Source of the DNA: Streptomyces chrestomyceticus JCM 4735
GTDB taxonomy: Bacteria; Actinomycetota; Actinomycetes; Streptomycetales; Streptomycetaceae
Length of the DNA stretch: 64,000 nucleotides
Reading direction: 5' to 3'
Assembly (NCBI RefSeq): GCF_003865135.1
Contig: NZ_BHZC01000001.1
Location: 310,001-374,000, forward strand
Part shown: positions 1-64,000 of the stretch, piece by piece
Position numbering within the stretch: position 1 is the first letter of the stretch
How the letters are laid out: each line of letters begins with the position of its first letter
Position numbers and translations under genes: made by a program
Notes under the pieces: model-generated
The model's input: only the letters and a program-made list of their open reading frames with translations
What the model was told of the DNA's origin: nothing
Databases searched by the model: none

Positions 1-5511
<5,511 letters not shown>

Positions 5512-5542
5512 CCGAGCGCAGAACCGCGGAGGAACTGGTCCC

Positions 5543-8500
5543 ATGACCGACGACAAGACCCTTCGGTACCTCAAGAAGGTCACGGCAGAACTGCACAGCA
5601 CCCGGCAGCGGCTGGTCGAGGCGGAGACCGCGCGGCACGAGCCGGTCGCCGTCGTCGGCATGGGCTGCCGCTATCCCGGCGGCGTGACCACGCCGGAGGA
5701 ACTGTGGCAGCTCGTACGGGACGGGCGGGACGCCGTGTCCGGGTTCCCGACGAACCGCGGCTGGGACCTCGCCGGGCTGTTCGACCCGGACCCGGACCGG
5801 CGCGGCAGGTCCTACGCCAGGGAGGGCGGGTTCCTGCACGACGCTGGGCTGTTCGACGCGGACTTCTTCGGCATCGGCCCGAGGGAGGCACTGGCGATGG
5901 ACCCGCAGCAGCGCCTGTTGTTGGAAGTGTCGTGGGAGGCCGTGGAACGTGCCGGGCTGGACCCGGAGTCGCTGCGCGGCAGCCGCACCGGCGTCTTCAC
6001 CGGGCTGATGTACCAGGACCACGTCACCCGGCTCTTCCCCACGCCGGAAGAGATCGAAGGGCTGCTCGGCGCGGGCGGCGCGGGGAGTGTGGCGTCGGGG
6101 CGGATCGCGTACACGCTGGGGCTGGAGGGGCCAGCGCTGACGGTCGACACGGCGTGCTCGTCGTCGCTGGTCGCCCTGCACCTGGCTGTACGGTCCCTGC
6201 GACTGGGTGAGTGCGACCTCGCGCTGGCCGGCGGCGCCACCGTCATGTCGACCCCCATGACCTTCATCGAGTTCAGCCGCCAACGCGGACTGGCCCCCGA
6301 CGGGCGTTGCAAGGCATTCGGCGCTGCGGCGGACGGCGTGGGCTGGGGCGAGGGCGTCGGCATCCTTGTCGTGGAACGGCTGTCGGACGCCGAGCGCAAC
6401 GGGCACCGCGTCCTGGCCGTCATCCGTGGCTCCGCCGTCAACCAGGACGGCGCCTCCAACGGCCTCACCGCCCCTAGCGGGCCCGCCCAACAGCGTGTGA
6501 TCTGGGACGCGTTGCGGGACGCCGGGTCCTCCCCCGCCGACGTCGACGTCGTCGAGGCGCACGGCACGGGAACGAACCTGGGCGACCCCATCGAGGCGAA
6601 CGCGCTGCTGGCGACGTACGGACGGGAACGCGAACGGCCGCTGTGGCTGGGCTCGGTGAAATCCAACATCGGACACACCCAGGCCGCCGCCGGAGCCGCC
6701 GGCGTGCTGAAGATGGTCATGGCACTCCAGCACGGAGAACTGCCCCGTACCCTGCACGTCGACGAGCCGTCCCCGCACGTCGACTGGTCCGCCGGACCCG
6801 TACGTCTGCTGACCGAAGCCAGGGACTGGGAAGAGGCCGAGGGCCCGCGCCGGGCCGCCATCTCCTCCTTCGGCGTCAGCGGTACGAACGCCCACCTCAT
6901 CCTCGAAGCGCCCCGCGGGACGTACGCGGCGGAACCGGCCGGCGACGAAGGTCGGGACGCTGCCTGGGGCAGCCCTTGGGACGTCGCCTGGGTGCTGTCG
7001 GCCAAGTCGGAACCGGCTCTGGCCGCTCAGGCCCGACGTCTGCTGACCCACGTCACCGAGCACCCCGAAGACTCCCCACAGGCCATCTCCCACGCCCTGA
7101 CGACCACCCGCACCACCACCTTCCCCCACCGCGCCGTCCTGACCGCCGCCACCGCACCGGACCAGCTCCACAACGCTCTCAGCGCGCTGGCCACCGGGCA
7201 GGACGACCCGTCAGTGATCCGGGGCACCGCCCGGCCCACCGGAGCCGGACCGGTCTTCGTCTTCCCAGGTCAAGGCAGCCAGTACCCCGGTATGACGGCC
7301 GAACTGCTGGAGACCAACGCCACCTACGCGCACGCCATCACCGCCTGCGAGGACGCCCTCGCTCCCTGGGTCGACTGGTCGCTGACCGATGTCCTACGGG
7401 GTGCCCCGGACGCCCCCGCACTCGACCGCGTCGACGTGGTCCAGCCCGCCCTCTTCGCGGTCCTCGTCGCGCTCGCCCGTACCTGGCAGCACCTGGGCAT
7501 CCACCCCACCGCCGTCACCGGCCACTCCCAGGGCGAGATCGCCGCCGCCCACATCGCCGGCGCCCTCACTCTCCCCGACGCCGCCCGCATCAGCGCTCTC
7601 CGCGCCCGAGCTCTCCTCCCCCTCACCGGCCACGGCGCCATGGCTTCCATCAACCTTACGCCGCACACCGTGCAGGAACTCCTGCCGCTCGACACCACCA
7701 TCGCCGCCGTCAACAGCCCCACCACAACCGTCATCTCCGGACCCGCCGACCAGATCCAGCAAGCCCTCACCCGCGCCACCGAAACCCACAACGCCCGCAC
7801 CCGCCTCCTCCCGGTCGACTACGCCTCCCACTCCCCCCAGATCGAACAGATCCGGGACCGCCTGCGCTCCGAACTCGACGGCATCACCCCCCGCGACACC
7901 GGCGTTCCCATGTTCTCCACGCTCCTCGGCCGCTTCGTCGAGGGTGCGGAACTCACCCCCGACTACTGGTTCCGCAACCTCCGCGAACCCGTACAGTTCC
8001 ACACCGCCATCACCCACCTCCTCCAAGCAGGCCACCACACCTACATCGAAACCAGCCCCCACCCCGTCCTCACCCCCGCCATCGAAGAAACCGCCACCAC
8101 CCACGAAAACACCCGCATCCACACCACCGGAACCCTCCACCGCAACCACCCCGACACCCACCACCTCCACACCACAGCCGCCCACCTCCACACCCACGGC
8201 CACACCATCACCTGGCCCACCCACACCAACCAACCGACCACCAACCTCCCCACCTACCCCTTCCAACACCAACACCACTGGCTGGACGCCGCACCACCCG
8301 TCGGCAGCTCAGATGTACGGGACGAGCTGTTCACCATCCGGTGGGAACCGGCGGGAGACCATGCCCCGGCCGTCGACCGGCCCGGACGCAACCTCTCGCC
8401 GGGCGACCTGGTGGTGCTGAGCGGACCGTACGCCGCCACCGAAGACGGAGAACCGCACCCCGACGCCGCCACAGCCGTGCTGCCCCTCTGGCTCCTCCCG

Positions 8501-10177
8501 GACGCCGACGAAGACGCCGACGAGGCCGGGTCCGCCCTCGACCGCGCCCGTACCGGTGTGACACACGCGGTGACCGTGATGCAGCAGTGGCTGGGTGACG
8601 CGCGCTGGGCTGACGGACCGCTGGTCGTCGCCACGTCGGGTGCGGTCGCCGTGCGGGATGAGCGTACGGACGGCTTCGGGGACGCGGCGGTATGGGGAGC
8701 GGTGCGTGCGGCGCAGGCCGAGAATCCCGGCCGTATCGTGCTGGTGGACGTCGAGGACCGTGACGCGCTCACCGATGCGGTCGCTGCGGTGCTCGCGAGT
8801 GGCGAGCCCGAAGCCGCCGTACGCGATGGGCAGTTGCTCGTACCCCAACTGTCGGCGGTGGCCCCGGCGTCCGCCGCGGGGCCGGCTCCGGACCCGGCGG
8901 GCACCGTCCTGGTGACCGGCCGGCCCGACCCCTCGGCCGTGCGGCATCTGGTGGCCCGTGGCGTACGTCATTTCACGGTGCTCACCGGCCCGGACGGCGA
9001 AGCCACAAAGATCACCGAGGCCATGACCGACTCCGCCTTCCCGTGCGAGGTCCACGCCGTCCCCTGGGACAGCACCGACCCACCGCAACTCACCGCCATC
9101 CTGGCCGAGCTGTCGCGGCCGCTGGCCGGTGTCCTGCACGGCGTACCGGCCACGGACGACGGCGTACTCGGCTCCCTTGCGCCGGACGGGCTCGACGCCG
9201 CCCTGCTCCAGGTGGCCGCACCGGTGTGGTGGCTGCACGAAGCGACTCTCGGCCTCGCGCCGGCCTTCTTCCTCGTGACCTCCCCAACGGCGGGCCTGCT
9301 GCCCAGGATCGGCGAAGTGGCCCAGGCGAGCGGCACCGCCTTCGTGACCGCTCTCGTCCAGCACCGGGCCGCCCTGGGGCTGCCGGGCCAGGTGATCGCC
9401 TGGGAGCGCGACGCGGACGGCGGACGGCACGGCACGTCGCCCCTGTCCGACGACCGGGCCGCCGACCTGCTCGGTGCGGCGGACGGCGGGCCGTCGGTAC
9501 TCGTACCGCTGGGCCTCGTTGCCGGAGAACTGGCGGACCGGGAGCAGTACGGGGGCCTGCCGCCGCTGCTGGCCGCGCTGGCCCGTACCCGTATCCGCGA
9601 CGGCGGCCGTACAGACCCGCAGGACGGACGGCCCGGCGGCGGCGCTTCGGACGCGGAGCGCCTGCGGGAGCGGCTGACCGGGCTCCCGGCGGACGAAGCG
9701 GACGAGGTGCTGACCGAGTTGGTGCGGCGCCAGGTGGCCGCCGCGCTCGGTCACGCCTCTGCTGCCGACATCGATCCGGACCGGGCCTTCCGCGATCTGG
9801 GGCTCGACTCGCTGCTCGCCGTCGAGCTGCGCAACCGGATCGGCGCCGCGACGGACCTGCGGCTGCCCGCGGGGCTGCTCTTCGACCAGCCGAACGCCGC
9901 GGCGCTGGCCGTGCACCTGCGGACGCTGCTGGCGCCGCCCGAGAAGGCGCCCTCGGCCGCCGTCTTCGCCGAGCTCGACCGCGTCGAGGCGCTGGTGGGC
10001 GAGGCGGCCACGCACGACGAGGACGTGCGCGCCGGTGTCGTGGCGCGCCTGCGGGAGATGGCGGACCGGCTGACGGGCCGGGCGGCGGACGGCGCGGCGG
10101 CGGACCGCGACCGCGTACGGACGGCAACCGACGAGGAGCTGTTCAGCCTCATCGACGGACTCGACTCGACCATCTGA
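5543..10177 (+). CDS. Type I modular polyketide synthase, KS-AT-KR(inactive)-ACP
   Basis: 1544 residues from an ATG preceded by GGAGGA. It begins with a short coiled-coil docking helix ([12 protein letters not shown]), then KS (Cys205, HGTGT, KSNIGH), AT (GHSQGE, Ser662; YASH, which marks methylmalonyl-CoA), a degraded KR region and ACP (LGLDSL, Ser about 1423). The KR region at about nt 8890-9450 keeps the overall length but has lost the glycine-rich NADPH loop ([10 protein letters not shown]) and the catalytic Tyr/Asn (GEVAQASG where an active KR has GQGNYAAAN). The product unit should therefore be an unreduced alpha-methyl-beta-keto unit. The AT segment at about nt 7020-8290 has C/A-rich codon use unlike its flanks, which suggests a swapped domain. 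Confidence 0.95.
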
Positions 10178-10205
10178 CGACGGAACGGAACGCGGGGTGG
10201 ACACC

Positions 10206-12806
10206 GTGCACAGCAACGAAGAACGGCTCCGGGACTATCTCAAGCGGGTGACGGGCGACCTCCAGGCGGCCCGCGCCCGGGTGCGGGAACTGGAGGAGGA
10301 CACCCGGGACGCCGTCGCCGTCATCGGCATGGGCTGCCGCTGGCCCGGGGGCGTCTCCTCCCCCGACGACCTGTGGCGGTTGCTGACCGGCGACGCCGAC
10401 GGCATCACCGCGTTCCCGGACAACCGTGGCTGGGACGTGGCGGGGCTGTACGACCCCACGCCCGGCACACCGGGCCGTACCCATGTCCGTACCGGCGGGT
10501 TCCTGCACGACGCGGACCTGTTCGACGCGGAGTTCTTCGGCATCGACGACGCCGAGGCGACCATGATGGACCCGCAGCAGCGGCTGCTGCTGGAGACCGG
10601 CTGGGAGGCGGTGGAGGACGCCCGGATCGACCCGCGCACCCTGCGCGGCAGCGACACCGGCGTGTTCCTCGGCATGGCGCGGCAGCCGTACGGGGACACG
10701 GTCGACGCCTTTCCCGAAGACGGCATCGGCCACCGGATGACCGGCTCGATCACGAGCGTGGCCGCCGGCCGGCTCTCCTACACCTTCGGCTTCGAAGGGC
10801 CGAGTACGACCCTGGACGCGGCCTGCGCCTCGGGGCTCGTCGCCCTGCACCTGGCCCGGCAGTCGCTGCGCAACCGGGACTGTTCGCTGGCGCTCGTCGG
10901 CGCCGCCACGGTCATGGCGGACGCGGAGATCTTCCTGGAGTACAGCAGGCAGGACGCGATGGCGCCGGACGGCCGCTGCAAGTCGTTCTCCGCGGCGGCC
11001 GACGGCGCCGGGTGGGCGGACGGTGTGGGGGTCGTCCTGCTGGAACGGCTCTCGGACGCGGTACGCAACGGCCGCCGCATCCTGGCCGTCGTCCGCGGCA
11101 GCGCCGTCAACCACGACGGTGCGAGCAATGGTCTGACCGCGCCCAACGGCCCGTCGCAGCAGCGGATGATCCGCAAGGCACTGGCCGACGCCCGGCTGTC
11201 GCCGACACAGATCGACCTGGTCGAGGGGCACGGTACGGGTACGCCGCTCGGCGACGCCATCGAGGCCAACGCGCTGCTCGCCGCGTACGGGGCGGAGCGC
11301 GACCGGCCGCTGTGGCTGGGCTCGGTCAAGTCCCACCTCGGGCATCCCCAGGCAGCGGCGGGGATGGCCGGGCTGATGAAGGTGGTACTGGCGCTGCGCC
11401 ACGGCACGCTGCCGCCGTCCCGGTACGCGGACCGGCCGGCCGAGACGGTGGAACGGTCCCCCGGCGCCCTCCGTCTGGTGGCGCGGGCGGCGCCGTGGCC
11501 GGAGACCGGGCAGCCGCGCCGGGCGGCGGTGTCGGCCTTCGGCGTCAGCGGCACCAACGTCCACACGATCCTGGAACAGGCACCGGAACCGACCGGTACG
11601 ACGCCCGCTGCGGAGCCTGGCGACCGTGCGGTGCCGTGGGTGCTCTCGGGCCGTACGCCCGATGCCCTGCGTGACCAGGCGCGGCGGCTGCTGGCCGATC
11701 TGGCGGCGCGGCCCGGCCGGTCCGTACGGGACATCGGCTGGTCACTGGCGCTGACCAGGGCGTCCTTCGCACACCGCGCCGCGCTGCTCGGCGGCGACCG
11801 GGACGCGTTGACGGCGGGGCTGCGCGCGGTGGCGGACGGACGGGCCGCAGCGGAGGTCGTCCGGAGCGGCACCAGCGGCCGTCGGCAGATCGTCTTCGCT
11901 TTCCCGGAGTACGGCGGAGCAGCCGACCGGGACGCCTGGGCAGAGCTGGTGGCCACCCTGCGCGACCGGTCGCCCGGCTTCTCCGCCCTGTACGAGCGCT
12001 GCCGTACGGCTGCGGAGGCGTCGCTCGCCGACGCGGCGGACACCGAGGTCGACGCCCAGGTGACGGCGTACGCCGCGATGGCGGCCCTCGCCAACCTGTG
12101 GCGGTCCTGCGGCGTGCGCCCGGCCGCCGTCGTCGGTGACGGGCTCGGCGAGATCGCCGCGGCCTGTGCCGTGGGGGCGGTACGGCCGGAGGACGGCGCG
12201 CGGATGGCCGCGCTGCGCGGCAGCGGCGGCGATCCCGGCGCTGCGGCACCGGCCGTCGCGGAGACGGACGCCGCTTCCTGGTACTCCGCCGGGCAGGCCA
12301 CCGAACTCGTCCTCGGTACGGTGCCGGCCGGGCACTGGCGGTCCGCCCCGGCGGGCTCCGAAGCGCTGGAGAAGGCGTTCGCGCAGTGGGACGGCCCGCT
12401 CGTGATCTGGTTCGGGGCGCCTGGTGGTACGGGGTTCGGGGTGCCTGGTGGCAAGGAGATCGGGCTGTCTGGTGGTACGGAGGCAGGCGCGTCGGCCGAG
12501 GTTCCGGACCGGCCGGGGGCAGCGGTCGTGATTCCCGGCGCCCGCTGCGGGGACGCGGGCGACCCGCTGCTGCCGGGGCTGGCGATGGCGTTCGCGTACG
12601 GCGCGTCCCCGGACTGGCGGGCGGCGTACGACGGCATCGGCGGCCGGGCGGTCTCCCTGCCCACGTACGCCTTCCAGCGCCGCAGCTACTGGCTCGGCCG
12701 CGACGACCGCGAGGGCCCTGACGCCCCCGAGGGCCACGACGACCGCGACCATCACGACAACCAGCACGCCGCCGCTGCGGCCCCCGGCCCGGTGAGCGCC
12801 TCATGA
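10206..12806 (+). CDS. Unusual terminal PKS protein: KS plus degenerate AT, no ACP or thioesterase
   Basis: I chose the GTG at 10206 because GGGGTGG lies just upstream and the docking helix (NEERLRDYLKRV) starts there; an in-frame GTG at 10197 is possible. The KS keeps its catalytic triad: Cys207 (in ACASG rather than ACSSS), HGTGT, and KSHLGH in place of KSNIGH. The AT-like half has GDGLGE where GHSxGE is expected, so the nucleophilic Ser is Gly646 and the preceding His is Asp. It also lacks a recognisable HAFH/YASH motif. The protein ends after the post-AT linker (LPTYAFQRRSYWL) with a His/Asp/Ala-rich tail. It should be unable to load an extender or carry a chain, so a role in offloading, cyclisation or chain transfer by the KS is an inference. 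The stop overlaps the P450 start (ATGA). Confidence 0.88.
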   Translation: MHSNEERLRDYLKRVTGDLQAARARVRELEEDTRDAVAVIGMGCRWPGGVSSPDDLWRLLTGDADGITAFPDNRGWDVAGLYDPTPGTPGRTHVRTGGFLHDADLFDAEFFGIDDAEATMMDPQQRLLLETGWEAVEDARIDPRTLRGSDTGVFLGMARQPYGDTVDAFPEDGIGHRMTGSITSVAAGRLSYTFGFEGPSTTLDAACASGLVALHLARQSLRNRDCSLALVGAATVMADAEIFLEYSRQDAMAPDGRCKSFSAAADGAGWADGVGVVLLERLSDAVRNGRRILAVVRGSAVNHDGASNGLTAPNGPSQQRMIRKALADARLSPTQIDLVEGHGTGTPLGDAIEANALLAAYGAERDRPLWLGSVKSHLGHPQAAAGMAGLMKVVLALRHGTLPPSRYADRPAETVERSPGALRLVARAAPWPETGQPRRAAVSAFGVSGTNVHTILEQAPEPTGTTPAAEPGDRAVPWVLSGRTPDALRDQARRLLADLAARPGRSVRDIGWSLALTRASFAHRAALLGGDRDALTAGLRAVADGRAAAEVVRSGTSGRRQIVFAFPEYGGAADRDAWAELVATLRDRSPGFSALYERCRTAAEASLADAADTEVDAQVTAYAAMAALANLWRSCGVRPAAVVGDGLGEIAAACAVGAVRPEDGARMAALRGSGGDPGAAAPAVAETDAASWYSAGQATELVLGTVPAGHWRSAPAGSEALEKAFAQWDGPLVIWFGAPGGTGFGVPGGKEIGLSGGTEAGASAEVPDRPGAAVVIPGARCGDAGDPLLPGLAMAFAYGASPDWRAAYDGIGGRAVSLPTYAFQRRSYWLGRDDREGPDAPEGHDDRDHHDNQHAAAAAPGPVSAS

Positions 12807-14083
12807 CCGGCACGCCGTCCACCACGACCGACACGCCGTTCACCGGCGCCTTCTGGGCCGCCCGGGCCGCCGAACAGGAAGAGGTCTTCCACGAACTGCG
12901 GCAACGACCGCCCTCCTGGCACCCACTCGTCCCCGAGGCCGGTGTGCTGTCGGCCAAGGAGGGGGACGGGTTCTGGGCGGTCGTCCGGCACGCGGACATC
13001 CTCGAAGTGAGCCGCGCCCCCGCGGCCTTCTGTTCCGGTCGCGGCATGCTGCTCGACGACTTCCCGCCGGAGATCCTCCAGGCGACCCAGTCCTTCATCG
13101 CCATGGACGACCCGCGTCACGCTCAGTTGCGTCGGCTGGTGGTCGCCGCCTTCACGCCCCGGCGCCTGGCGGCCATCAGGGAGCAGATCGCCGCCCAGGC
13201 CCGGCAGATCGTGGACGGCCTTCTCGCCGCCGGTGACTGCGACTTCGTGGCTCAGGTGTCCCGCCGCCTGCCGGTGTGGACCATCGCCGAGATGATGGGG
13301 GTACCGGCGTCGCTCCACGACGAGCTGGCCACGGCGGCCGACGTCCCGCTGTCCGTCCACGAGGAGTCCGTGCACCGGGGCCGCGATCCGATGCGTGTGG
13401 TCGCCGAGGCCGTCGAGTTCGTCACCGGCATCGGCACCGACCTGGCCCGGGCCCGCCGCCGCCGGCCGGCCGACGACCTGATGACCAGTCTGGTGCAGAC
13501 GGAGATCGACGGTGCCAGGCTGACCGACCAGGAGATCGGCGCCTTCTTCAACCTCCTGGTCACCGCGGGCTTCGACACGACGCGCAACACCATCAGCCAT
13601 ACGGCGCTGGCGCTCACCGCCCACCCCCGGCAACGGGAGCTGCTCCGCGCGGACTTCCCGGGGCTGGCGAAGACTGCGGTCGAGGAGTTCGTCCGCTGGT
13701 CCACCCCGGTACTGACGTTCCGGCGCACCGCCACGCGGGACGTGGAGCTGGGCGGCGCGCGCATCGCCGAAGGGGACAAGGTCGTCCTGTTCTACCTGTC
13801 GGGCAACCGGGACGAGCGGGTGTTCACCGACCCCCTCGCCTTCGACGTCCGGCGCTCACCCAACCCGCACGTGAGTTTCGGTGGCGGCGGGCCGCACCAC
13901 TGTCTCGGCGCCGTCGTGGCGCGTACGCAACTGACCGAACTCTTCGGTGAACTGCTGCGCCGGGCGCCGGATTTCGAGGTGGGAGACGCCTCCTACCTGC
14001 ACAGCAATTTCGTCCACGGCATCACGCGCCTGCCGTGCGCGCTGCCGCGTGGACACCGGAACCGAACTGGAGCAGAGCGTTGA
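12803..14083 (+). CDS. Cytochrome P450, PKS tailoring
   Basis: A 426-residue P450 with all core motifs: I-helix AGFDTT (255-260), ExxR at E295-R298 (EFVR) and the haem loop FGGGGPHHCLG with Cys367 as thiolate ligand. It would use electrons from ferredoxin/reductase partners that are not encoded here to hydroxylate or otherwise oxidise a substrate. Its ATG overlaps the PKS stop by 4 bp (ATGA), so it is co-translated with the assembly line and is most simply a late oxidase of the polyketide. Regiochemistry cannot be read from the sequence. Confidence 0.95.
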   Translation: MTGTPSTTTDTPFTGAFWAARAAEQEEVFHELRQRPPSWHPLVPEAGVLSAKEGDGFWAVVRHADILEVSRAPAAFCSGRGMLLDDFPPEILQATQSFIAMDDPRHAQLRRLVVAAFTPRRLAAIREQIAAQARQIVDGLLAAGDCDFVAQVSRRLPVWTIAEMMGVPASLHDELATAADVPLSVHEESVHRGRDPMRVVAEAVEFVTGIGTDLARARRRRPADDLMTSLVQTEIDGARLTDQEIGAFFNLLVTAGFDTTRNTISHTALALTAHPRQRELLRADFPGLAKTAVEEFVRWSTPVLTFRRTATRDVELGGARIAEGDKVVLFYLSGNRDERVFTDPLAFDVRRSPNPHVSFGGGGPHHCLGAVVARTQLTELFGELLRRAPDFEVGDASYLHSNFVHGITRLPCALPRGHRNRTGAER

Positions 14084-15651
14084 GCGACACAGCAAGCCGT
14101 ACGGACGAGAGCGCCGGGCCGCGGCACACCGGCGACAGCACGGTGGTCAAGCCGGGCGACCCCCGGTACGTGGACCTGATCTCCGGCACCAACCAGCGGT
14201 TCATCGGCAGCCCGGAACGCATCAGGCTGATCACCTCCACGGCCGACGCGGTGCACGCCGTCCAGGAGGCCGTGCGCGAGGGCAAGCGCATCGCGGTGCG
14301 CAGCGGAGGGCACTGCGTCGAGGACTTCGTGTGCAACCCGGACGTGGAAGTCGTGCTCGACATGACGCGGATGTCGCGCATCGAGTTCGACCACGCGCGT
14401 CAGGCATTCGCCGTGGAGAGCGGCGCGCTGCTGTTCAACGTCTACGAGCAGCTCTACCGGCGCTGGGGCGTCGTCATTCCGGGCGGCATCTGCTATTCGG
14501 TCGCCGTCGGCGGGCATGTCTGCGGTGGTGGGTACGGCATGCTGTCGCGCACCCTCGGGCTGACGGTGGACCACCTGGAGGCCGTCGAGGTGGTGTGCGT
14601 CGACGCCCAAGGCAAGGCGTACAGCGTGGTGGCGAGCCGGGACCCGGACGATCCGAACCATGATCTGTGGTGGGCCCACACCGGTGGTGGGGGCGGCAAC
14701 TTCGGGCTGGTGACGCGTTACTGGTTCCGTACGCCCGGCCGTACCGGTACCGACCCGTCGCAACTGCTGGTCGCCCCGCCCGCCAAGGTCCTGTTCGGCC
14801 AGACGGCCGTCCCCTGGGACCGGCTGCCGGAGGCGGACTTCCGCCGGCTGCTCCTGAACTACGGTGCCTGGAGCGAGCAGAACAGCGCGCCGGGCTCGCC
14901 GGGCGCGGAAGTCTCCAGTGTCCTGGTGCTCAACCACCGCGCCGGCGGCCCGGTGGCACTGGTCAGCCAGATCGACGCGGAGCGGCCCGGTGCGCGGGAC
15001 CGGCTGCGCGGCTTCCTCACCGCACTGGTCGAGGGCACTTCCGTCCAAGGCGATCCCACCGTCACCGAAGCCGTCCAGGAACTGACCTGGCTGCAGGCCA
15101 ACCGGCACCTGGTCACCATCATCGGCAACCAGCCGATCCCCTCGGTCCGCGGCGCCACCAAGTCCGCGTACCTGCGCACCAACTACTCCACCGACCAGGC
15201 CGCCACGATGTACCGGCATCTGAACCGTCCCGACGTGCACAGCCCCGGCGCGATCGTGATGCTGATGCCCTTCGGCGGGCAGATCAACGCGGTGGCCCCG
15301 GACGCCACCGCCTCCGCGCAGCGCGACTCGGTCATCAAGATGCGGATCGAGAACTGGTGGGTGAACCCGGCGGACGACGCGTCGAACATCGGCTGGACGC
15401 GGGAGATCTTCCAGGACCTGTTCGCGGAGACCGGCGGCGTGCCCGTACCGGACTCCGCCACCGACGGCTGCTACATCAACTACGCGGACGCCGACATGAC
15501 CGACCCGGAGTTCAACCGGTCCGGCATCCCCTGGCCGGCTCTCTACTACAAGGACAACTATCCGCGTCTGCGCAGGGTGAAGGGACGCTGGGACCCGCGC
15601 AACGTGTTCCGGCACCGGATGAGCGTCGAACCGCCGGCCGCGGAGAGCTGA
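14080..15651 (+). CDS. FAD-linked oxidoreductase, berberine bridge enzyme-like
   Basis: About 523 residues if translation begins at the TTG at 14080, which overlaps the P450 stop (TTGA) and has GGAG 8 nt upstream; a longer frame would start inside the P450 gene. It has the PCMH-type FAD domain, with His78 in RSGGHC and Cys138 in GGICYSVAVGGH. These are the two positions used for bicovalent 8-alpha-histidyl, 6-S-cysteinyl flavin attachment in this family. The C-terminal BBE domain ends with YINYAD and a YYKDNYPRLRRVKGRWDP segment. Members perform two-electron oxidations such as alcohol or sugar oxidation and oxidative cyclisation. Coupling to PKS and P450 suggests a late oxidation of the polyketide. 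Confidence 0.92.
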   Translation: MSDTASRTDESAGPRHTGDSTVVKPGDPRYVDLISGTNQRFIGSPERIRLITSTADAVHAVQEAVREGKRIAVRSGGHCVEDFVCNPDVEVVLDMTRMSRIEFDHARQAFAVESGALLFNVYEQLYRRWGVVIPGGICYSVAVGGHVCGGGYGMLSRTLGLTVDHLEAVEVVCVDAQGKAYSVVASRDPDDPNHDLWWAHTGGGGGNFGLVTRYWFRTPGRTGTDPSQLLVAPPAKVLFGQTAVPWDRLPEADFRRLLLNYGAWSEQNSAPGSPGAEVSSVLVLNHRAGGPVALVSQIDAERPGARDRLRGFLTALVEGTSVQGDPTVTEAVQELTWLQANRHLVTIIGNQPIPSVRGATKSAYLRTNYSTDQAATMYRHLNRPDVHSPGAIVMLMPFGGQINAVAPDATASAQRDSVIKMRIENWWVNPADDASNIGWTREIFQDLFAETGGVPVPDSATDGCYINYADADMTDPEFNRSGIPWPALYYKDNYPRLRRVKGRWDPRNVFRHRMSVEPPAAES

Positions 15652-15724
15652 AGTCCGTCTTCGAAGACCGTCGGGTGACGGTGCATGGCGGGGTGATGGT
15701 GCATGGCGGGGTGATACGCCGCCG

Positions 15725-16081
15725 TCACCTTCCTGTTCCGTCATGATCGCGAGCCTCGGTTATGCAGTTGTGCAGCCGCCTGCGCTTGTCCCGCAGGTCC
15801 GTCATCTGCTGATCGAGGCGGTCGCGTTCGGCCGCGAGCAGTGCGAGCAGTTCCGGTGGCGTGGCACCGGCGTCGGCGAACGGCAGCACCTCGCGAATGG
15901 TTCTGCTGGTCAGGCCCACGGAGTAGAGCTGCTGGATCAACCTGACCCGTTCGACGGCACCGTCCGCGTACCGGCGCTGGCCACCCGGATTCCGGGAGGA
16001 GTGGAGCAGGTCCTGCTGCTCGTAATAGCGCAACGCCCGGACGCTGACGCCCGCCTTGGCGGCGACCTCTCCGATCCGCAT
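15725..16081 (-). CDS. MerR-family transcriptional regulator
   Basis: 118 residues from an ATG with a strong AGGAGG upstream. The N-terminal winged helix is typical (MRIGEVAAKAGVSVRALRYY), followed by a dimerisation coiled coil (LAAERDRLDQQMTDLRDKRRRL). No effector domain or metal-binding cysteines are visible, so this is the short MerR type often paired with NAD(P)-dependent oxidoreductases. It is divergent from the NmrA-like gene and shares a promoter region with a perfect inverted repeat, so it probably controls that gene and itself. Confidence 0.9.
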   Translation of the reverse strand: MRIGEVAAKAGVSVRALRYYEQQDLLHSSRNPGGQRRYADGAVERVRLIQQLYSVGLTSRTIREVLPFADAGATPPELLALLAAERDRLDQQMTDLRDKRRRLHNCITEARDHDGTGR

Positions 16082-16116
16082 CCCGACCTCCTGACGCGAC
16101 TCCACGTCGCGCTTGC

Positions 16117-16136
16117 ACCTGACGTTGGCGTCAGGT
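16117..16136. promoter_or_regulatory. Probable MerR operator (perfect 8-4-8 inverted repeat)
   Basis: ACCTGACG-TTGG-CGTCAGGT lies between the divergent merR and NmrA genes. On the plus strand a TTGCAC -35-like box (16113-16118) and a TAGCGT -10-like box (16139-16144) flank it with about 20 bp between them. That overlong spacer is typical of MerR-activated promoters, with the dyad lying between the boxes. Confidence 0.75.
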
Positions 16137-16191
16137 TTTAGCGTAGCGGACACCGGTGACAACCACCCCGTCCGAACCCTGGAGCTCGCCT

Positions 16192-17127
16192 GTGACCAGC
16201 ACGTCTTCGACTCACTCCACCAGACCGCACAAAACCGTCGTCGTCCTGGGCGCCACGGGGCAGCAGGGCGGAGCGGTCGCCGCGGCGCTGCGGGACGACG
16301 GCTGGGCGGTGCGCGCGGTGGTGAGGGACCCGTCCGGCCACCGGGCCCGGGCGCTGTCGGCCCTCGGCGTCGAGACCGTCCGCGGCGACCTCGGCGATCC
16401 GGACTCGCTCCGCGCGGCCTTCACCGGCGCCCACGGCGTCTTCAGCGTCCAGCCGAACTCCGGCCAGTCCGGCGCCGAGGTGACCGACGAGGACGAGATC
16501 CGCTTCGGCGCGGCGGTGGCCGAGATCGCCGAGCACCGCGGCGTCGCCCACCTCGTCTACAGTTCGGCGGTCACCGCGGGTTCGACAACGGGCGTGCACC
16601 ACCTCGACACCAAGAACCGTATCGAGGCCCATGTCCGGAACCTGGGCATCGCCGGAACCATCATCCGGCCGGCCACCTTCATGGAGCTCCTGGTGACCCC
16701 CGCGACGGGGCTCGACCGGGGACAATTGTCCTTCCTGATGCGCCCGGACCAAGCCATGCAGTTCATCGCGGTGCGCGACATCGGCCGTATCGTCGCCAAG
16801 GTCTTCGGCTCCCCCGATCGCTACGCCGGTCGCACCATGGAGATCGCCGGAGACGCCCTCACCGGCAACGCCCTGGCCGAGCATCTGACCCGGGCCGCCG
16901 GCCGGAAGATCAACTACAGCCGCCTGCCGACGACACCGCTCGCACAGGACGAGATCCTTCGCAAGCTGGAAGCACTGGTGGACGACGGCAGGCTGACGGG
17001 AAACGCGGACCTCGACGCGTTGCGTGCGGAGTTTCCCTTCCTGTTGCGCTTCGACCGCTGGCTGTCAGGCCCTGGGGCGGGCCTCCTCGCCGAGGCGCTG
17101 CATGCCCCCTCACCCGCTGGTCCTTGA
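16192..17127 (+). CDS. NmrA-like/SDR atypical NAD(P)-binding protein
   Basis: 311 residues from the GTG at 16192, chosen because GGAG sits 7 nt upstream; an in-frame GTG at 16156 would add 12 residues but has a poor ribosome site. The Rossmann loop is VLGATGQQGGAV, with the early basic residues of NADP-binding NmrA proteins (VVRDPSG). The middle resembles NAD(P)H-azoreductase/NmrA members (YSSAV, IIRPATFMELL). A classic YxxxK dyad is not evident. It may be a redox sensor or reductase acting on electrophiles or quinones. The MerR partner suggests induction by a small molecule. Confidence 0.88.
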   Translation: MTSTSSTHSTRPHKTVVVLGATGQQGGAVAAALRDDGWAVRAVVRDPSGHRARALSALGVETVRGDLGDPDSLRAAFTGAHGVFSVQPNSGQSGAEVTDEDEIRFGAAVAEIAEHRGVAHLVYSSAVTAGSTTGVHHLDTKNRIEAHVRNLGIAGTIIRPATFMELLVTPATGLDRGQLSFLMRPDQAMQFIAVRDIGRIVAKVFGSPDRYAGRTMEIAGDALTGNALAEHLTRAAGRKINYSRLPTTPLAQDEILRKLEALVDDGRLTGNADLDALRAEFPFLLRFDRWLSGPGAGLLAEALHAPSPAGP

Positions 17128-17153
17128 CGACGGCCCCTGGCCGGCTCCCGCCC

Positions 17154-17196
17154 GCTCCGTCCCCGAGTGCCAGGCACTGGCATCCGGGGACGGAGC
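17154..17196. terminator. Bidirectional terminator hairpin
   Basis: A 12-bp perfect stem, GCTCCGTCCCCG (17154-17165) pairing with CGGGGACGGAGC (17185-17196), encloses a loop that holds a further TGCCA/TGGCA stem. It sits between the convergent NmrA-like and chitinase genes and can serve both. Confidence 0.8.
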
Positions 17197-17240
17197 TTCA
17201 CGCGAAGTCGGTCAACAGGGGCCGGTCGGCAGGAAGCCGG

Positions 17241-18764
17241 TCAGCAGGAGCCGAGGTCCTGCCAGACACCCCACTCGCCTGTGGTGCCGGGTTCTTCGCC
17301 CGTCGTCCACCACTTGGCCTTCCAGGTGTGCCCGCGGTGCGCGACCTGCTGGCCCGCGGTGTACACCGTGCCGACGGCCCAGGGTGCGGCCGTGCACTGG
17401 CCGCCGCTGCCGCCGGTGACGGTCAGGGCGTAGGTCGCCGTGTGGCTGCCGGAGGGGCCGGTGCCGGTGACGGTGATGCGGTGGGTGCCGGACGGCGTGG
17501 CGGCGGTCGTGGTGAGGGTCAGGGTGGCCGAGCCGCCCGCCGTGACGGAGTCGGGGCTGAGCGCGGCGGTGACGCCCGCGGGGGCGCCGCTGACCTTCAG
17601 GTCCACCTTCTGGGCCGCGCCGGCGGTCACCGCGGTGCGCACCGTGGTGGTGGCCGTACCACCGGCCGTCACCGATCCGGCGGCGGGTGCGGCGGTGACC
17701 GAGAAGTCGTTCTGCGGGGTGCTGGAGCCGCTGGTGAAGGGCGCGAAGATCCGGGTGAAGTCCCAGGTCTGCTGCTCGATGCCGGAGCAGTTGTCCCGGG
17801 CCGGGCCTCCGGGGCAACTGCCGTTGTCCCGTTGCAGCGCCCAGAACGACAGGGTGTTGATCTTCTTGGCCTTGGCCCAGTCGTAGACCTGCCGGGCGTT
17901 GGCCAGGGTGAAGGTCTCGGCCGGGCCGAAGTCGTCGACGCCGGGCATCTCGGTGACGCCGATCATGCTCCAGAGCTGGGCGTCGCTCTTGTCCGGGTAG
18001 AGCCGCGCGAGCTGGTCGCGCAGGCCCTGGGCGGCGGTCTCGGTGTCGCGTGCCATGTCATGGGCGGCGTTGTCGTAGTAGTCGAACGTCATCAGGTTGA
18101 CCACGTCGACCCGGGCGCCGTTCTGCACCGCGTTCTTCAGCAGGGCGACGCCGTTGGCGGCGGGGCCGCGGGTGGTCGTGGGCAGGGTGTAGGAGATTTC
18201 GAGCTTCCGGCCGTTGGCCGCCGCCCAGTCCTGTACGAGTTTGATCGCCTTGTTCCGCCGGTCGATGCCCGCGGTGTTGTCCAGCGCGTCGACTTCGATG
18301 TCCATGTCGAGCCGGCTGATGTCGTAGGTCGTGACGACCTTCTGGTACGCGGCGGCGATCTGCTGGACGTCGGTGCAACTGTCGGCGATCTCGGTGCCGG
18401 TGGTGTCGGCGGTGTAGCCGCCGAACGAGGGGATGGCGTCACCACCCCTGGCCTGCAGGGTCTTGATGTCGTCGCCGAAGGTGGCCGGGGAGATCGGCAT
18501 GCTGGTGCTGCCGTTCCACAGGGGCGTGCAGGAGCCCTTGGCGGCCGTCTGGATGAACGCCATCGTCAGGTGCTTGGCGCCCGACTCGGCGGACATCGCG
18601 GCGGGGCTCTGGCCGGTCCAGGATTCGAAGTAGGGGGCCAAGACCTGGGCCGGGAGGGGGGTGGCCGCCGCCGCGGTGCCGGTGCCGGTTCCGGCGAGGC
18701 CGAGCGCGGTGGCGGCGGTGACCGCGGCGGCGAGGGCCGCCCGTAAGGGGTGCTTGGGTCTCAT
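17241..18764 (-). CDS. Secreted GH18 chitinase with C-terminal carbohydrate-binding module
   Basis: 507 residues. An N-terminal signal peptide has a basic n-region (MRPKHPLRAA), a hydrophobic core and likely cleavage after the AAAA stretch near residue 34. The GH18 catalytic domain covers about residues 38-345, with the DxDxE motif at D153-D155-E157 (RLDMDIEVD); E157 is the expected acid/base. A Ser/Thr-rich immunoglobulin-like linker domain (about 352-450) leads to a CBM5/12-type module (CTAAPWAVGTVYTAGQQV to WQDLGSC) that binds chitin. The protein should hydrolyse chitin outside the cell. The promoter carries two 12-bp repeats of the Streptomyces chitinase type. Confidence 0.95.
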   Translation of the reverse strand: MRPKHPLRAALAAAVTAATALGLAGTGTGTAAAATPLPAQVLAPYFESWTGQSPAAMSAESGAKHLTMAFIQTAAKGSCTPLWNGSTSMPISPATFGDDIKTLQARGGDAIPSFGGYTADTTGTEIADSCTDVQQIAAAYQKVVTTYDISRLDMDIEVDALDNTAGIDRRNKAIKLVQDWAAANGRKLEISYTLPTTTRGPAANGVALLKNAVQNGARVDVVNLMTFDYYDNAAHDMARDTETAAQGLRDQLARLYPDKSDAQLWSMIGVTEMPGVDDFGPAETFTLANARQVYDWAKAKKINTLSFWALQRDNGSCPGGPARDNCSGIEQQTWDFTRIFAPFTSGSSTPQNDFSVTAAPAAGSVTAGGTATTTVRTAVTAGAAQKVDLKVSGAPAGVTAALSPDSVTAGGSATLTLTTTAATPSGTHRITVTGTGPSGSHTATYALTVTGGSGGQCTAAPWAVGTVYTAGQQVAHRGHTWKAKWWTTGEEPGTTGEWGVWQDLGSC

Positions 18765-18857
18765 GTCTGTTCCGTCCAGCCGAAGGGGGTGTCCAGCTCG
18801 CCCCGTGCGGTACACGGGACGGGGAAGAAAGTCCCCCCGAGAGCACGAACATGTCAA

Positions 18858-18885
18858 TGGTCTGGACCAAACTAGGACTAGACCA
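18858..18885 (-). promoter_or_regulatory. Chitinase promoter direct repeats (DasR/chitin-response type)
   Basis: Read on the minus strand, TGGTCTAGTCCT (18885-18874) and TGGTCCAGACCA (18869-18858) are two related 12-mers whose starts are 16 bp apart, about 95-120 bp upstream of the chitinase start. They match the pair of 12-bp direct repeats known to overlap Streptomyces chitinase promoters, and the second is close to the DasR consensus core TGGTCTAGACCA. Confidence 0.82.
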
Positions 18886-18942
18886 ATCGGCGCCGAGGGG
18901 CGGATGAACGCCCGCCGCCTCCGTGCACGGTGAGGAGTGATC

Positions 18943-19325
18943 ATGGCCGGTGCGGACGAACCCGGTACGGCCCGGCGTGAGGTGTTCGCGCTGCTGGAGC
19001 GCGTGGACACGGTCGACGAGTTCTTCGGGCGGCTCGCCGACGACGTGCGGTGGACACTGTTCGGCAAGCACCCGCTGGCCGGGTCCTACCGGGGGCGGGA
19101 GGAGTTCGTCCCCGCCACGATCGGCAAGGTGCGGCCGCTGCTCGACGGCGGGCTGCGCTTCCGTATCCGGGGGCTGTACGGCGGCGGGGCGGTGACCGTG
19201 GCCGAGATGGACGGGGTCGCCACGGCGAAGGACGGAGTCCCGTACGACCCGTTCTACGTCTGGGTGTGCCGCTTCGAGGGCGAGACCATCGTCGAGGTGA
19301 ACGCGTACATCGACTCCGCGGCGGC
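18943..19325 (+). pseudogene. NTF2-like (SnoaL-type) protein, 3' end lost by deletion
   Basis: It begins at an ATG with GAGGAG 5 nt upstream and encodes a recognisable NTF2/SnoaL-like cone (TVDEFFGRLADDVRWTLFGKHPLAGSYRGR up to EVNAYIDSA) over about 127 residues, nearly the full length of the family. At about 19322 the homology stops, and the frame runs on through an unrelated gene to a stop at 19659. The last few residues have been replaced by sequence read out of frame. It may still fold, but the long foreign tail argues for a damaged gene. Confidence 0.7.
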
Positions 19326-20300
19326 GGCACCTCACTCTTCCTGGGCGTCGCGGACACCGAGACGCTCAACGTGTACGCACGTCTGGAGTCGGCCGGTGAG
19401 CTGCGGGCGCGGGTCAGTGTGCTGCTGCTCCCCCTGGAGATGGGCGGCGCGGCCCGGCACCTGCCCGACCGGCTGGTCCAGTTGGAAGGGGTGTGCGCGG
19501 CAGCCGACCCGCGGCGGCTGCGCGTACTCGGCGTCAAGCTGTTCGCGGACGGTATTCCGCCGAGCCGTACGGCCTGGATGCACGAGGAGTACGAGGGCGG
19601 CGGATACGGCAGTCTCTGTCTGCACGGCCACAGCGACGCCCAGCGGGTCGAGGAGCTGAACACGATCGTGCGGTACGCGCACGCCGCGGGCCACCAGCTC
19701 GGCGTGCACATCACCGGGGACCACGGCATCGACGCGGTCGTCGAGGCATTCGAGGCGGCGCAGGCCGAGACCCCTCGCCCGGACGCCCGCCACTACGTCA
19801 TCCACGGCGACTTCGCCTCGGCCCGCTCGCTCGCCACGCTCGCGCGGCACGGCTGGGGCATCAACATGAACCCCGGCGTCAAGGACGCCACCGCGGACGC
19901 GATGGACGCGATCGTGGGGCCCGAACGGTCCGCCTACCAGTGGCCCGTACGCAGCGCCGTGGCGGCCGGCATCCCGGTCACCGCCAGCTCGGACGCGCCC
20001 ATCACCTACCCCGACTGGCGTCGGGGCGTGGCCTCGATGATGCTGCGGGAGGCGACGGCGAGCGGGCGGCAGAGCGGCCCCGAGCAGTGCGTGGACCTGG
20101 AGACCGCGGTCCGCGCGTACACCTCGAACGCCGCGTGGCAGGACTTCGCGGAAAACTGGAAGGGCTCGCTGGAGCCCGGCAAGGTGGCGGACATCTGCGT
20201 CGTGGACGGTGATCTCGCGCACGCGGATCCGCACGACATCGCGGCGATGCCGGTGGCGATGACGGTTTTCGACGGGGAGATCGTCCATGACATCCGGTGA
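19326..20300 (+). pseudogene. C-terminal part of a YtcJ-type amidohydrolase, N-terminal half missing
   Basis: In the frame different from the preceding NTF2 gene, homology to the amidohydrolase-3/YtcJ family starts abruptly at GTSLFLGVADTETLNVY and continues to the natural end (GKVADICVVDGDLAHADP). The later metal-site region is present (HYVIHGDFAS, SSDAPITYPDW). Roughly the first 200 residues, including the N-terminal HxH metal ligands, are absent, and no start codon or ribosome site is apparent. An ancestral deletion seems to have joined two genes. The stop overlaps the next ATG by 14 nt, so the two were once one operon. Confidence 0.75.
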
Positions 20301-20712
20301 TTCCGTGCGACCGGCCGGCCGGTCGACCTCGCAGCCGTACTCCCAGTCAACCACTCAACCGATCTCTCATCCGACCTCTCAACCAACCTCTGAGCCGACC
20401 GCCCTGCCGCCCACCCGGCGGTCCGCCCAACGGTTCGCCCGGCGGCTCACCGGGACACTGTCCGCGCGCTTCGCCCGCTGGGCCGTCGCCCTCTCGCCAC
20501 GGCGGAAATGGGCGCTGTTCGGCTGCTGGTTCGCGCTCGACGCCGTACTGGCGCTGGCACCTCCGGTGTACTGGGCCGCGGGCGATCCACGGTTCCAGGG
20601 CGGACCCGGTATTCCGCTGTCCGTCTGCTACTTCCTCGCTCTCGGCGCGCACATCTCGGCAGGCGTCGTCGCCCTGTACGGCGTCGAGTCGGCCCGCGGC
20701 GAGATCGACTGA
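20287..20712 (+). CDS. Small membrane protein, probable partner of the adjacent symporter
   Basis: 141 residues. It has a Ser/Thr/Pro/Gln-rich N-terminal 45 residues with repeated SQPTS-like units, an Arg-rich stretch, then two hydrophobic segments (WALFGCWFALDAVLALAPPVYW and IPLSVCYFLALGAHISAGVVAL). The spacing resembles the DUF3311-like two-helix proteins commonly encoded before SSS-family symporters. It begins inside the truncated amidohydrolase gene and ends 32 nt before the symporter. A role as symporter small subunit is inferred from position. Confidence 0.7.
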   Translation: MTSGDSVRPAGRSTSQPYSQSTTQPISHPTSQPTSEPTALPPTRRSAQRFARRLTGTLSARFARWAVALSPRRKWALFGCWFALDAVLALAPPVYWAAGDPRFQGGPGIPLSVCYFLALGAHISAGVVALYGVESARGEID

Positions 20713-20744
20713 CACCTCCTCGGTACGGAGAGGGGCTCGCCCCA

Positions 20745-22268
20745 GTGAATGTGTTCCTCGGCTACGGCATGGTGGTGCTCTTCTTCTGCGGGGTGCTCTG
20801 CACGCTGTACATCCACCACAGGCGCGACGCCGACTTCACCGACTACGCCGTCGGCGGCCGCAGCTTCGGCAGCGGCTACCAGACCATGTCGGTCCTCAAC
20901 ACCTGGTTCCCCGGCTCGGTCTTCATCGCCGACGCGGGCATGGCGGCGGGCAGCGGGGTGATCGGCTTCCACCTGCTGGTCTACGGCCTGTTCGCCTACC
21001 TGCTGATGTATCTGATGTCCCGGCGGGTGTGGATGTGGGGCGAGCGGCACGGGCTGCGCACCCAGTCCGACCTGTTCGGCCTGCGCTACGGCGGAACGGC
21101 GTCGCGCACCGTGCCCGCGCTGATCCAGGTCCTGGTCAACTTCCCGATGACCGTGCTCGGGATGCAGGCCATGGGGCTGATCTTCTACTACATCTCGTTC
21201 GGCCACCTCAGCTACTCCCAGTCGGTGCTCGCGGGCGTGCTGGTCCTGGTGGCCCGCCAGTTCTGGACGGTGCGCATGGGCATGCGCGGTGTGGTCGTCA
21301 CGGACTTCTACCAGGGCATGATCGCGTACGTCTTCGGGTCGGTCCTGCTGGTGGGGCTGATCGTCTACCTGGCCGTGAACGGTCACGGGTTCGCGCGGCT
21401 GCCCCTGGAGCGGCTGACGCTGCCGGCCGGCGGCGACAGCGGCGGCCTGTATCTCTTCGCGCTGACCTTCACCGGGTCGGTGGGAGGCTGGTGTCTGTCG
21501 GGGATGTTCGTCCGGCTCTTCACCGCGGACGGGGTACGGAGCGTCAAACGCTCCGCCGTGTTCGTGATGCCGGCCTCGCTCGTCTTCGCCGGGCTGCTGC
21601 TGACCGCCGCCCTGCTGTCCGGGACGCTGCCCGGTGTCTCCGACAACCCCGACCGCGCCCTGTTCACCCTGGCCCGGCACATCGGCGGCCCATGGGTCAT
21701 CATCGCGATCGCGCTGTGCGTCCTGGCCGCGCAGATCGGCATGGCCGACGGGGTGCTCCAGTCCGTGGGCACCCTCATCTCCAACGACCTGGTGGCCGTG
21801 TACCGGCCGATGAACGACAAGGGTCGGCTGCTGGCGGCGAAGATCTCCATCGCCGTCTACACGGTGGCCTCCGCGCTGGTCGCCAATCTCGGGCTCAGCA
21901 ACCTCATCACGCTGTCGATCATGGCGTACCAGGGCGTGGTGCAGCTCGCCGTCCCGCAGTTCCTCGGCCTCTTCTGGAAGCGCGGCAACCGGACGGGCAC
22001 GGTCGCCGGAACCGTGGCCGGCTTCGTCACCGCCGCCGGGCTCTCCGCGGTCTACCCCACCTTCATCCCCTGGCTGAACGGCCTGACCTCGGGGATCGTG
22101 GGCCTGGCCGTCAACCTCGCGGTGTACGTCGCGTGTGCGTACCTGCTCCCGCAGAGTACGGCGGAGAGGCGGCGGGTCGGGGAGCTGTTCACCGCCACGG
22201 CCGTGCCCGGCACGCGGGCCGCACCCAGCAGGACCGCGGCCCCGCCGCCCGGGCCGGCGCAGGCGTGA
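20745..22268 (+). CDS. Sodium:solute symporter (SSS) family permease
   Basis: 507 residues with about 13 hydrophobic helices. I chose the GTG at 20745 because of the upstream GGAGAGGGG and the hydrophobic start VNVFLGYGMVVLFFCGVL. SSS features include DYAVGGRSFGSGYQTMSVLNTW in the first cytoplasmic loop/helix region and the broken helices with Gly/Ser/Asn clusters. It imports an organic solute by sodium coupling at the cytoplasmic membrane; the substrate cannot be read. The truncated amidohydrolase upstream suggests that the original operon took up and hydrolysed an amide or related compound. Confidence 0.9.
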   Translation: MNVFLGYGMVVLFFCGVLCTLYIHHRRDADFTDYAVGGRSFGSGYQTMSVLNTWFPGSVFIADAGMAAGSGVIGFHLLVYGLFAYLLMYLMSRRVWMWGERHGLRTQSDLFGLRYGGTASRTVPALIQVLVNFPMTVLGMQAMGLIFYYISFGHLSYSQSVLAGVLVLVARQFWTVRMGMRGVVVTDFYQGMIAYVFGSVLLVGLIVYLAVNGHGFARLPLERLTLPAGGDSGGLYLFALTFTGSVGGWCLSGMFVRLFTADGVRSVKRSAVFVMPASLVFAGLLLTAALLSGTLPGVSDNPDRALFTLARHIGGPWVIIAIALCVLAAQIGMADGVLQSVGTLISNDLVAVYRPMNDKGRLLAAKISIAVYTVASALVANLGLSNLITLSIMAYQGVVQLAVPQFLGLFWKRGNRTGTVAGTVAGFVTAAGLSAVYPTFIPWLNGLTSGIVGLAVNLAVYVACAYLLPQSTAERRRVGELFTATAVPGTRAAPSRTAAPPPGPAQA

Positions 22269-22274
22269 CCGGGG

Positions 22275-22916
22275 TCAGTTCCGGGGCGGCGGCAGCAGAT
22301 CAGCGTGCCGGACGGTGTATCCGCCCTTGGTGACGGGGGCGTACGGGGCCGGTGCCATACAGGTGCCCACCTCGGCCTCCGGCGGTGCGGCGGTGCCGCC
22401 CGGCAGCAGGTTCACCATCTCCCAGGAGAATCCCACCCGGTCGTCGGAGCGGCCCTGGCCCGCGCCGCCGTCCTGGACGCTGAACCCCAGCCGCTTGCCC
22501 GCCCAGGGCGGCCCTCCGGCGCCGACCTTGGTGATGACGGCGGTCAGCGTGGCGGTGTGCGGGCCGGTGACCAGGCAGTCCACCCGGCCTTCCGAGGTGT
22601 AGGTGGTGTCCCGCTCGGCCGAGTAGTGGGAGATCTTCACCGTGCCGCGGGCATCGGTGGGCAGGCCGGTCGGAATTCCGGGGAGCGGCTTGCTGTAGGG
22701 CGCGGCATGCGCGTCGAAGCTGAACGAGCGGATGTCGTCGTCCTTGACGTACGGCAGCGTGAACTCCGCGCTGCCGGTCACACTCGCGTACACGGGTCTC
22801 GCCTGCCGACTGCCGATGTTGGCACCGGCCGACGTGGCACACGCCGTACTCAGTGTGCTCATCGTGGCGAGGACCGTCAGAGAGACGGCCACCTTACGGC
22901 GGATGACAGAACGCAT
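22275..22916 (-). CDS. Putative secreted protein or lipoprotein of unknown function
   Basis: 213 residues. A signal sequence (MRSVIRRKVAVSLTVLATMS) ends in LSTAC, a weak lipobox, so lipid attachment is possible. The mature part has no recognised domain. It contains alternating beta-like segments (RGTVKISHYS, TATLTAVITKVG) and two further cysteines (VDCLV and GTCMA) that may form a disulfide. The gene is convergent with the symporter with only 6 nt between them. No function assigned. Confidence 0.65.
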   Translation of the reverse strand: MRSVIRRKVAVSLTVLATMSTLSTACATSAGANIGSRQARPVYASVTGSAEFTLPYVKDDDIRSFSFDAHAAPYSKPLPGIPTGLPTDARGTVKISHYSAERDTTYTSEGRVDCLVTGPHTATLTAVITKVGAGGPPWAGKRLGFSVQDGGAGQGRSDDRVGFSWEMVNLLPGGTAAPPEAEVGTCMAPAPYAPVTKGGYTVRHADLLPPPRN

Positions 22917-23088
22917 GTGATGCTCCGGTGTCGAAGGGGACGTGGGCCGCGCGGGCCGCATCATCGTCGCCGATCGGCGGCCGTCTCCCCATCCACCTGG
23001 AGTCGCCACTGCCGTGCACCCGTTTCCCCCGCCCGACGCCACGCCGTCGTCCTCAGGTCGCACGCCGGTGACGGCCGGGCCACCGGGT

Positions 23089-23970
23089 CTAGGACCGGCG
23101 AGGGGGCCGGATGCCGCGGTACTCCCAGTCACCGCCGAAGGCCGTGGACAAGACCTCCTCGGAGGCTGTCGGCTGCGCTCCGCAGTCGTCCCGGACGGGT
23201 GTCGGGCCCGCCACGATGTGGTTGGTCAGCCGCCCCAGGCCCTCCGCCTCGACCTCCACCACGTCGCCCGGCCGGACGGGGCGTGAATGCGCGGGCGTGC
23301 CCGTGAGGAGGACGTCGCCGGGGGCGAGGGTGATGGTCCGGGCGATGTCGGCGACGAGGTAGTGCATGTCCCACGTCATCTCGTCGGTGGAACCGTCCTG
23401 CGCCGGCTCGCCGTTGACGTACGTCCGCAGGTACTTGCCGCGGAAGTCCCACCCGGTCACCAGCCCGGGGCCCAGTGGGCAGAGCGTGTCGGAGCCCTTG
23501 ACGCGGAGCATCGAGCCGGCGTCGGTGTCGCGGAAGTCGTGCAGGCCGTAGTCGTTGGCGACGGTGTATCCGGCGATGTAGTGGCCGGCGTCGTCCGGTG
23601 CGACGTTGCGGCACACGCGGCCGATGACGAGCGCGATCTCGCCCTCGTAGTTGAGGTACTGGCAGCCCTCGGGGCGCACCACCGCTCCCCCGTGCGCGTT
23701 GAGTGCGGAGACGGGCTTGTGGAAGTACGTGGGCGCGGGCGGCAGTGATGTCTGGAATTCCTCGACCCTGCTGCGGTGGTTGAGGTGCACGGCGATCACC
23801 TTCGAGGGCTGTACGGGCGGCAGGTGCCGGGCGGTGGCCGCCGGCACGCGGCGGCCGTCGCCTGCGATGAGGGCTTCGCCCTCCCGTACGACGTGGACGA
23901 CGGCGCCGTCGAGCAGGATGCGGCGGTATTCGCGGGTTCCGTCCTGACTGGGGGTGCGTGTTGTGTTCAT
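23089..23970 (-). CDS. hpaG: Fumarylacetoacetate hydrolase-family protein, HHDD isomerase/OPET decarboxylase-like
   Basis: 293 residues from an ATG with GGAGG just upstream. The FAH fold is marked by the metal-binding Glu in NYEGEIALVIG, the NDYGLHDFRD segment, the KGSDTLCPLGP substrate loop and the LLTGTP turn. In homoprotocatechuate breakdown this family isomerises or decarboxylates the ring-cleavage acid after HpaE. The gene lies downstream of hpaE and hpaD on the same strand, which supports that role. It is a single FAH unit rather than the two-domain fused enzyme of enterobacteria, so whether it does both steps is uncertain. Confidence 0.85.
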   Translation of the reverse strand: MNTTRTPSQDGTREYRRILLDGAVVHVVREGEALIAGDGRRVPAATARHLPPVQPSKVIAVHLNHRSRVEEFQTSLPPAPTYFHKPVSALNAHGGAVVRPEGCQYLNYEGEIALVIGRVCRNVAPDDAGHYIAGYTVANDYGLHDFRDTDAGSMLRVKGSDTLCPLGPGLVTGWDFRGKYLRTYVNGEPAQDGSTDEMTWDMHYLVADIARTITLAPGDVLLTGTPAHSRPVRPGDVVEVEAEGLGRLTNHIVAGPTPVRDDCGAQPTASEEVLSTAFGGDWEYRGIRPPRRS

Positions 23971-24082
23971 GGGGCCTCCGTTTCCGGGCACGGGGTGCCC
24001 CTGTTGGTGCGTCGCGGGGTGCGGGGGTGTGGTGGCCTGTCGCGCCGTCCCCCACGCCCATGCAGGGCACGGCGAAGCGTCC

Positions 24083-24970
24083 TTACGCCGTCCAGCCGTC
24101 TGCCGGGCGGTCGAACCACAGGTGGATCTGTCCCGTTCCGATCGAGTTCTCGTACGCGCTGTAGGCGCGCGCGGGCGCGGTCAGGCGGTCCTCGCCCAGG
24201 GCGCCCGCCAGCATCAGGTAGTGCCCGAAGCCCGCTTCGGGGCGGTGGGCGGCGAACTCGGGCATGGTGCGCAGCACGCGCGCGTGGTCGCCGCGCAGGA
24301 GCCAGGCGATCCGCTGCTCGTCGGCGGCCCGCGCCTCGGGGGTACGGAGGTGGGCCGGGTCGCTCGCCTCGTGGTCGCGCAGTTCGCGCAGCGGCCAGAA
24401 CGTGTGGGACAGCGCGCCGGAGGCGATCAGCAGCACCTTGCGGTCCGGCAGTGCGGCGATGCCGTCGGCGAGCGCGCGGCCGAACCGGAGGTGGTCCTCG
24501 TCGTCTCCGGTCTGGCACACCCCGACGGAGAGCCACCGCTTGTCGGGCAGCCCCTGGCCCAGGTAGGTCCAGAGGTTGACGGTGGCGTAGTGAATGGGCA
24601 GGCACAGGTCGTCGATCGGGGTGATCCAGGTGCCGTGCTTGCCGGCGAACGCGGCGGCGGAGCGGGCGAGTTCGGGGTCGCCGGGGAAGTCGTAGGGCAT
24701 CCGGCACATACCGCGCGGCAGTTCGTCGGAGGTGTAAAGCCCGGCCCTCCGGTCCTGCGCGGCGACGACGAATTCGACGGTGGTCGCCCAGTGCGAGTCC
24801 AGGACGACGACCGTGTCGTAGTCGAGCGTCTCGAAGACGTCCCGGCGCAGCCTGCGCAGCCCCGGTACGAGGCTGACCTCCCGTCCCCCGTTCAGCTCCC
24901 GCCGGCCCGCTTCGGGCAGGACGATGGTGGGGACGTGGGCGAGCAGACCGGCGCCGACAATCTCACCCAT
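24083..24970 (-). CDS. hpaD: 3,4-dihydroxyphenylacetate 2,3-dioxygenase-like extradiol dioxygenase (LigB type)
   Basis: 295 residues. The N-terminal AGLLAHVPTIVLPE, the DSHWATTVEF segment and SGALSHTFWP are characteristic of class III (LigB-type) extradiol dioxygenases of the homoprotocatechuate branch, which use Fe(II) or Mn(II) to open the catechol ring next to the hydroxyls. The ATG overlaps the end of hpaE by 8 nt, so ring cleavage and semialdehyde oxidation are translationally linked. The substrate is inferred from the neighbours; a related catechol is possible. Confidence 0.88.
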   Translation of the reverse strand: MGEIVGAGLLAHVPTIVLPEAGRRELNGGREVSLVPGLRRLRRDVFETLDYDTVVVLDSHWATTVEFVVAAQDRRAGLYTSDELPRGMCRMPYDFPGDPELARSAAAFAGKHGTWITPIDDLCLPIHYATVNLWTYLGQGLPDKRWLSVGVCQTGDDEDHLRFGRALADGIAALPDRKVLLIASGALSHTFWPLRELRDHEASDPAHLRTPEARAADEQRIAWLLRGDHARVLRTMPEFAAHRPEAGFGHYLMLAGALGEDRLTAPARAYSAYENSIGTGQIHLWFDRPADGWTA

Positions 24971-26480
24971 GCCGCTGCCACCCCTTCGGTGCCGTGACGG
25001 TGTTCTTGAGGTCGCAGTAGAAGTCGAAGCTCCAGTCGCCGCCCTCCCGCCCCATGCCGGACGCGCGGGAGCCGCCGAAGGGCGCGGCGAGGTCGCGGAC
25101 GAAGAAGCAGTTGATCCAGACCGTTCCGGCGACGAGCCGCGCGCCGACACGGGCGGCGCGCTCGCGGTCCCCGGTGGCGAGGGTGGCGGCCAGCCCGTAG
25201 CGGGTGTCGTTGGCCAGGGCCACGGCCTCGTCCTCGGTGCTGAAGCTCTGGAGGGTGAGCACGGGGCCGAAGACCTCCTCCTGGACGATCTCCGAGTCCT
25301 GCGCGACGTCGGTCAGCAGCGTGGGCCGGTAGTACGTGCCGCCGGTCCGCTCGTTCAGTTCGGTGTGCGGGCCGCCGCCTAGGAGCGCGGTGGCGCCGTC
25401 CGCCAGCGCGCGCCGTACGAAGCCGTCGACCCGCTCCAGGTGCTGGGGGTGGATGGTGGGGCCGATGCCGGTGGAATCCTCACGCGGGTCGCCCTGGACG
25501 AGGGCGCTGGCGTGGTTCAGGAGGCGCTCCAGGAAGGCGTCCCGTACGGAGTTCTCGACGAGCAGCCGGGTCGCGGCCAGGCAGACCTGGCCCGCGTTGT
25601 CGTACTGCTCGACGGCCAGGTCGGTGGCCAGGTCGAGGTCGGCGTCCGCGAAGACCAACAGGGGAGACTTGCCGCCGAGTTCGAAGCTGGTGGGCACCAG
25701 GTTCGCGGCGGCGGCACGGGCGATCCGCCGCGCCGTGGGCACGGAGCCCGTGAAGCTGATGCGGCGCACGCCCGCGTCGGACACGAGGGGCGCGCCGGCC
25801 TCGTCGCCGTACCCCTGGAGGACGTTGAGGACTCCCGGGGGCAGCCCGGCCTCGGCGGCGATGTCCGCGAGGAGCGAGGCGGTGAGCGGGGTCCATTCGG
25901 CGGGTTTGAGGATCACCGGGTCGCCGGCGGCCAGCGCGGGGCCGATCTTCCAGGTGGCCAGCATCAGCGGCGCGTTCCACGGTGTGACGAGTGCGGCGGG
26001 GCCGGCCGGGTCCCAGGTCACGTGGTTGGTGTGGCCACGGGTGGCGAAGTCGTCGTGGCCGAGGGCGAGCAGGCGGTCGGCGAAGAAGCGGAGGTTGTGC
26101 GCCGCGCGGGGCACCACGCCACGCCGGTGGGAGCGCAGCAGCGCGCCGTTGTCCGCCGTCTCGACGGCGGCGAGGTCTTCGAGGCGCGCCTCGATGCCGT
26201 CCGCGACGGCGTGCAGCAGCCGGGCGCGCTCCCGGCGCGGCGTCGCGGCCCAGCCGGGGAAGGCGGCGCGGGCGGCGGCGACGGCGGCCCGGGCCTCTTC
26301 GGCGCCGCCCCGCGCGATCTCGGCGAGCGGTGTCCCGTCGATGGGTGAGCGGTCGGTGAAGGTGACGGTGGAGGCGCGGCGTTCGCCACCGATCCAGTGG
26401 CGGGTGTCGACGGGGACTCCGGCGACCGTGGCGGTGAAACCGGCGGTCAGGGAGCCCGGTGCGGGCGCGGGGAGAGCCAT
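24963..26480 (-). CDS. hpaE: 5-carboxymethyl-2-hydroxymuconate semialdehyde dehydrogenase-like aldehyde dehydrogenase
   Basis: 505 residues from the ATG at 26480, which has GGAGG 5 nt upstream; a slightly longer frame has no such site. Aldehyde dehydrogenase motifs are complete: the NAD fold around TPWNAPLMLATWKI, FELGGKSP with the general-base Glu, and NAGQVCLA with the catalytic Cys. The C-terminal PFGGSRASGMGREGG is of the HpaE/BetB group. It should oxidise the semialdehyde made by HpaD. A MarR-type dyad overlaps its promoter. Confidence 0.88.
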   Translation of the reverse strand: MALPAPAPGSLTAGFTATVAGVPVDTRHWIGGERRASTVTFTDRSPIDGTPLAEIARGGAEEARAAVAAARAAFPGWAATPRRERARLLHAVADGIEARLEDLAAVETADNGALLRSHRRGVVPRAAHNLRFFADRLLALGHDDFATRGHTNHVTWDPAGPAALVTPWNAPLMLATWKIGPALAAGDPVILKPAEWTPLTASLLADIAAEAGLPPGVLNVLQGYGDEAGAPLVSDAGVRRISFTGSVPTARRIARAAAANLVPTSFELGGKSPLLVFADADLDLATDLAVEQYDNAGQVCLAATRLLVENSVRDAFLERLLNHASALVQGDPREDSTGIGPTIHPQHLERVDGFVRRALADGATALLGGGPHTELNERTGGTYYRPTLLTDVAQDSEIVQEEVFGPVLTLQSFSTEDEAVALANDTRYGLAATLATGDRERAARVGARLVAGTVWINCFFVRDLAAPFGGSRASGMGREGGDWSFDFYCDLKNTVTAPKGWQRHG

Positions 26481-26493
26481 CACAGCCTCCAAT

Positions 26494-26510
26494 TCGTTTG
26501 AGGCCAAACA
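26494..26510. promoter_or_regulatory. Putative MarR operator A (hpaE promoter)
   Basis: TCGTTTGAGGCCAAACA, with GTTTG/CAAAC arms, lies 14 bp upstream of the hpaE start and faces the puuC remnant. It resembles four other sites in this island (26569, 28288, 30271 and 30378). Confidence 0.6.
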
Positions 26511-26568
26511 AAATAGGCGGCCTCGCTCCAGGCGGTCAACCCCTTCCCCGGCGGCCCCTCGCGGCTAT

Positions 26569-26585
26569 CATTTGATCCCAAACGT
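26569..26585. promoter_or_regulatory. Putative MarR operator B (puuC/puuD promoter)
   Basis: CATTTGATCCCAAACGT has TTTG/CAAA arms and lies about 42 bp upstream of the start of the puuC remnant and puuD unit. It shares the CAAACG half-site with the other island operators. Confidence 0.55.
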
Positions 26586-26626
26586 CATGCCGGAGAGTGG
26601 TACCGGAAGAGACGGGAGAGACGCGC

Positions 26627-26840
26627 GTGACACTCATGCCGGACAGCGCCACCAGCCACCGCACCTGGCTGCGCCGGGCGGACCGGTGGGAGCCGCCCGC
26701 CCGCCTCCGCATCGCGGGCACGGACGAGGACGGTTCGGGCCCCCTTCGGCGGCTACAAGCAGTCGGGCAACGGGCGCGACAAGTCCGTACACGCGCTGGA
26801 GAAGTACACCGAACTCAAGACGACCTGGATCCAGTGGTGA
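26627..26840 (+). pseudogene. puuC-type aldehyde dehydrogenase, gutted by internal deletion
   Basis: An intact start remains (GTG with GGGAG 8 nt upstream) with an N-terminus like aldehyde dehydrogenases (HRTWLRRADRWEPPARLRI). At about 26745 the sequence jumps, in another frame, to the enzyme's C-terminus: PFGGYKQSGNGRDKS then HALEKYTELKTTWIQW and a stop. That ending is diagnostic of gamma-glutamyl-gamma-aminobutyraldehyde dehydrogenase (PuuC). About 420 central residues, including the NAD fold and catalytic Cys, are gone. The stop overlaps the puuD start. Confidence 0.82.
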
Positions 26841-27616
26841 ACGTGGTGAGCACCCCGCGCAACGGCGCCCGTCCCCTCATCGCCCTCCCCCAGCGTTTCT
26901 CCGCCTCGGCCTCGGCGCTGCGGTACGGCGCCGTGGTGACGGCGCGGGCGCTGTCGGAAGCCGTACTGCGTTCGGGCGGCGAGCCGTTCATGCTGCACCC
27001 GGGCCCGCCGGAGGAGGCGGGCGAGCGGCTGGCCCGCTGCGGCGACGTGGCACCGTACCTCTACGGCGCCGAGGTCCACGACAGGGTCTACGACGTCGAC
27101 GCGGAGCAGGACGCGTTCGATCTCGCGGTGGCGCGGTACGCGCTGGCGAGCGAGCTGCCGCTGCTGGCTGTCTGCCGCGGACTCCAGGTCGTCAACGTCG
27201 CCCTCGGCGGAACGTTGCGCCAGGACATGGGCGGCCGGGGGTACGACCACCGGCACCGGGTTCACCGTGTCGCGCTCGCGGCGGGTTCGACGGTCGCGAG
27301 GGCGATGGCGAGGGCGACTTCGGTGTCTGTGGCCGTACCCGTACCCGTGACTGTGTCCAAGGCTGGGGAAGCGGCGAGGGAAGCCGTCAACGTGGAGGTG
27401 TCGTGCTATCACCACCAGTGCACGGACCGGCTGGGCGAAGGGCTCGCCGTCATCGGGCGGGCCGCGGACGGCACCGTGGAAGCCCTCGAACTCCCGGGCC
27501 GCCGCGAGTGGTTCGCGGCAGTGCAGTGGCACCCCGAGGACACGGCGGCCATCGATCCTGCCCAGCAGGGCCTGTTCGACGCGTTGACCGAGGCGTGCGG
27601 GAGGCGGTTCTCCTGA
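26837..27616 (+). CDS. puuD: Gamma-glutamyl-gamma-aminobutyrate hydrolase-like class I glutamine amidotransferase
   Basis: 259 residues. It starts at the GTG overlapping the puuC-remnant stop (GTGA); two further in-frame GTG codons follow within 9 nt. The peptidase C26 fold has nucleophile Cys113 (LAVCRGLQVVN), and the His232/Glu234 pair in QWHPED completes the triad. It should hydrolyse a gamma-glutamyl bond, releasing glutamate from a gamma-glutamyl acid, the last step of the Puu-type amine pathway. A glutamine-synthetase-like ligase lies 3 kb away. Confidence 0.88.
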   Translation: MNVVSTPRNGARPLIALPQRFSASASALRYGAVVTARALSEAVLRSGGEPFMLHPGPPEEAGERLARCGDVAPYLYGAEVHDRVYDVDAEQDAFDLAVARYALASELPLLAVCRGLQVVNVALGGTLRQDMGGRGYDHRHRVHRVALAAGSTVARAMARATSVSVAVPVPVTVSKAGEAAREAVNVEVSCYHHQCTDRLGEGLAVIGRAADGTVEALELPGRREWFAAVQWHPEDTAAIDPAQQGLFDALTEACGRRFS

Positions 27617-27624
27617 GGGGCGGC

Positions 27625-28200
27625 TCAGCTCCGGGAGGGGCGGCGTCCGCTGCGTCGCGGGCGGGGGTCGGCCCCGTCGAGGAGGGCGAGCCGCCGCTCC
27701 TCCCCGTTCTCCTCCGTCTGCACCACGATCTTCCGCAGCAGGTCGGCCAGCGTCTTGCACTCCTCGTCGGTCAGCCGCTCGGAGACGAAGACCTCCTCCG
27801 CGTTGAAGGCGGGAAACACCTCGGCCATCAGCCGCTCGCCCTGGTCCGTCAGCCGCAGCAGCACCAGGCGCCCGTCGGAGGGGTGACTGTTGCGTTCGAG
27901 GAGGCCCCGGCTCTGGAGGGTGCGGCACACCCCCGTCAAGGTGCCCTTGGAGATGCCGGCCTCCGCCGCCACGTGGCGGGTCTCCGTCTCGCCCCAGATC
28001 CACACGACCCACAGCACGACGAACGAGGTCCAGGACAGTTCGGCGCCCCGCAGCACGGAGTTCTCGAAGTGCTGTCGCACGGCCGCGGCGGCACGGTAGA
28101 TGTTCGCCACTGCGACCATCTGTACGTGCCGGATCGGTGTGTCGCCCAGCTTGGCCTGTACGGCCTTCTCGGTCTCCCGGATGGAACGGTGCTCCGTCAC
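27625..28200 (-). CDS. MarR-family transcriptional regulator
   Basis: 191 residues from a GTG at 28200. The MarR winged helix is clear (HVAAEAGISKGTLTGVCRTL for the recognition helix, then SDGRLVLLRLTDQG for the wing). Basic tails (GADPRPRRSGRRPSRS) extend the C-terminus. The 3' end lies 8 nt from the convergent puuD stop. A similar operator-like site sits upstream of its own gene and upstream of hpaE, puuD, the ADC-like gene and the synthetase-like gene, so it is the likely repressor of the island, released by an aromatic acid or amine. Confidence 0.88.
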   Translation of the reverse strand: MTEHRSIRETEKAVQAKLGDTPIRHVQMVAVANIYRAAAAVRQHFENSVLRGAELSWTSFVVLWVVWIWGETETRHVAAEAGISKGTLTGVCRTLQSRGLLERNSHPSDGRLVLLRLTDQGERLMAEVFPAFNAEEVFVSERLTDEECKTLADLLRKIVVQTEENGEERRLALLDGADPRPRRSGRRPSRS

Positions 28201-28287
28201 GTCGTGTTCTCCCGTGTCTCTCGCCCTCGCCGGCAATCCCCTGCCGGGTTCCGTGCGCCCCCGTAAGACCGTTGCCGTTCGCGATCC

Positions 28288-28306
28288 TTACGGACTCAAA
28301 CGATAA
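28288..28306. promoter_or_regulatory. Putative MarR operator (marR/SDR intergenic region)
   Basis: The segment around ACGGACTCAAACGAT contains the CAAACGA half-site shared by the other sites. The left arm is poorly conserved, so this is the weakest of the five. Confidence 0.4.
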
Positions 28307-28475
28307 CCCGCGCCGTACCGGCCCATCCGCTCTCCTCCGGAAGCATTTTTCCGGAAGCACCGCCCGCCACGGCAGCCGGAAGCACTTTCACGGCGGCCCG
28401 CCGGGGTCCCTGGGCCGGCTTTCTCCGCCGTGCCCAGCACACCGTCGCACCGCCCTCAGCGAAAGGGAGTTCCGC

Positions 28476-29354
28476 ATGACCCGGCCCGATGAGCCAGACC
28501 AGAACGATCAGCGCGATAAGCCCGGCAAGGCCGATCAGTCCGGTCAGCCCGACCGGCCCTCCCCCGGCGCCCGCCCCGTCCTGCTCGTGGCCGGAGCGAG
28601 CAGCGGGATCGGTGCCGCCGTCGCCGCGCGCGGGGCGGACGGAGGGGCGCGCGTCGCCGTGTGCGCCCGGCGCGCCGGTGCGCTGCGCGAGGTCGCGGAG
28701 GCGTGCGGCGCGATGCCCTACGTGGCCGACGTGACCGTACGCGGTGAGGTCGACGACCTGGTCGCGGCCGTGGTGCGGGACCACGGCCGGCTGGACGGCG
28801 TGGTCGCCAATGCCGGAACCATCCGCCCCGGCGGCCTGCTCGAACTCAGCGACGAGGACTGGGACGCCACGCTGCGCACCAACCTCACCTCCGTCTTCCT
28901 GCTCGCCCGCGCGGCCCTTCCGCACCTGGCGGCCACGCGGGGCGCGTTCGTCACCGTGGGCTCCGTCGCCGGACTGCGCGCCGCCGCGGGCGCGAGTGCG
29001 TATGCCGCGTCCAAGGCGGGAGCCGGCATGCTGACGAGCGTCATCGCCGCGGAGTTCGGGCCGTACGGAGTACGTGCCAACACGGTCTGCCCCGGCTGGA
29101 CGCGCACGGAGATGGCCGACGAGGAGATGCGGGAGTTCGGCGGCGGGCTTTCCTTGGACGCGGCGTACGCGCGGGCCACGGCGCTGGTGCCGCAGCGGCG
29201 CGCGGCGGCGGCCGAGGAGGTCGCGGACGCCGTGCTGTGGCTTCTCGGGCCGCGGTCGTCGTACGTCAACGGGGCGACGCTGACCGTGGACGGCGGCCTG
29301 ACCTCGGTCGACGCGGGGCGGGTGCCGTTCGACTTCACCGTGCTTCCGCGGTGA
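28476..29354 (+). CDS. Short-chain dehydrogenase/reductase
   Basis: 292 residues from an ATG preceded by AAAGGGAG. A hydrophilic 30-residue N-terminal extension rich in Asp/Gln/Pro precedes the Rossmann loop AGASSGIGAAV. NAG, a Ser in GSVAG and YAASK complete the classical SDR catalytic set, and SYVNGATLTVDGG closes the fold. It reduces a carbonyl or oxidises an alcohol with NAD(P)H; the substrate is unknown. Its 3' end overlaps the convergent ADC-like gene by 20 bp. Confidence 0.92.
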   Translation: MTRPDEPDQNDQRDKPGKADQSGQPDRPSPGARPVLLVAGASSGIGAAVAARGADGGARVAVCARRAGALREVAEACGAMPYVADVTVRGEVDDLVAAVVRDHGRLDGVVANAGTIRPGGLLELSDEDWDATLRTNLTSVFLLARAALPHLAATRGAFVTVGSVAGLRAAAGASAYAASKAGAGMLTSVIAAEFGPYGVRANTVCPGWTRTEMADEEMREFGGGLSLDAAYARATALVPQRRAAAAEEVADAVLWLLGPRSSYVNGATLTVDGGLTSVDAGRVPFDFTVLPR

Positions 29355-30231
29355 CCCCGTACCGCTGACAGGCACCGGCCGACGCGCCCGCGCTCCGCTC
29401 CAGCACCGTCCCCCCGTTCCAGCACACCCCCACCTGCCGGTAGTACGCCCCGATCGGCTCCGCGACGGCGAGGGCCGCCAGTTCCTCCGTGGGCGACTCG
29501 AACAGGTCCAGCTCCGCGTCCGCCGCCCACGCCTGGCCCGCCTCGAAGGAAGCGGCTCCGCTCTCGACCAGCTCGTCCAGCGCGAGTCCCGTCCCGTCGA
29601 CCGAGGGCAGTACACGGTGGTGGGCCATCGGGTGGCCGTTCACGAAGCCGCCCGTCGCCGACGGTTCGCGCAGCGTGGCGACCACCTGTGCCAGCCGCCG
29701 GTCCCCCGCGGCGAGCGTCGCGCCGAAGACGGCGCCGGGCTCGATGCGGGGTGCGGGCCCGTACGGATGGGGCCTGGTCAGGTGGATGGAGCCGAGCTTC
29801 TTCGGGTAGCCCTGGTGGATCCCTCGGGCGACGGCGAAGTCCTTGTCGACCCAGATGTAGACGCAGCGCGAGTACGTACGGCCGCGGTAGCCGCAGCGGA
29901 CGACCGCGAAGCACTCCTTGTACTGGCTGCGCACCGGGTCGAGCAGCTCCTCCTTCCCGGCGCCGCAGGACTGCCAGTCCGCCCAGATCAGCGCGACGGC
30001 ACCCGGGTCCTCGGCGGCGGGGGCGAGTGGCTCGGGGAGGAGTTCGCGTACCCGGGCGGGGTCGGTGCGGTACTCGACGGTGAGCAGGTCGCCGGAGTAG
30101 TACCAGGGTGGGGGCGGGATCAGCGAGGCCCGGCCCGTGGCGGTCCTGGGCGGGAAGAAACCTCGGACGGCCGGGGCGGCGGGCACGTCGGACTCGGTGG
30201 GCACAGCGGACTCGGTGGGCTCGGTGGGCAC
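29335..30231 (-). CDS. Acetoacetate decarboxylase-family protein
   Basis: 298 residues from a GTG with AGGAG 8 nt upstream. The N-terminus has a PTES repeat that is probably disordered. The ADC fold is indicated by the YRTDPARVRELLPEPLAP segment and by GYPKKLGSIHL, which contains the Schiff-base Lys of the family. It may decarboxylate or otherwise process a beta- or alpha-keto acid of the pathway by imine chemistry. The site at 30271-30288 overlaps its promoter. Confidence 0.85.
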   Translation of the reverse strand: MPTEPTESAVPTESDVPAAPAVRGFFPPRTATGRASLIPPPPWYYSGDLLTVEYRTDPARVRELLPEPLAPAAEDPGAVALIWADWQSCGAGKEELLDPVRSQYKECFAVVRCGYRGRTYSRCVYIWVDKDFAVARGIHQGYPKKLGSIHLTRPHPYGPAPRIEPGAVFGATLAAGDRRLAQVVATLREPSATGGFVNGHPMAHHRVLPSVDGTGLALDELVESGAASFEAGQAWAADAELDLFESPTEELAALAVAEPIGAYYRQVGVCWNGGTVLERSAGASAGACQRYGVTAEAR

Positions 30232-30270
30232 AGCGGACTCCTCGGGTTTCCCGCTCGGCGTACCGGCTAG

Positions 30271-30288
30271 TCGTTTGGGCCCGTACGA
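30271..30288. promoter_or_regulatory. Putative MarR operator C (ADC-like gene promoter)
   Basis: TCGTTTGGGCCCGTACGA is an 18-bp imperfect palindrome with TCGT/ACGA outer arms and a GGGCCC centre, located 40 bp upstream of the ADC-like start. Confidence 0.6.
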
Positions 30289-30377
30289 TATGCCGTCACC
30301 GCCGGATTGTCACGGGCGGGCCGGCCGCGCCGCCGATCCGCCACACCCTCTTGCGCGCCCCCCACCCTCTCCATATT

Positions 30378-30396
30378 GTTCGACCCCAAACGACAT
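30378..30396. promoter_or_regulatory. Putative MarR operator D (synthetase-like gene promoter)
   Basis: GTTCGACCCCAAACGACAT carries the CCAAACGA half-site and a TCG left arm. It lies about 45 bp upstream of the glutamine-synthetase-like gene start. Confidence 0.55.
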
Positions 30397-30440
30397 CCCG
30401 AGTGGGCCCGCGCACAGTCCCCGCAGGAAGGCTGGACAGG

Positions 30441-31808
30441 GTGAGCGAACAGAGCCCGGCACACAGCGACCAGGCCCGGCAGGCCGTCGCGGCACTGCGC
30501 GCACAGGACATCGACGTGGTGCGCGTCGTCTACCCCGATCTGCTCGGCGCCGACCGCGCCCGCGACATCCTCGTCAGCCACCTGCCGGCCGCCACGCGCC
30601 ACGGCCTGGCGTTCTGCCGCGCGGTCTACCACACCAGCCCCCAGAGCGACACCGTTCCCATGCCGGGGGGCCTGTCGGCCGGGATGCCGGACATCTCGGT
30701 CCGGCCGGACCTGGACACCCTGCACCGGCTCCCCTGGGAGCCCGGCGTCGCCTGGTGTCTGGGTGAGGCGCTGGACCCGGCGACCGGGCGCCCGGCCACC
30801 GAATCCCCGCGCGACCTGCTGCGCCGCGTCCTCGACCGGATCGGCGCGGAACTGCACCCGGTGGTCGGCCCCGAGTTGGAGTACTACCTGTGCGAACGGG
30901 ACGAAAGCGCCGTCACCGGCTGGTCGCCGTACGGGCGGGCGCCGGGCAACGTCTACAGCGCGGGGCTGCGTGGCGACCCCGACGGCCATCTCCTGCGCAC
31001 GCTGCGGCACTTGAAGGACCTGGAGATCGGCGCGACGGCCGGGAACCGCGAGTTCGGCAGCGGTCAGTTCGAGATCAACCTCGATCATTCGGCGGCACTC
31101 GACGCCGCCGACCGCGCGTTCCGTTTCAAGGCGGCCGTCAAAGAGATCGCCCGCACCGAGGGACGACTCGCCACCTTCATGGCCAGGCCCTTCAACGAAG
31201 AGGGCGGCTCCGGCTTCCACCTGCACCTGTCGATGGTCGACCCGGACGGACGCAATGTCTTCGAAGGCCGTGACGAGGGTGACCCGCACGGCCTGTCCGC
31301 CGCCGCGCGGCACGCGACCGCCGGTGTCCTCGCCCACGCGCCCGCGCTCACCGCGCTGCTCAACCCGACCGTCAACTCCTACAAGCGGTTCGGCCCGGAC
31401 AGCCTCGCCCCGTGGCTGATCGACTGGGGACTGGACAACCGCAGCGCCATGGTGCGCATACCGCCCGAGCGCGGCGACGGCACCCGCCTGGAACTGCGCC
31501 TCGGTGACGCCACGGCCAATCCCTATCTCGCCGTCGCGGGCGCGATCGCCGCCGTAGGACTCGGCCTGCGGGAAAAACGCGAGCCGCCCGAGCCGCTGGA
31601 AGGCTACGGCTACCGGGAGAACACCGCGGCGCGGCTGCCGCGCACGCTCACCGAGGCGCTGGACGCGCTGGAGGGCGACACGGAATTGACGGACATGCTG
31701 GGAGCCGATTTCACCCATTCCTTCCTCACGTACAAACGCAATGAAATCGAGCGGTTCCAGCAGTACGTCACGGACTGGGAGTTCAAGGAGTACGCCTTTC
31801 TCCTGTGA
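30441..31808 (+). CDS. Glutamine synthetase-like gamma-glutamyl amine ligase
   Basis: 455 residues from a GTG after GGACAGG. The GS catalytic barrel is recognisable: GPELEYY (143-149), FEINLDHS, GSGFHLHLSM near residue 258, NPTVNSYKRF and RLELRLGDATANPYL. The length and sequence fit the GlnA-like group (PuuA, GlnA3/GlnA4) that joins glutamate to polyamines, ethanolamine or arylamines with ATP. With puuD and the puuC remnant this makes a gamma-glutamylated amine route. The substrate might be an aromatic amine given the hpa genes, but that is inference. Confidence 0.88.
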   Translation: MSEQSPAHSDQARQAVAALRAQDIDVVRVVYPDLLGADRARDILVSHLPAATRHGLAFCRAVYHTSPQSDTVPMPGGLSAGMPDISVRPDLDTLHRLPWEPGVAWCLGEALDPATGRPATESPRDLLRRVLDRIGAELHPVVGPELEYYLCERDESAVTGWSPYGRAPGNVYSAGLRGDPDGHLLRTLRHLKDLEIGATAGNREFGSGQFEINLDHSAALDAADRAFRFKAAVKEIARTEGRLATFMARPFNEEGGSGFHLHLSMVDPDGRNVFEGRDEGDPHGLSAAARHATAGVLAHAPALTALLNPTVNSYKRFGPDSLAPWLIDWGLDNRSAMVRIPPERGDGTRLELRLGDATANPYLAVAGAIAAVGLGLREKREPPEPLEGYGYRENTAARLPRTLTEALDALEGDTELTDMLGADFTHSFLTYKRNEIERFQQYVTDWEFKEYAFLL

Positions 31809-31883
31809 CGGATCGCGTGACGGATTCCGCCTGCACCGGATTCCCTGTGCCACCCTCCTCGCCTTCTTCGCAAGGACGGCCCC

Positions 31884-33170
31884 ATGACCACCGCTTCCAC
31901 CACTTCCCGCGCACCCGAACCCCTGCCCCTCGACGCGGTCGACCTCACCGACCACGACAATTTCACCGACGGCGAGCTGTGCTGGCGGATGCTCGACACG
32001 CTGCGCCGCGAGGACCCCGTCCACTGGCAGCCGGAGGCCGCGCCCGGAAGCGGCTTCTGGGCCGTCACCCGGCACGCCGACATCGTGCGCGCCGGCCGCG
32101 ACCCCGACACCTTCACCTCCACCCGGTTCACCAACCTCGAAGAGGTCGACGAGCGGCACCGCGAGACCCGCCGCTCCCTCCTGGAGACCGACGGACCACG
32201 CCACCGGGCCATGCGCAGACTGTTGCAGCGGCAGTTCACTCCGCGTGCCGTCGCCACGTACGAGGTCTTCCTCCGCGGGCTGACCGCGCGCACCCTCGAC
32301 GCGGCGCTCGCCAAGGGCCGCTTCGACTTCGTCCAGGAGGTCGCGGCCGACTTCCCGATCAACGTCCTCGCCCGCATGCTCGGCGTCCCCGGGCACGACA
32401 CCCGGCGGCTGATCGACTGGGGCAACCGCATCATCGGCAACACCGACCCGGACTACGCGGACGTCCTGCTCGGCACCGCGGAGAGCGAGCGCTACCGCGA
32501 CCTGCCCTTCCGCAGCCCCGCGGCGCTGGAGGTCTTCGCGTACGGGCGGGAGCTGGCGGCGCGGCGCCGGGGCGCCGACGGCGACGACCTGGTGAGCCGG
32601 CTCGTCAACGGGACGCCGTCCGACGGGGTGCCGCTGTCGGCGCGGGACTTCGACAACTACTTCCTGCTGCTGGTCGTCGCGGGCAACGAGACCACCCGGC
32701 ACGCCATCTCGCACACCATGCTCGCCCTGATCAACCACCCGGAACAGCGCGAGAAACTGCGCCGCGACCCGTCCTTGATGCCGGGCGCCGTCGAAGAGTT
32801 CCTGCGCTGGTCCTCCCCCGTCCACCACTTCCGGCGCACCGCCACCCGCGACACCGAGCTGGGCGGCCGGCGGATCGCGGAGGGGGACAAGGTCGTCCTC
32901 TGGTTCGCCTCGGGCAACCGCGACGAGACGGTCTTCGACGACCCGTACCGCTTCGACGTCACCCGCACCGCCAACGATCACCTCACCTTCGGCAAGGGCG
33001 GACCGCACTTCTGTCTGGGCAGTTCGCTGGCCCGGCTGGAGCTGCGCGTCATGTTCGAAGAGCTGCTCCCCCGCCTGTCCGACGTCCGTCTCACCGCCCA
33101 GCCCCGGTACGTCCGCTCCAACTTCGTCAACGGCCTCAAGACCCTGCCGGTCGAGATCACCTTGGCGTAG
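31884..33170 (+). CDS. Cytochrome P450
   Basis: 428 residues with I-helix AGNETT (266-271), ExxR at E305-R308 (EFLR) and haem loop FGKGGPHFCLG with Cys377. It resembles actinobacterial catabolic P450s of the CYP124/125/268 type more than tailoring enzymes; that placement is by motif only. It is 75 nt downstream of the glutamine-synthetase-like gene on the same strand and so probably in its operon, where it may start attack on the amine substrate. Confidence 0.93.
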   Translation: MTTASTTSRAPEPLPLDAVDLTDHDNFTDGELCWRMLDTLRREDPVHWQPEAAPGSGFWAVTRHADIVRAGRDPDTFTSTRFTNLEEVDERHRETRRSLLETDGPRHRAMRRLLQRQFTPRAVATYEVFLRGLTARTLDAALAKGRFDFVQEVAADFPINVLARMLGVPGHDTRRLIDWGNRIIGNTDPDYADVLLGTAESERYRDLPFRSPAALEVFAYGRELAARRRGADGDDLVSRLVNGTPSDGVPLSARDFDNYFLLLVVAGNETTRHAISHTMLALINHPEQREKLRRDPSLMPGAVEEFLRWSSPVHHFRRTATRDTELGGRRIAEGDKVVLWFASGNRDETVFDDPYRFDVTRTANDHLTFGKGGPHFCLGSSLARLELRVMFEELLPRLSDVRLTAQPRYVRSNFVNGLKTLPVEITLA

Positions 33171-33275
33171 GAGCCGGTGGCGTCATCGCGTACTGCCGGA
33201 GCACGCTCCGCGGGACGACGGGCGGGAATCAGGAAAACCGTGCCGTGCCCCCGCCGCGATCGACAGGATGAGGGC

Positions 33276-34367
33276 ATGGGTCATGAGAACGTGGGTCGGA
33301 GCCGGATGTGGCCGATCGTGGTGCGGCATCCGGAGGATCCGGTGGAAGCGGTCATGGAGGCCGACGCGCTCGACGCCAAGCTGCAGACCGCGGCGATACT
33401 GGTGCGGGGCCCGCTGTTCGGGGTGGCCGCGCAGGACGCCGGGCAGGCACCGCGGTGGCGGGTGGTGGTCGCGGTGGACGCCGGCTGCCCGCAGCAGGCC
33501 CGGGACAGCCTCAACTCGTTGCTGTGGCGCCGCGCGAAGGACGAGGCCCAGGACCGGGAGGAGCGATGCGCCCTGCTGGCGGCGGTCGCCCGGCTGGAGA
33601 GCGAACGCGTCGACGAACTCACCGTGCTCACGACCCGCTACCGGATCGTCCGTGCGGAGGAGTACGCGGGGACGGGGCCGGACGGCATCGAACAGCCCCG
33701 CCCGACCGACCCCGAACCCACCGTGCCCGACTGGAGCCGCAGCGCCAGGGATCCGATCGACAACGGCCTGCTGCTCGACCCCGAGGCGCCGGTCACGCCC
33801 ACCCAGGCCGCGGAACGCCTGATGCTGCGCGGCCTGGCGTACAGCGGCGTCCGGTTCCCCGAGGACGTGCGCGCCGACTCCCGTAAGGCGCTGGAGACCC
33901 ATCCCGACGTGATGCTGCTGCCCACGGCCTTCAGGGTCGTGGAGCGCAACGACCCCGGGTGGGAATCGAGCAGCGGCCTGCACGCCAGTGCGCACGCGGC
34001 CCGCAGGTCGCTGGACTTCGCCCTGACGTGGTTGCAGCCGCGCCTGAAGGGGCTCATCCCCTGGGAGGCCGACAACATGACCACCGACGCCCGGACGGTG
34101 ACCGCCGAGGGCACCGACCCTGCCGCCGCAGAGCTGGCCGAGTACGTCCGGGCCGCCGACCGGCTCCGGTCCGAACGGGTCAACCAGGTCGAGGCCCGGG
34201 GCACCGTCCACCGGATCTGCCGTGCCCGCCGGCTGCTGCGCTGGGGCCCGGACGGGCCGGAAGCGGCACGCCCGTCGGACGCCAACAGTCATCCTCCGGA
34301 GCGGATGCACCCCCGTATCGATGAGGACGGCAACATCCATCACGAACAGGAGAACGACGCCCCGTGA
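33276..34367 (+). CDS. DUF5954 family protein
   Basis: 363 residues, soluble, with no signal or membrane segment. It is recognised as the actinobacterial DUF5954 type: MWPIVVRHPEDPVEAVMEAD start, RYRIVRAEEY and an RICRARRLLRWGPDGPE C-terminal block, followed by an acidic His-rich tail. Function unknown. I favour the ATG at 33276. It is followed by a strong terminator, so it is probably monocistronic. Confidence 0.8.
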   Translation: MGHENVGRSRMWPIVVRHPEDPVEAVMEADALDAKLQTAAILVRGPLFGVAAQDAGQAPRWRVVVAVDAGCPQQARDSLNSLLWRRAKDEAQDREERCALLAAVARLESERVDELTVLTTRYRIVRAEEYAGTGPDGIEQPRPTDPEPTVPDWSRSARDPIDNGLLLDPEAPVTPTQAAERLMLRGLAYSGVRFPEDVRADSRKALETHPDVMLLPTAFRVVERNDPGWESSSGLHASAHAARRSLDFALTWLQPRLKGLIPWEADNMTTDARTVTAEGTDPAAAELAEYVRAADRLRSERVNQVEARGTVHRICRARRLLRWGPDGPEAARPSDANSHPPERMHPRIDEDGNIHHEQENDAP

Positions 34368-34369
34368 AG

Positions 34370-34418
34370 GCCGGCCGTCCGGGACGCGCACCGCACTTGG
34401 CCGTCCCGGACGGCCGGC
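34370..34418. terminator. Strong bidirectional terminator
   Basis: A 16-bp perfect stem, GCCGGCCGTCCGGGAC (34370-34385) with GTCCCGGACGGCCGGC (34403-34418), and a 17-nt loop lie between the convergent DUF5954 and LysR genes. Confidence 0.88.
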
Positions 34419-34481
34419 TCCGACAGCACCCGGCCGCGTCAAACGGCTGGCCTCACAAGAGCTGCGTCGGGCCGACGGCGG

Positions 34482-35387
34482 CTACCCCCACGTCCGGGCC
34501 TTCATCAGAAGATGGCCGTGGAGCAGGGACAGGTCGGGGTGGCACAGGCTGCCGTCCCGGGTGGCGAGGTAGAAGGTGTTGATGGGCGGGATCTCGGGCT
34601 CCAGCAGTTTGACGACCTCGCCCTGCCGGAGGGCGTCGGCCGCCAGGTAGGTGGGCAGCACGGAGATCCCGGCGGAGGACTTGACGGCGGCCAGCACGCC
34701 TCGCAGGTCCGGGATGACGACGGAGGGGGCCGAGGTGGGGCGTATCCCGAAGACGGTGAGCCAGTAACGGCGGATGATCGGGAGCGACTCGGCGTAAGCG
34801 ATCAGCGGATACTTGTCGAGGACGGCTGCCGGCCCTTCCTTCATGATCTGCCCGGCCGGGACACCGTCGGCCAGTTCGGGTGAGGCGAGCATCGCGAACT
34901 CCTCGTCGACCAGCGTCACGGCGCTGATCCCGCGCAGCCGGGGCCGCACGGTCGACAGGACGAGGTCGTAGTCACCGCTCGTCAGACGGTCCAGGAGGTC
35001 GTCGGCGAGACCGAAGCGGAAGTTGATCCGCAGGCCGTCGGCGATGAGATCGCTGACCGCCGCCACGACCCGGGAGGTGATCAGCTCCGCCGGCCCGCCG
35101 ACGCACAGCGGACGGCTGTCGGAGCTGCCGCCGAAGTGCCGCTCGACCACGCCCCCGAGGGCGTCGACCGGACCCTGCACGTCGCGGATGAGCAGATCGG
35201 CGGCGCAGGTCGGGACGACACCCTGGGGAACGCGTTCGAAGAGCACCTTGCCGAACGTACGCTCAAGATTGCGGACCTGGTGCGTGACGGTCGGCTGCGA
35301 AAGCTCCAGGCTCTGTGCCGCCTTGGTGAAGGAACCCAGACGGTAGACGGTCACGAACGTCCTGAGCCAGCTCAGTTGCACGACCAT
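34482..35387 (-). CDS. LysR-family transcriptional regulator
   Basis: 301 residues. The N-terminal winged helix (LRTFVTVYRLGSFTKAAQSL followed by ELSQPTVTHQVRNLER) is typical, and an effector-binding periplasmic-protein-like domain follows from about residue 90. It is transcribed in the same direction as the DJ-1/MFS genes further upstream but separated from them by 310 nt, so it may regulate that group. Effector unknown. Confidence 0.92.
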   Translation of the reverse strand: MVVQLSWLRTFVTVYRLGSFTKAAQSLELSQPTVTHQVRNLERTFGKVLFERVPQGVVPTCAADLLIRDVQGPVDALGGVVERHFGGSSDSRPLCVGGPAELITSRVVAAVSDLIADGLRINFRFGLADDLLDRLTSGDYDLVLSTVRPRLRGISAVTLVDEEFAMLASPELADGVPAGQIMKEGPAAVLDKYPLIAYAESLPIIRRYWLTVFGIRPTSAPSVVIPDLRGVLAAVKSSAGISVLPTYLAADALRQGEVVKLLEPEIPPINTFYLATRDGSLCHPDLSLLHGHLLMKARTWG

Positions 35388-35697
35388 GCTCGGCGCCCCC
35401 CGCGCTTGCCCTGCTGATGCCTTCGTCCCCCGGAGCGGACTCGGCGGATGACTGGTACGGCCTTGCTGCGTGGTGATACATGGTGCGCGAGGACGCCGGG
35501 CTGGGCGTTGGGGGGCTGGCCGGGAGCCTCGCAGCTATGGTGCGGCACACAGGGGCGGCCGCGTCGGCGGCGGACGGGAAGTCGGTGCACCGGGCGACGA
35601 ATATACGCCTACGGGACTACCTCCGCGTGCCCGGAAGCACGAGAAGCGGTCATCCCCGTACGGGCCCCTGTGACGACGGTGCGGGCGGACACCGAGG
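35388..35697. other. Intergenic region upstream of the LysR gene
   Basis: 310 nt. It should hold the LysR promoter (minus strand). Short open frames here have neither ribosome sites nor protein-like composition, and I see no clear repeat or hairpin. Confidence 0.5.
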
Positions 35698-36381
35698 TCA
35701 GGCGGAGCCGGCCGCCAACTGCTCCAGTACCAGCTCGGCGACCCGTACGGCCGAGGCCGGGTTCTGGCCGGTGACGAGCCGCTGGTCGGCGACGGCGTGT
35801 GCGGCGAAGTTCGCGGCTTTGGTGATCTTCGCGCCGCGTTCGGCGAGCTTGCTCTCCAGCAGGTAGGGCACCACTTCGGTCAGCCCGGCGGCGGCCTCCT
35901 CCTCGTTGGTGAAGGCCGAGACCTGCTTGCCGTCCACCAGGTACGCACCGTCACCGAGCCGGACATTGACCAGCCCGGCCGGGCCGTGGCAGACCGCGGC
36001 GACGACACCGCCCTGCTCGTAGATCCCCGCGGCCAGCTCGGCCAGCGCCTCCGACTCGGCCAGGTCCCACATGGCGCCGTGCCCGCCCGCGTAGAAGATG
36101 ACGTCGTAATCGGCGGCCGTCAGGTCACCGGGAGCGGCGGTGGTGGACAGGGCGGTCTCGATGTGCGGGTCGGCGAGGAAGTCGGCCTGCACCTGGTCCC
36201 CGGGGTCGAAACCGTCCTGCGGCGGCGCACCGCCCTGTACGGACACGAAGTCGAGGTCGTACCCCGCCTTGCGGAAAACGGCGGCGGGGTGGGCCACTTC
36301 GGGGAGGTAGAAACCGGTCTTCCGGCCGGTGTCGCCGAGGACGCCATGGCTGGTGAGTGCGAACAGGACCTTCTTGGTCAT
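35698..36381 (-). CDS. DJ-1/PfpI superfamily protein (Hsp31/glyoxalase III-like)
   Basis: 227 residues. It has the DJ-1 nucleophile elbow in AAVCHGPAGLVNV and YAGGHGAMWDL, which supplies the Glu/Asp-His neighbourhood, matching the type 1 glutamine amidotransferase domain family that includes Hsp31-like glyoxalases. Likely a cytoplasmic methylglyoxal or reactive-carbonyl defence enzyme. A closely similar paralogue is encoded 225 nt upstream. Confidence 0.88.
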   Translation of the reverse strand: MTKKVLFALTSHGVLGDTGRKTGFYLPEVAHPAAVFRKAGYDLDFVSVQGGAPPQDGFDPGDQVQADFLADPHIETALSTTAAPGDLTAADYDVIFYAGGHGAMWDLAESEALAELAAGIYEQGGVVAAVCHGPAGLVNVRLGDGAYLVDGKQVSAFTNEEEAAAGLTEVVPYLLESKLAERGAKITKAANFAAHAVADQRLVTGQNPASAVRVAELVLEQLAAGSA

Positions 36382-36605
36382 GACATTTTCTCCGGTTGAT
36401 CGAGAGGTTAAGGATGAGCCGTCGGACGCGTCCGGCCCCCAACCGTTCGAATGTAGGCATCGGGGTGAGCTGGTCGCCAATAGCGCGACTCATGCCCCCC
36501 ATAGAGATGTGAATGAGGTGGGAATTCTCCGGGATGTCCAGCCCTTGGGGCTTTGGACTTCGGGTGTCGGCGAGAACACCGGCGGATACAGGTGGCTGAT
36601 TAAGG

Positions 36606-37316
36606 TCATCGCTCAGGGTGTTTCAGGAGCAATTCGGCCAGGCGGTCCCCGAGCCCGGCGGACGACTGCGGATTCTGACCGGTGACCAGTCGCCCGTCGA
36701 CCACCACGTGCGGCGACCGGTCGGGAGCGGCGGAGAAGCTCGCGCCGGCCTCCTCCAGCGCGGTCTGCAGCGGGAACGGTACGACGTCGGCCAGTCCGCG
36801 CATGCTCTCCGACGCGTTCGAGAACGCGGTCAGTTCGCGGCCGTCCACCAGGTGACCGCCGTCCGAGAGCGTCAGGTCGACGAGCACCGCGGGACCGTGA
36901 CAGATCGCCGCGAGGACCCCGCCGGACTCGTACACCTGCCGGCCGATGGCGTGCAGTGCCGGGTGCCCCCGGAAGTCCCACATCGTGCCGTGCCCGCCGA
37001 CGTAGAGGACACCCGCGTAATCGCCCGGTTCCGCCTCCTCCGGGCGCAGCGTCCGGGAGAGCCGGCCGCCGCCGTCCGGGTCCGCCATGAAGGCCCGCTG
37101 CGCGGGGTCGGCGGGATCGTGGCCGACGACCGGCGGCCGACCGCCCCGTACGGAGACGAAGTCCACGGTGTGGCCGTCGGCACGCAGCCGGTGCCAGGGC
37201 ACGGCGGTCTCTCCCAGATGGAAGCCGGTGGGAGTGCCGGTACGGCCGAGGACATCGTGGCTGGTCAGGACGAACAGCACTTTCTTCGCGGCGTTAATGG
37301 TCGGCATTACGGGCAT
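36606..37316 (-). CDS. DJ-1/PfpI superfamily protein, paralogue
   Basis: 236 residues from the ATG at 37316, which has GGAG 6 nt upstream; an internal ATG at 37307 forms TAATG with the MFS stop. Nucleophile elbow LAAICHGPAVLVDL and YVGGHGTMWDF align with the previous protein, so the two look like a tandem duplication. It overlaps the MFS gene by 10 nt and is therefore co-expressed with the exporter. Confidence 0.88.
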   Translation of the reverse strand: MPVMPTINAAKKVLFVLTSHDVLGRTGTPTGFHLGETAVPWHRLRADGHTVDFVSVRGGRPPVVGHDPADPAQRAFMADPDGGGRLSRTLRPEEAEPGDYAGVLYVGGHGTMWDFRGHPALHAIGRQVYESGGVLAAICHGPAVLVDLTLSDGGHLVDGRELTAFSNASESMRGLADVVPFPLQTALEEAGASFSAAPDRSPHVVVDGRLVTGQNPQSSAGLGDRLAELLLKHPER

Positions 37317-38512
37317 GGCGCACTCCGGGTGAAGACGGCCACGGTGAGGCCGGCGGCGAGTGTGGCGAGGACGAGTACCGTCAGCATGGGCCGGTAGCCG
37401 AGTTGCGCGGCGGCGAGCTGCCCGGCCGACGCGCCGACGAACAGGACGAAGGTGTTGACCGCGCCCGCCGTCCCGCGCGCGTGCGGCGCGAGCTCGTGCA
37501 GCAGCCCGACGAGCCCCGGCGCGATCAGACTCGTGCCGGCCACGAAGAGCACGCTGACGCCGATCAGTACCCCGGTCATGGCGGCGGCCTGCGCCAGCAA
37601 GGCCAGCAGCAGTCCGGCCGCCGCGGTCAGGTATCCGGCGACGGCGAGTGTACGCGGCCCCTTGGCACCGAACCGCCGGTTCACCAGCGGCCCCGCCAGC
37701 AGCCCAACCGCGCCGACCGCCTGCACCAGCAGCATCTGGTCCGCGTCGTACCCGGACGTCTCCCGCAGCTCCCGCTCCAGTACCGCGCAGAAGGCGACGA
37801 AGCTCCCGAACACGGTCAGGGCGGATCCGAATACCGCCGCCGGCCCCTTGGTGCGTATGAGGCCCGACGCCGCCTTGGCGACCTCGCGGACCGAAGCCGC
37901 CGAGCCGACTGAGCCCGGCGGCAGCAGCCGCCACAAGAGCGCGGCAGCCATCGCGTACCCGATCGCCGCGGGCCAGAACGCCGCCCGCCAGTCAGCGTGC
38001 TCCGCCATCACCTGGCCGAACACCTGCCCGACGATGCCTGCCCCCAGTAAGCCGGTCGTGAGCAGGGAGAGCGCGAGCGGGCGCCGGGCGGCGGGCGACC
38101 GCTCGGTCACGTGGGCGAGCGCGGCGGGAGCGAAGGTCGCGGCCGTGAAACCCTGCAGGACGCGGCCGGTCAGGAACCAGCCGTAGTCCGGCGCGGCGGC
38201 GGTCAGCGCGGTGATCACTGCCGTGGCCAGGGCACCGATCGCGAGGACGGGCCGCCGTCCGACCCGGTCGGACAAGGGACCGAAGACCAGGAAGCCGAGG
38301 GCGTAGGCGAAGGAGAACGCGGCGCCGGTCCAGGCGGCGGACGCGGCGTCGACCCCGTAGGCGGTCTGGATACGGCCGGCGATCGGGATCGCGAGGTAGA
38401 GCTGCGCGGGGATGGCGAAGGCCATCGCCACCAGCAACGCGAGCTGAACGGAGAAGGCGGGCCGTCGGCGGTGCCGGGGAGTGGGACGGGTGGGGCGAGT
38501 GGCGGTGAGCAT
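37307..38512 (-). CDS. MFS transporter
   Basis: 401 residues with 12 predicted membrane helices. The A-motif FGPLSDRVGRRPV sits between helices 2 and 3, and a central loop (ASVREVAKAASGLIRTKGP) divides the halves. It resembles drug:H+ antiporters of the 12-helix type. The overlapping DJ-1 gene suggests a joint role in handling a toxic carbonyl or xenobiotic; the substrate is not deducible. Confidence 0.9.
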   Translation of the reverse strand: MLTATRPTRPTPRHRRRPAFSVQLALLVAMAFAIPAQLYLAIPIAGRIQTAYGVDAASAAWTGAAFSFAYALGFLVFGPLSDRVGRRPVLAIGALATAVITALTAAAPDYGWFLTGRVLQGFTAATFAPAALAHVTERSPAARRPLALSLLTTGLLGAGIVGQVFGQVMAEHADWRAAFWPAAIGYAMAAALLWRLLPPGSVGSAASVREVAKAASGLIRTKGPAAVFGSALTVFGSFVAFCAVLERELRETSGYDADQMLLVQAVGAVGLLAGPLVNRRFGAKGPRTLAVAGYLTAAAGLLLALLAQAAAMTGVLIGVSVLFVAGTSLIAPGLVGLLHELAPHARGTAGAVNTFVLFVGASAGQLAAAQLGYRPMLTVLVLATLAAGLTVAVFTRSAPCP

Positions 38513-38656
38513 GCGGGTCCTCTGGAAAGAGCCGAGCGGTTGGGTGAGACGGGGCTCGGGCGTTCGGGTGCTCGGGCGTGCGAATGTTGGCCGGCCCCGT
38601 ACCGGGCCGGAGGCGCCCCTGGGGCCAGCACCAGCGCCCCGTCGGCGCAGTCCTCC

Positions 38657-39448
38657 TCACAAGTCGGCCACCAGGGCGCTCAGCTCGCCCAGTTCCAGCC
38701 CTTCGATCCCGTGCCGGGCCGCTTCCGCCCGATGCTCGGGCGTCTGGTACCCCCACTGCGCCCATCGGGCCCGGACGCCCACCGCCGCCACCTTCCGTAC
38801 GTTGGACAAGTTGTCGTCCACGAACGTCACGGCGTCCAGCGGAACGCCCCGCCGCGCGCACGCCTCCTGAATGGCTGCTGCCTTGTGGCGACACTCTCCG
38901 AAGACCTCGGCCACGGTCTGTTCCAGTCCGTGCCGCCTGAGGATGGAACGGACCGAGGGCTCGTCCTTCGCCGTCACGATGACCACCGCCCCGGCGTGCC
39001 GCAGCAGCTCCGGCACGCCGGGATACAGCGTGTGCAGCCCGAGCCAGAAGTCCGGCTCCGCCGCCCGGAACCACTCCCGCGCCTCCGACGCCACCGTCGT
39101 GAACCGCTCGACGCGCTCCCTCGGAAGCGAGCCGAAGAGCTGGTCGAAGTCCGCCTGTGAGGTGATGCCGTCCGCCTCGGGCAGATGCGCCACCAGGAAG
39201 TGGTCCAGCAGCCGCGAGTAGTCCCGCACCGCGCGGAACCGCTCGGTGAACGCCCCGGGCAGCCGCTCCAGTTGCCCGGGGCCGGCCACGCTCCGGTCGT
39301 GCGGACGTTCTCCGAGCCAGGTGACCAGGGCGCATTCGTCGAGGGCGTCACAGATGACCCCGTCGAAGTCGAGCGCGAGCAGGCCCGTGCGGGTGCCGGG
39401 CCGGCCGGGACGGTACGGGTCCGTCCCGACGACGGCGTGGCGGTCCAT
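38657..39448 (-). CDS. HAD-superfamily hydrolase
   Basis: 263 residues. HAD motifs: LLALDFDGVICD (motif I with both Asp residues), VIVTAKDEPS (motif II), a lysine region near RHKAAA and TFVDDN (motif IV). A helical cap domain lies between motifs I and II. Likely a cytoplasmic phosphatase on a small molecule. The ATG overlaps the stop of the upstream PfpI gene (ATGA), so the two are co-translated. Confidence 0.9.
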   Translation of the reverse strand: MDRHAVVGTDPYRPGRPGTRTGLLALDFDGVICDALDECALVTWLGERPHDRSVAGPGQLERLPGAFTERFRAVRDYSRLLDHFLVAHLPEADGITSQADFDQLFGSLPRERVERFTTVASEAREWFRAAEPDFWLGLHTLYPGVPELLRHAGAVVIVTAKDEPSVRSILRRHGLEQTVAEVFGECRHKAAAIQEACARRGVPLDAVTFVDDNLSNVRKVAAVGVRARWAQWGYQTPEHRAEAARHGIEGLELGELSALVADL

Positions 39449-39999
39449 CAGGCGCTATCCTTCTCCGCGATCTTCTGCGCGGTCTCGAACACGGCACGCA
39501 TGAACGCCCCCATGTACCCGTAGTACGAGCACGTGATGATGTTGCCGTCCACGATGACGTCGCTCTCGACCACCTCGGCGCCCGCGTTGACCACGTCGTC
39601 GCGCAGCCCGATGTACGCGCAGGCCTTCCGGTTCCGCAGCACGCCGGCGCTCACCATGATCCAGGGCCCGTGACAGAGCCCCGCGACCACCTTGCCCGCC
39701 TCGGCCATGCCCGCCACGAAGTCCAGCACGCCGCGGACCTGACGCACCCGGTCCGGCGCCTCGTGACCGCCGGTGAGGATCACGGCGTCGTACAGGTCCA
39801 CCGACAGGTCCTCGTAGGCGATGAGCGGCCGCGCCGTCTTGTCCATCGGCAGCGGGACACCGTACTTGCCGGTGGTCGCGTCGCCGTTCTTGGTGGCGAT
39901 GTCGACGTGCCAGCCCTCTTCTAGAAGGCGGTAATAGGTGAAGACGACATCATGGTCCTGGAAACCCTGACCGGTGACGATGACAGCACTCTGCGACAT
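39448..39999 (-). CDS. DJ-1/PfpI family protein
   Basis: 183 residues, the length of the PfpI/YhbO group. VILTGGHEAPDRVRQ carries the active-site acidic region and GLCHGPWIMVSAG the nucleophilic Cys with its His. It differs from the two longer DJ-1 proteins nearby. The gene is coupled to the HAD hydrolase and follows the cupin gene after 77 nt. Exact activity (deglycase, hydratase or isonitrile hydratase type) cannot be decided. Confidence 0.88.
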   Translation of the reverse strand: MSQSAVIVTGQGFQDHDVVFTYYRLLEEGWHVDIATKNGDATTGKYGVPLPMDKTARPLIAYEDLSVDLYDAVILTGGHEAPDRVRQVRGVLDFVAGMAEAGKVVAGLCHGPWIMVSAGVLRNRKACAYIGLRDDVVNAGAEVVESDVIVDGNIITCSYYGYMGAFMRAVFETAQKIAEKDSA

Positions 40000-40076
40000 T
40001 ACTACTCCCCCGTGACTCTGCTTGTCTTTCTGCTTACCGCTTTCCGCTTACTCGACTACTTCGCCGCTCGCTTCCG

Positions 40077-40886
40077 TCAGGCGGTCTTGGCCCGTGTGGT
40101 TGCGACGCTGACGCACAGATACTGCATGTCGGTGTGCACCCGCCGGGCATCCTCCGGACGGCCGGTCAGGATTTCCAGGTCCGCATAGACGGCACCGGAC
40201 ACGCAGAGCGGAATGTGGAACAGGTCCTCCGCCCGCCGCCGGTAGAACACGTCCATCCCGGTACGCAGTTCGAACCGGAACCGCCCGTCCGGGGTGCGCG
40301 CCCGCATCCGCGTGTGCGGAAAGGACAGCACCTTGCGCATCGGGTGCTTCGACGCGTCGAGAGAGTTCGACTCGTACGCCGTCCCGGCCCGGTTGTAGTC
40401 GTCCTTCAGCCGCATCAGGTCGAACTTGTTCCGCGGCGACTCGACCTCGATCAGTTCCAGCGGTTCGTCCCCCGCGTTCCGCGTTCCGTGGAACGCCCCG
40501 GGCGCGATCCGCACGATGCTGCCCTGCCGGAGCGGAATGGACGTGCCGTCCAGGCCCGTGGTCACACCCTGGCCGCCCAGGCAGAGCAGGTACGTGAGCT
40601 TGCGCGGGTGCAGATGGACGGACGTACCGTGCGGGGCGTCGATGTGCAGCGCCCAGCAGTCGAAGAGCTCGTCCACGTAGGCCCGGTACTCGTAGCCCCA
40701 GGGCTTCGGAATCACCTCGTCCAGGTGCGAATCCTCGTCGAACTGCTCGTTCCCGAAGCGGGCTCCGCTCCGCAGCAGCCGCTTGAGTTCGGCGATGTCC
40801 GCGGGCCCCGCGTCCAGGCGGACGATCCGGTCCTGACCGTCGCCGGACGTGTTCTGAACGATAGTTGTAGCAGGCGTGATCGCCAT
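40077..40886 (-). CDS. Cupin-domain protein
   Basis: 269 residues from the ATG at 40886 after GGGGGAAAG; a longer in-frame start at 40946 lacks such a site. A single cupin barrel is visible. Motif 1 is VHLHPRKLTYLLCLGG, with two His but no Glu at the usual position. Motif 2 is IAPGAFHGTRN, which supplies the third His. The altered first motif suggests a three-His metal site or a binding protein. It may form an operon with PfpI and HAD. Substrate unknown. Confidence 0.75.
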   Translation of the reverse strand: MAITPATTIVQNTSGDGQDRIVRLDAGPADIAELKRLLRSGARFGNEQFDEDSHLDEVIPKPWGYEYRAYVDELFDCWALHIDAPHGTSVHLHPRKLTYLLCLGGQGVTTGLDGTSIPLRQGSIVRIAPGAFHGTRNAGDEPLELIEVESPRNKFDLMRLKDDYNRAGTAYESNSLDASKHPMRKVLSFPHTRMRARTPDGRFRFELRTGMDVFYRRRAEDLFHIPLCVSGAVYADLEILTGRPEDARRVHTDMQYLCVSVATTRAKTA

Positions 40887-41658
40887 AGCTGTCTTTCCCC
40901 CGTTTACCTGTCGCCAATTACCGAAAGCCCCACTTGCGGGCAGCACGGCAATCTCAGCGCCTCAACTGAAGCAGCGACCGCAACGAAGGGCAAATAGGAA
41001 CTTCTGGCGGGGGCCATGAAGTTTCCTTGTTGACGGGAATCTGATGTTCCGGCATCCGCCGCCACCAGGAACCCATAACCGAATAGTTCGAGCCACGCCG
41101 GCCACCAAACGGCCAAGTGACCAGAAAATATTGCACCATCAACGACTACTTACCATGCATCCAGGCCCCGGAAAGCGACAACCACCGGACAACAATCCAT
41201 CTCGCGACCCGACCGACCCGACAAGACCGCACAGAACCTCCCACCGACCGGCACCGAAGTCCCGGCGGCGGTCGCCGACCACGCGACAACACGGGCCGAG
41301 GCCCGCCGGCACCGGCCGCATCTACCGTCACACTGGAGGTCAGACGTCACGCAGGTCCCGCTGACACTCATCACGCAGGCGTGGCCGCGGCGCACACCCC
41401 GCCAGGCCGCGAGTGCGGGGCCAATCAGCCCCCAGCAGGTTCCTGCCTCTGCCGCCAGCTCTGCTACGTTCATTTCGGACCAACCAAGGTCAACCAAGGT
41501 CCACAACAACGCGACTTCGGCCGCCGATCACCACACCAGCATGGTTCTTTGCGGGGCGGAACAGCTAGTCGATATGCACCCATTTGCGAGGTCAGCCGGA
41601 ATCAGCGAAATTCAGGAGAATCCGCCACGCCGCCTGACAACACCGCTGGCCATGGCCT
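40887..41658. other. Long intergenic region left of the CRISPR array
   Basis: About 770 nt, less GC-rich than the surroundings. No frame has a convincing ribosome site or protein-like composition. It contains a short repeat, CCAAGGTCAACCAAGGTCCA, near 41483-41502. Its last part would be the leader if the CRISPR array is read left to right, as the degenerate right-hand repeat suggests. Confidence 0.5.
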
Positions 41659-41808
41659 GTGGTTCCCGCGCGAGCGGGGGTGGTCCCAAGGCGTACTTGG
41701 CCGCGCTGAAGAACATCGAGTGGTTCCCGCGCGAGCGGGGGTGGTCCTGGCAGCAGCGATCACTCGACCGTCGAGCAGCAGTCGTCCCCGTACAAGCGGG
41801 GTTGATCC
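41659..41808 (+). CRISPR. Minimal type I-E-like CRISPR array, three repeats, two spacers
   Basis: Two identical 28-nt repeats (41659-41686 and 41720-41747) begin GTGGTTCCCGCG, have a GC-rich palindromic centre and end GGGGGTGGTCC. A third, degenerate copy at 41781-41808 falls exactly on the same 61-nt period. Both spacers are 33 nt (41687-41719, 41748-41780). The repeat matches the actinobacterial type I-E style. The degenerate copy at the right end suggests that side is leader-distal. No cas genes lie in the window. Confidence 0.88.
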
Positions 41809-42150
41809 CGAGCCTCACCCTCTCTCAGCGCCTTCGCCCGGTACTGCCGCGCGCGAGGCGCTGTCCCATGGCCTCTCGCCTGAGCCCCAAAAGGCCGTCA
41901 TGGAACATCTCGGCGACGCAGACAGACAGAAGCCGAAGCACCCGCCCCTCGCCCCGATGCGCCCGCAGCGTGATCGCGGCTGAATTCACATCGGTGTTGC
42001 GCATGACGAGGCGTCCCGAAGGAGCAAGAACCGTTCGGCAACTGCTGGAGGCCGGCGCGTGTTCGCGGCATCGCCACCGGCGACATGGATCTCCTTCGCC
42101 CACGCACGGGAAGATTGACCATCCGCGATCCCGAGCTCCCGCCCCCCTTC
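41809..42150. other. Intergenic region between CRISPR array and EamA gene
   Basis: 342 nt with no supportable gene. A weak repeat-like stretch near 41841 (GTACTGCCGCGCGCGAGGCG) may be a further decayed CRISPR repeat, but it is off the 61-nt phase by one base. Confidence 0.4.
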
Positions 42151-43128
42151 TCATTTCCGGTCGGCGTGGTGTGCGCGCCGAATACCGACGAGCACACCAG
42201 CGATCACCAGGAATATTCCCGCGATTTCCAGCGCGGACGGAACGCGCTCCGTGACGAGGAAGACATAGGTGAGGCCGGATACGGTCTGGACCACGATGAG
42301 CTGTCCCGCGAGCGACACCGGCAGGAGGGCCGATGCCCGGTTCCACAGCGCCGTTCCGAACCAGGTGACGAGGATTCCCAGGATCAGGGTGCCGCCGAGC
42401 AGCATCGGCCAGGGCGCCTGGGGCGGCACTGTCGGCTGACCTGTCGCCCACCAGACGGGAAGCACGAGAAGGCACAGCGCGAGCGTGGCCACTCCGATCA
42501 TGTTCGACCACTGCACCGGCGAGACGTCCGGGTGGTCTTTCATGAACCGGGCGTTGGCCACGCTGTACCACGTCCACAGGGCCACGGCGGCGACCGCGCA
42601 GCCGGCTCCGAGAAGCTGATCGGCCAGGGAACGGCCCTTTGTCTGCGACCAGTCCCACTCGGTGGCGTTGACGATGAGGAGACCGGTCAGAATGACGCCC
42701 AGCGGCAGGGCGATCTGCCGGAAAGGGTATTCACGCCGCAGCCGGTTTCCGTAGAGGGACACCGTCACCGGAAGGGTGCCGATGACCGTGGTGACGACCG
42801 GTCCGCCGGCCAGCGCTATGCCCTGCGCCATGAAGAAGTAGTACCCGACGTTGCCGGTGACCGCGAAAAGGCCCGCATACGTCCATACCCGCATGCCGTG
42901 CCCGGTGTTCCGGTCGCGTGCGAGCAGTACGAGGACAAGCGACAGGACGCCGTACCACAGGTACCGTCCCAGCGTGATGACGGCGGGGTGGAAGGCGTGC
43001 AGGACCACCGGCGCCACGTCCGCCAGGCCCCAGGAGAGGTTCGCGGCGACGGCGAGCGGTATGCCGCCGTGCCCCCTCGCGTGCCGCTCCGTCCGCGGCG
43101 GGCCGGAGAGGCGGGGGCGCAGGCTCAC
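42151..43128 (-). CDS. EamA/DMT-family transporter
   Basis: 325 residues with about 10 hydrophobic helices in two EamA repeats (AVAANLSWGLADVAPVVLHA opening the first, GCAVAAVALWTWYSVANARF opening the second). It starts at a GTG 17 nt after the Rieske stop with no strong ribosome site, so it probably depends on readthrough from that gene. Likely an exporter of a small metabolite. The pairing with the Rieske oxygenase suggests it exports that pathway's product. Confidence 0.85.
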   Translation of the reverse strand: MSLRPRLSGPPRTERHARGHGGIPLAVAANLSWGLADVAPVVLHAFHPAVITLGRYLWYGVLSLVLVLLARDRNTGHGMRVWTYAGLFAVTGNVGYYFFMAQGIALAGGPVVTTVIGTLPVTVSLYGNRLRREYPFRQIALPLGVILTGLLIVNATEWDWSQTKGRSLADQLLGAGCAVAAVALWTWYSVANARFMKDHPDVSPVQWSNMIGVATLALCLLVLPVWWATGQPTVPPQAPWPMLLGGTLILGILVTWFGTALWNRASALLPVSLAGQLIVVQTVSGLTYVFLVTERVPSALEIAGIFLVIAGVLVGIRRAHHADRK

Positions 43129-43144
43129 GGGTGGCCGGGCGGGG

Positions 43145-44302
43145 TCACGGGCTCTCCTCGTCGAGGACCCGGTCCAGCACCCAGTTGTCGAAGCGGTGCA
43201 CGACCGGTTCCTCGGCCGTGTAACAGCCCGGAACGCTGCTGCGCAGCCCGCGGTACTGCACCTCGACGATCTGGTTGTCCTCGTCCATGACCTGGTCCCA
43301 GCGGGCGTTGTACGCCTCGGCCAGCTCGGCGAAGTCGGGGCGGGCGACGGTCTCGCGGGGGAAGCAGTAACCGACTTCGGTGTGGAGCCGGCCGGGTGCG
43401 GTCGGGATTTTGCGGATCCACCACATGCAGTCGGGAGCTGTGACGATGAACGAGCCCGGGAGGACGGTGGAGAAATAGGTGCCCTCTTCGGCCGGCCCGT
43501 AAATGCCGGGGGTCCGGGGAAATCCCTTGCTGCGGGAGCCGGGATAGAGCGCGGGGGTGGGCTGGTCGGTGTTGACGACCGCGATCCACTCCCCCTGTGT
43601 CGTCGCGGCCGTCACCGGCTGCTCTCCGATGGACCGGCGATGGATGTGCTTGGTGTGCAGGGTCTCCATCTCGACCTCGCAGTACAGTTTCCAGTTCGTT
43701 GCGAGGTCGTAGCTCAGCCGGCGGACGCACACCATGCGTGACACCTGGTAGGGCGCCGCGACCCGCTCGGGATAGTCCCCGAGGTAGACATCCAGTGGGA
43801 CGGGCGGTTTTGGGGAGACGTTCACGTAAATCATCCCGTGCCGTGACGCGCACGGCACGGGGGTCAGATTAAGCCCCAGATTTCCCAGCGCGGAGCGGGC
43901 GTACTCCGTTTCGGTGCCGGGCGCCATGAGCAGCGTCCCGTCCAGATCGTAGGTCCAGCTGTGGTACGGGCAGCGGATCGCCCGGCACGATCCCTGGCTT
44001 TCTCCGAGCAGTTCGGCCCCTCGGTGGCGGCACGAGTTGCGGAATCCCCGCACCCCGCCCTCGCGGTCCCGGATGACGATGACGGACTCACCGAGCAGTG
44101 TGGTCGTGAGGAAGGTGCCGGGCTCGGGGAGCGAGGTGTCCAGGTCCACGAAATGCCAGGCCGGGCGGAAGATCTTGGCCGTCTCCCGCTGGAACCACTC
44201 GTCATCCGTGTAACACCATGCGGGAAGCGTCTCGGCCTTTTCCCTGTTGCGCCTGACCGCATCGTAGCGAGCGGGAGAGAACAGGTCCGGTGGTGCGGCC
44301 AT
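43145..44302 (-). CDS. Rieske non-haem iron oxygenase (aromatic-ring-hydroxylating type, alpha subunit)
   Basis: 385 residues from an ATG with GAGGAGG upstream. The Rieske [2Fe-2S] ligands are C91-x-H93 and C111-x2-H114. The mononuclear iron site is ETLHTKHIH, with H216 and H221 and E213 at the bridging position where ring-hydroxylating dioxygenases usually have Asp. The length and Glu resemble the choline monooxygenase/stachydrine demethylase branch as well as tailoring oxygenases. No reductase or beta subunit is nearby. Likely hydroxylation or demethylation of a small molecule. Confidence 0.9.
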   Translation of the reverse strand: MAAPPDLFSPARYDAVRRNREKAETLPAWCYTDDEWFQRETAKIFRPAWHFVDLDTSLPEPGTFLTTTLLGESVIVIRDREGGVRGFRNSCRHRGAELLGESQGSCRAIRCPYHSWTYDLDGTLLMAPGTETEYARSALGNLGLNLTPVPCASRHGMIYVNVSPKPPVPLDVYLGDYPERVAAPYQVSRMVCVRRLSYDLATNWKLYCEVEMETLHTKHIHRRSIGEQPVTAATTQGEWIAVVNTDQPTPALYPGSRSKGFPRTPGIYGPAEEGTYFSTVLPGSFIVTAPDCMWWIRKIPTAPGRLHTEVGYCFPRETVARPDFAELAEAYNARWDQVMDEDNQIVEVQYRGLRSSVPGCYTAEEPVVHRFDNWVLDRVLDEESP

Positions 44303-44574
44303 GCCGGTGTCCTCCTCGGTTTTTGCTGAAGTGTCCGATCCGTCACAGCACCTGTGCACCGGGGTAATTGCGCCGGCCGAACGGTGCCGTGACCGGCTGT
44401 CGGCCGTGATGAGCCGATGAGCCTTTGAGGGCTGTGCTGCAATTGTCAACGGGTTCGGACGGCGAGGGACAGCAAGAATCGAGACAGCTGCCTCCGGAAG
44501 AACGTTTTGTCGGTACGGCGCGCACAGGGCCGCGGCCCAAGTCCGGCCTGGTGGTCGCCCTCGCGGGGGATCGA

Positions 44575-45095
44575 CGTTTTGCGCCGGGACGGCTTCGGCG
44601 CGCTGCCAGGAACGCCACAGCGCGGCGTAGATTCCGTCCTGGGCCAACAGTTCGCCGTGCGCTCCCAGTTCGACGACCTGTCCGTGCTCGACGGGGGCGA
44701 TCCGGTCGGCGTCCTGGGCGGTGTGCAGCCGGTGGGCGATGGAGATGACGGTGCGGCCTTCGAAGACGGCCGCCAAGGCCTGCTCGGCGTGGCGCGCGGC
44801 GGCCGGGTCGAGCAGCGAGGTCGCCTCGTCCAGGATGACCGTGTGCGGCGCGGCCAACAGGATGCGTGCCAGCGACGGTTGCTGGCTCACCGCTGTCACC
44901 GCGCCAGCCCCGGCGGCCAAGGCCACCAGGTCGTGTTGTTACAGGCCCTGGTCGACGGCGCAGGAGATCAGATAGGGGGCACCGCCAGGCCGACCATCCA
45001 CACCACGCCCAGCACCACGGTGTACAGCGCGCGGCGGGGCTGCTGACGCAGCAGCCATCCCAGGTAACGGAGCGGGCTGCGGACATCAGGGGTGC
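44575..45095 (-). pseudogene. ABC exporter remnant, both ends kept, middle deleted
   Basis: Reading leftwards from about 45095, one frame gives the start of an ABC exporter membrane domain (RSPLRYLGWLLRQQPRRAL, then VVWMVGLAVPPYLISCAVDQGL in a shifted frame) and then hits a stop. From about 44926, sequence from the end of a nucleotide-binding domain follows: TVILDEATSLLD (Walker B/D-loop), ISIAHRL (H-loop) and HGELLAQDGIYAALW. Walker A, Q-loop and LSGGQ signature are missing. The frame then runs without a stop into the Rieske gene. Confidence 0.78.
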
Positions 45096-45515
45096 CGGGA
45101 GCGGCTTAGGGAGGCGACTGGGGCATGAGGGGCAGGCTGCCCATGGCCACTACAGCGACACGCGGGCCCAGCCATCTTCCGTACGCATGACAGTACGACG
45201 CGCTGCCCATCGGGCCGGGTGACAGCGTCGATCCGCACCGGGACCGGCGGGAACGATGACCGAAACCGGTGTGTCCACGGCCGTGTCACGGGGCCGGAAA
45301 GGTGCGTGCCATGGCGGTGTATCGGGTGACGTTCCGATGCGTACGGTACGGACGGCACGGCGCCACGCCGTCCTTGAAGATCTTTGTCCGGCGATCTCGC
45401 AGGTCACCAATTCACCGCGGTAAAGGATCTCCACCACGGCGCGCAGGAACGATTTGTCGAACGGTGGGCGCGGCTAGGGTTGGGGCTCTCTTCGTCTCGT
45501 GGAGGTGCCCGGACG
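45096..45515. other. Intergenic region and probable dnaE promoter
   Basis: 420 nt with no gene I can support. A TTGTCG (45454-45459)/TAGGGT (45475-45480) pair with a short 15-bp spacer precedes the dnaE ribosome site and may be its promoter. I see no LexA-type palindrome. Confidence 0.35.
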
Positions 45516-48500
45516 GTGGCCGACAGCTTTGTTCACCTGCACAATCACACCGAATATTCCATGCTCGACGGCGCGCAGAAGCTTAAACCGATGTTCGCCG
45601 AAGTCGCACGCCAGTCGATGCCCGCCGTCGCGATGAGCGATCACGGCAACATGTTCGGTGCCTATGAGTTCCACCAGGTGTCCAAAGGCTTCGACGACGT
45701 CAAACCGATCATCGGCATCGAGGCCTACGTCGCCCCGTCCTCGCGCCGCCACCGTAAGCAGGAATTCTGGGGGCCGGGCGGGCAGCGCGCCATGTCGGAC
45801 GACGGCGAGGGGTCGAAAGACGTGTCCGGCGGCGGCCGGTTCACCCACATGACGATGTGGGCCCGGAACGTCCAGGGGCTGCGCAATCTTTTCTACCTGT
45901 CCACCGAAGCCAGTTACAGCGGACAATTCCCGGCCGGCAAGCCCCGCATGGACATGGAGCTGATCGGCGAGCACGCCGAGGGCATCATCGCGACGACCGG
46001 CTGCCCCTCCGGCGCCATCCAGACGCGGCTGCGGCTGAACCAATACGCCGAGGCCCGCGAGGTCGCCGCTGCCTACCAGGACATCTTCGGCCGTGAGAAC
46101 TACTTCCTGGAGCTGATGGACCACGGCCTGTCCATCGAACGGGACGTCCGGGACGGGCTGCTGCGCCTGGCCAAGGACCTGGACATTCCCCTGCTGGCCA
46201 CCAACGACGCGCACTACATCCACGAGGACCAGGCGGACGCGCACGACAACCTGCTGTGCATCGGCGTCGGAAAGAACAAGGCCGACGAGAAGCGCTTCCG
46301 GTTCCAGGGCGGCGGCTATTACCTGAAGACCGCGCAGGAGATGCGCGCCCTGTTCTCCGAACTCCCCGGAGCGTGCGACAACACCCTGCTCATCGCGGAA
46401 CGCATCGAGTCGTACAACGAAGTGTTCGACTACGTCGACGAGATGCCGCAGTACCCGGACGTGCCCGAGGGGGAAACCCAGGAGTCGTGGCTGCGCAAGG
46501 AGGTCCTGAAGGGCCTCGCCACGCGCTACGGCGATCCTGTCCCCGCCGAGGTCATGGAACGCTTCGAGACCGAGATGACGGTCATCGGGCCCATGGGATT
46601 CTCCAGCTACTTCCTCGTGGTCGCGGACATCTGCAAATACGCGCGCGACAACGGCGTGCCGGTCGGTCCGGGCCGCGGTTCGGCCACCGGCTCCATCGTC
46701 GCCTACGCCACCCGTATCACCGAGCTGTGCCCCCTGGAGCACGGCCTGCTGTTCGAACGCTTTCTGAATCCCGAGCGCATCAACCCGCCGGATGTCGACC
46801 TCGACTTCGACGACCGCCAGCGCGACAAGATGGTGCGCTACGTCACCGAGAAGTACGGCGACGCGTACACCGCCATGGTGAACACGTTCGGCAAGATCAA
46901 GGCCAAGAACGCGATCAAGGACTCCTCGCGCATCCTCGGCTATCCGTTCAGCCACGGCGAGCGGATCACCAAAGCGCTGCCGCCGGACATCATGGGCAAG
47001 TCCATCCCCCTGGACGGCATCTTCGACCCCGAGCACCCGCGGTACGGCGAGGCCGGCGAGATCCGGCAGATGTACGAGAACGAGCCGGACGTCAAGAAGG
47101 TCATCGACACGGCCAAGGGCGTCGAGGGGCTGACCCGCGGCACCGGTGTGCACGCGGCCGCGGTGATTCTTTCCAAGACCAAGCTGACGGACCGTATCCC
47201 GCTGCACATGCGGGCCGCCGACGGCGTGAAGATCACCGGTTTCGACTATCCGTCCTGCGAGGCCATGGGCCTGGTCAAGATGGACTTCCTGGGGCTGCGC
47301 AACCTGGGCGTCATCGACCACGCGCTGCAGAACATCCGCGAGAACCGCGGCATCAAGCTGGCCACCGTCGACCCGATGGACGGCGACCCCGGGAAAGTCG
47401 TCATCCCCCTCGACGACGAGAAGACCTTCGAACTCCTCGGCCGCGGCGACACCTTCGGCGTCTTCCAGCTCGACGGCGGCGGCATGCGCGCCCTGCTGAA
47501 ACTGATGGAACCGTCACGATTCGAGGACATCGCGGCGGCCCTCGCCCTGTACCGGCCCGGCCCGATGGCCGCCAACGCGCACACCAACTACGCGCTGCGG
47601 CAGAACGGCAAGCAGGAGCCGGACCCGATCCACCCCGAGCTGAAGGAAGTCCTCGACCCGATCCTGGGCTCCACCCACCATCTGCTCATCTTCCAGGAGC
47701 AGATCATGGCCATCGCCCGGACCCTCGCCGGCTACACCCTCGGCGGCGCCGACATGCTGCGCCGCGCGATGGGCAAGAAGAAGCCCGAAGTGCTGGCCGC
47801 CGAATGGGAGAAGTTCCACGCCGGCATGCGGACGAACGGCTACTCCGAGGAGGCCGTGAAGGCCATCTGGGACGTCATGCTCCCGTTCTCCGGATACGCG
47901 TTCAACAAGTCCCACACCGCCGGATACGGCCTGGTCTCCTACTGGACCGCCTATCTGAAGGCGAACTATCCGGCCGAATACATGGCCGCGCTGCTGACAT
48001 CCGTCGGAGATGACAAGGACAAGGCGGGCATCTACCTGGCCGACGCGCGCAAGCTGGGCGTCACCGTCATGCCGCCGGACGTCAACGAGTCCGTCGCGGA
48101 GTTCGCGGCCATCGGCGACGACGTACGCTTCGGCCTCCGTTCGGTACGCAATGTCGGCGACAACGTCATCGAGACCATCATCGCGGCCCGTAAGACCAAG
48201 GGGAAGTTCGCCTCCTTCGCCGACTTCCTCGACAAGGCCGAGCTGCCCGCGCTCAACAAGCGGGCGGTCGAATCCCTCATCAAGGCCGGCGCGTTCGACT
48301 CCCTCGGCCACACCCGTAAAGGGTTGACCGCCGCACACGAACCGGCCATCGACGCGGTCGTGCCGCTGAAGAAGGCCGCCGCGTACGGACAGGACGACCT
48401 GTTCGCCGGGCTCGGGGGCGACGAAGGCGGCGCGGAATCGGGATTCGGCCTCGATGTGAAGATCGACGAGAGTGAATGGCCGCGTAAGCAACTGCTCTCC

Positions 48501-49115
48501 ACCGAGCGGGAGATGCTCGGCATGTACGTCTCGGCGCACCCGCTGGACGGCACCGAGCACATCCTCTCCGCCAACCGGGACACCACCATCCCCGAGCTGG
48601 TGGCCTCCGGCCGCACCGAAGGCGTGGTGCGCCTGTCCGGGCTGATCACCAGCATCCAGCCGAAGATGACCAAGCAGGGCAACGCCTGGGCGATCGTCAA
48701 CCTGGCCGACCGGGACGGCACCATCGAGGTGCTGTTCTTCCCCGCCACCTACCAGCTCGTCGTGGGCGCCCTGGTCGAGGACAGCGTGGTGTCGGTCCAG
48801 GGCCGCATCAACGACCGGGACGGCACGGTCAGCATCTTCGGGCAGGAGCTGAACGTACTCGACATCACCTCGGCGGAGCGCACCGGTGCGGCCCCCGTGC
48901 AGCTCAGCCTCCCCTACCACCGCATCAACGAGCCCACCCTCAAGGAACTGAAGCGCATCATGGGTGCGCACCCCGGGGACAACCCCGTCCACCTCGCGGT
49001 ACGCGGAGTGCAGAAGACGATCGTGTACCAGCTCCACACCATGGTGAATCCGGCCACGCTCGCCTCCGAGATCAAGGGCTCCTTCGGGCCGGACGCGTGG
49101 CAAGGCGTGGTGTGA
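45516..49115 (+). CDS. dnaE: DNA polymerase III alpha subunit (DnaE-type), probable extra copy
   Basis: 1199 residues from a GTG with GGAGG 10 nt upstream. The PHP domain is present (HLHNHTEYSMLDG). The polymerase palm has PPDVDLDFDD (Asp426, 428, 430) and a third Asp590 in VKMDFLGLRNL, so the catalytic triad is intact. Fingers, helix-hairpin-helix and OB regions (TKQGNAWAIVNLADRDGTIEVLFF) run to the end. It is of the replicative DnaE1 type and not the shorter DnaE2/ImuC type. It sits alone among biosynthetic genes rather than in a housekeeping setting, so it is likely a second copy. A target-duplication resistance role is inference. Confidence 0.93.
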   Translation: MADSFVHLHNHTEYSMLDGAQKLKPMFAEVARQSMPAVAMSDHGNMFGAYEFHQVSKGFDDVKPIIGIEAYVAPSSRRHRKQEFWGPGGQRAMSDDGEGSKDVSGGGRFTHMTMWARNVQGLRNLFYLSTEASYSGQFPAGKPRMDMELIGEHAEGIIATTGCPSGAIQTRLRLNQYAEAREVAAAYQDIFGRENYFLELMDHGLSIERDVRDGLLRLAKDLDIPLLATNDAHYIHEDQADAHDNLLCIGVGKNKADEKRFRFQGGGYYLKTAQEMRALFSELPGACDNTLLIAERIESYNEVFDYVDEMPQYPDVPEGETQESWLRKEVLKGLATRYGDPVPAEVMERFETEMTVIGPMGFSSYFLVVADICKYARDNGVPVGPGRGSATGSIVAYATRITELCPLEHGLLFERFLNPERINPPDVDLDFDDRQRDKMVRYVTEKYGDAYTAMVNTFGKIKAKNAIKDSSRILGYPFSHGERITKALPPDIMGKSIPLDGIFDPEHPRYGEAGEIRQMYENEPDVKKVIDTAKGVEGLTRGTGVHAAAVILSKTKLTDRIPLHMRAADGVKITGFDYPSCEAMGLVKMDFLGLRNLGVIDHALQNIRENRGIKLATVDPMDGDPGKVVIPLDDEKTFELLGRGDTFGVFQLDGGGMRALLKLMEPSRFEDIAAALALYRPGPMAANAHTNYALRQNGKQEPDPIHPELKEVLDPILGSTHHLLIFQEQIMAIARTLAGYTLGGADMLRRAMGKKKPEVLAAEWEKFHAGMRTNGYSEEAVKAIWDVMLPFSGYAFNKSHTAGYGLVSYWTAYLKANYPAEYMAALLTSVGDDKDKAGIYLADARKLGVTVMPPDVNESVAEFAAIGDDVRFGLRSVRNVGDNVIETIIAARKTKGKFASFADFLDKAELPALNKRAVESLIKAGAFDSLGHTRKGLTAAHEPAIDAVVPLKKAAAYGQDDLFAGLGGDEGGAESGFGLDVKIDESEWPRKQLLSTEREMLGMYVSAHPLDGTEHILSANRDTTIPELVASGRTEGVVRLSGLITSIQPKMTKQGNAWAIVNLADRDGTIEVLFFPATYQLVVGALVEDSVVSVQGRINDRDGTVSIFGQELNVLDITSAERTGAAPVQLSLPYHRINEPTLKELKRIMGAHPGDNPVHLAVRGVQKTIVYQLHTMVNPATLASEIKGSFGPDAWQGVV

Positions 49116-49154
49116 GCGGCCCGGACCGCCCGGACGAAGAGACCCATCTGCGGT

Positions 49155-49814
49155 TCACCCCCTCCGTGCGCGCGAGGGCGGCCCCGGAGACGCGTGGCGG
49201 CGGAGTACGGCGTGCCGCGCCTGCCAGGTGGCCGAGCGGCTGCCGAACGGGGCGTAGTCGATCTCCAGGACGGTGAAATGGGGTGCGACCAGGGCGAGAA
49301 ACGTCGGCTCGGCCATCCGGGAGGGGCCTCGCACCTGAGAGAGTTCCGTCTTCACGGTGGGGGCGCTCGCGCCTACGTGGATCCAGAGGCCACCCGGCAG
49401 GCAGACCCGCGCCATCGCCGCGACGAAGTGCCGTCGGTCCGTCATCTGCGGTAGGGCGTGCAGCACGCCCCGTTCCAGTGCCACCGGAAACGGGCCGAGC
49501 CGCGGTGGTAGGTGCGTGACGTCGGCCGTCGTGAACCGGACGGTCAGCGCCGCGGGCGTACGGGCGCGTGCCAGGGCGATCGCCCGTGGCGAGAAATCGC
49601 AGCCGGTGACCCGGTAGCCGTGCTCGGCGAGCCAGCGTGCGGTGGAGCCCAGCCCGCAGCCGACATCGATCACGTCCTCGGGTGGCGGCGCGTGCCGGGT
49701 GAGCAGGCGGGCCAGGGGCGCGGTGGGCGGCTCGTCCCAGACCGGGTCGCCGCATCGATAGGTCAGGTCCCATTCCTGTGCCGTCATGGGCTTCGGGTCC
49801 CGTGACTTTTCCAT
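49155..49814 (-). CDS. Class I SAM-dependent methyltransferase
   Basis: 219 residues. Motif I is VIDVGCGLGSTARWLA (about 49-64), followed by GCDFSPRAIALA (motif II acidic residue region) and ALERGVLHALPQ. It resembles thiopurine/tellurite-type and small-molecule methyltransferases. It is divergent from the RiPP operon, sharing a 342-nt upstream region, and convergent with dnaE with 39 nt between them. If it belongs to the RiPP pathway it could methylate the modified C-terminus or a hydroxyl; this is inferred from position only. Confidence 0.88.
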   Translation of the reverse strand: MEKSRDPKPMTAQEWDLTYRCGDPVWDEPPTAPLARLLTRHAPPPEDVIDVGCGLGSTARWLAEHGYRVTGCDFSPRAIALARARTPAALTVRFTTADVTHLPPRLGPFPVALERGVLHALPQMTDRRHFVAAMARVCLPGGLWIHVGASAPTVKTELSQVRGPSRMAEPTFLALVAPHFTVLEIDYAPFGSRSATWQARHAVLRRHASPGPPSRARRG

Positions 49815-50156
49815 TGCGGGATGTTCTTCTTGTTCTTCCTGACGGTCAAGACCGGCGGGGCGGCACTGCTCCGCGCGGAAACGGAATGCTTGCTACGGGA
49901 ATGTGTAACGGGTCGGCCACCGGCACCGCGCCATGACTGTTCATGGAAGTGACACGACGAACTCCGGGCGCCGTACGCCGAAGACCATATAAGGACGTGG
50001 CGAAATTACGCGACTCCTTCGGAGTTGTGGACTCCGGTGGCCCGGAACTACCGTGGACGGGAACCGCCCTGGTCGACGCGCACGCGGTGCGGCGCGAATT
50101 CAGCACGGAACCGATCTTCCATTCGGCACCTCACCATGTTCCCGCAAGGAGGGACC
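49815..50156. promoter_or_regulatory. Divergent promoter region of the RiPP operon and methyltransferase
   Basis: It contains a TATAAG -10-like box at 49988-49993 for the precursor direction and, further down, three mutually complementary segments: ACTCC (50013-50017), GGAGT (50021-50025) and ACTCC (50031-50035). The middle one can pair with either neighbour, giving two exclusive hairpins. A strong AAGGAGGG at 50147-50154 serves the precursor. Small open frames here look non-coding. Confidence 0.45.
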
Positions 50157-50309
50157 ATGACCGCTCTGCAGCCCGAAGTGACCGTCGAGGACGAATTCTC
50201 GGAACTCGACGAACTGGAAGTGATTGACGCCAAGGAGCTGAAGCTCGGCGGCTCCTACCACGCTTATGTCTATATCGCCGCGGAGGACATTTACGGGACC
50301 GCTGACTGA
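50157..50309 (+). CDS. RiPP precursor peptide, Tyr-rich core with C-terminal Asp
   Basis: 50 residues with an unusually strong ribosome site (AAGGAGGG, 2 nt before the ATG). The leader is acidic (VEDEFSELDELEVIDAKELK), then L-GG, then the putative core SYHAYVYIAAEDIYGTAD. There is no Cys, and four Tyr lie in the last 18 residues. The gene is 13 nt upstream of a radical SAM gene and first in a tightly packed modification operon, the standard place for a precursor. The Gly-Gly is a possible cleavage site, but no peptidase gene is adjacent. I do not recognise the family. Confidence 0.85.
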   Translation: MTALQPEVTVEDEFSELDELEVIDAKELKLGGSYHAYVYIAAEDIYGTAD

Positions 50310-50322
50310 GGTCCGGTGAGCC

Positions 50323-52416
50323 GTGCCGCGCGTACCGGCGGTGGACGCCGAGCCCGTCGACGTACTCCTCCTCTTTCCGCCGCAGACCGAGGCCAGGTTC
50401 TTTCCGTATCTGAGCCTGCCCTGTCTCACCGGTCATCTGCGGCGCCGGGGCCGGCGCGTCCACCAGGCCGACCTCAACATCGCCCTGCTCCACGAACTGC
50501 TGCGCAGGCCGCACCTGTTGGACGCCGCGGCGCGTGCCCAGGGCGGCGACGGTATGCGCGACTGGTACCGCAGGGAAATGGCCAAGGTCGTCGACAGCTA
50601 TCTCACCGAAATCCGCGCGCATGTCATGCGGAAAGCGTCACCGGGTGATCTCGGTGCCGCCCGCTCGGTACGGCTCGCCCGGCAGGCACTCGAACTGTTC
50701 GTGCGGGACACCTTCCTGACATCGGTCTGGCGTGACCTCGACGCACTCGACCGCGCGGCACGGCGGGCGGCGGACCGGCCTCCCGCCGCCTCCGGAGCCG
50801 CGGTGGAGGTGCTCCACCGGCTGGTGACGGACCTGCTGGCCCGGCATCCGCCGCGGGTGGCCGGGCTGTCGGTGGCGTTCTTCAGCCAGCTCGGCCCCGC
50901 CCTCCTGATCGCCGCCTGGATCAGGGAGCTCGCCCCACGCGTCAAGATCTGCCTGGGCGGTCAGCAGATCATGCTCCGTGACGCGGACCTCGCGGTCCTG
51001 CCCGGCCTCCGCCGTACCCTCGACGCTCTGTGCTGGACCGCCGGGGAGGAACCACTGGAACGCTGGCTGGACGCCCTCGACGGAACGATTCCCCCGGCCG
51101 CGGTGCCCGGCATGACCTGGTTGCCACGCTCGGGGGCCGTCAGCCGCTCCCGTCAGCCACCGAGCCTGCGCTTCCACGACCTCGGGCCGCCCGACCACAC
51201 CGGCCTGCCGGTCCGCTCGTACCTCAACGAGGGCTTGGAGGTGGCGATCGTCTCCTGCGTCGGCTGCTACTGGGGACGGTGCGCCTTCTGCGCGTACGGC
51301 AACCGGTCGCTGCCGCCCGGCCGGTACCAGCAGGCCACCGTGCGGCAGGTCGCCGACGCGGTCGAGACGGTGGTCCGGGACACCGGGACTCGGTTCGTGG
51401 CGATCGCGGACGAGAACACCAACCTGCGCCTGATCTCCAAGGCGATGCGCGCCGTACGGGAGCGCGGGGTGCGGGTGCGGTTCGGGGTCCGCAGTCGGCT
51501 GGAGCCGGGTCTGGCCGACCCGGCGTTCTGCCGGGCGCTGGCCGAAGTGGGCTGCGCGATGATCGCCGTCGGGTACGAGGGGACCTCGCAACGCCTGCTC
51601 GACCTGATGGACCGGGGCGTGCGCGCGGCCGACTACCAGCGGATCGTGGACACCGTCACCGGGGCGGGCATCACCCTGCGGCTCTCGGTGATGGGCCACG
51701 TCCTGGACGAGCGGCCGGAGGAATTCGAGGAGTCCCTGCGGTTCCTGGCCGTCAACGAGCGGCGCATCGGCATCGACGCGCTCGAACTCATGGTGCCCGA
51801 ACCGGGCAGCAGGCTCGCACAGGCCCCGGAGCGTTTCGGGGTCTCACTGGACACCTCGGGCCCGCTGGCCGGGAACCCCGAACTGAGCTACCTCGCCGGC
51901 CGGGTCGGCTACCCGCTGACGGTCCACGGCGGTCCGACGCGCACCGAAGCCCTCTCCCGGCTGGAGCGGATCTTCCAGGTGGTGCGGCCCGGCCGGGCCA
52001 GCGCCGTCCACCCGCCGTCGCACCGCGCGGCGGCCCGGGGCGACTCCCGTCCGACCGGCCCGTCCGACGCCGCGCGGCCGTATCCGTGGGTACGTACCAT
52101 GCCCGCCCGACTCGACACCGTGCCCGGCCGGACCGTCGTCGCCGACCTGGTGTGGGAGCAGTTCTACGCGCTGCCGCACCGTGACGTCGAACAGCACCCC
52201 GACGGCCTGCTCACGGCCCGCACCGCCCGGGGGCAGCGGCTGCTGGCGCGGCTGGTCGACGTATCGGCCGCCGAGCCGTGTCCGGCAGCGCCACCGAGCA
52301 CGGCAGCGCCCTCAGGCCCAGCCGTGCCCCCGCACCCGGCAGCGCCCTCAGCCCCGGCATCGCCTCCGTACGCGGCAGAGCTCGCAGCCGCCCGGCGCAC
52401 CAGGAGGCCGACGTGA
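50323..52416 (+). CDS. B12-binding-type radical SAM enzyme (RiPP maturation)
   Basis: 697 residues from a GTG. Residues about 10-240 form a cobalamin-binding-like Rossmann domain (DVLLLFPPQTEARFFPYLSL; ICLGGQQIMLRDADL). The radical SAM barrel has its cluster ligands as C315-x4-C320-x2-C323 in GCYWGRCAFCAYG, a longer first spacer than the canonical CxxxCxxC. C312 is an extra nearby Cys. The C-terminus has a low-complexity Pro/Ala/Ser tail of about 40 residues. Such enzymes commonly methylate unactivated carbons. Its stop overlaps the MNIO start (GTGA). Confidence 0.88.
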   Translation: MPRVPAVDAEPVDVLLLFPPQTEARFFPYLSLPCLTGHLRRRGRRVHQADLNIALLHELLRRPHLLDAAARAQGGDGMRDWYRREMAKVVDSYLTEIRAHVMRKASPGDLGAARSVRLARQALELFVRDTFLTSVWRDLDALDRAARRAADRPPAASGAAVEVLHRLVTDLLARHPPRVAGLSVAFFSQLGPALLIAAWIRELAPRVKICLGGQQIMLRDADLAVLPGLRRTLDALCWTAGEEPLERWLDALDGTIPPAAVPGMTWLPRSGAVSRSRQPPSLRFHDLGPPDHTGLPVRSYLNEGLEVAIVSCVGCYWGRCAFCAYGNRSLPPGRYQQATVRQVADAVETVVRDTGTRFVAIADENTNLRLISKAMRAVRERGVRVRFGVRSRLEPGLADPAFCRALAEVGCAMIAVGYEGTSQRLLDLMDRGVRAADYQRIVDTVTGAGITLRLSVMGHVLDERPEEFEESLRFLAVNERRIGIDALELMVPEPGSRLAQAPERFGVSLDTSGPLAGNPELSYLAGRVGYPLTVHGGPTRTEALSRLERIFQVVRPGRASAVHPPSHRAAARGDSRPTGPSDAARPYPWVRTMPARLDTVPGRTVVADLVWEQFYALPHRDVEQHPDGLLTARTARGQRLLARLVDVSAAEPCPAAPPSTAAPSGPAVPPHPAAPSAPASPPYAAELAAARRTRRPT

Positions 52417-53420
52417 CCGCCACCTCCCCCACCACCGCACACCCCACCGACAGCGGAGCGACGCACCGGCTGGGTCTCGGCGTCCTCGTGGACATGCCCT
52501 GGTACGGAAAAGGCATCGGCGGGCGGGGCGCCGGGTTCGTGGACACGGACGACGGCGGCGACATCCACCCCCGGCTGAGGGCCTTCTTCCGGCGCCACGG
52601 CGGTGACTTCGCCTACGCGGCCCACTCGTTCCAGCCCCGCTCGCGCGCCCTCCCCCGGCCGGCCGACTACGTACGCGCCTACGACCGCTTCGGCCAGGCA
52701 CTGCCGGCCGGCCTTCCCCGGGCCTTCCACCACACCGAACTCAACATGGGCACGCCCGAACGCTACGACCGCGGGCCGGCCGCCGAGTTCGCCAACCAGC
52801 TCCACGCCCGGTACGGCTTCGCCTGGGTCGTGGAGGACCTGGGGATCTGGAGCCTGCGCGGCTGTCCGCTGCCGTATCCGCTGCCGCCGCCGCTGACCGG
52901 CCCCGGCCTGGAGATCGCCACCCGCAACGCGGCGCAGGCGGCGCGGCTCCTGGTGCCGCCGTTGCATGTCGAGTTCCCCGGTTTCACCGAGGGCGGCTCG
53001 TTCGCGCTGGGCGGCCTCGACGCGTTCGAGTACTTCGCCCGGCTGGCCGACGACGCCGATGTGTGGGTGACGCTCGACGTCGGCCATCTGCTCAGCTACC
53101 AGTGGCTGCGCGGCCGCACCGGCCCGCACATGCTCGACGGGCTGGAGGCACTGCCGCTGCTCCGCTGCCGCGAACTGCACCTGTCGGGCTGCCAGATCGT
53201 CAGCGGAAAGTTCCGCGACCTGCACCACGGTGTGCTCCTGGACGAGCAGCTCGACCTCACCGCCCATCTGCTGCCCCGCTGCCCGCAGCTCCTCGGCGTC
53301 ACGTACGAAGACCCGGTGTTCCGTGAGGACGGACGGCTGGTGGAGAAGTCGCGGCGCAACTACGAACGGCTCAGGGCGCTGGTCGCCGAGTGGCAGGGCC
53401 AGGACCGGGGGCCGTTGTGA
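52413..53420 (+). CDS. MNIO-like (DUF692-type TIM-barrel) multinuclear non-haem iron oxidase
   Basis: 335 residues from a GTG overlapping the previous stop, with AGGAGG 5 nt upstream. The order of candidate metal ligands follows the DUF692 pattern: H107/E109 (FHHTEL), E141 (WVVEDLG), D222 and H225 (LDVGHLL), H256 (ELHLSG), D269 with H271 (DLHHG) and E299 (TYED). The flanking sequences are divergent (no ENP or NN motif), so it is either a distant MNIO or a related xylose-isomerase-like barrel. MNIOs use two or three irons and O2 to rearrange Cys, Asn or Asp residues of RiPP precursors. Confidence 0.72.
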   Translation: MTATSPTTAHPTDSGATHRLGLGVLVDMPWYGKGIGGRGAGFVDTDDGGDIHPRLRAFFRRHGGDFAYAAHSFQPRSRALPRPADYVRAYDRFGQALPAGLPRAFHHTELNMGTPERYDRGPAAEFANQLHARYGFAWVVEDLGIWSLRGCPLPYPLPPPLTGPGLEIATRNAAQAARLLVPPLHVEFPGFTEGGSFALGGLDAFEYFARLADDADVWVTLDVGHLLSYQWLRGRTGPHMLDGLEALPLLRCRELHLSGCQIVSGKFRDLHHGVLLDEQLDLTAHLLPRCPQLLGVTYEDPVFREDGRLVEKSRRNYERLRALVAEWQGQDRGPL

Positions 53421-54214
53421 AAGCGCCTCCCGGCCGGCCGCTGGACGGTCAGCAGCTCGCTGACCTGCTGATGCGGCTGCTGCTGGACGAACGCCCCAGA
53501 CAGCGCCTGGCCGACGAGGGAGCCGCAGCAGTCGCCTCGGGGACTGGTGAGCTGGAGTGTCTGGCAACGGTCGATCTCTGCGAACTCGACAGTGCGGCGC
53601 GCCAGTTCCGCACCACCGTCTGGAAGCAAGGCAGGAACGGCGGCCTCGCCTCCGCGTTTCCACGCAGCCTGCGCCTCCTCGCGTCGGCGGGCGTCCGGGA
53701 CGCGGAACTCCTCACCGGGTTCCTCCGCTCCGAAGAGTTCGGCAGGTTCCGGTTCCTTCCCTACGCCGGGCGCGGCCTGTCCGAGGAGGAGGCGTTCGCC
53801 GCGTACCTGATCGGCTTCGTCGCCGCGCACCCGGACCGGCTCACGGGCGCAGGCGTGGACGCGCCCGTCGTACTGCGCGAAACCGTGACGCACGAATTGA
53901 TGACGGCCCTGTTCACGGCGCTGGTCTGCGAGCAGCCGCTGTCGTTCGACATCGCCGTCGAGGGGATCGTACGGACCGGGCGGGGCCATGCGGCCCTGCG
54001 CCGGTACACGCCCCGGTCCGTCGCCTCCTGGGCGGACCGCCCGGCCGCCGCCCGGCAGGACAGCGGGGAGCCGGTGGCCTACGCGTACTTCGCCACACCC
54101 GCCGGGGTCCGGCGCGGAGCCGTCTCCGCGCAGGTCGCCGCGGCGTTCGAGACCACCCCGTCGGCCGAGGGCGACGCCGCCCGCCGCGCGCTGTCCCGGC
54201 GCGGGCTGTGGTGA
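53417..54214 (+). CDS. Unrecognised protein following the MNIO; candidate partner protein
   Basis: 265 residues from a GTG that overlaps the MNIO stop by 4 bp. I do not recognise a family. The N-terminal part is helical with short acidic/basic repeats (LADLLMRLLLDERPRQRLADEG), followed by TTVWKQGRNGGLASAF and SEEFGRFRFLPYAGRGLSEEEA, and a C-terminal beta-rich region (EPVAYAYFATPAGVRRGAVS). Many MNIOs need a small partner protein, often with a peptide-binding RRE domain, encoded immediately downstream. The position here fits that, but the sequence does not prove it. Confidence 0.6.
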   Translation: MKAPPGRPLDGQQLADLLMRLLLDERPRQRLADEGAAAVASGTGELECLATVDLCELDSAARQFRTTVWKQGRNGGLASAFPRSLRLLASAGVRDAELLTGFLRSEEFGRFRFLPYAGRGLSEEEAFAAYLIGFVAAHPDRLTGAGVDAPVVLRETVTHELMTALFTALVCEQPLSFDIAVEGIVRTGRGHAALRRYTPRSVASWADRPAAARQDSGEPVAYAYFATPAGVRRGAVSAQVAAAFETTPSAEGDAARRALSRRGLW

Positions 54215-54284
54215 GGCCGCCGCCCACGCCGACGGGCCCGCCGGACGGCTCGGCCCGGCTAGGCCAGGAAGGGAACGGGCTGAC

Positions 54285-56198
54285 ATGCACATCGTGTTGG
54301 TGGACATGCCGTGGTCGGCGATCGACGCTCCGTCGCTGGCCCTGGGCATCCTCAAGCGCCGGGTCCACGACGTCTTCCCGGACGTCCGGGTCGACGTCGT
54401 GCACGCCAATCTCGACTACGTGGACTGGCTGACGGCGCGTACCGACTTCACGTTCGAGGAGTACGACTTCTGTGCCGGCTCGTACTTCTCCGGACACAGC
54501 GAGTGGATCTTCGCGGCCGCCCTCAACGAGCTGCCCCGCCGGCACGTCGCGGCGTTCAGCGAGTCCCTGGGCGAACGGGCTCCCGAGCCGCTGCTCGCCA
54601 AGGCGAGGGAACTGCACGAACTCGCACCGCTGTTCGTGCGGGAGACCGCCGCCAGGATCGCCGCCGAAGCGCCCGACGTCGTCGGCTTCACCACGACGTT
54701 CGCGCAGAACGCCGCCGCCCTCGCCACCGCCCGCGCGGTCAAGGCCGGCGCTCCGCACGCGGTGACCGTCTTCGGCGGCGCGAACTGCGACGGGCCGCAG
54801 GGCGCGGCGCTGCACCGGAACTTTCCGTTCGTCGACTTCGTCGTACGGGGTGAGGGCGAGGCGGCGTTCCCCCAACTGCTGGCCGCGCTCGGGGACGGCG
54901 GCGACCTCTCGGGGATCTCCGGCCTGTGCTGGCGGGACACGGAGGGCCGCCCCGTCGCCAACCCGATGGAGGCCAAGGCCCTGCCTCCGGCGGCGCTGGT
55001 CACTCCCGAGTACGGTGACTACTTCGACCGGCACGCACGCTCCACCGCGGGCGGCTGGGTGGAGCCCCGTATCGTCGTGGAGGGCTCGCGCGGGTGCTGG
55101 TGGGGAGCAAAGCACCACTGCACGTTCTGCGGGCTCAACGGATCGTTCATGGAGTTCCGCAGCAAGAACCCGCAGCGGTTCGTCGAGGAGATCCTCGGTC
55201 TGGTCGAGCGGTACCGCATCCTCGACGTGTGGGTCACCGACAACATCCTCGACATGGCCTATCTCGGCTCGATGGCGCCCCGGCTCCAGGAGTCCGGTTA
55301 CGACCTGCGGCTGTGCTACGAGATCAAGTCGAACCTGCGGCGCGAACAGCTCCGCGTCCTCAGCGCGGCGGGCATCGGTTACGTCCAGGCCGGTGTGGAA
55401 AACCTCAGCAGCCGGGTGCTGAAACTCATGGACAAGGGCGTGACCGGCTGCCAGAACGTCCGGCTGCTGCGCGACGCGGAAACCGTCGGCATGAACCTGA
55501 ACTGGAACTACCTCTACGGCTTCCCCGGCGAGGCGGAGGAGGACTACGACGCGATCTGCGACCAGGTGCCCGCCCTGCACCACCTCACCCCGCCCTTCAA
55601 CGCCACCCGCATCAAGGTCGAACGTTTCAGCCCCTACTTCGACCGGCCCGAACTCGGCTTCGACGACCTGCGCCCCGCCGCCCACTACCACCACATCTAC
55701 GACCTGCCCGACTCCGAACTCGCCGACCTGGTCTACCTCTTCGACTCCCCCAAACGCGGCATCTCCCCGGCCTGCCTGGTCCGTCTGCAGCAGGCCGTGA
55801 GCGGCTGGAAGGGCGCTTACGTGGAGTGCCGTCTCACCCACTGCGACCTCGGCGACCACATCGTCCTCGTCGACACCCGTCCCGGATTCGACTGGCACCT
55901 GCTCGACCTGACGGACCCGCTGGAGCTGACCGTCTTCCGCCTCCTCGACATGCCACACTCCCCCGCATCCCTGCTGCACAAGGCCGCGGCCCGCCACGAG
56001 GACGCGACCGGGGACCGGATCGGTGCGCTCCTCACCCGCTGGCGCCGCCTCGGCCTGGTCTTCACCGACGGGGGCCAGTACATCCATGTCGTACCGGCGG
56101 TCGCCAACCAGGACCTGATGCGCCTGGACGGCAGCCGTCTGCACAGCGCCGAGCCCCTGGCCCCGGCCCTCGCCGCCGCCGCCGGAGGTGTCCGATGA
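54285..56198 (+). CDS. RiPP maturation radical SAM C-methyltransferase (B12-dependent)
   Basis: 637 residues from an ATG. The N-terminal half is a B12-binding domain (VTVFGGANCDGPQGAALH; VRGEGEAAFPQLLAAL). The cluster motif is C271-x7-C279-x2-C282 in SRGCWWGAKHHCTFCGLNG, which is the signature of the RiPP maturation radical SAM protein 1 group. The barrel continues through YEIKSNLRREQLRVL and MNLNWNYLYGFPGE. Expected chemistry is C-methylation of core residues with two SAM per turnover. The stop overlaps the next start (ATGA). Confidence 0.92.
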   Translation: MHIVLVDMPWSAIDAPSLALGILKRRVHDVFPDVRVDVVHANLDYVDWLTARTDFTFEEYDFCAGSYFSGHSEWIFAAALNELPRRHVAAFSESLGERAPEPLLAKARELHELAPLFVRETAARIAAEAPDVVGFTTTFAQNAAALATARAVKAGAPHAVTVFGGANCDGPQGAALHRNFPFVDFVVRGEGEAAFPQLLAALGDGGDLSGISGLCWRDTEGRPVANPMEAKALPPAALVTPEYGDYFDRHARSTAGGWVEPRIVVEGSRGCWWGAKHHCTFCGLNGSFMEFRSKNPQRFVEEILGLVERYRILDVWVTDNILDMAYLGSMAPRLQESGYDLRLCYEIKSNLRREQLRVLSAAGIGYVQAGVENLSSRVLKLMDKGVTGCQNVRLLRDAETVGMNLNWNYLYGFPGEAEEDYDAICDQVPALHHLTPPFNATRIKVERFSPYFDRPELGFDDLRPAAHYHHIYDLPDSELADLVYLFDSPKRGISPACLVRLQQAVSGWKGAYVECRLTHCDLGDHIVLVDTRPGFDWHLLDLTDPLELTVFRLLDMPHSPASLLHKAAARHEDATGDRIGALLTRWRRLGLVFTDGGQYIHVVPAVANQDLMRLDGSRLHSAEPLAPALAAAAGGVR

Positions 56199-56893
56199 GC
56201 CCGCTCGCCGCGCCGGTGGCCCTGGCCCTCTGGAGGGAACGCGACCCTGCGGCCAGGGACATCCCGGGGGTGTACGCCGGCACGCTCGACCTGCTCGGCG
56301 ATCAGGTCGAGGGCGCCGTGGCGGACTTCGCCGCCCACCACGTCCAGTGCGCCCGGCTGCCCCGGACCGTCGATCTGACGGACCGGGACGGCGCCGCCGC
56401 GGTGACGGCCCTCGTCGCCGTACGCGAACTCACCGCCTTCGGCATCGCCGTCGAGTGGACGTTACGCCTGCCCGGGGCCGGTGTCGTCGCCGGCATCAGC
56501 ACCGGCGCACCGGCCGACTGGCAGCCACTCAGTCATCTCCACCCGCCCACCACCGTGTTCCGTGGCGACTCCAGCGGCTCCTTCGGCTCCGGCCGCGACA
56601 TCGCCGTCCAGTGGCGCGACTCCTTCCACGCCGCCAAGTGCGGCTTCCGCCGCGGCCCCGGCTTCATCGAAATCCGCGACCGCCGCAGCGGCTCGTTCAA
56701 GCGCCTCGTCATCCGCACACACCAGCACGACCAGCTCATCCAGGCCCTGCTGCGCGGCGTGCCAGGGACCGACGTGCCCTCTTCGGTGGTCGCGAGGTAT
56801 CTGCCATCCGGTCTGATCCACCGGGTGGGACGCTTCCTGTGGTGGACGCCGTACCGGATCCGCCGCTGGCCGCTCAGCACGACCATTCCGTAG
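56195..56893 (+). CDS. DUF5825-like protein, last gene of the RiPP operon
   Basis: 232 residues from an ATG overlapping the radical SAM stop. It resembles the DUF5825 proteins that accompany this type of RiPP radical SAM methyltransferase; the assignment is from memory of context and moderate. Conserved-looking segments are PTTVFRGDSSG, CGFRRGPGFIEIRDRRSG and VVARYLPSGLIHRVG near the C-terminus. It carries a TTA codon (Leu90, nt 56462-56464), so its translation should need the bldA tRNA. Role unknown; possibly precursor binding. Confidence 0.65.
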   Translation: MSPLAAPVALALWRERDPAARDIPGVYAGTLDLLGDQVEGAVADFAAHHVQCARLPRTVDLTDRDGAAAVTALVAVRELTAFGIAVEWTLRLPGAGVVAGISTGAPADWQPLSHLHPPTTVFRGDSSGSFGSGRDIAVQWRDSFHAAKCGFRRGPGFIEIRDRRSGSFKRLVIRTHQHDQLIQALLRGVPGTDVPSSVVARYLPSGLIHRVGRFLWWTPYRIRRWPLSTTIP

Positions 56894-56916
56894 GCAGCGG
56901 CCATTCCGTAGGCAGC
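56883..56916 (+). repeat. 18-bp period tandem repeat spanning the stop codon
   Basis: CCATTCCGTAGGCAGC occurs at 56883-56898 and again at 56901-56916. The first copy contains the TAG stop of the DUF5825-like gene. Confidence 0.8.
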
Positions 56917-57048
56917 CGGGTGTCCGGCGCACCGCCCTCGGGAGACATCGCGTCACCTGTTCGCAGCAGCACGCGTCCCTGCTGCTGCGCTCCGGGCTGG
57001 CCGCCAGGTGGCTGGCTGCCCCCCGACCGGGCCTCCTCGGACATACGG

Positions 57049-57699
57049 TCACAGCAGACCCAGGTCCCGGGCGCGCAGTGCGGCCTGGGTGCGGTCCCGC
57101 AGGGCGAGGCGGCCGAGGATGCGGGAGATGTGGTTCTTCACGGTGCCCTCGCTGAGGTACAACTGCGCGGCGATCTCCCGGTTGGTCCGTCCTTGCGCCA
57201 CCAGGCGCAGGATGTCGATCTCGCGGGGGCTGAGGACGGCGCCCGGCTCCGCTCCGGGGCCCGGGCAGGGCAGGCAGGCGGCGAGGTGGTGGGTCACGGA
57301 GGCGTCGAGCTGGGTGACGCCCGCGTGCGCGAGCCGGACCGCGTGGGCCAGTTCGCCGGCCGGCAGGTCCTTGAGCAGATAGCCACAGGCGCCCGCGCGG
57401 AGCGCCTGGACGACGTACTCCTTGTCGTCGAACGTCGTCAGCATCACCACCCGGCACTCCGGCACCGTGCCACGCAGGACGGCGACCGCCTCGACACCGT
57501 CCATCCCCGGCATCCGGACGTCCATCAGCACGACGTCCGGGCACAGTTCGAGCGCCTTGGCGACGGCTTCGCGGCCGTCCACCGCCGTGCCGACGACCGT
57601 GATGCCCGGCCGGATGGAGAGCAGTGAGGCGATGCCGTCCCGGATGAGCCGCTGGTCGTCCACGACCAGTACGCGTACCGACGCCGCCACCTCGTTCAT
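57049..57699 (-). CDS. NarL/LuxR-family response regulator
   Basis: 216 residues. The receiver domain has acidic pair VVDDQ (14-15), phospho-acceptor Asp60 (VVLMDVRMPGMDG), conserved Thr in MLTTFDD and Lys in YLLKDLP. The C-terminal LuxR helix-turn-helix is LSPREIDILRLVAQGRTNRE followed by IAAQLYLSEGTVKNHIS. The ATG overlaps the kinase stop (ATGA), so it is a cognate pair. Targets unknown; the adjacent RiPP and membrane-protein genes are candidates. Confidence 0.95.
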   Translation of the reverse strand: MNEVAASVRVLVVDDQRLIRDGIASLLSIRPGITVVGTAVDGREAVAKALELCPDVVLMDVRMPGMDGVEAVAVLRGTVPECRVVMLTTFDDKEYVVQALRAGACGYLLKDLPAGELAHAVRLAHAGVTQLDASVTHHLAACLPCPGPGAEPGAVLSPREIDILRLVAQGRTNREIAAQLYLSEGTVKNHISRILGRLALRDRTQAALRARDLGLL

Positions 57700-58859
57700 G
57701 TCACGCCTTCCTCGCGGTGGCCGCGCGGCACCGTCACCGTCAGCCGGGTTCCCCTGCCGGGGCCGCTGTCGATGTGCACGCTTCCGCCCACCAGGTGCAC
57801 CCGTTCGCGCATCCCGACCAGCCCGAACCCGGTGGCGGCCCCGTTCGGGGTGAAGCCGCGGCCGTCGTCGGTCACCACAAGGCGTGCCGCGTCCGCAGCC
57901 AGGACCACCGCCACCGTGACCCGCGACGCCTGCGCGTGGCGGCGCGCGTTGGTCAGGCCCTCCTGTGCGGCCCGGTAGAGCGCGGTCAGCTCCGCCGGAC
58001 CGTAGCCGTCCTCGGTGCCGTCCACCTGCACCGTGACGCGGGGCCGCTCCTCGCCGTCGCGCGCCAGGCCCGCGAGCATCGCCGTCAGCGACCTGTGCGA
58101 CTCCTCGTCCCGCAGGGCCCGTACGGACTGCCGTACGTCGCCCAGCGCGCGCTTCACCGACAGTCGGGCCTCGTCGACCGCGCGCTGGGCCGAGTCGGGC
58201 TGCAGGACCCGGAACTCGGAGGCGATCTGCAACTGTACGGAGACGGCGGTGAGGTGGTGCGCGAGGCTGTCGTGGATGTCCCGCGCGAGGCGGTTGCGCT
58301 CGGCCGCGGCGGACAGTTCGGCGACTTGCGCGGCGTACCGCTCCAAGGCGCGCCGTCCGCGCTGTTCACCGATGGCGACGGCCGCCATGGAAAGCGCGAG
58401 GATGAGGCCGACACAGAGCATCAGCAGGTCGGACACGCGCTCCACCTCGCGGTGCCAGCCGGGCTCGGTCAGCGCGTAGCCGGTGAGGAGCCCGGCCACG
58501 CACAGCGCCGCCAGCGCGAGTGCGACGCCGCGTCCGTAGACGAAGTAGGCGGTGAACGGCAGGAGTACGAAGAGGGCCTGGGCCAGCCCTGACGTGTCGA
58601 GGGCGACCACTCCCGTGATCAGTCCGGTCCGCGCGGCCATCGGCAGGTACGCCCGGACGGGAATTCCGCGCCTGATTCCGCGCCGCTCCACGGTCTCCAG
58701 GGCGACCAGCACCGCGAGCCCCGCGGCGAAACCTGCCGTGCGCCAGAGCGGCGGGGCGGTGCCGGGGGCGAGACCGGCCAGCGTGTAGTAGAGACCGCCG
58801 ACCAGCACCGCGGCGTACAGCAGGGGCGACACCCACGGCACCGGTACGTACGCTGCCAT
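57696..58859 (-). CDS. Sensor histidine kinase, HisKA_3 type
   Basis: 387 residues. The N-terminal 165 residues hold about five or six membrane helices with little extracellular sequence, so it probably senses within or at the membrane. The phospho-acceptor is H196 (ARDIHDSLAHHL), and the HATPase_c part has GLTNARRHAQASRV and VTDDGRGF. It autophosphorylates and passes phosphate to the overlapping response regulator, like the DesK/LiaS group that senses envelope stress. Confidence 0.94.
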   Translation of the reverse strand: MAAYVPVPWVSPLLYAAVLVGGLYYTLAGLAPGTAPPLWRTAGFAAGLAVLVALETVERRGIRRGIPVRAYLPMAARTGLITGVVALDTSGLAQALFVLLPFTAYFVYGRGVALALAALCVAGLLTGYALTEPGWHREVERVSDLLMLCVGLILALSMAAVAIGEQRGRRALERYAAQVAELSAAAERNRLARDIHDSLAHHLTAVSVQLQIASEFRVLQPDSAQRAVDEARLSVKRALGDVRQSVRALRDEESHRSLTAMLAGLARDGEERPRVTVQVDGTEDGYGPAELTALYRAAQEGLTNARRHAQASRVTVAVVLAADAARLVVTDDGRGFTPNGAATGFGLVGMRERVHLVGGSVHIDSGPGRGTRLTVTVPRGHREEGVT

Positions 58860-59113
58860 GCGCCCACCCCTTCCTGCCTGCTGCCCAGGCTAAGCGGGCG
58901 GCGGCCGGGGGGCGAGGGCGCGGAGCGGCCGCCGGCGGACGTGGCCGAGCGGCACGTGCCGGCCAGTTGTACGGCGGCGGTGCGTCAGTGACTTCCAGCG
59001 GTGGTTCTCGCCGTTCTTCACCTGCCGAGAACGGGCGGCGGCTCTTTACCGTTCTCGGTCCCGGCCCGCGGAGTGCTGGGCCGGGGCGGCCCTTCGACAC
59101 CTTGGAGTGCACC

Positions 59114-59731
59114 GTGCCCACACCCTTGTCCGACCGGCTCACCTGCGTCGGTGTGCTGTCCGGCACCCTGTCCGGGCTCTTTGTCGCCCTGCCCGCGCTC
59201 GTCGAGGTCTTCACCGGGGAGACCGCGACGACCAGCTTCTTCCTCGCCCTGGCCCCCGCGCTCTCGCTGCCGTTGCTGGCCGCGCTGCACCAGCGCCAGA
59301 GCGCGGCCGGCGGTCGCTTCGGGGAGACGGCCTACGTCATCAGCCTCATCGGGCTCGGCCTGTTCGGCGGCGCCGCGTTCGCCTCGAACCTCGTGCTGTT
59401 CTACTTCGACGATGCGGTCGTCGAGAAGGCCCTGACGGGCCCGACGGTCCCCGCGTTCCTCGGCTCCGCGGCCGTCTTCGCCGTGAGCTGCGCGCTGTTC
59501 GGAGCGGCCCTGATCCGGGCCCGGGTGTTTCCGCGGGTGCCGTCCTGGGCGTACGCGACCCTGTTGCCCCTCTTCGCATTCCTGACCGGCCTGCCCGACT
59601 CCGCACTCACCAGTGCCCTGCACTTGGCGGTCGGCACCACCTTGATCTGGCTCGCCTCCGCCCTGTGGCAGCCCGCCGGGAAAACGACACCGCGGGCGGC
59701 TGCGCGCTCTTCGCTCCCCGGTCCCGGCTGA
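59114..59731 (+). CDS. Six-helix membrane protein of unknown function
   Basis: 205 residues from a GTG with GGAG 6 nt upstream. Six hydrophobic segments are visible, for example VGVLSGTLSGLFVALPALVEVF and ETAYVISLIGLGLFGGAAFA. It resembles small DUF-type integral membrane proteins commonly found beside LuxR-type two-component systems. It is divergent from the kinase gene and may be its target. No function assigned. Confidence 0.75.
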   Translation: MPTPLSDRLTCVGVLSGTLSGLFVALPALVEVFTGETATTSFFLALAPALSLPLLAALHQRQSAAGGRFGETAYVISLIGLGLFGGAAFASNLVLFYFDDAVVEKALTGPTVPAFLGSAAVFAVSCALFGAALIRARVFPRVPSWAYATLLPLFAFLTGLPDSALTSALHLAVGTTLIWLASALWQPAGKTTPRAAARSSLPGPG

Positions 59732-60025
59732 ACCCGGCGGCGGCAGCCCCGGTGGCCGGGACTGCCGCCCCGCACCCGGCCACCCGGCCTGCCGAGCGCC
59801 GGCGTGCGCATCCGTCCATCGGAGGCGTGCGCCATCGCAGGACGGACGCCGCGCACGCCCCTTGTGCGCCGGTGGCGGCCGACGGAAAGTTGGTCAATGG
59901 TGAAAGTACCCCAGGCATAAGGCATCGGAAGTCAGGAGCTTCCTTCCCTATTGGTACTGGCCTATCGGCCGGTGGAGCAAGCGTGCGGTACGGCGGGATC
60001 CGGCGAGTGCTAGGGAAGGAATTCC

Positions 60026-61132
60026 ATGTCGTCTCTGCGGTCGGCGCCACGAATCTCTGCGAGCACGACGTTCGCGGACTATGCGGTCACCACCGCCACA
60101 CGTCTTCTCGGCAGCGCGGGCATGGAGGCCGAACAGGGCACCAGGGCACTACGGAGGATGCTGTCACCGTGGGGCGCGCGGCGGATAGGGACGCGTCCCG
60201 GCTGGCACTCGGACGTCTGCGCCGACGGTTCGCCGATCGAATTCTCCGCGGCCTTCTCGCGGGAGGGCCTGCAGATCCGGGCGCTCGTGGAGGCCTTGCC
60301 CGAACGGTCGGACCCGTCGTCCGCACAGAAAGCGGCGCTTGCTCTCACCCAAGGGCTGACCCGGGATTTCGGGGCCGCCGGTGACCGGCTGGCGGAGGTG
60401 TCGGACCTGTTCCTGCCGGACGAGGACCCCACCGGCTTCGCCATGATGCACGCCGCCGCCCTCGCGCCGACCGGCGACCCCGAGTTCAAGGTCTACCTCA
60501 ATCCGCATGCCAATGCCGGCCTGACCGGCATCGAGCGGACGCGCGCGGCACTGGACCGGCTGGGTTTCACCAAGGCATGGGCGGCGGTCAGGGAATACGC
60601 GGGCCGGGGGTTCGACCTCGACAGAATCGTCTACTTCGGTCTCGACCTGACCGACGGCCCCGAATCCCGCGTCAAGGTGTACTTCCGTCACTACGACGCC
60701 TCTCCGGCGGAACTCGACGCCCGTATGGAGATCTCGCTGCAGCACGAGGCCGGATTCCTGGGGGCCTTCTGCCGTCAACTGACCGGCAGCGACAGTGAGG
60801 TACGTGCGCAGCCGCTGGTCAGCAATCTGACGTTCACGGCTGCCGGCGGAGACCAGCCGGTGTCCGCGACGCTGTACGTACCGTTGTGGCTGCATTCGGC
60901 GAGCGACCGGACCGTTCGCGACCGCGTCAGCGCGGTCATGAGGGAAATGGGTCTTCCCGTCGGCGGCTATCGGACGCTGCTGAACCAGATGGCCCGGCGC
61001 CCGCTCTCGTCCGGCCGTGGCATTCACACGTACGCGTCAGCGCGTGTGCAGCGCGGCCGGTCCCGACTGACCACGTACTGGTCGCCGGAACTCTACGACC
61101 GGTATCCGCCTGCCCGATACCAGCGGGGGTGA
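60026..61132 (+). CDS. DMATS-type aromatic (indole) prenyltransferase
   Basis: 368 residues, the usual length of bacterial dimethylallyltryptophan synthase-type enzymes with the ABBA fold. Family-like segments are TRPGWHSDVCADGSPIEFS near the start, DPEFKVYLNPHANAG in the middle, and SRVKVYFRHYDASP and LTYWSPELYDRYPPARYQ towards the C-terminus. It should transfer a dimethylallyl group from DMAPP to an indole such as tryptophan, without the metal dependence of DDxxD enzymes. It is followed after 5 nt by a PLP enzyme, with which it probably forms a two-gene operon. Confidence 0.88.
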   Translation: MSSLRSAPRISASTTFADYAVTTATRLLGSAGMEAEQGTRALRRMLSPWGARRIGTRPGWHSDVCADGSPIEFSAAFSREGLQIRALVEALPERSDPSSAQKAALALTQGLTRDFGAAGDRLAEVSDLFLPDEDPTGFAMMHAAALAPTGDPEFKVYLNPHANAGLTGIERTRAALDRLGFTKAWAAVREYAGRGFDLDRIVYFGLDLTDGPESRVKVYFRHYDASPAELDARMEISLQHEAGFLGAFCRQLTGSDSEVRAQPLVSNLTFTAAGGDQPVSATLYVPLWLHSASDRTVRDRVSAVMREMGLPVGGYRTLLNQMARRPLSSGRGIHTYASARVQRGRSRLTTYWSPELYDRYPPARYQRG

Positions 61133-61137
61133 AGACC

Positions 61138-62544
61138 ATGGCGCTGCCCGACGCGCCCCGGCCGACGTTCGACGACGCGCAGGTCCGGCCCGGTCTGCTG
61201 CGCCGGCGGTCACCGTTGCGCTGGGGCGCTCATCCGCCCGGAGTCATCCCGCTGACGGCGGCCGAGCCGGACTTTCCCGGCCCCCCGGTGGTCACGGACG
61301 CCATCATTGCGGCGGTCGCCGACGGTTACTTCCCTTACGCGTCGGCCACGGAATGCGGGGAGTTGCAAGAAGCCTTCTCCGACGTGGCCGAGACCCGTTA
61401 TGGAATTGGCAGCCATCCCGACCGTGTGGTGCCGGCCCCGGGCACCGCGGCCGCGCTCTGGGGCGTGGTGCACCTCTTGTGCGGAAAGGGCGACGAGTGC
61501 ATTGTGCTGGACCCGGTAGACCTGTTGTTCGGACAAGCGGTCGATGCCGCGGGGGCCCGGCGGGTCTACTGCCCGATGGACAAGATCACGGGCTCCCTGG
61601 ACCCCGACCGGCTCGCCTCTCTCATCACTCCGCGCACCGCATTGATCTGCCTGTGCAATCCGCACAACCCGCTGGGCACCGTTTTCACCGAATCGACCCT
61701 CCGGGCGGTGGCGGAGACGGCGGGTGCGCATCGCATTCCGATCCTCTGCGACGAGGTGTGGAGCGAGATCGTGTATCCGCCCGGAAAGCACATCAGCCTG
61801 GCGAGCCTGGACACGGCGAACAGCCGACGCGTCTACACGGTGACCGGCCTGTCCAAGACCTTCGCGTTACCGGGGCTCCGGGCGGGATTCGTGATCGCCC
61901 CGACCCGGCGGGCGGCGGACGCGCTGCGGCGCACGTTCCAGCGTCTCGGCGCCACGTACAGCATGACCCCGCTCGCCCAGGCCGGCGCCCTGGCCGCCCT
62001 GCGTCACGGCTGGCCCTGGAGAGACGCCTTCCTGGAACACCTGCACCAGATACGGGACTACAGCGTGGACCGGTTGAACGCCGTCCCGGGAATTTCGTGC
62101 GGCCGCCCGGAGGGCACGTACGTCCTGTTCCCCGACGTGTCCGCCACCGGAATGACCAGCCGGGCGATGGGCGAATTCCTCCTGGCCCGAGCCCGGGTGG
62201 CGGTGGTGCCCGGCACACCGGAGTGGTTCGGCCCGGCCGCCGAAGGCAATGTCCGTATCAGCTACGCCACGTCCCGGGCGGTCATGGAAGAGGCGTTGCA
62301 GCGCATCGCGAGAGCCGTCGAAGAACACGTCACCGGTGGCCCGGTCCCGCTCCAGGCCACCGGAACGCAGCGGAAGAGCGCCCCTCCCCTACCCCGGGGA
62401 AGTCAGCCCCGCAGCCATGCCTTCAAGGAGTTCCACCACCCCGTACGCCTCCTTCGGGCGGGAACCGGCAAGGGCACCACCGACGACAGCGGCACAGCGG
62501 GCTCGGCCGCGGGCGCTGCGCCACCGTCCGGCCGGCTCCCCTGA
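61138..62544 (+). CDS. PLP-dependent aminotransferase/C-S lyase (class I/II, MalY/PatB-like)
   Basis: 468 residues from ATG 61138; a GTG at 61129 overlapping the previous stop is an alternative. Fold type I motifs: LCNPHNPLGTVF, ILCDEVWSEIVY and PLP Lys240 in GLSKTFALPG. It resembles MalY/PatB cystathionine beta-lyases and aromatic aminotransferases, so it could transaminate or cleave the prenylated tryptophan. Leu244 is a TTA codon (nt 61867-61869), implying bldA control. The last 70 or so residues extend past the usual end of the family and lie antisense to the P450 C-terminus. Confidence 0.85.
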   Translation: MALPDAPRPTFDDAQVRPGLLRRRSPLRWGAHPPGVIPLTAAEPDFPGPPVVTDAIIAAVADGYFPYASATECGELQEAFSDVAETRYGIGSHPDRVVPAPGTAAALWGVVHLLCGKGDECIVLDPVDLLFGQAVDAAGARRVYCPMDKITGSLDPDRLASLITPRTALICLCNPHNPLGTVFTESTLRAVAETAGAHRIPILCDEVWSEIVYPPGKHISLASLDTANSRRVYTVTGLSKTFALPGLRAGFVIAPTRRAADALRRTFQRLGATYSMTPLAQAGALAALRHGWPWRDAFLEHLHQIRDYSVDRLNAVPGISCGRPEGTYVLFPDVSATGMTSRAMGEFLLARARVAVVPGTPEWFGPAAEGNVRISYATSRAVMEEALQRIARAVEEHVTGGPVPLQATGTQRKSAPPLPRGSQPRSHAFKEFHHPVRLLRAGTGKGTTDDSGTAGSAAGAAPPSGRLP

Positions 62545-63887
62545 TGCCGCTCCTCGGTCTCCGCGAGGGCAGGGGCCGGACCGGCGGGCGCGGCGGACCC
62601 CGCCGACCGGGGCGCGGTGAACGCCACCGGAAGGCTGGTCAGGTGCCGTGTCATCCAGCCCGACTTCCAGCGCAGTTGCTCCTCGGGGATGCTCAGCCGT
62701 ACGTCGGGGAGCCTCGCCAGCAGCGTGTCGATGCCGGTGTCGGCGATGGCGCGGCCGATGTTCTGGCCGGGGCACTCCTGAGGGCCGCTGCTGAAGGCGA
62801 GGTGCGAGCGGTTCCCGAGCAGCGGGACCGAGGGGTCCGGCCGGACGGCCGGGTCGTGGTTCCCGGCGGCCAGCGCGAGCAGCAGCATGTCCCCCGCCTC
62901 GATCTTCTGACCGCCGACCTCCGTGGCCACGGCGGCCCAGCGGCCGGGGATGGTCATCAGCGGCGGTTCGCTCCACAGCACCTGCTCCACCACGTCGGGC
63001 AAGGTCATCTGCCCGCCGGCCAGCGACGCGTGGCACCGGGGGTCGGTCAGCACCATCCGCAGGGTGCTCTTGAGGAGGTTGACCGTGGTCTCGTTGGCGG
63101 CGATGAGGATGACCCGCAGGTGGTTCCACACCTCCTCGTCGGTCAGCCCCGAGGAGTGCTCGATCAGCCAGGACGTGACGTCGTGGCCATGGCTGCCGCG
63201 CTTGCGCCGCACGAGTTCGGTGAGGGTCTCCACGATGAACGCGTTGCTGGCCACCGAGGTCTCGGTGCCCGCCACCATGTCCCTGCTGGCCGCGACCAGC
63301 CGCGGCCCGTACTCGTCGGGCATGCCCAGCAACTGCGTCAGGACGAGCATCGGCAGGTGTTCGCAGAACTCCTCGGCCAGGTCCGCCTCGCCCCGCTCGG
63401 CGAAGCCGTCGATCAACTGGTGCGTGAAGCGGGTGATGTGCCGCCGGATGCCGCGGCGGTTGAAGCGCTCCAGGCTGTCGGTGACCGCCAGGCGCAGCCG
63501 GTTGCGCTCCTCGCCGTCCAGGAACAGGCAGACCGGCTGCCAGGCGATCATCGGGAGCAGCGGGGAGTCCGGCGGGACCCGCCCTTCCCTGAACCAGCGC
63601 CAGTTGCGGGAGTCCCGGCTGAACCGGGCGGGGGTACCGGCGACCTCCAGGATCTCGCGGTACCCGAGGACGAGCCAGGCCGGGAGGTCGCCGTCGAGCA
63701 GGACGGGCGCGACGGATCCGTGCCGGGCGCGCAGCCGCTCGTACAGGCCCATGGGGTCCTCGGCCGCCTCGGGGCCGAAGAGCCGCGCCAGCCCGTCCGT
63801 GGCGCCGGGCCGGGCGTGGGCCGGGCACTGCGGCGGCGGGGCGGGGGCCCACGCGGTGCGGGACTGTTCGGGGAAGGAGGAAGTCAC
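62403..63887 (-). CDS. cvnE: Conservon-associated cytochrome P450 (CYP157-like, ExxR replaced)
   Basis: 494 residues from a GTG overlapping the preceding GTPase stop (GTGA). I-helix AANETT (263-268) and haem Cys372 (FSSGPQECPGQNIG) are normal. Where ExxR should be, the sequence is EQVLW (301-305), so the universal Arg is missing. The same change (EQxLW) is known for Streptomyces CYP157 enzymes, which are encoded in conservons. A Pro/Ala-rich, basic 70-residue tail ending NSLKAWLRG is longer than in typical P450s and overlaps the convergent PLP-enzyme gene by 142 bp. Confidence 0.9.
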   Translation of the reverse strand: MTSSFPEQSRTAWAPAPPPQCPAHARPGATDGLARLFGPEAAEDPMGLYERLRARHGSVAPVLLDGDLPAWLVLGYREILEVAGTPARFSRDSRNWRWFREGRVPPDSPLLPMIAWQPVCLFLDGEERNRLRLAVTDSLERFNRRGIRRHITRFTHQLIDGFAERGEADLAEEFCEHLPMLVLTQLLGMPDEYGPRLVAASRDMVAGTETSVASNAFIVETLTELVRRKRGSHGHDVTSWLIEHSSGLTDEEVWNHLRVILIAANETTVNLLKSTLRMVLTDPRCHASLAGGQMTLPDVVEQVLWSEPPLMTIPGRWAAVATEVGGQKIEAGDMLLLALAAGNHDPAVRPDPSVPLLGNRSHLAFSSGPQECPGQNIGRAIADTGIDTLLARLPDVRLSIPEEQLRWKSGWMTRHLTSLPVAFTAPRSAGSAAPAGPAPALAETEERHQGSRPDGGAAPAAEPAVPLSSVVPLPVPARRRRTGWWNSLKAWLRG

Positions 63888-64000
63888 CGTCGCTCCGGGT
63901 TCGTCGTGGTGAGGGCGTGCAGATAGCGCATGAGGGTCAGCAGGCCGTCGCGGCTGGAGAGGCGTTCGCGGGCGTCGCAATCGATCACCGGCACCCCGTC
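63884..64000 (-). CDS. cvnD: Conservon small GTPase, C-terminal 38 residues (gene continues beyond window)
   Basis: Only the end is present: VPVIDCDARERLSSRDGLL then TLMRYLHALTTTNPERR. The VIDCDAR block followed by a helix matches the C-terminus of the GTP/ATP-binding proteins of Streptomyces conservons (kinase-roadblock-DUF742-GTPase sets). The 4-bp overlap with the P450 gene supports the conservon assignment. The rest of the set should lie just beyond 64000. Confidence 0.75.
   Translation of the reverse strand, partial: DGVPVIDCDARERLSSRDGLLTLMRYLHALTTTNPERR

Follow-up and report, generated by a model that had tools for sequence, protein, structure and literature searches.

The biphenomycins, antibiotics with potent activity against Gram-positive bacteria (PMC12707348), have a mode of action that is not known (PMC12257519), and their biosynthesis was described in two papers of 2025, PMC12257519 and PMC12707348, of which the accessible portions are drawn on here. 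Starting from the precursor motif FHAFRF, Padhi et al. 2025 (PMC12257519) retrieved 99 hits, which include YHx1Yx2Y sequences (x1 being Ser, Thr or Ala, and x2 Thr, Val or Ala) and belong with a single MNIO group; the stg cluster is one example, and in YHxYxY clusters a second B12 radical SAM (rSAM) enzyme and a DUF5825 protein adjoin the core genes. In the same report, PbsCD was found to hydroxylate Tyr of a YTY core at C-delta1, and the link that PbsB forms between two Tyr residues runs through C-epsilon2. The product of PbsBCD that carried both hydroxyl groups and the cross-link was minor, and a YRY core was hydroxylated and not cross-linked by PbsB. The report also cites the clavusporins as peptides that are C-methylated by a B12-rSAM/DUF5825 pair. 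A literature search in which subscription journals were thinly covered returned no description of a native product of a YHxYxY cluster.

Here we analyse an operon in a stretch of 64,000 nucleotides (the window), taken from a 9.38-Mb genome on a single contig, of which it covers 310-374 kb. The operon very probably specifies a biphenomycin-like RiPP pathway belonging to the YHxYxY subgroup. An MNIO, together with its partner protein, is likely to hydroxylate precursor residues Tyr37 and Tyr39, a first radical SAM enzyme (rSAM1) likely joins the two rings, and a second (rSAM2), together with a DUF5825 protein, is predicted to carry out C-methylation.

Gene content and membership of the YHxYxY subgroup

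The operon comprises six ORFs (50157..56893), all on the forward strand and all with intact frames, which on the sequence lie exactly where an earlier note, made without database searches, had placed them (Table 1). Successive genes are separated, from 5' to 3', by a 13-nt spacer, two 4-bp overlaps, a 70-nt spacer and a 4-bp overlap, and four of the five junctions are therefore of the tight kinds (4-bp overlap or 13-nt spacer) that the note had described. Scans with Pfam and TIGR03975 put a name on four of the six genes, leaving the precursor and the 265-aa protein without any Pfam match, and they bear out the note's family calls: the MNIO matches PF05114 (MbnB_TglH_ChrH) at 37.9 bits against a cut-off of 25, rSAM2, taken to be of the RiPP C-methyltransferase type, reaches 587.6 bits with TIGR03975, for which the cut-off is 281.85, and the DUF5825-like assignment is upheld by the score in Table 1. 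Of the two radical SAM enzymes, which the note had taken to be of the B12 type, both match Radical_SAM, and the B12-binding domain is matched, in the Pfam scan, by rSAM2 only.

Table 1. Positions in the window of the operon genes and of the neighbours shared with locus L009
Feature	Position	Strand	Basis or remark
Class I methyltransferase, divergent neighbour	49155..49814	-	Methyltransf_25; 82% identical in L009
Precursor, 50 aa	50157..50309	+	Motif conserved among profile matches
rSAM1, PbsB/BipD-like, predicted biaryl cross-linker	50323..52416	+	Radical_SAM; pbs/bip gene order
MNIO, PbsC/BipE-like, predicted Tyr ring hydroxylase	52413..53420	+	PF05114; iron ligands
265-aa MNIO partner (predicted), RRE-like C-terminal domain, PbsD/BipF-like	53417..54214	+	AlphaFold2 model, structural matches
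rSAM2, B12 radical SAM RiPP C-methyltransferase	54285..56198	+	TIGR03975, B12-binding domain
DUF5825 protein, predicted rSAM2 partner	56195..56893	+	PF19142 185.5 bits
LuxR-type response regulator and histidine kinase	57049..58859	-	89% and 82% identical in L009

The note had made its proposal hinge on a conserved precursor upstream in homologous operons, and one was found in each of the 14 further genomes (Streptomyces, Nonomuraea and Embleya) in which the six-gene set recurs, a recurrence which indicates that the operon is not a chance assembly. Its suggestion that the combination matches nothing described, by contrast, has to be abandoned, since the YHx1Yx2Y clusters in the available text of PMC12257519 share with the window operon the motif YHAYVY (x1 = Ala and x2 = Val both lie in the published set), an MNIO with its partner, a radical SAM enzyme that is B12-dependent there and putatively so here, a second radical SAM enzyme of the B12 type and DUF5825. 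Because of this combination, and because the 265-aa protein is predicted to have the TglI fold (see below), the operon falls in the reported subgroup and does not represent a new RiPP class or subclass. It is thus already known as a type of gene cluster, although not as a product: a genuine member of a reported, chemically uncharacterised subgroup, the six-gene type having been reported in 2025.

Distribution and phylogeny

GTDB species genomes were scanned with an MNIO alignment, yielding 27 relatives, and two further Y-type (YHxYxY) loci came from other genomes (L054 repeats L016 and L057 repeats L009; each was counted once). A precursor was identified in 28 loci, the window included; 15 are of the Y type and 13 of the FHAFRF type (F-type). 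MNIO relatives also occur in G153, G222, G355, G654 and G900, which are not among these loci. The Nonomuraea loci L033 and L034 are excluded from these 28 and included in the 30-row MNIO tree and the ligand count; they contain an MNIO and partner with no rSAM1 gene and no recognisable precursor, and may do something else. For the fetched loci the flanks covered roughly 8 kb ahead of the operon and 6 kb beyond it, and L013, in which several genes have broken frames, was scored from the pieces. Locus L032 is S. griseorubiginosus DSM 40469; its precursor, of 41 aa and with FRFRS at the C-terminus, is in accord with BipA as published (PMC12707348).

Within the flanks read, all 15 Y-type MNIOs have rSAM2 and DUF5825 as neighbours, as against none of the 13 F-type enzymes. 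In the tree the Y-type MNIOs form one clade (support 100/100), next to which branch, at modest support (94/90 and 84/53), those of the FHAFRF loci L021 and L020, and the rSAM2/DUF5825 pair was therefore most simply gained once. The cluster is rare: an MNIO of this family occurs at E 1e-40 or better in 10 of 392 Streptomyces genomes, five of the ten being confirmed as Y-type, and in 3 of the 394 genomes sampled from the class. In the whole window genome a single MNIO of this kind and a single precursor were found.

The precursor peptide

The precursor gene is preceded by AAGGAGGGACC ahead of the ATG and encodes a Cys-free peptide that contains EFSELDELEVIDAKELK in its leader, carries the motif Y34-H35-A36-Y37-V38-Y39 and ends in Asp; it is 84% identical to the precursor of L009, the other YHAYVY locus. 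Among 48 hits of the precursor profile, 46 have the Y-type motif and the remaining two FHAFRF. The 46 are clusters that overlap the 15 Y-type loci and are thus not independent of them. Tyr34, Tyr37 and Tyr39 are constant in all 46, while x1 is Ser in 37, Thr in six and Ala in three, and x2 is Thr in 25, Tyr in ten, Ile in six, Val in three, and Ala and Glu in one each; 17 of the 46, with Tyr, Ile or Glu at x2, therefore extend the published set of Thr, Val and Ala. The C-terminal residue differs between Y-type precursors (Asp, Glu, Gly, Ala, Val and others). In the F-type loci, which have no rSAM2, x1 is Ala and x2 is Arg (13 of 13). For the GluC fragment LKLGGSYHAYVYIAAE the computed monoisotopic mass is 1753.904 unmodified, 1785.894 with two O, 1783.878 with the ring closed and 1797.894 with one CH2 added.

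P0124, P0126, P0136, P0142-P0152 and P0157 are Y-type precursors with Ile, Tyr or Glu at x2, and ten of the 17 precursors outside the published x2 set read YHSYYY, several of them continuing with another Tyr. Among the other precursors, P0121 has YHTYTY in a peptide that elsewhere resembles that of the window, and P0129 reads YHAYAY. The alignments comprise A1 (6 rows), A2 (19 rows, without L013, L017, L025, L028-L032 and L035), A3 (16 precursors), A4 (8 of the 15 Y-type precursors) and A5 (34 sequences, the window precursor plus 33 of 105 hits).

Predicted hydroxylation and ring closure

All nine residues predicted as iron ligands in PbsC are found in the window MNIO, at a constant offset of 9, and are kept in 30 of 30 MNIO relatives. 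Together with the PF05114 match and the grouping of this MNIO with those of FHAFRF loci, they place the enzyme with the PbsC group. rSAM1, which has a GTG start, is homologous to the radical SAM genes that FHAFRF loci carry, and its motif takes the form CYWGRCAFC in 27 of the 28 loci. The 265-aa protein, listed as unknown in the earlier note, can now be given a probable role: its AlphaFold2 model (pLDDT 89.0) has TglI and NGO1945 as top structural matches, its gene lies directly 3' of the MNIO gene, the place occupied by PbsD/BipF, and in L011 the two proteins are fused. Judged by the predicted model, it is a PbsD/BipF-like MNIO partner with an RRE-like C-terminal domain, which would bind the precursor leader.

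The operon thus resembles bip and pbs, as presented in the accessible parts of PMC12707348 and PMC12257519, in its MNIO with partner, putative B12-rSAM cross-linker, short acidic leader and three-residue aromatic-X-aromatic target. It differs from them in that the target aromatics are Tyr and not Phe (YHAYVY, not FHAFRF), in that the arginase, hydroxylase, MFS and TldD genes of those clusters are missing from it, and in its additional rSAM2 and DUF5825 genes. The expected product would be a three-residue Y37-V38-Y39 biaryl ring. It should be emphasized that some observations count against this pathway, namely that the pbs enzymes cross-linked YTY to a minor extent and YRY not at all (PMC12257519), that rSAM1 has no B12-binding match in Pfam, that DUF5825 has no confident structural match, and that the operon contains no protease or exporter.

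It could be argued that, by analogy to ApyHI, the MNIO targets the Asp at the C-terminus and not the Tyr rings. Like the window operon, the aminopyruvatide (apy) cluster, in the accessible text of PMC10635010, combines an MNIO and a B12-rSAM with a Tyr-containing peptide that ends in Asp. We consider such a target highly improbable, however, as the ApyH model reaches 28.6 bits in the window operon against a cut-off of 400, a Cys essential for ApyHI has no counterpart in the Cys-free window precursor, the residue at the C-terminus is not constant among Y-type precursors, and the MNIO clusters with its counterparts from FHAFRF loci. The apy cluster has a P450 cross-linker and a methyltransferase, whereas the six window genes include no P450.

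The predicted C-methylation

DUF5825 genes are common, with a match in 33 of 121 Streptomyces genomes. In all 15 Y-type loci a DUF5825 gene adjoins rSAM2, and the same neighbourhood of rSAM2-type and DUF5825 genes was found in 20 of 20 DUF5825 loci that we fetched, none of which had an MNIO match. In 17 of these 20 a recognisable upstream precursor has a core rich in Val, Ile and Thr (GITVTV and GVVVYL are examples), and the leader, unlike that of the window precursor, has the form [MV]xK..I.NDP. Clavusporin clusters (Zhang et al. 2025) reportedly have a TIGR03975-type B12-rSAM next to DUF5825, an arrangement that the window operon shares, and we infer that the DUF5825 loci without an MNIO are clavusporin clusters. 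The DUF5825 protein of the operon had no confident structural match. A second, partial DUF5825 match (C1:896551-896739, 64.5 bits, profile positions 53-116) lies about 0.5 Mb from the operon.

rSAM2, acting with DUF5825, is predicted to place a methyl group on carbon, most likely on V38 and less likely on a Tyr beta-carbon or the tail. V38 is favoured by the Val/Ile/Thr-rich cores of the DUF5825 loci, by the distribution of residues at x2 and by the Arg at this position in F-type loci, which lack rSAM2. However, x2 is Tyr, Ala or Glu, and thus not beta-branched, in 12 of the 46 Y-type precursors, which makes it doubtful that methylation occurs generally at x2. Methylation of the beta-carbon of a motif Tyr, the main alternative, would leave the rest of the pathway unchanged and has a precedent in the B12-rSAM ApyD, which makes beta-methyltyrosine (PMC10635010, accessible text); the three Tyr residues, moreover, are invariant, unlike x2. 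It nevertheless appears rather unlikely, as rSAM2 scores 80.9 bits to the ApyD model (cut-off 750) compared with its strong TIGR03975 match, and is 49-57% identical to the rSAM enzymes of the DUF5825 loci without an MNIO, most of whose 17 precursor cores are Tyr-free.

Sulfotransferase and dehydratase genes in sister clusters

Within the flanks read, an Stf0 sulfotransferase gene adjoins 13 of 13 YH[ST]YTY operons (L010-L019, L023, L053 and L055) and a LanB dehydratase gene 11 of 13, L011 and L015 having LanB genes elsewhere in their genomes (two examples of each family were called with Pfam and the others by tblastn). The window operon and L009, in contrast, have neither gene in their flanks, and tblastn with Y-type queries found no match to either in the flanks of F-type loci. 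PF09037 has no match in the whole genomes of the window and L009, as against three of three YHTYTY genomes with a match. The L009 genome contains no relative of the sister-locus LanB at E 1e-20, and the window genome has one distant relative, not beside the operon.

In all 28 loci, the flanks contain Stf0 if and only if x1 is Ser or Thr, so that the sister loci offer a testable point, sulfotransferase presence tracking Ser/Thr in the motif. As this shift is a single change on the Y-type tree, the two YHAYVY loci count as one event, and x1, x2 and lineage are inseparable as correlates of Stf0. Stf0 and LanB may act on the Ser/Thr of the sister-cluster motif. A term search of the accessible text of PMC12257519 found no mention of a sulfotransferase or lanthipeptide, and 'dehydratase' in a reference only; our literature search found no paper joining any two of sulfotransferase, lanthipeptide dehydratase and MNIO.

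These observations lead us to suggest, tentatively and as possible rather than probable, that YHxYxY is a chassis on which actinomycetes stack ring hydroxylation by an MNIO, biaryl closure by a radical SAM enzyme and B12-dependent C-methylation, with LanB dehydration and Stf0 sulfation added in the sister clusters. The window operon would be a stripped-down version, with Ala and Val in place of Ser/Thr where Stf0 and LanB are missing, and its rSAM2 would make tert-leucine from the ring valine. We found no described peptide that combines these chemistries. If the suggestion is correct, the class holds the first sulfated and dehydrated biphenomycin relatives, and a radical SAM enzyme that converts a ring valine to tert-leucine.

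Leader removal, flanking genes and the significance of a minimal operon

No protease or exporter is detected by Pfam among the six operon genes, unlike in pbs and bip, and neither an arginase nor a TldD-type protease is present in these genes or the ten flanking ORFs scanned. The leader is presumably cut off by an enzyme encoded elsewhere; the only candidates sought, by analogy to PbsP/BipI, are the TldD/TldE-type genes at C1:7308445-7310153 of the window genome.

The absence of protease and transporter genes, of Stf0 from the whole genome and of a LanB related to that of the sister loci beside the operon could indicate a reduced or silent remnant of a YH[ST]YTY cluster, which has lost its sulfotransferase, dehydratase, protease and exporter and yields no finished product. 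This is improbable, however, as none of the six frames is broken, Streptomyces sp. CB02923 retains the set at protein identities of 75-90%, along with the flanking methyltransferase and two-component genes, and other Y-type operons likewise share no protease or exporter family in their flanks. Of the 15 YHxYxY loci read, this one and L009 have the fewest genes; the operon has no sulfotransferase or dehydratase beside it and is thus a simple test case for hydroxylation, ring closure and B12 C-methylation on one peptide, and for their order. Its value lies in being a clean test case and in pointing to the sulfotransferase/dehydratase layer of the sister clusters.

The window and L009 alone share a methyltransferase upstream and a regulator, a kinase and a Pfam-less ORF downstream, at 77-89% identity; genes further out have no match in L009. 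The methyltransferase was absent from the 28 other loci searched, and the response regulator and histidine kinase had distant matches in L024 and L053 and no others. The former is possibly an accessory gene, and the latter two possibly regulators, of the YHAYVY lineage only, and the shared neighbours may represent either a lineage-specific extension of the cluster, for tailoring and control, or ordinary synteny. Elsewhere in the window, one tRNA-like gene was called by ARAGORN at 15367-15460 with a four-base anticodon, ccgc, and may be spurious. At 60026-63980 a tryptophan dimethylallyltransferase-type prenyltransferase, a class I/II aminotransferase and an adjoining P450-like ORF form what looks like a separate indole-prenylation cluster.
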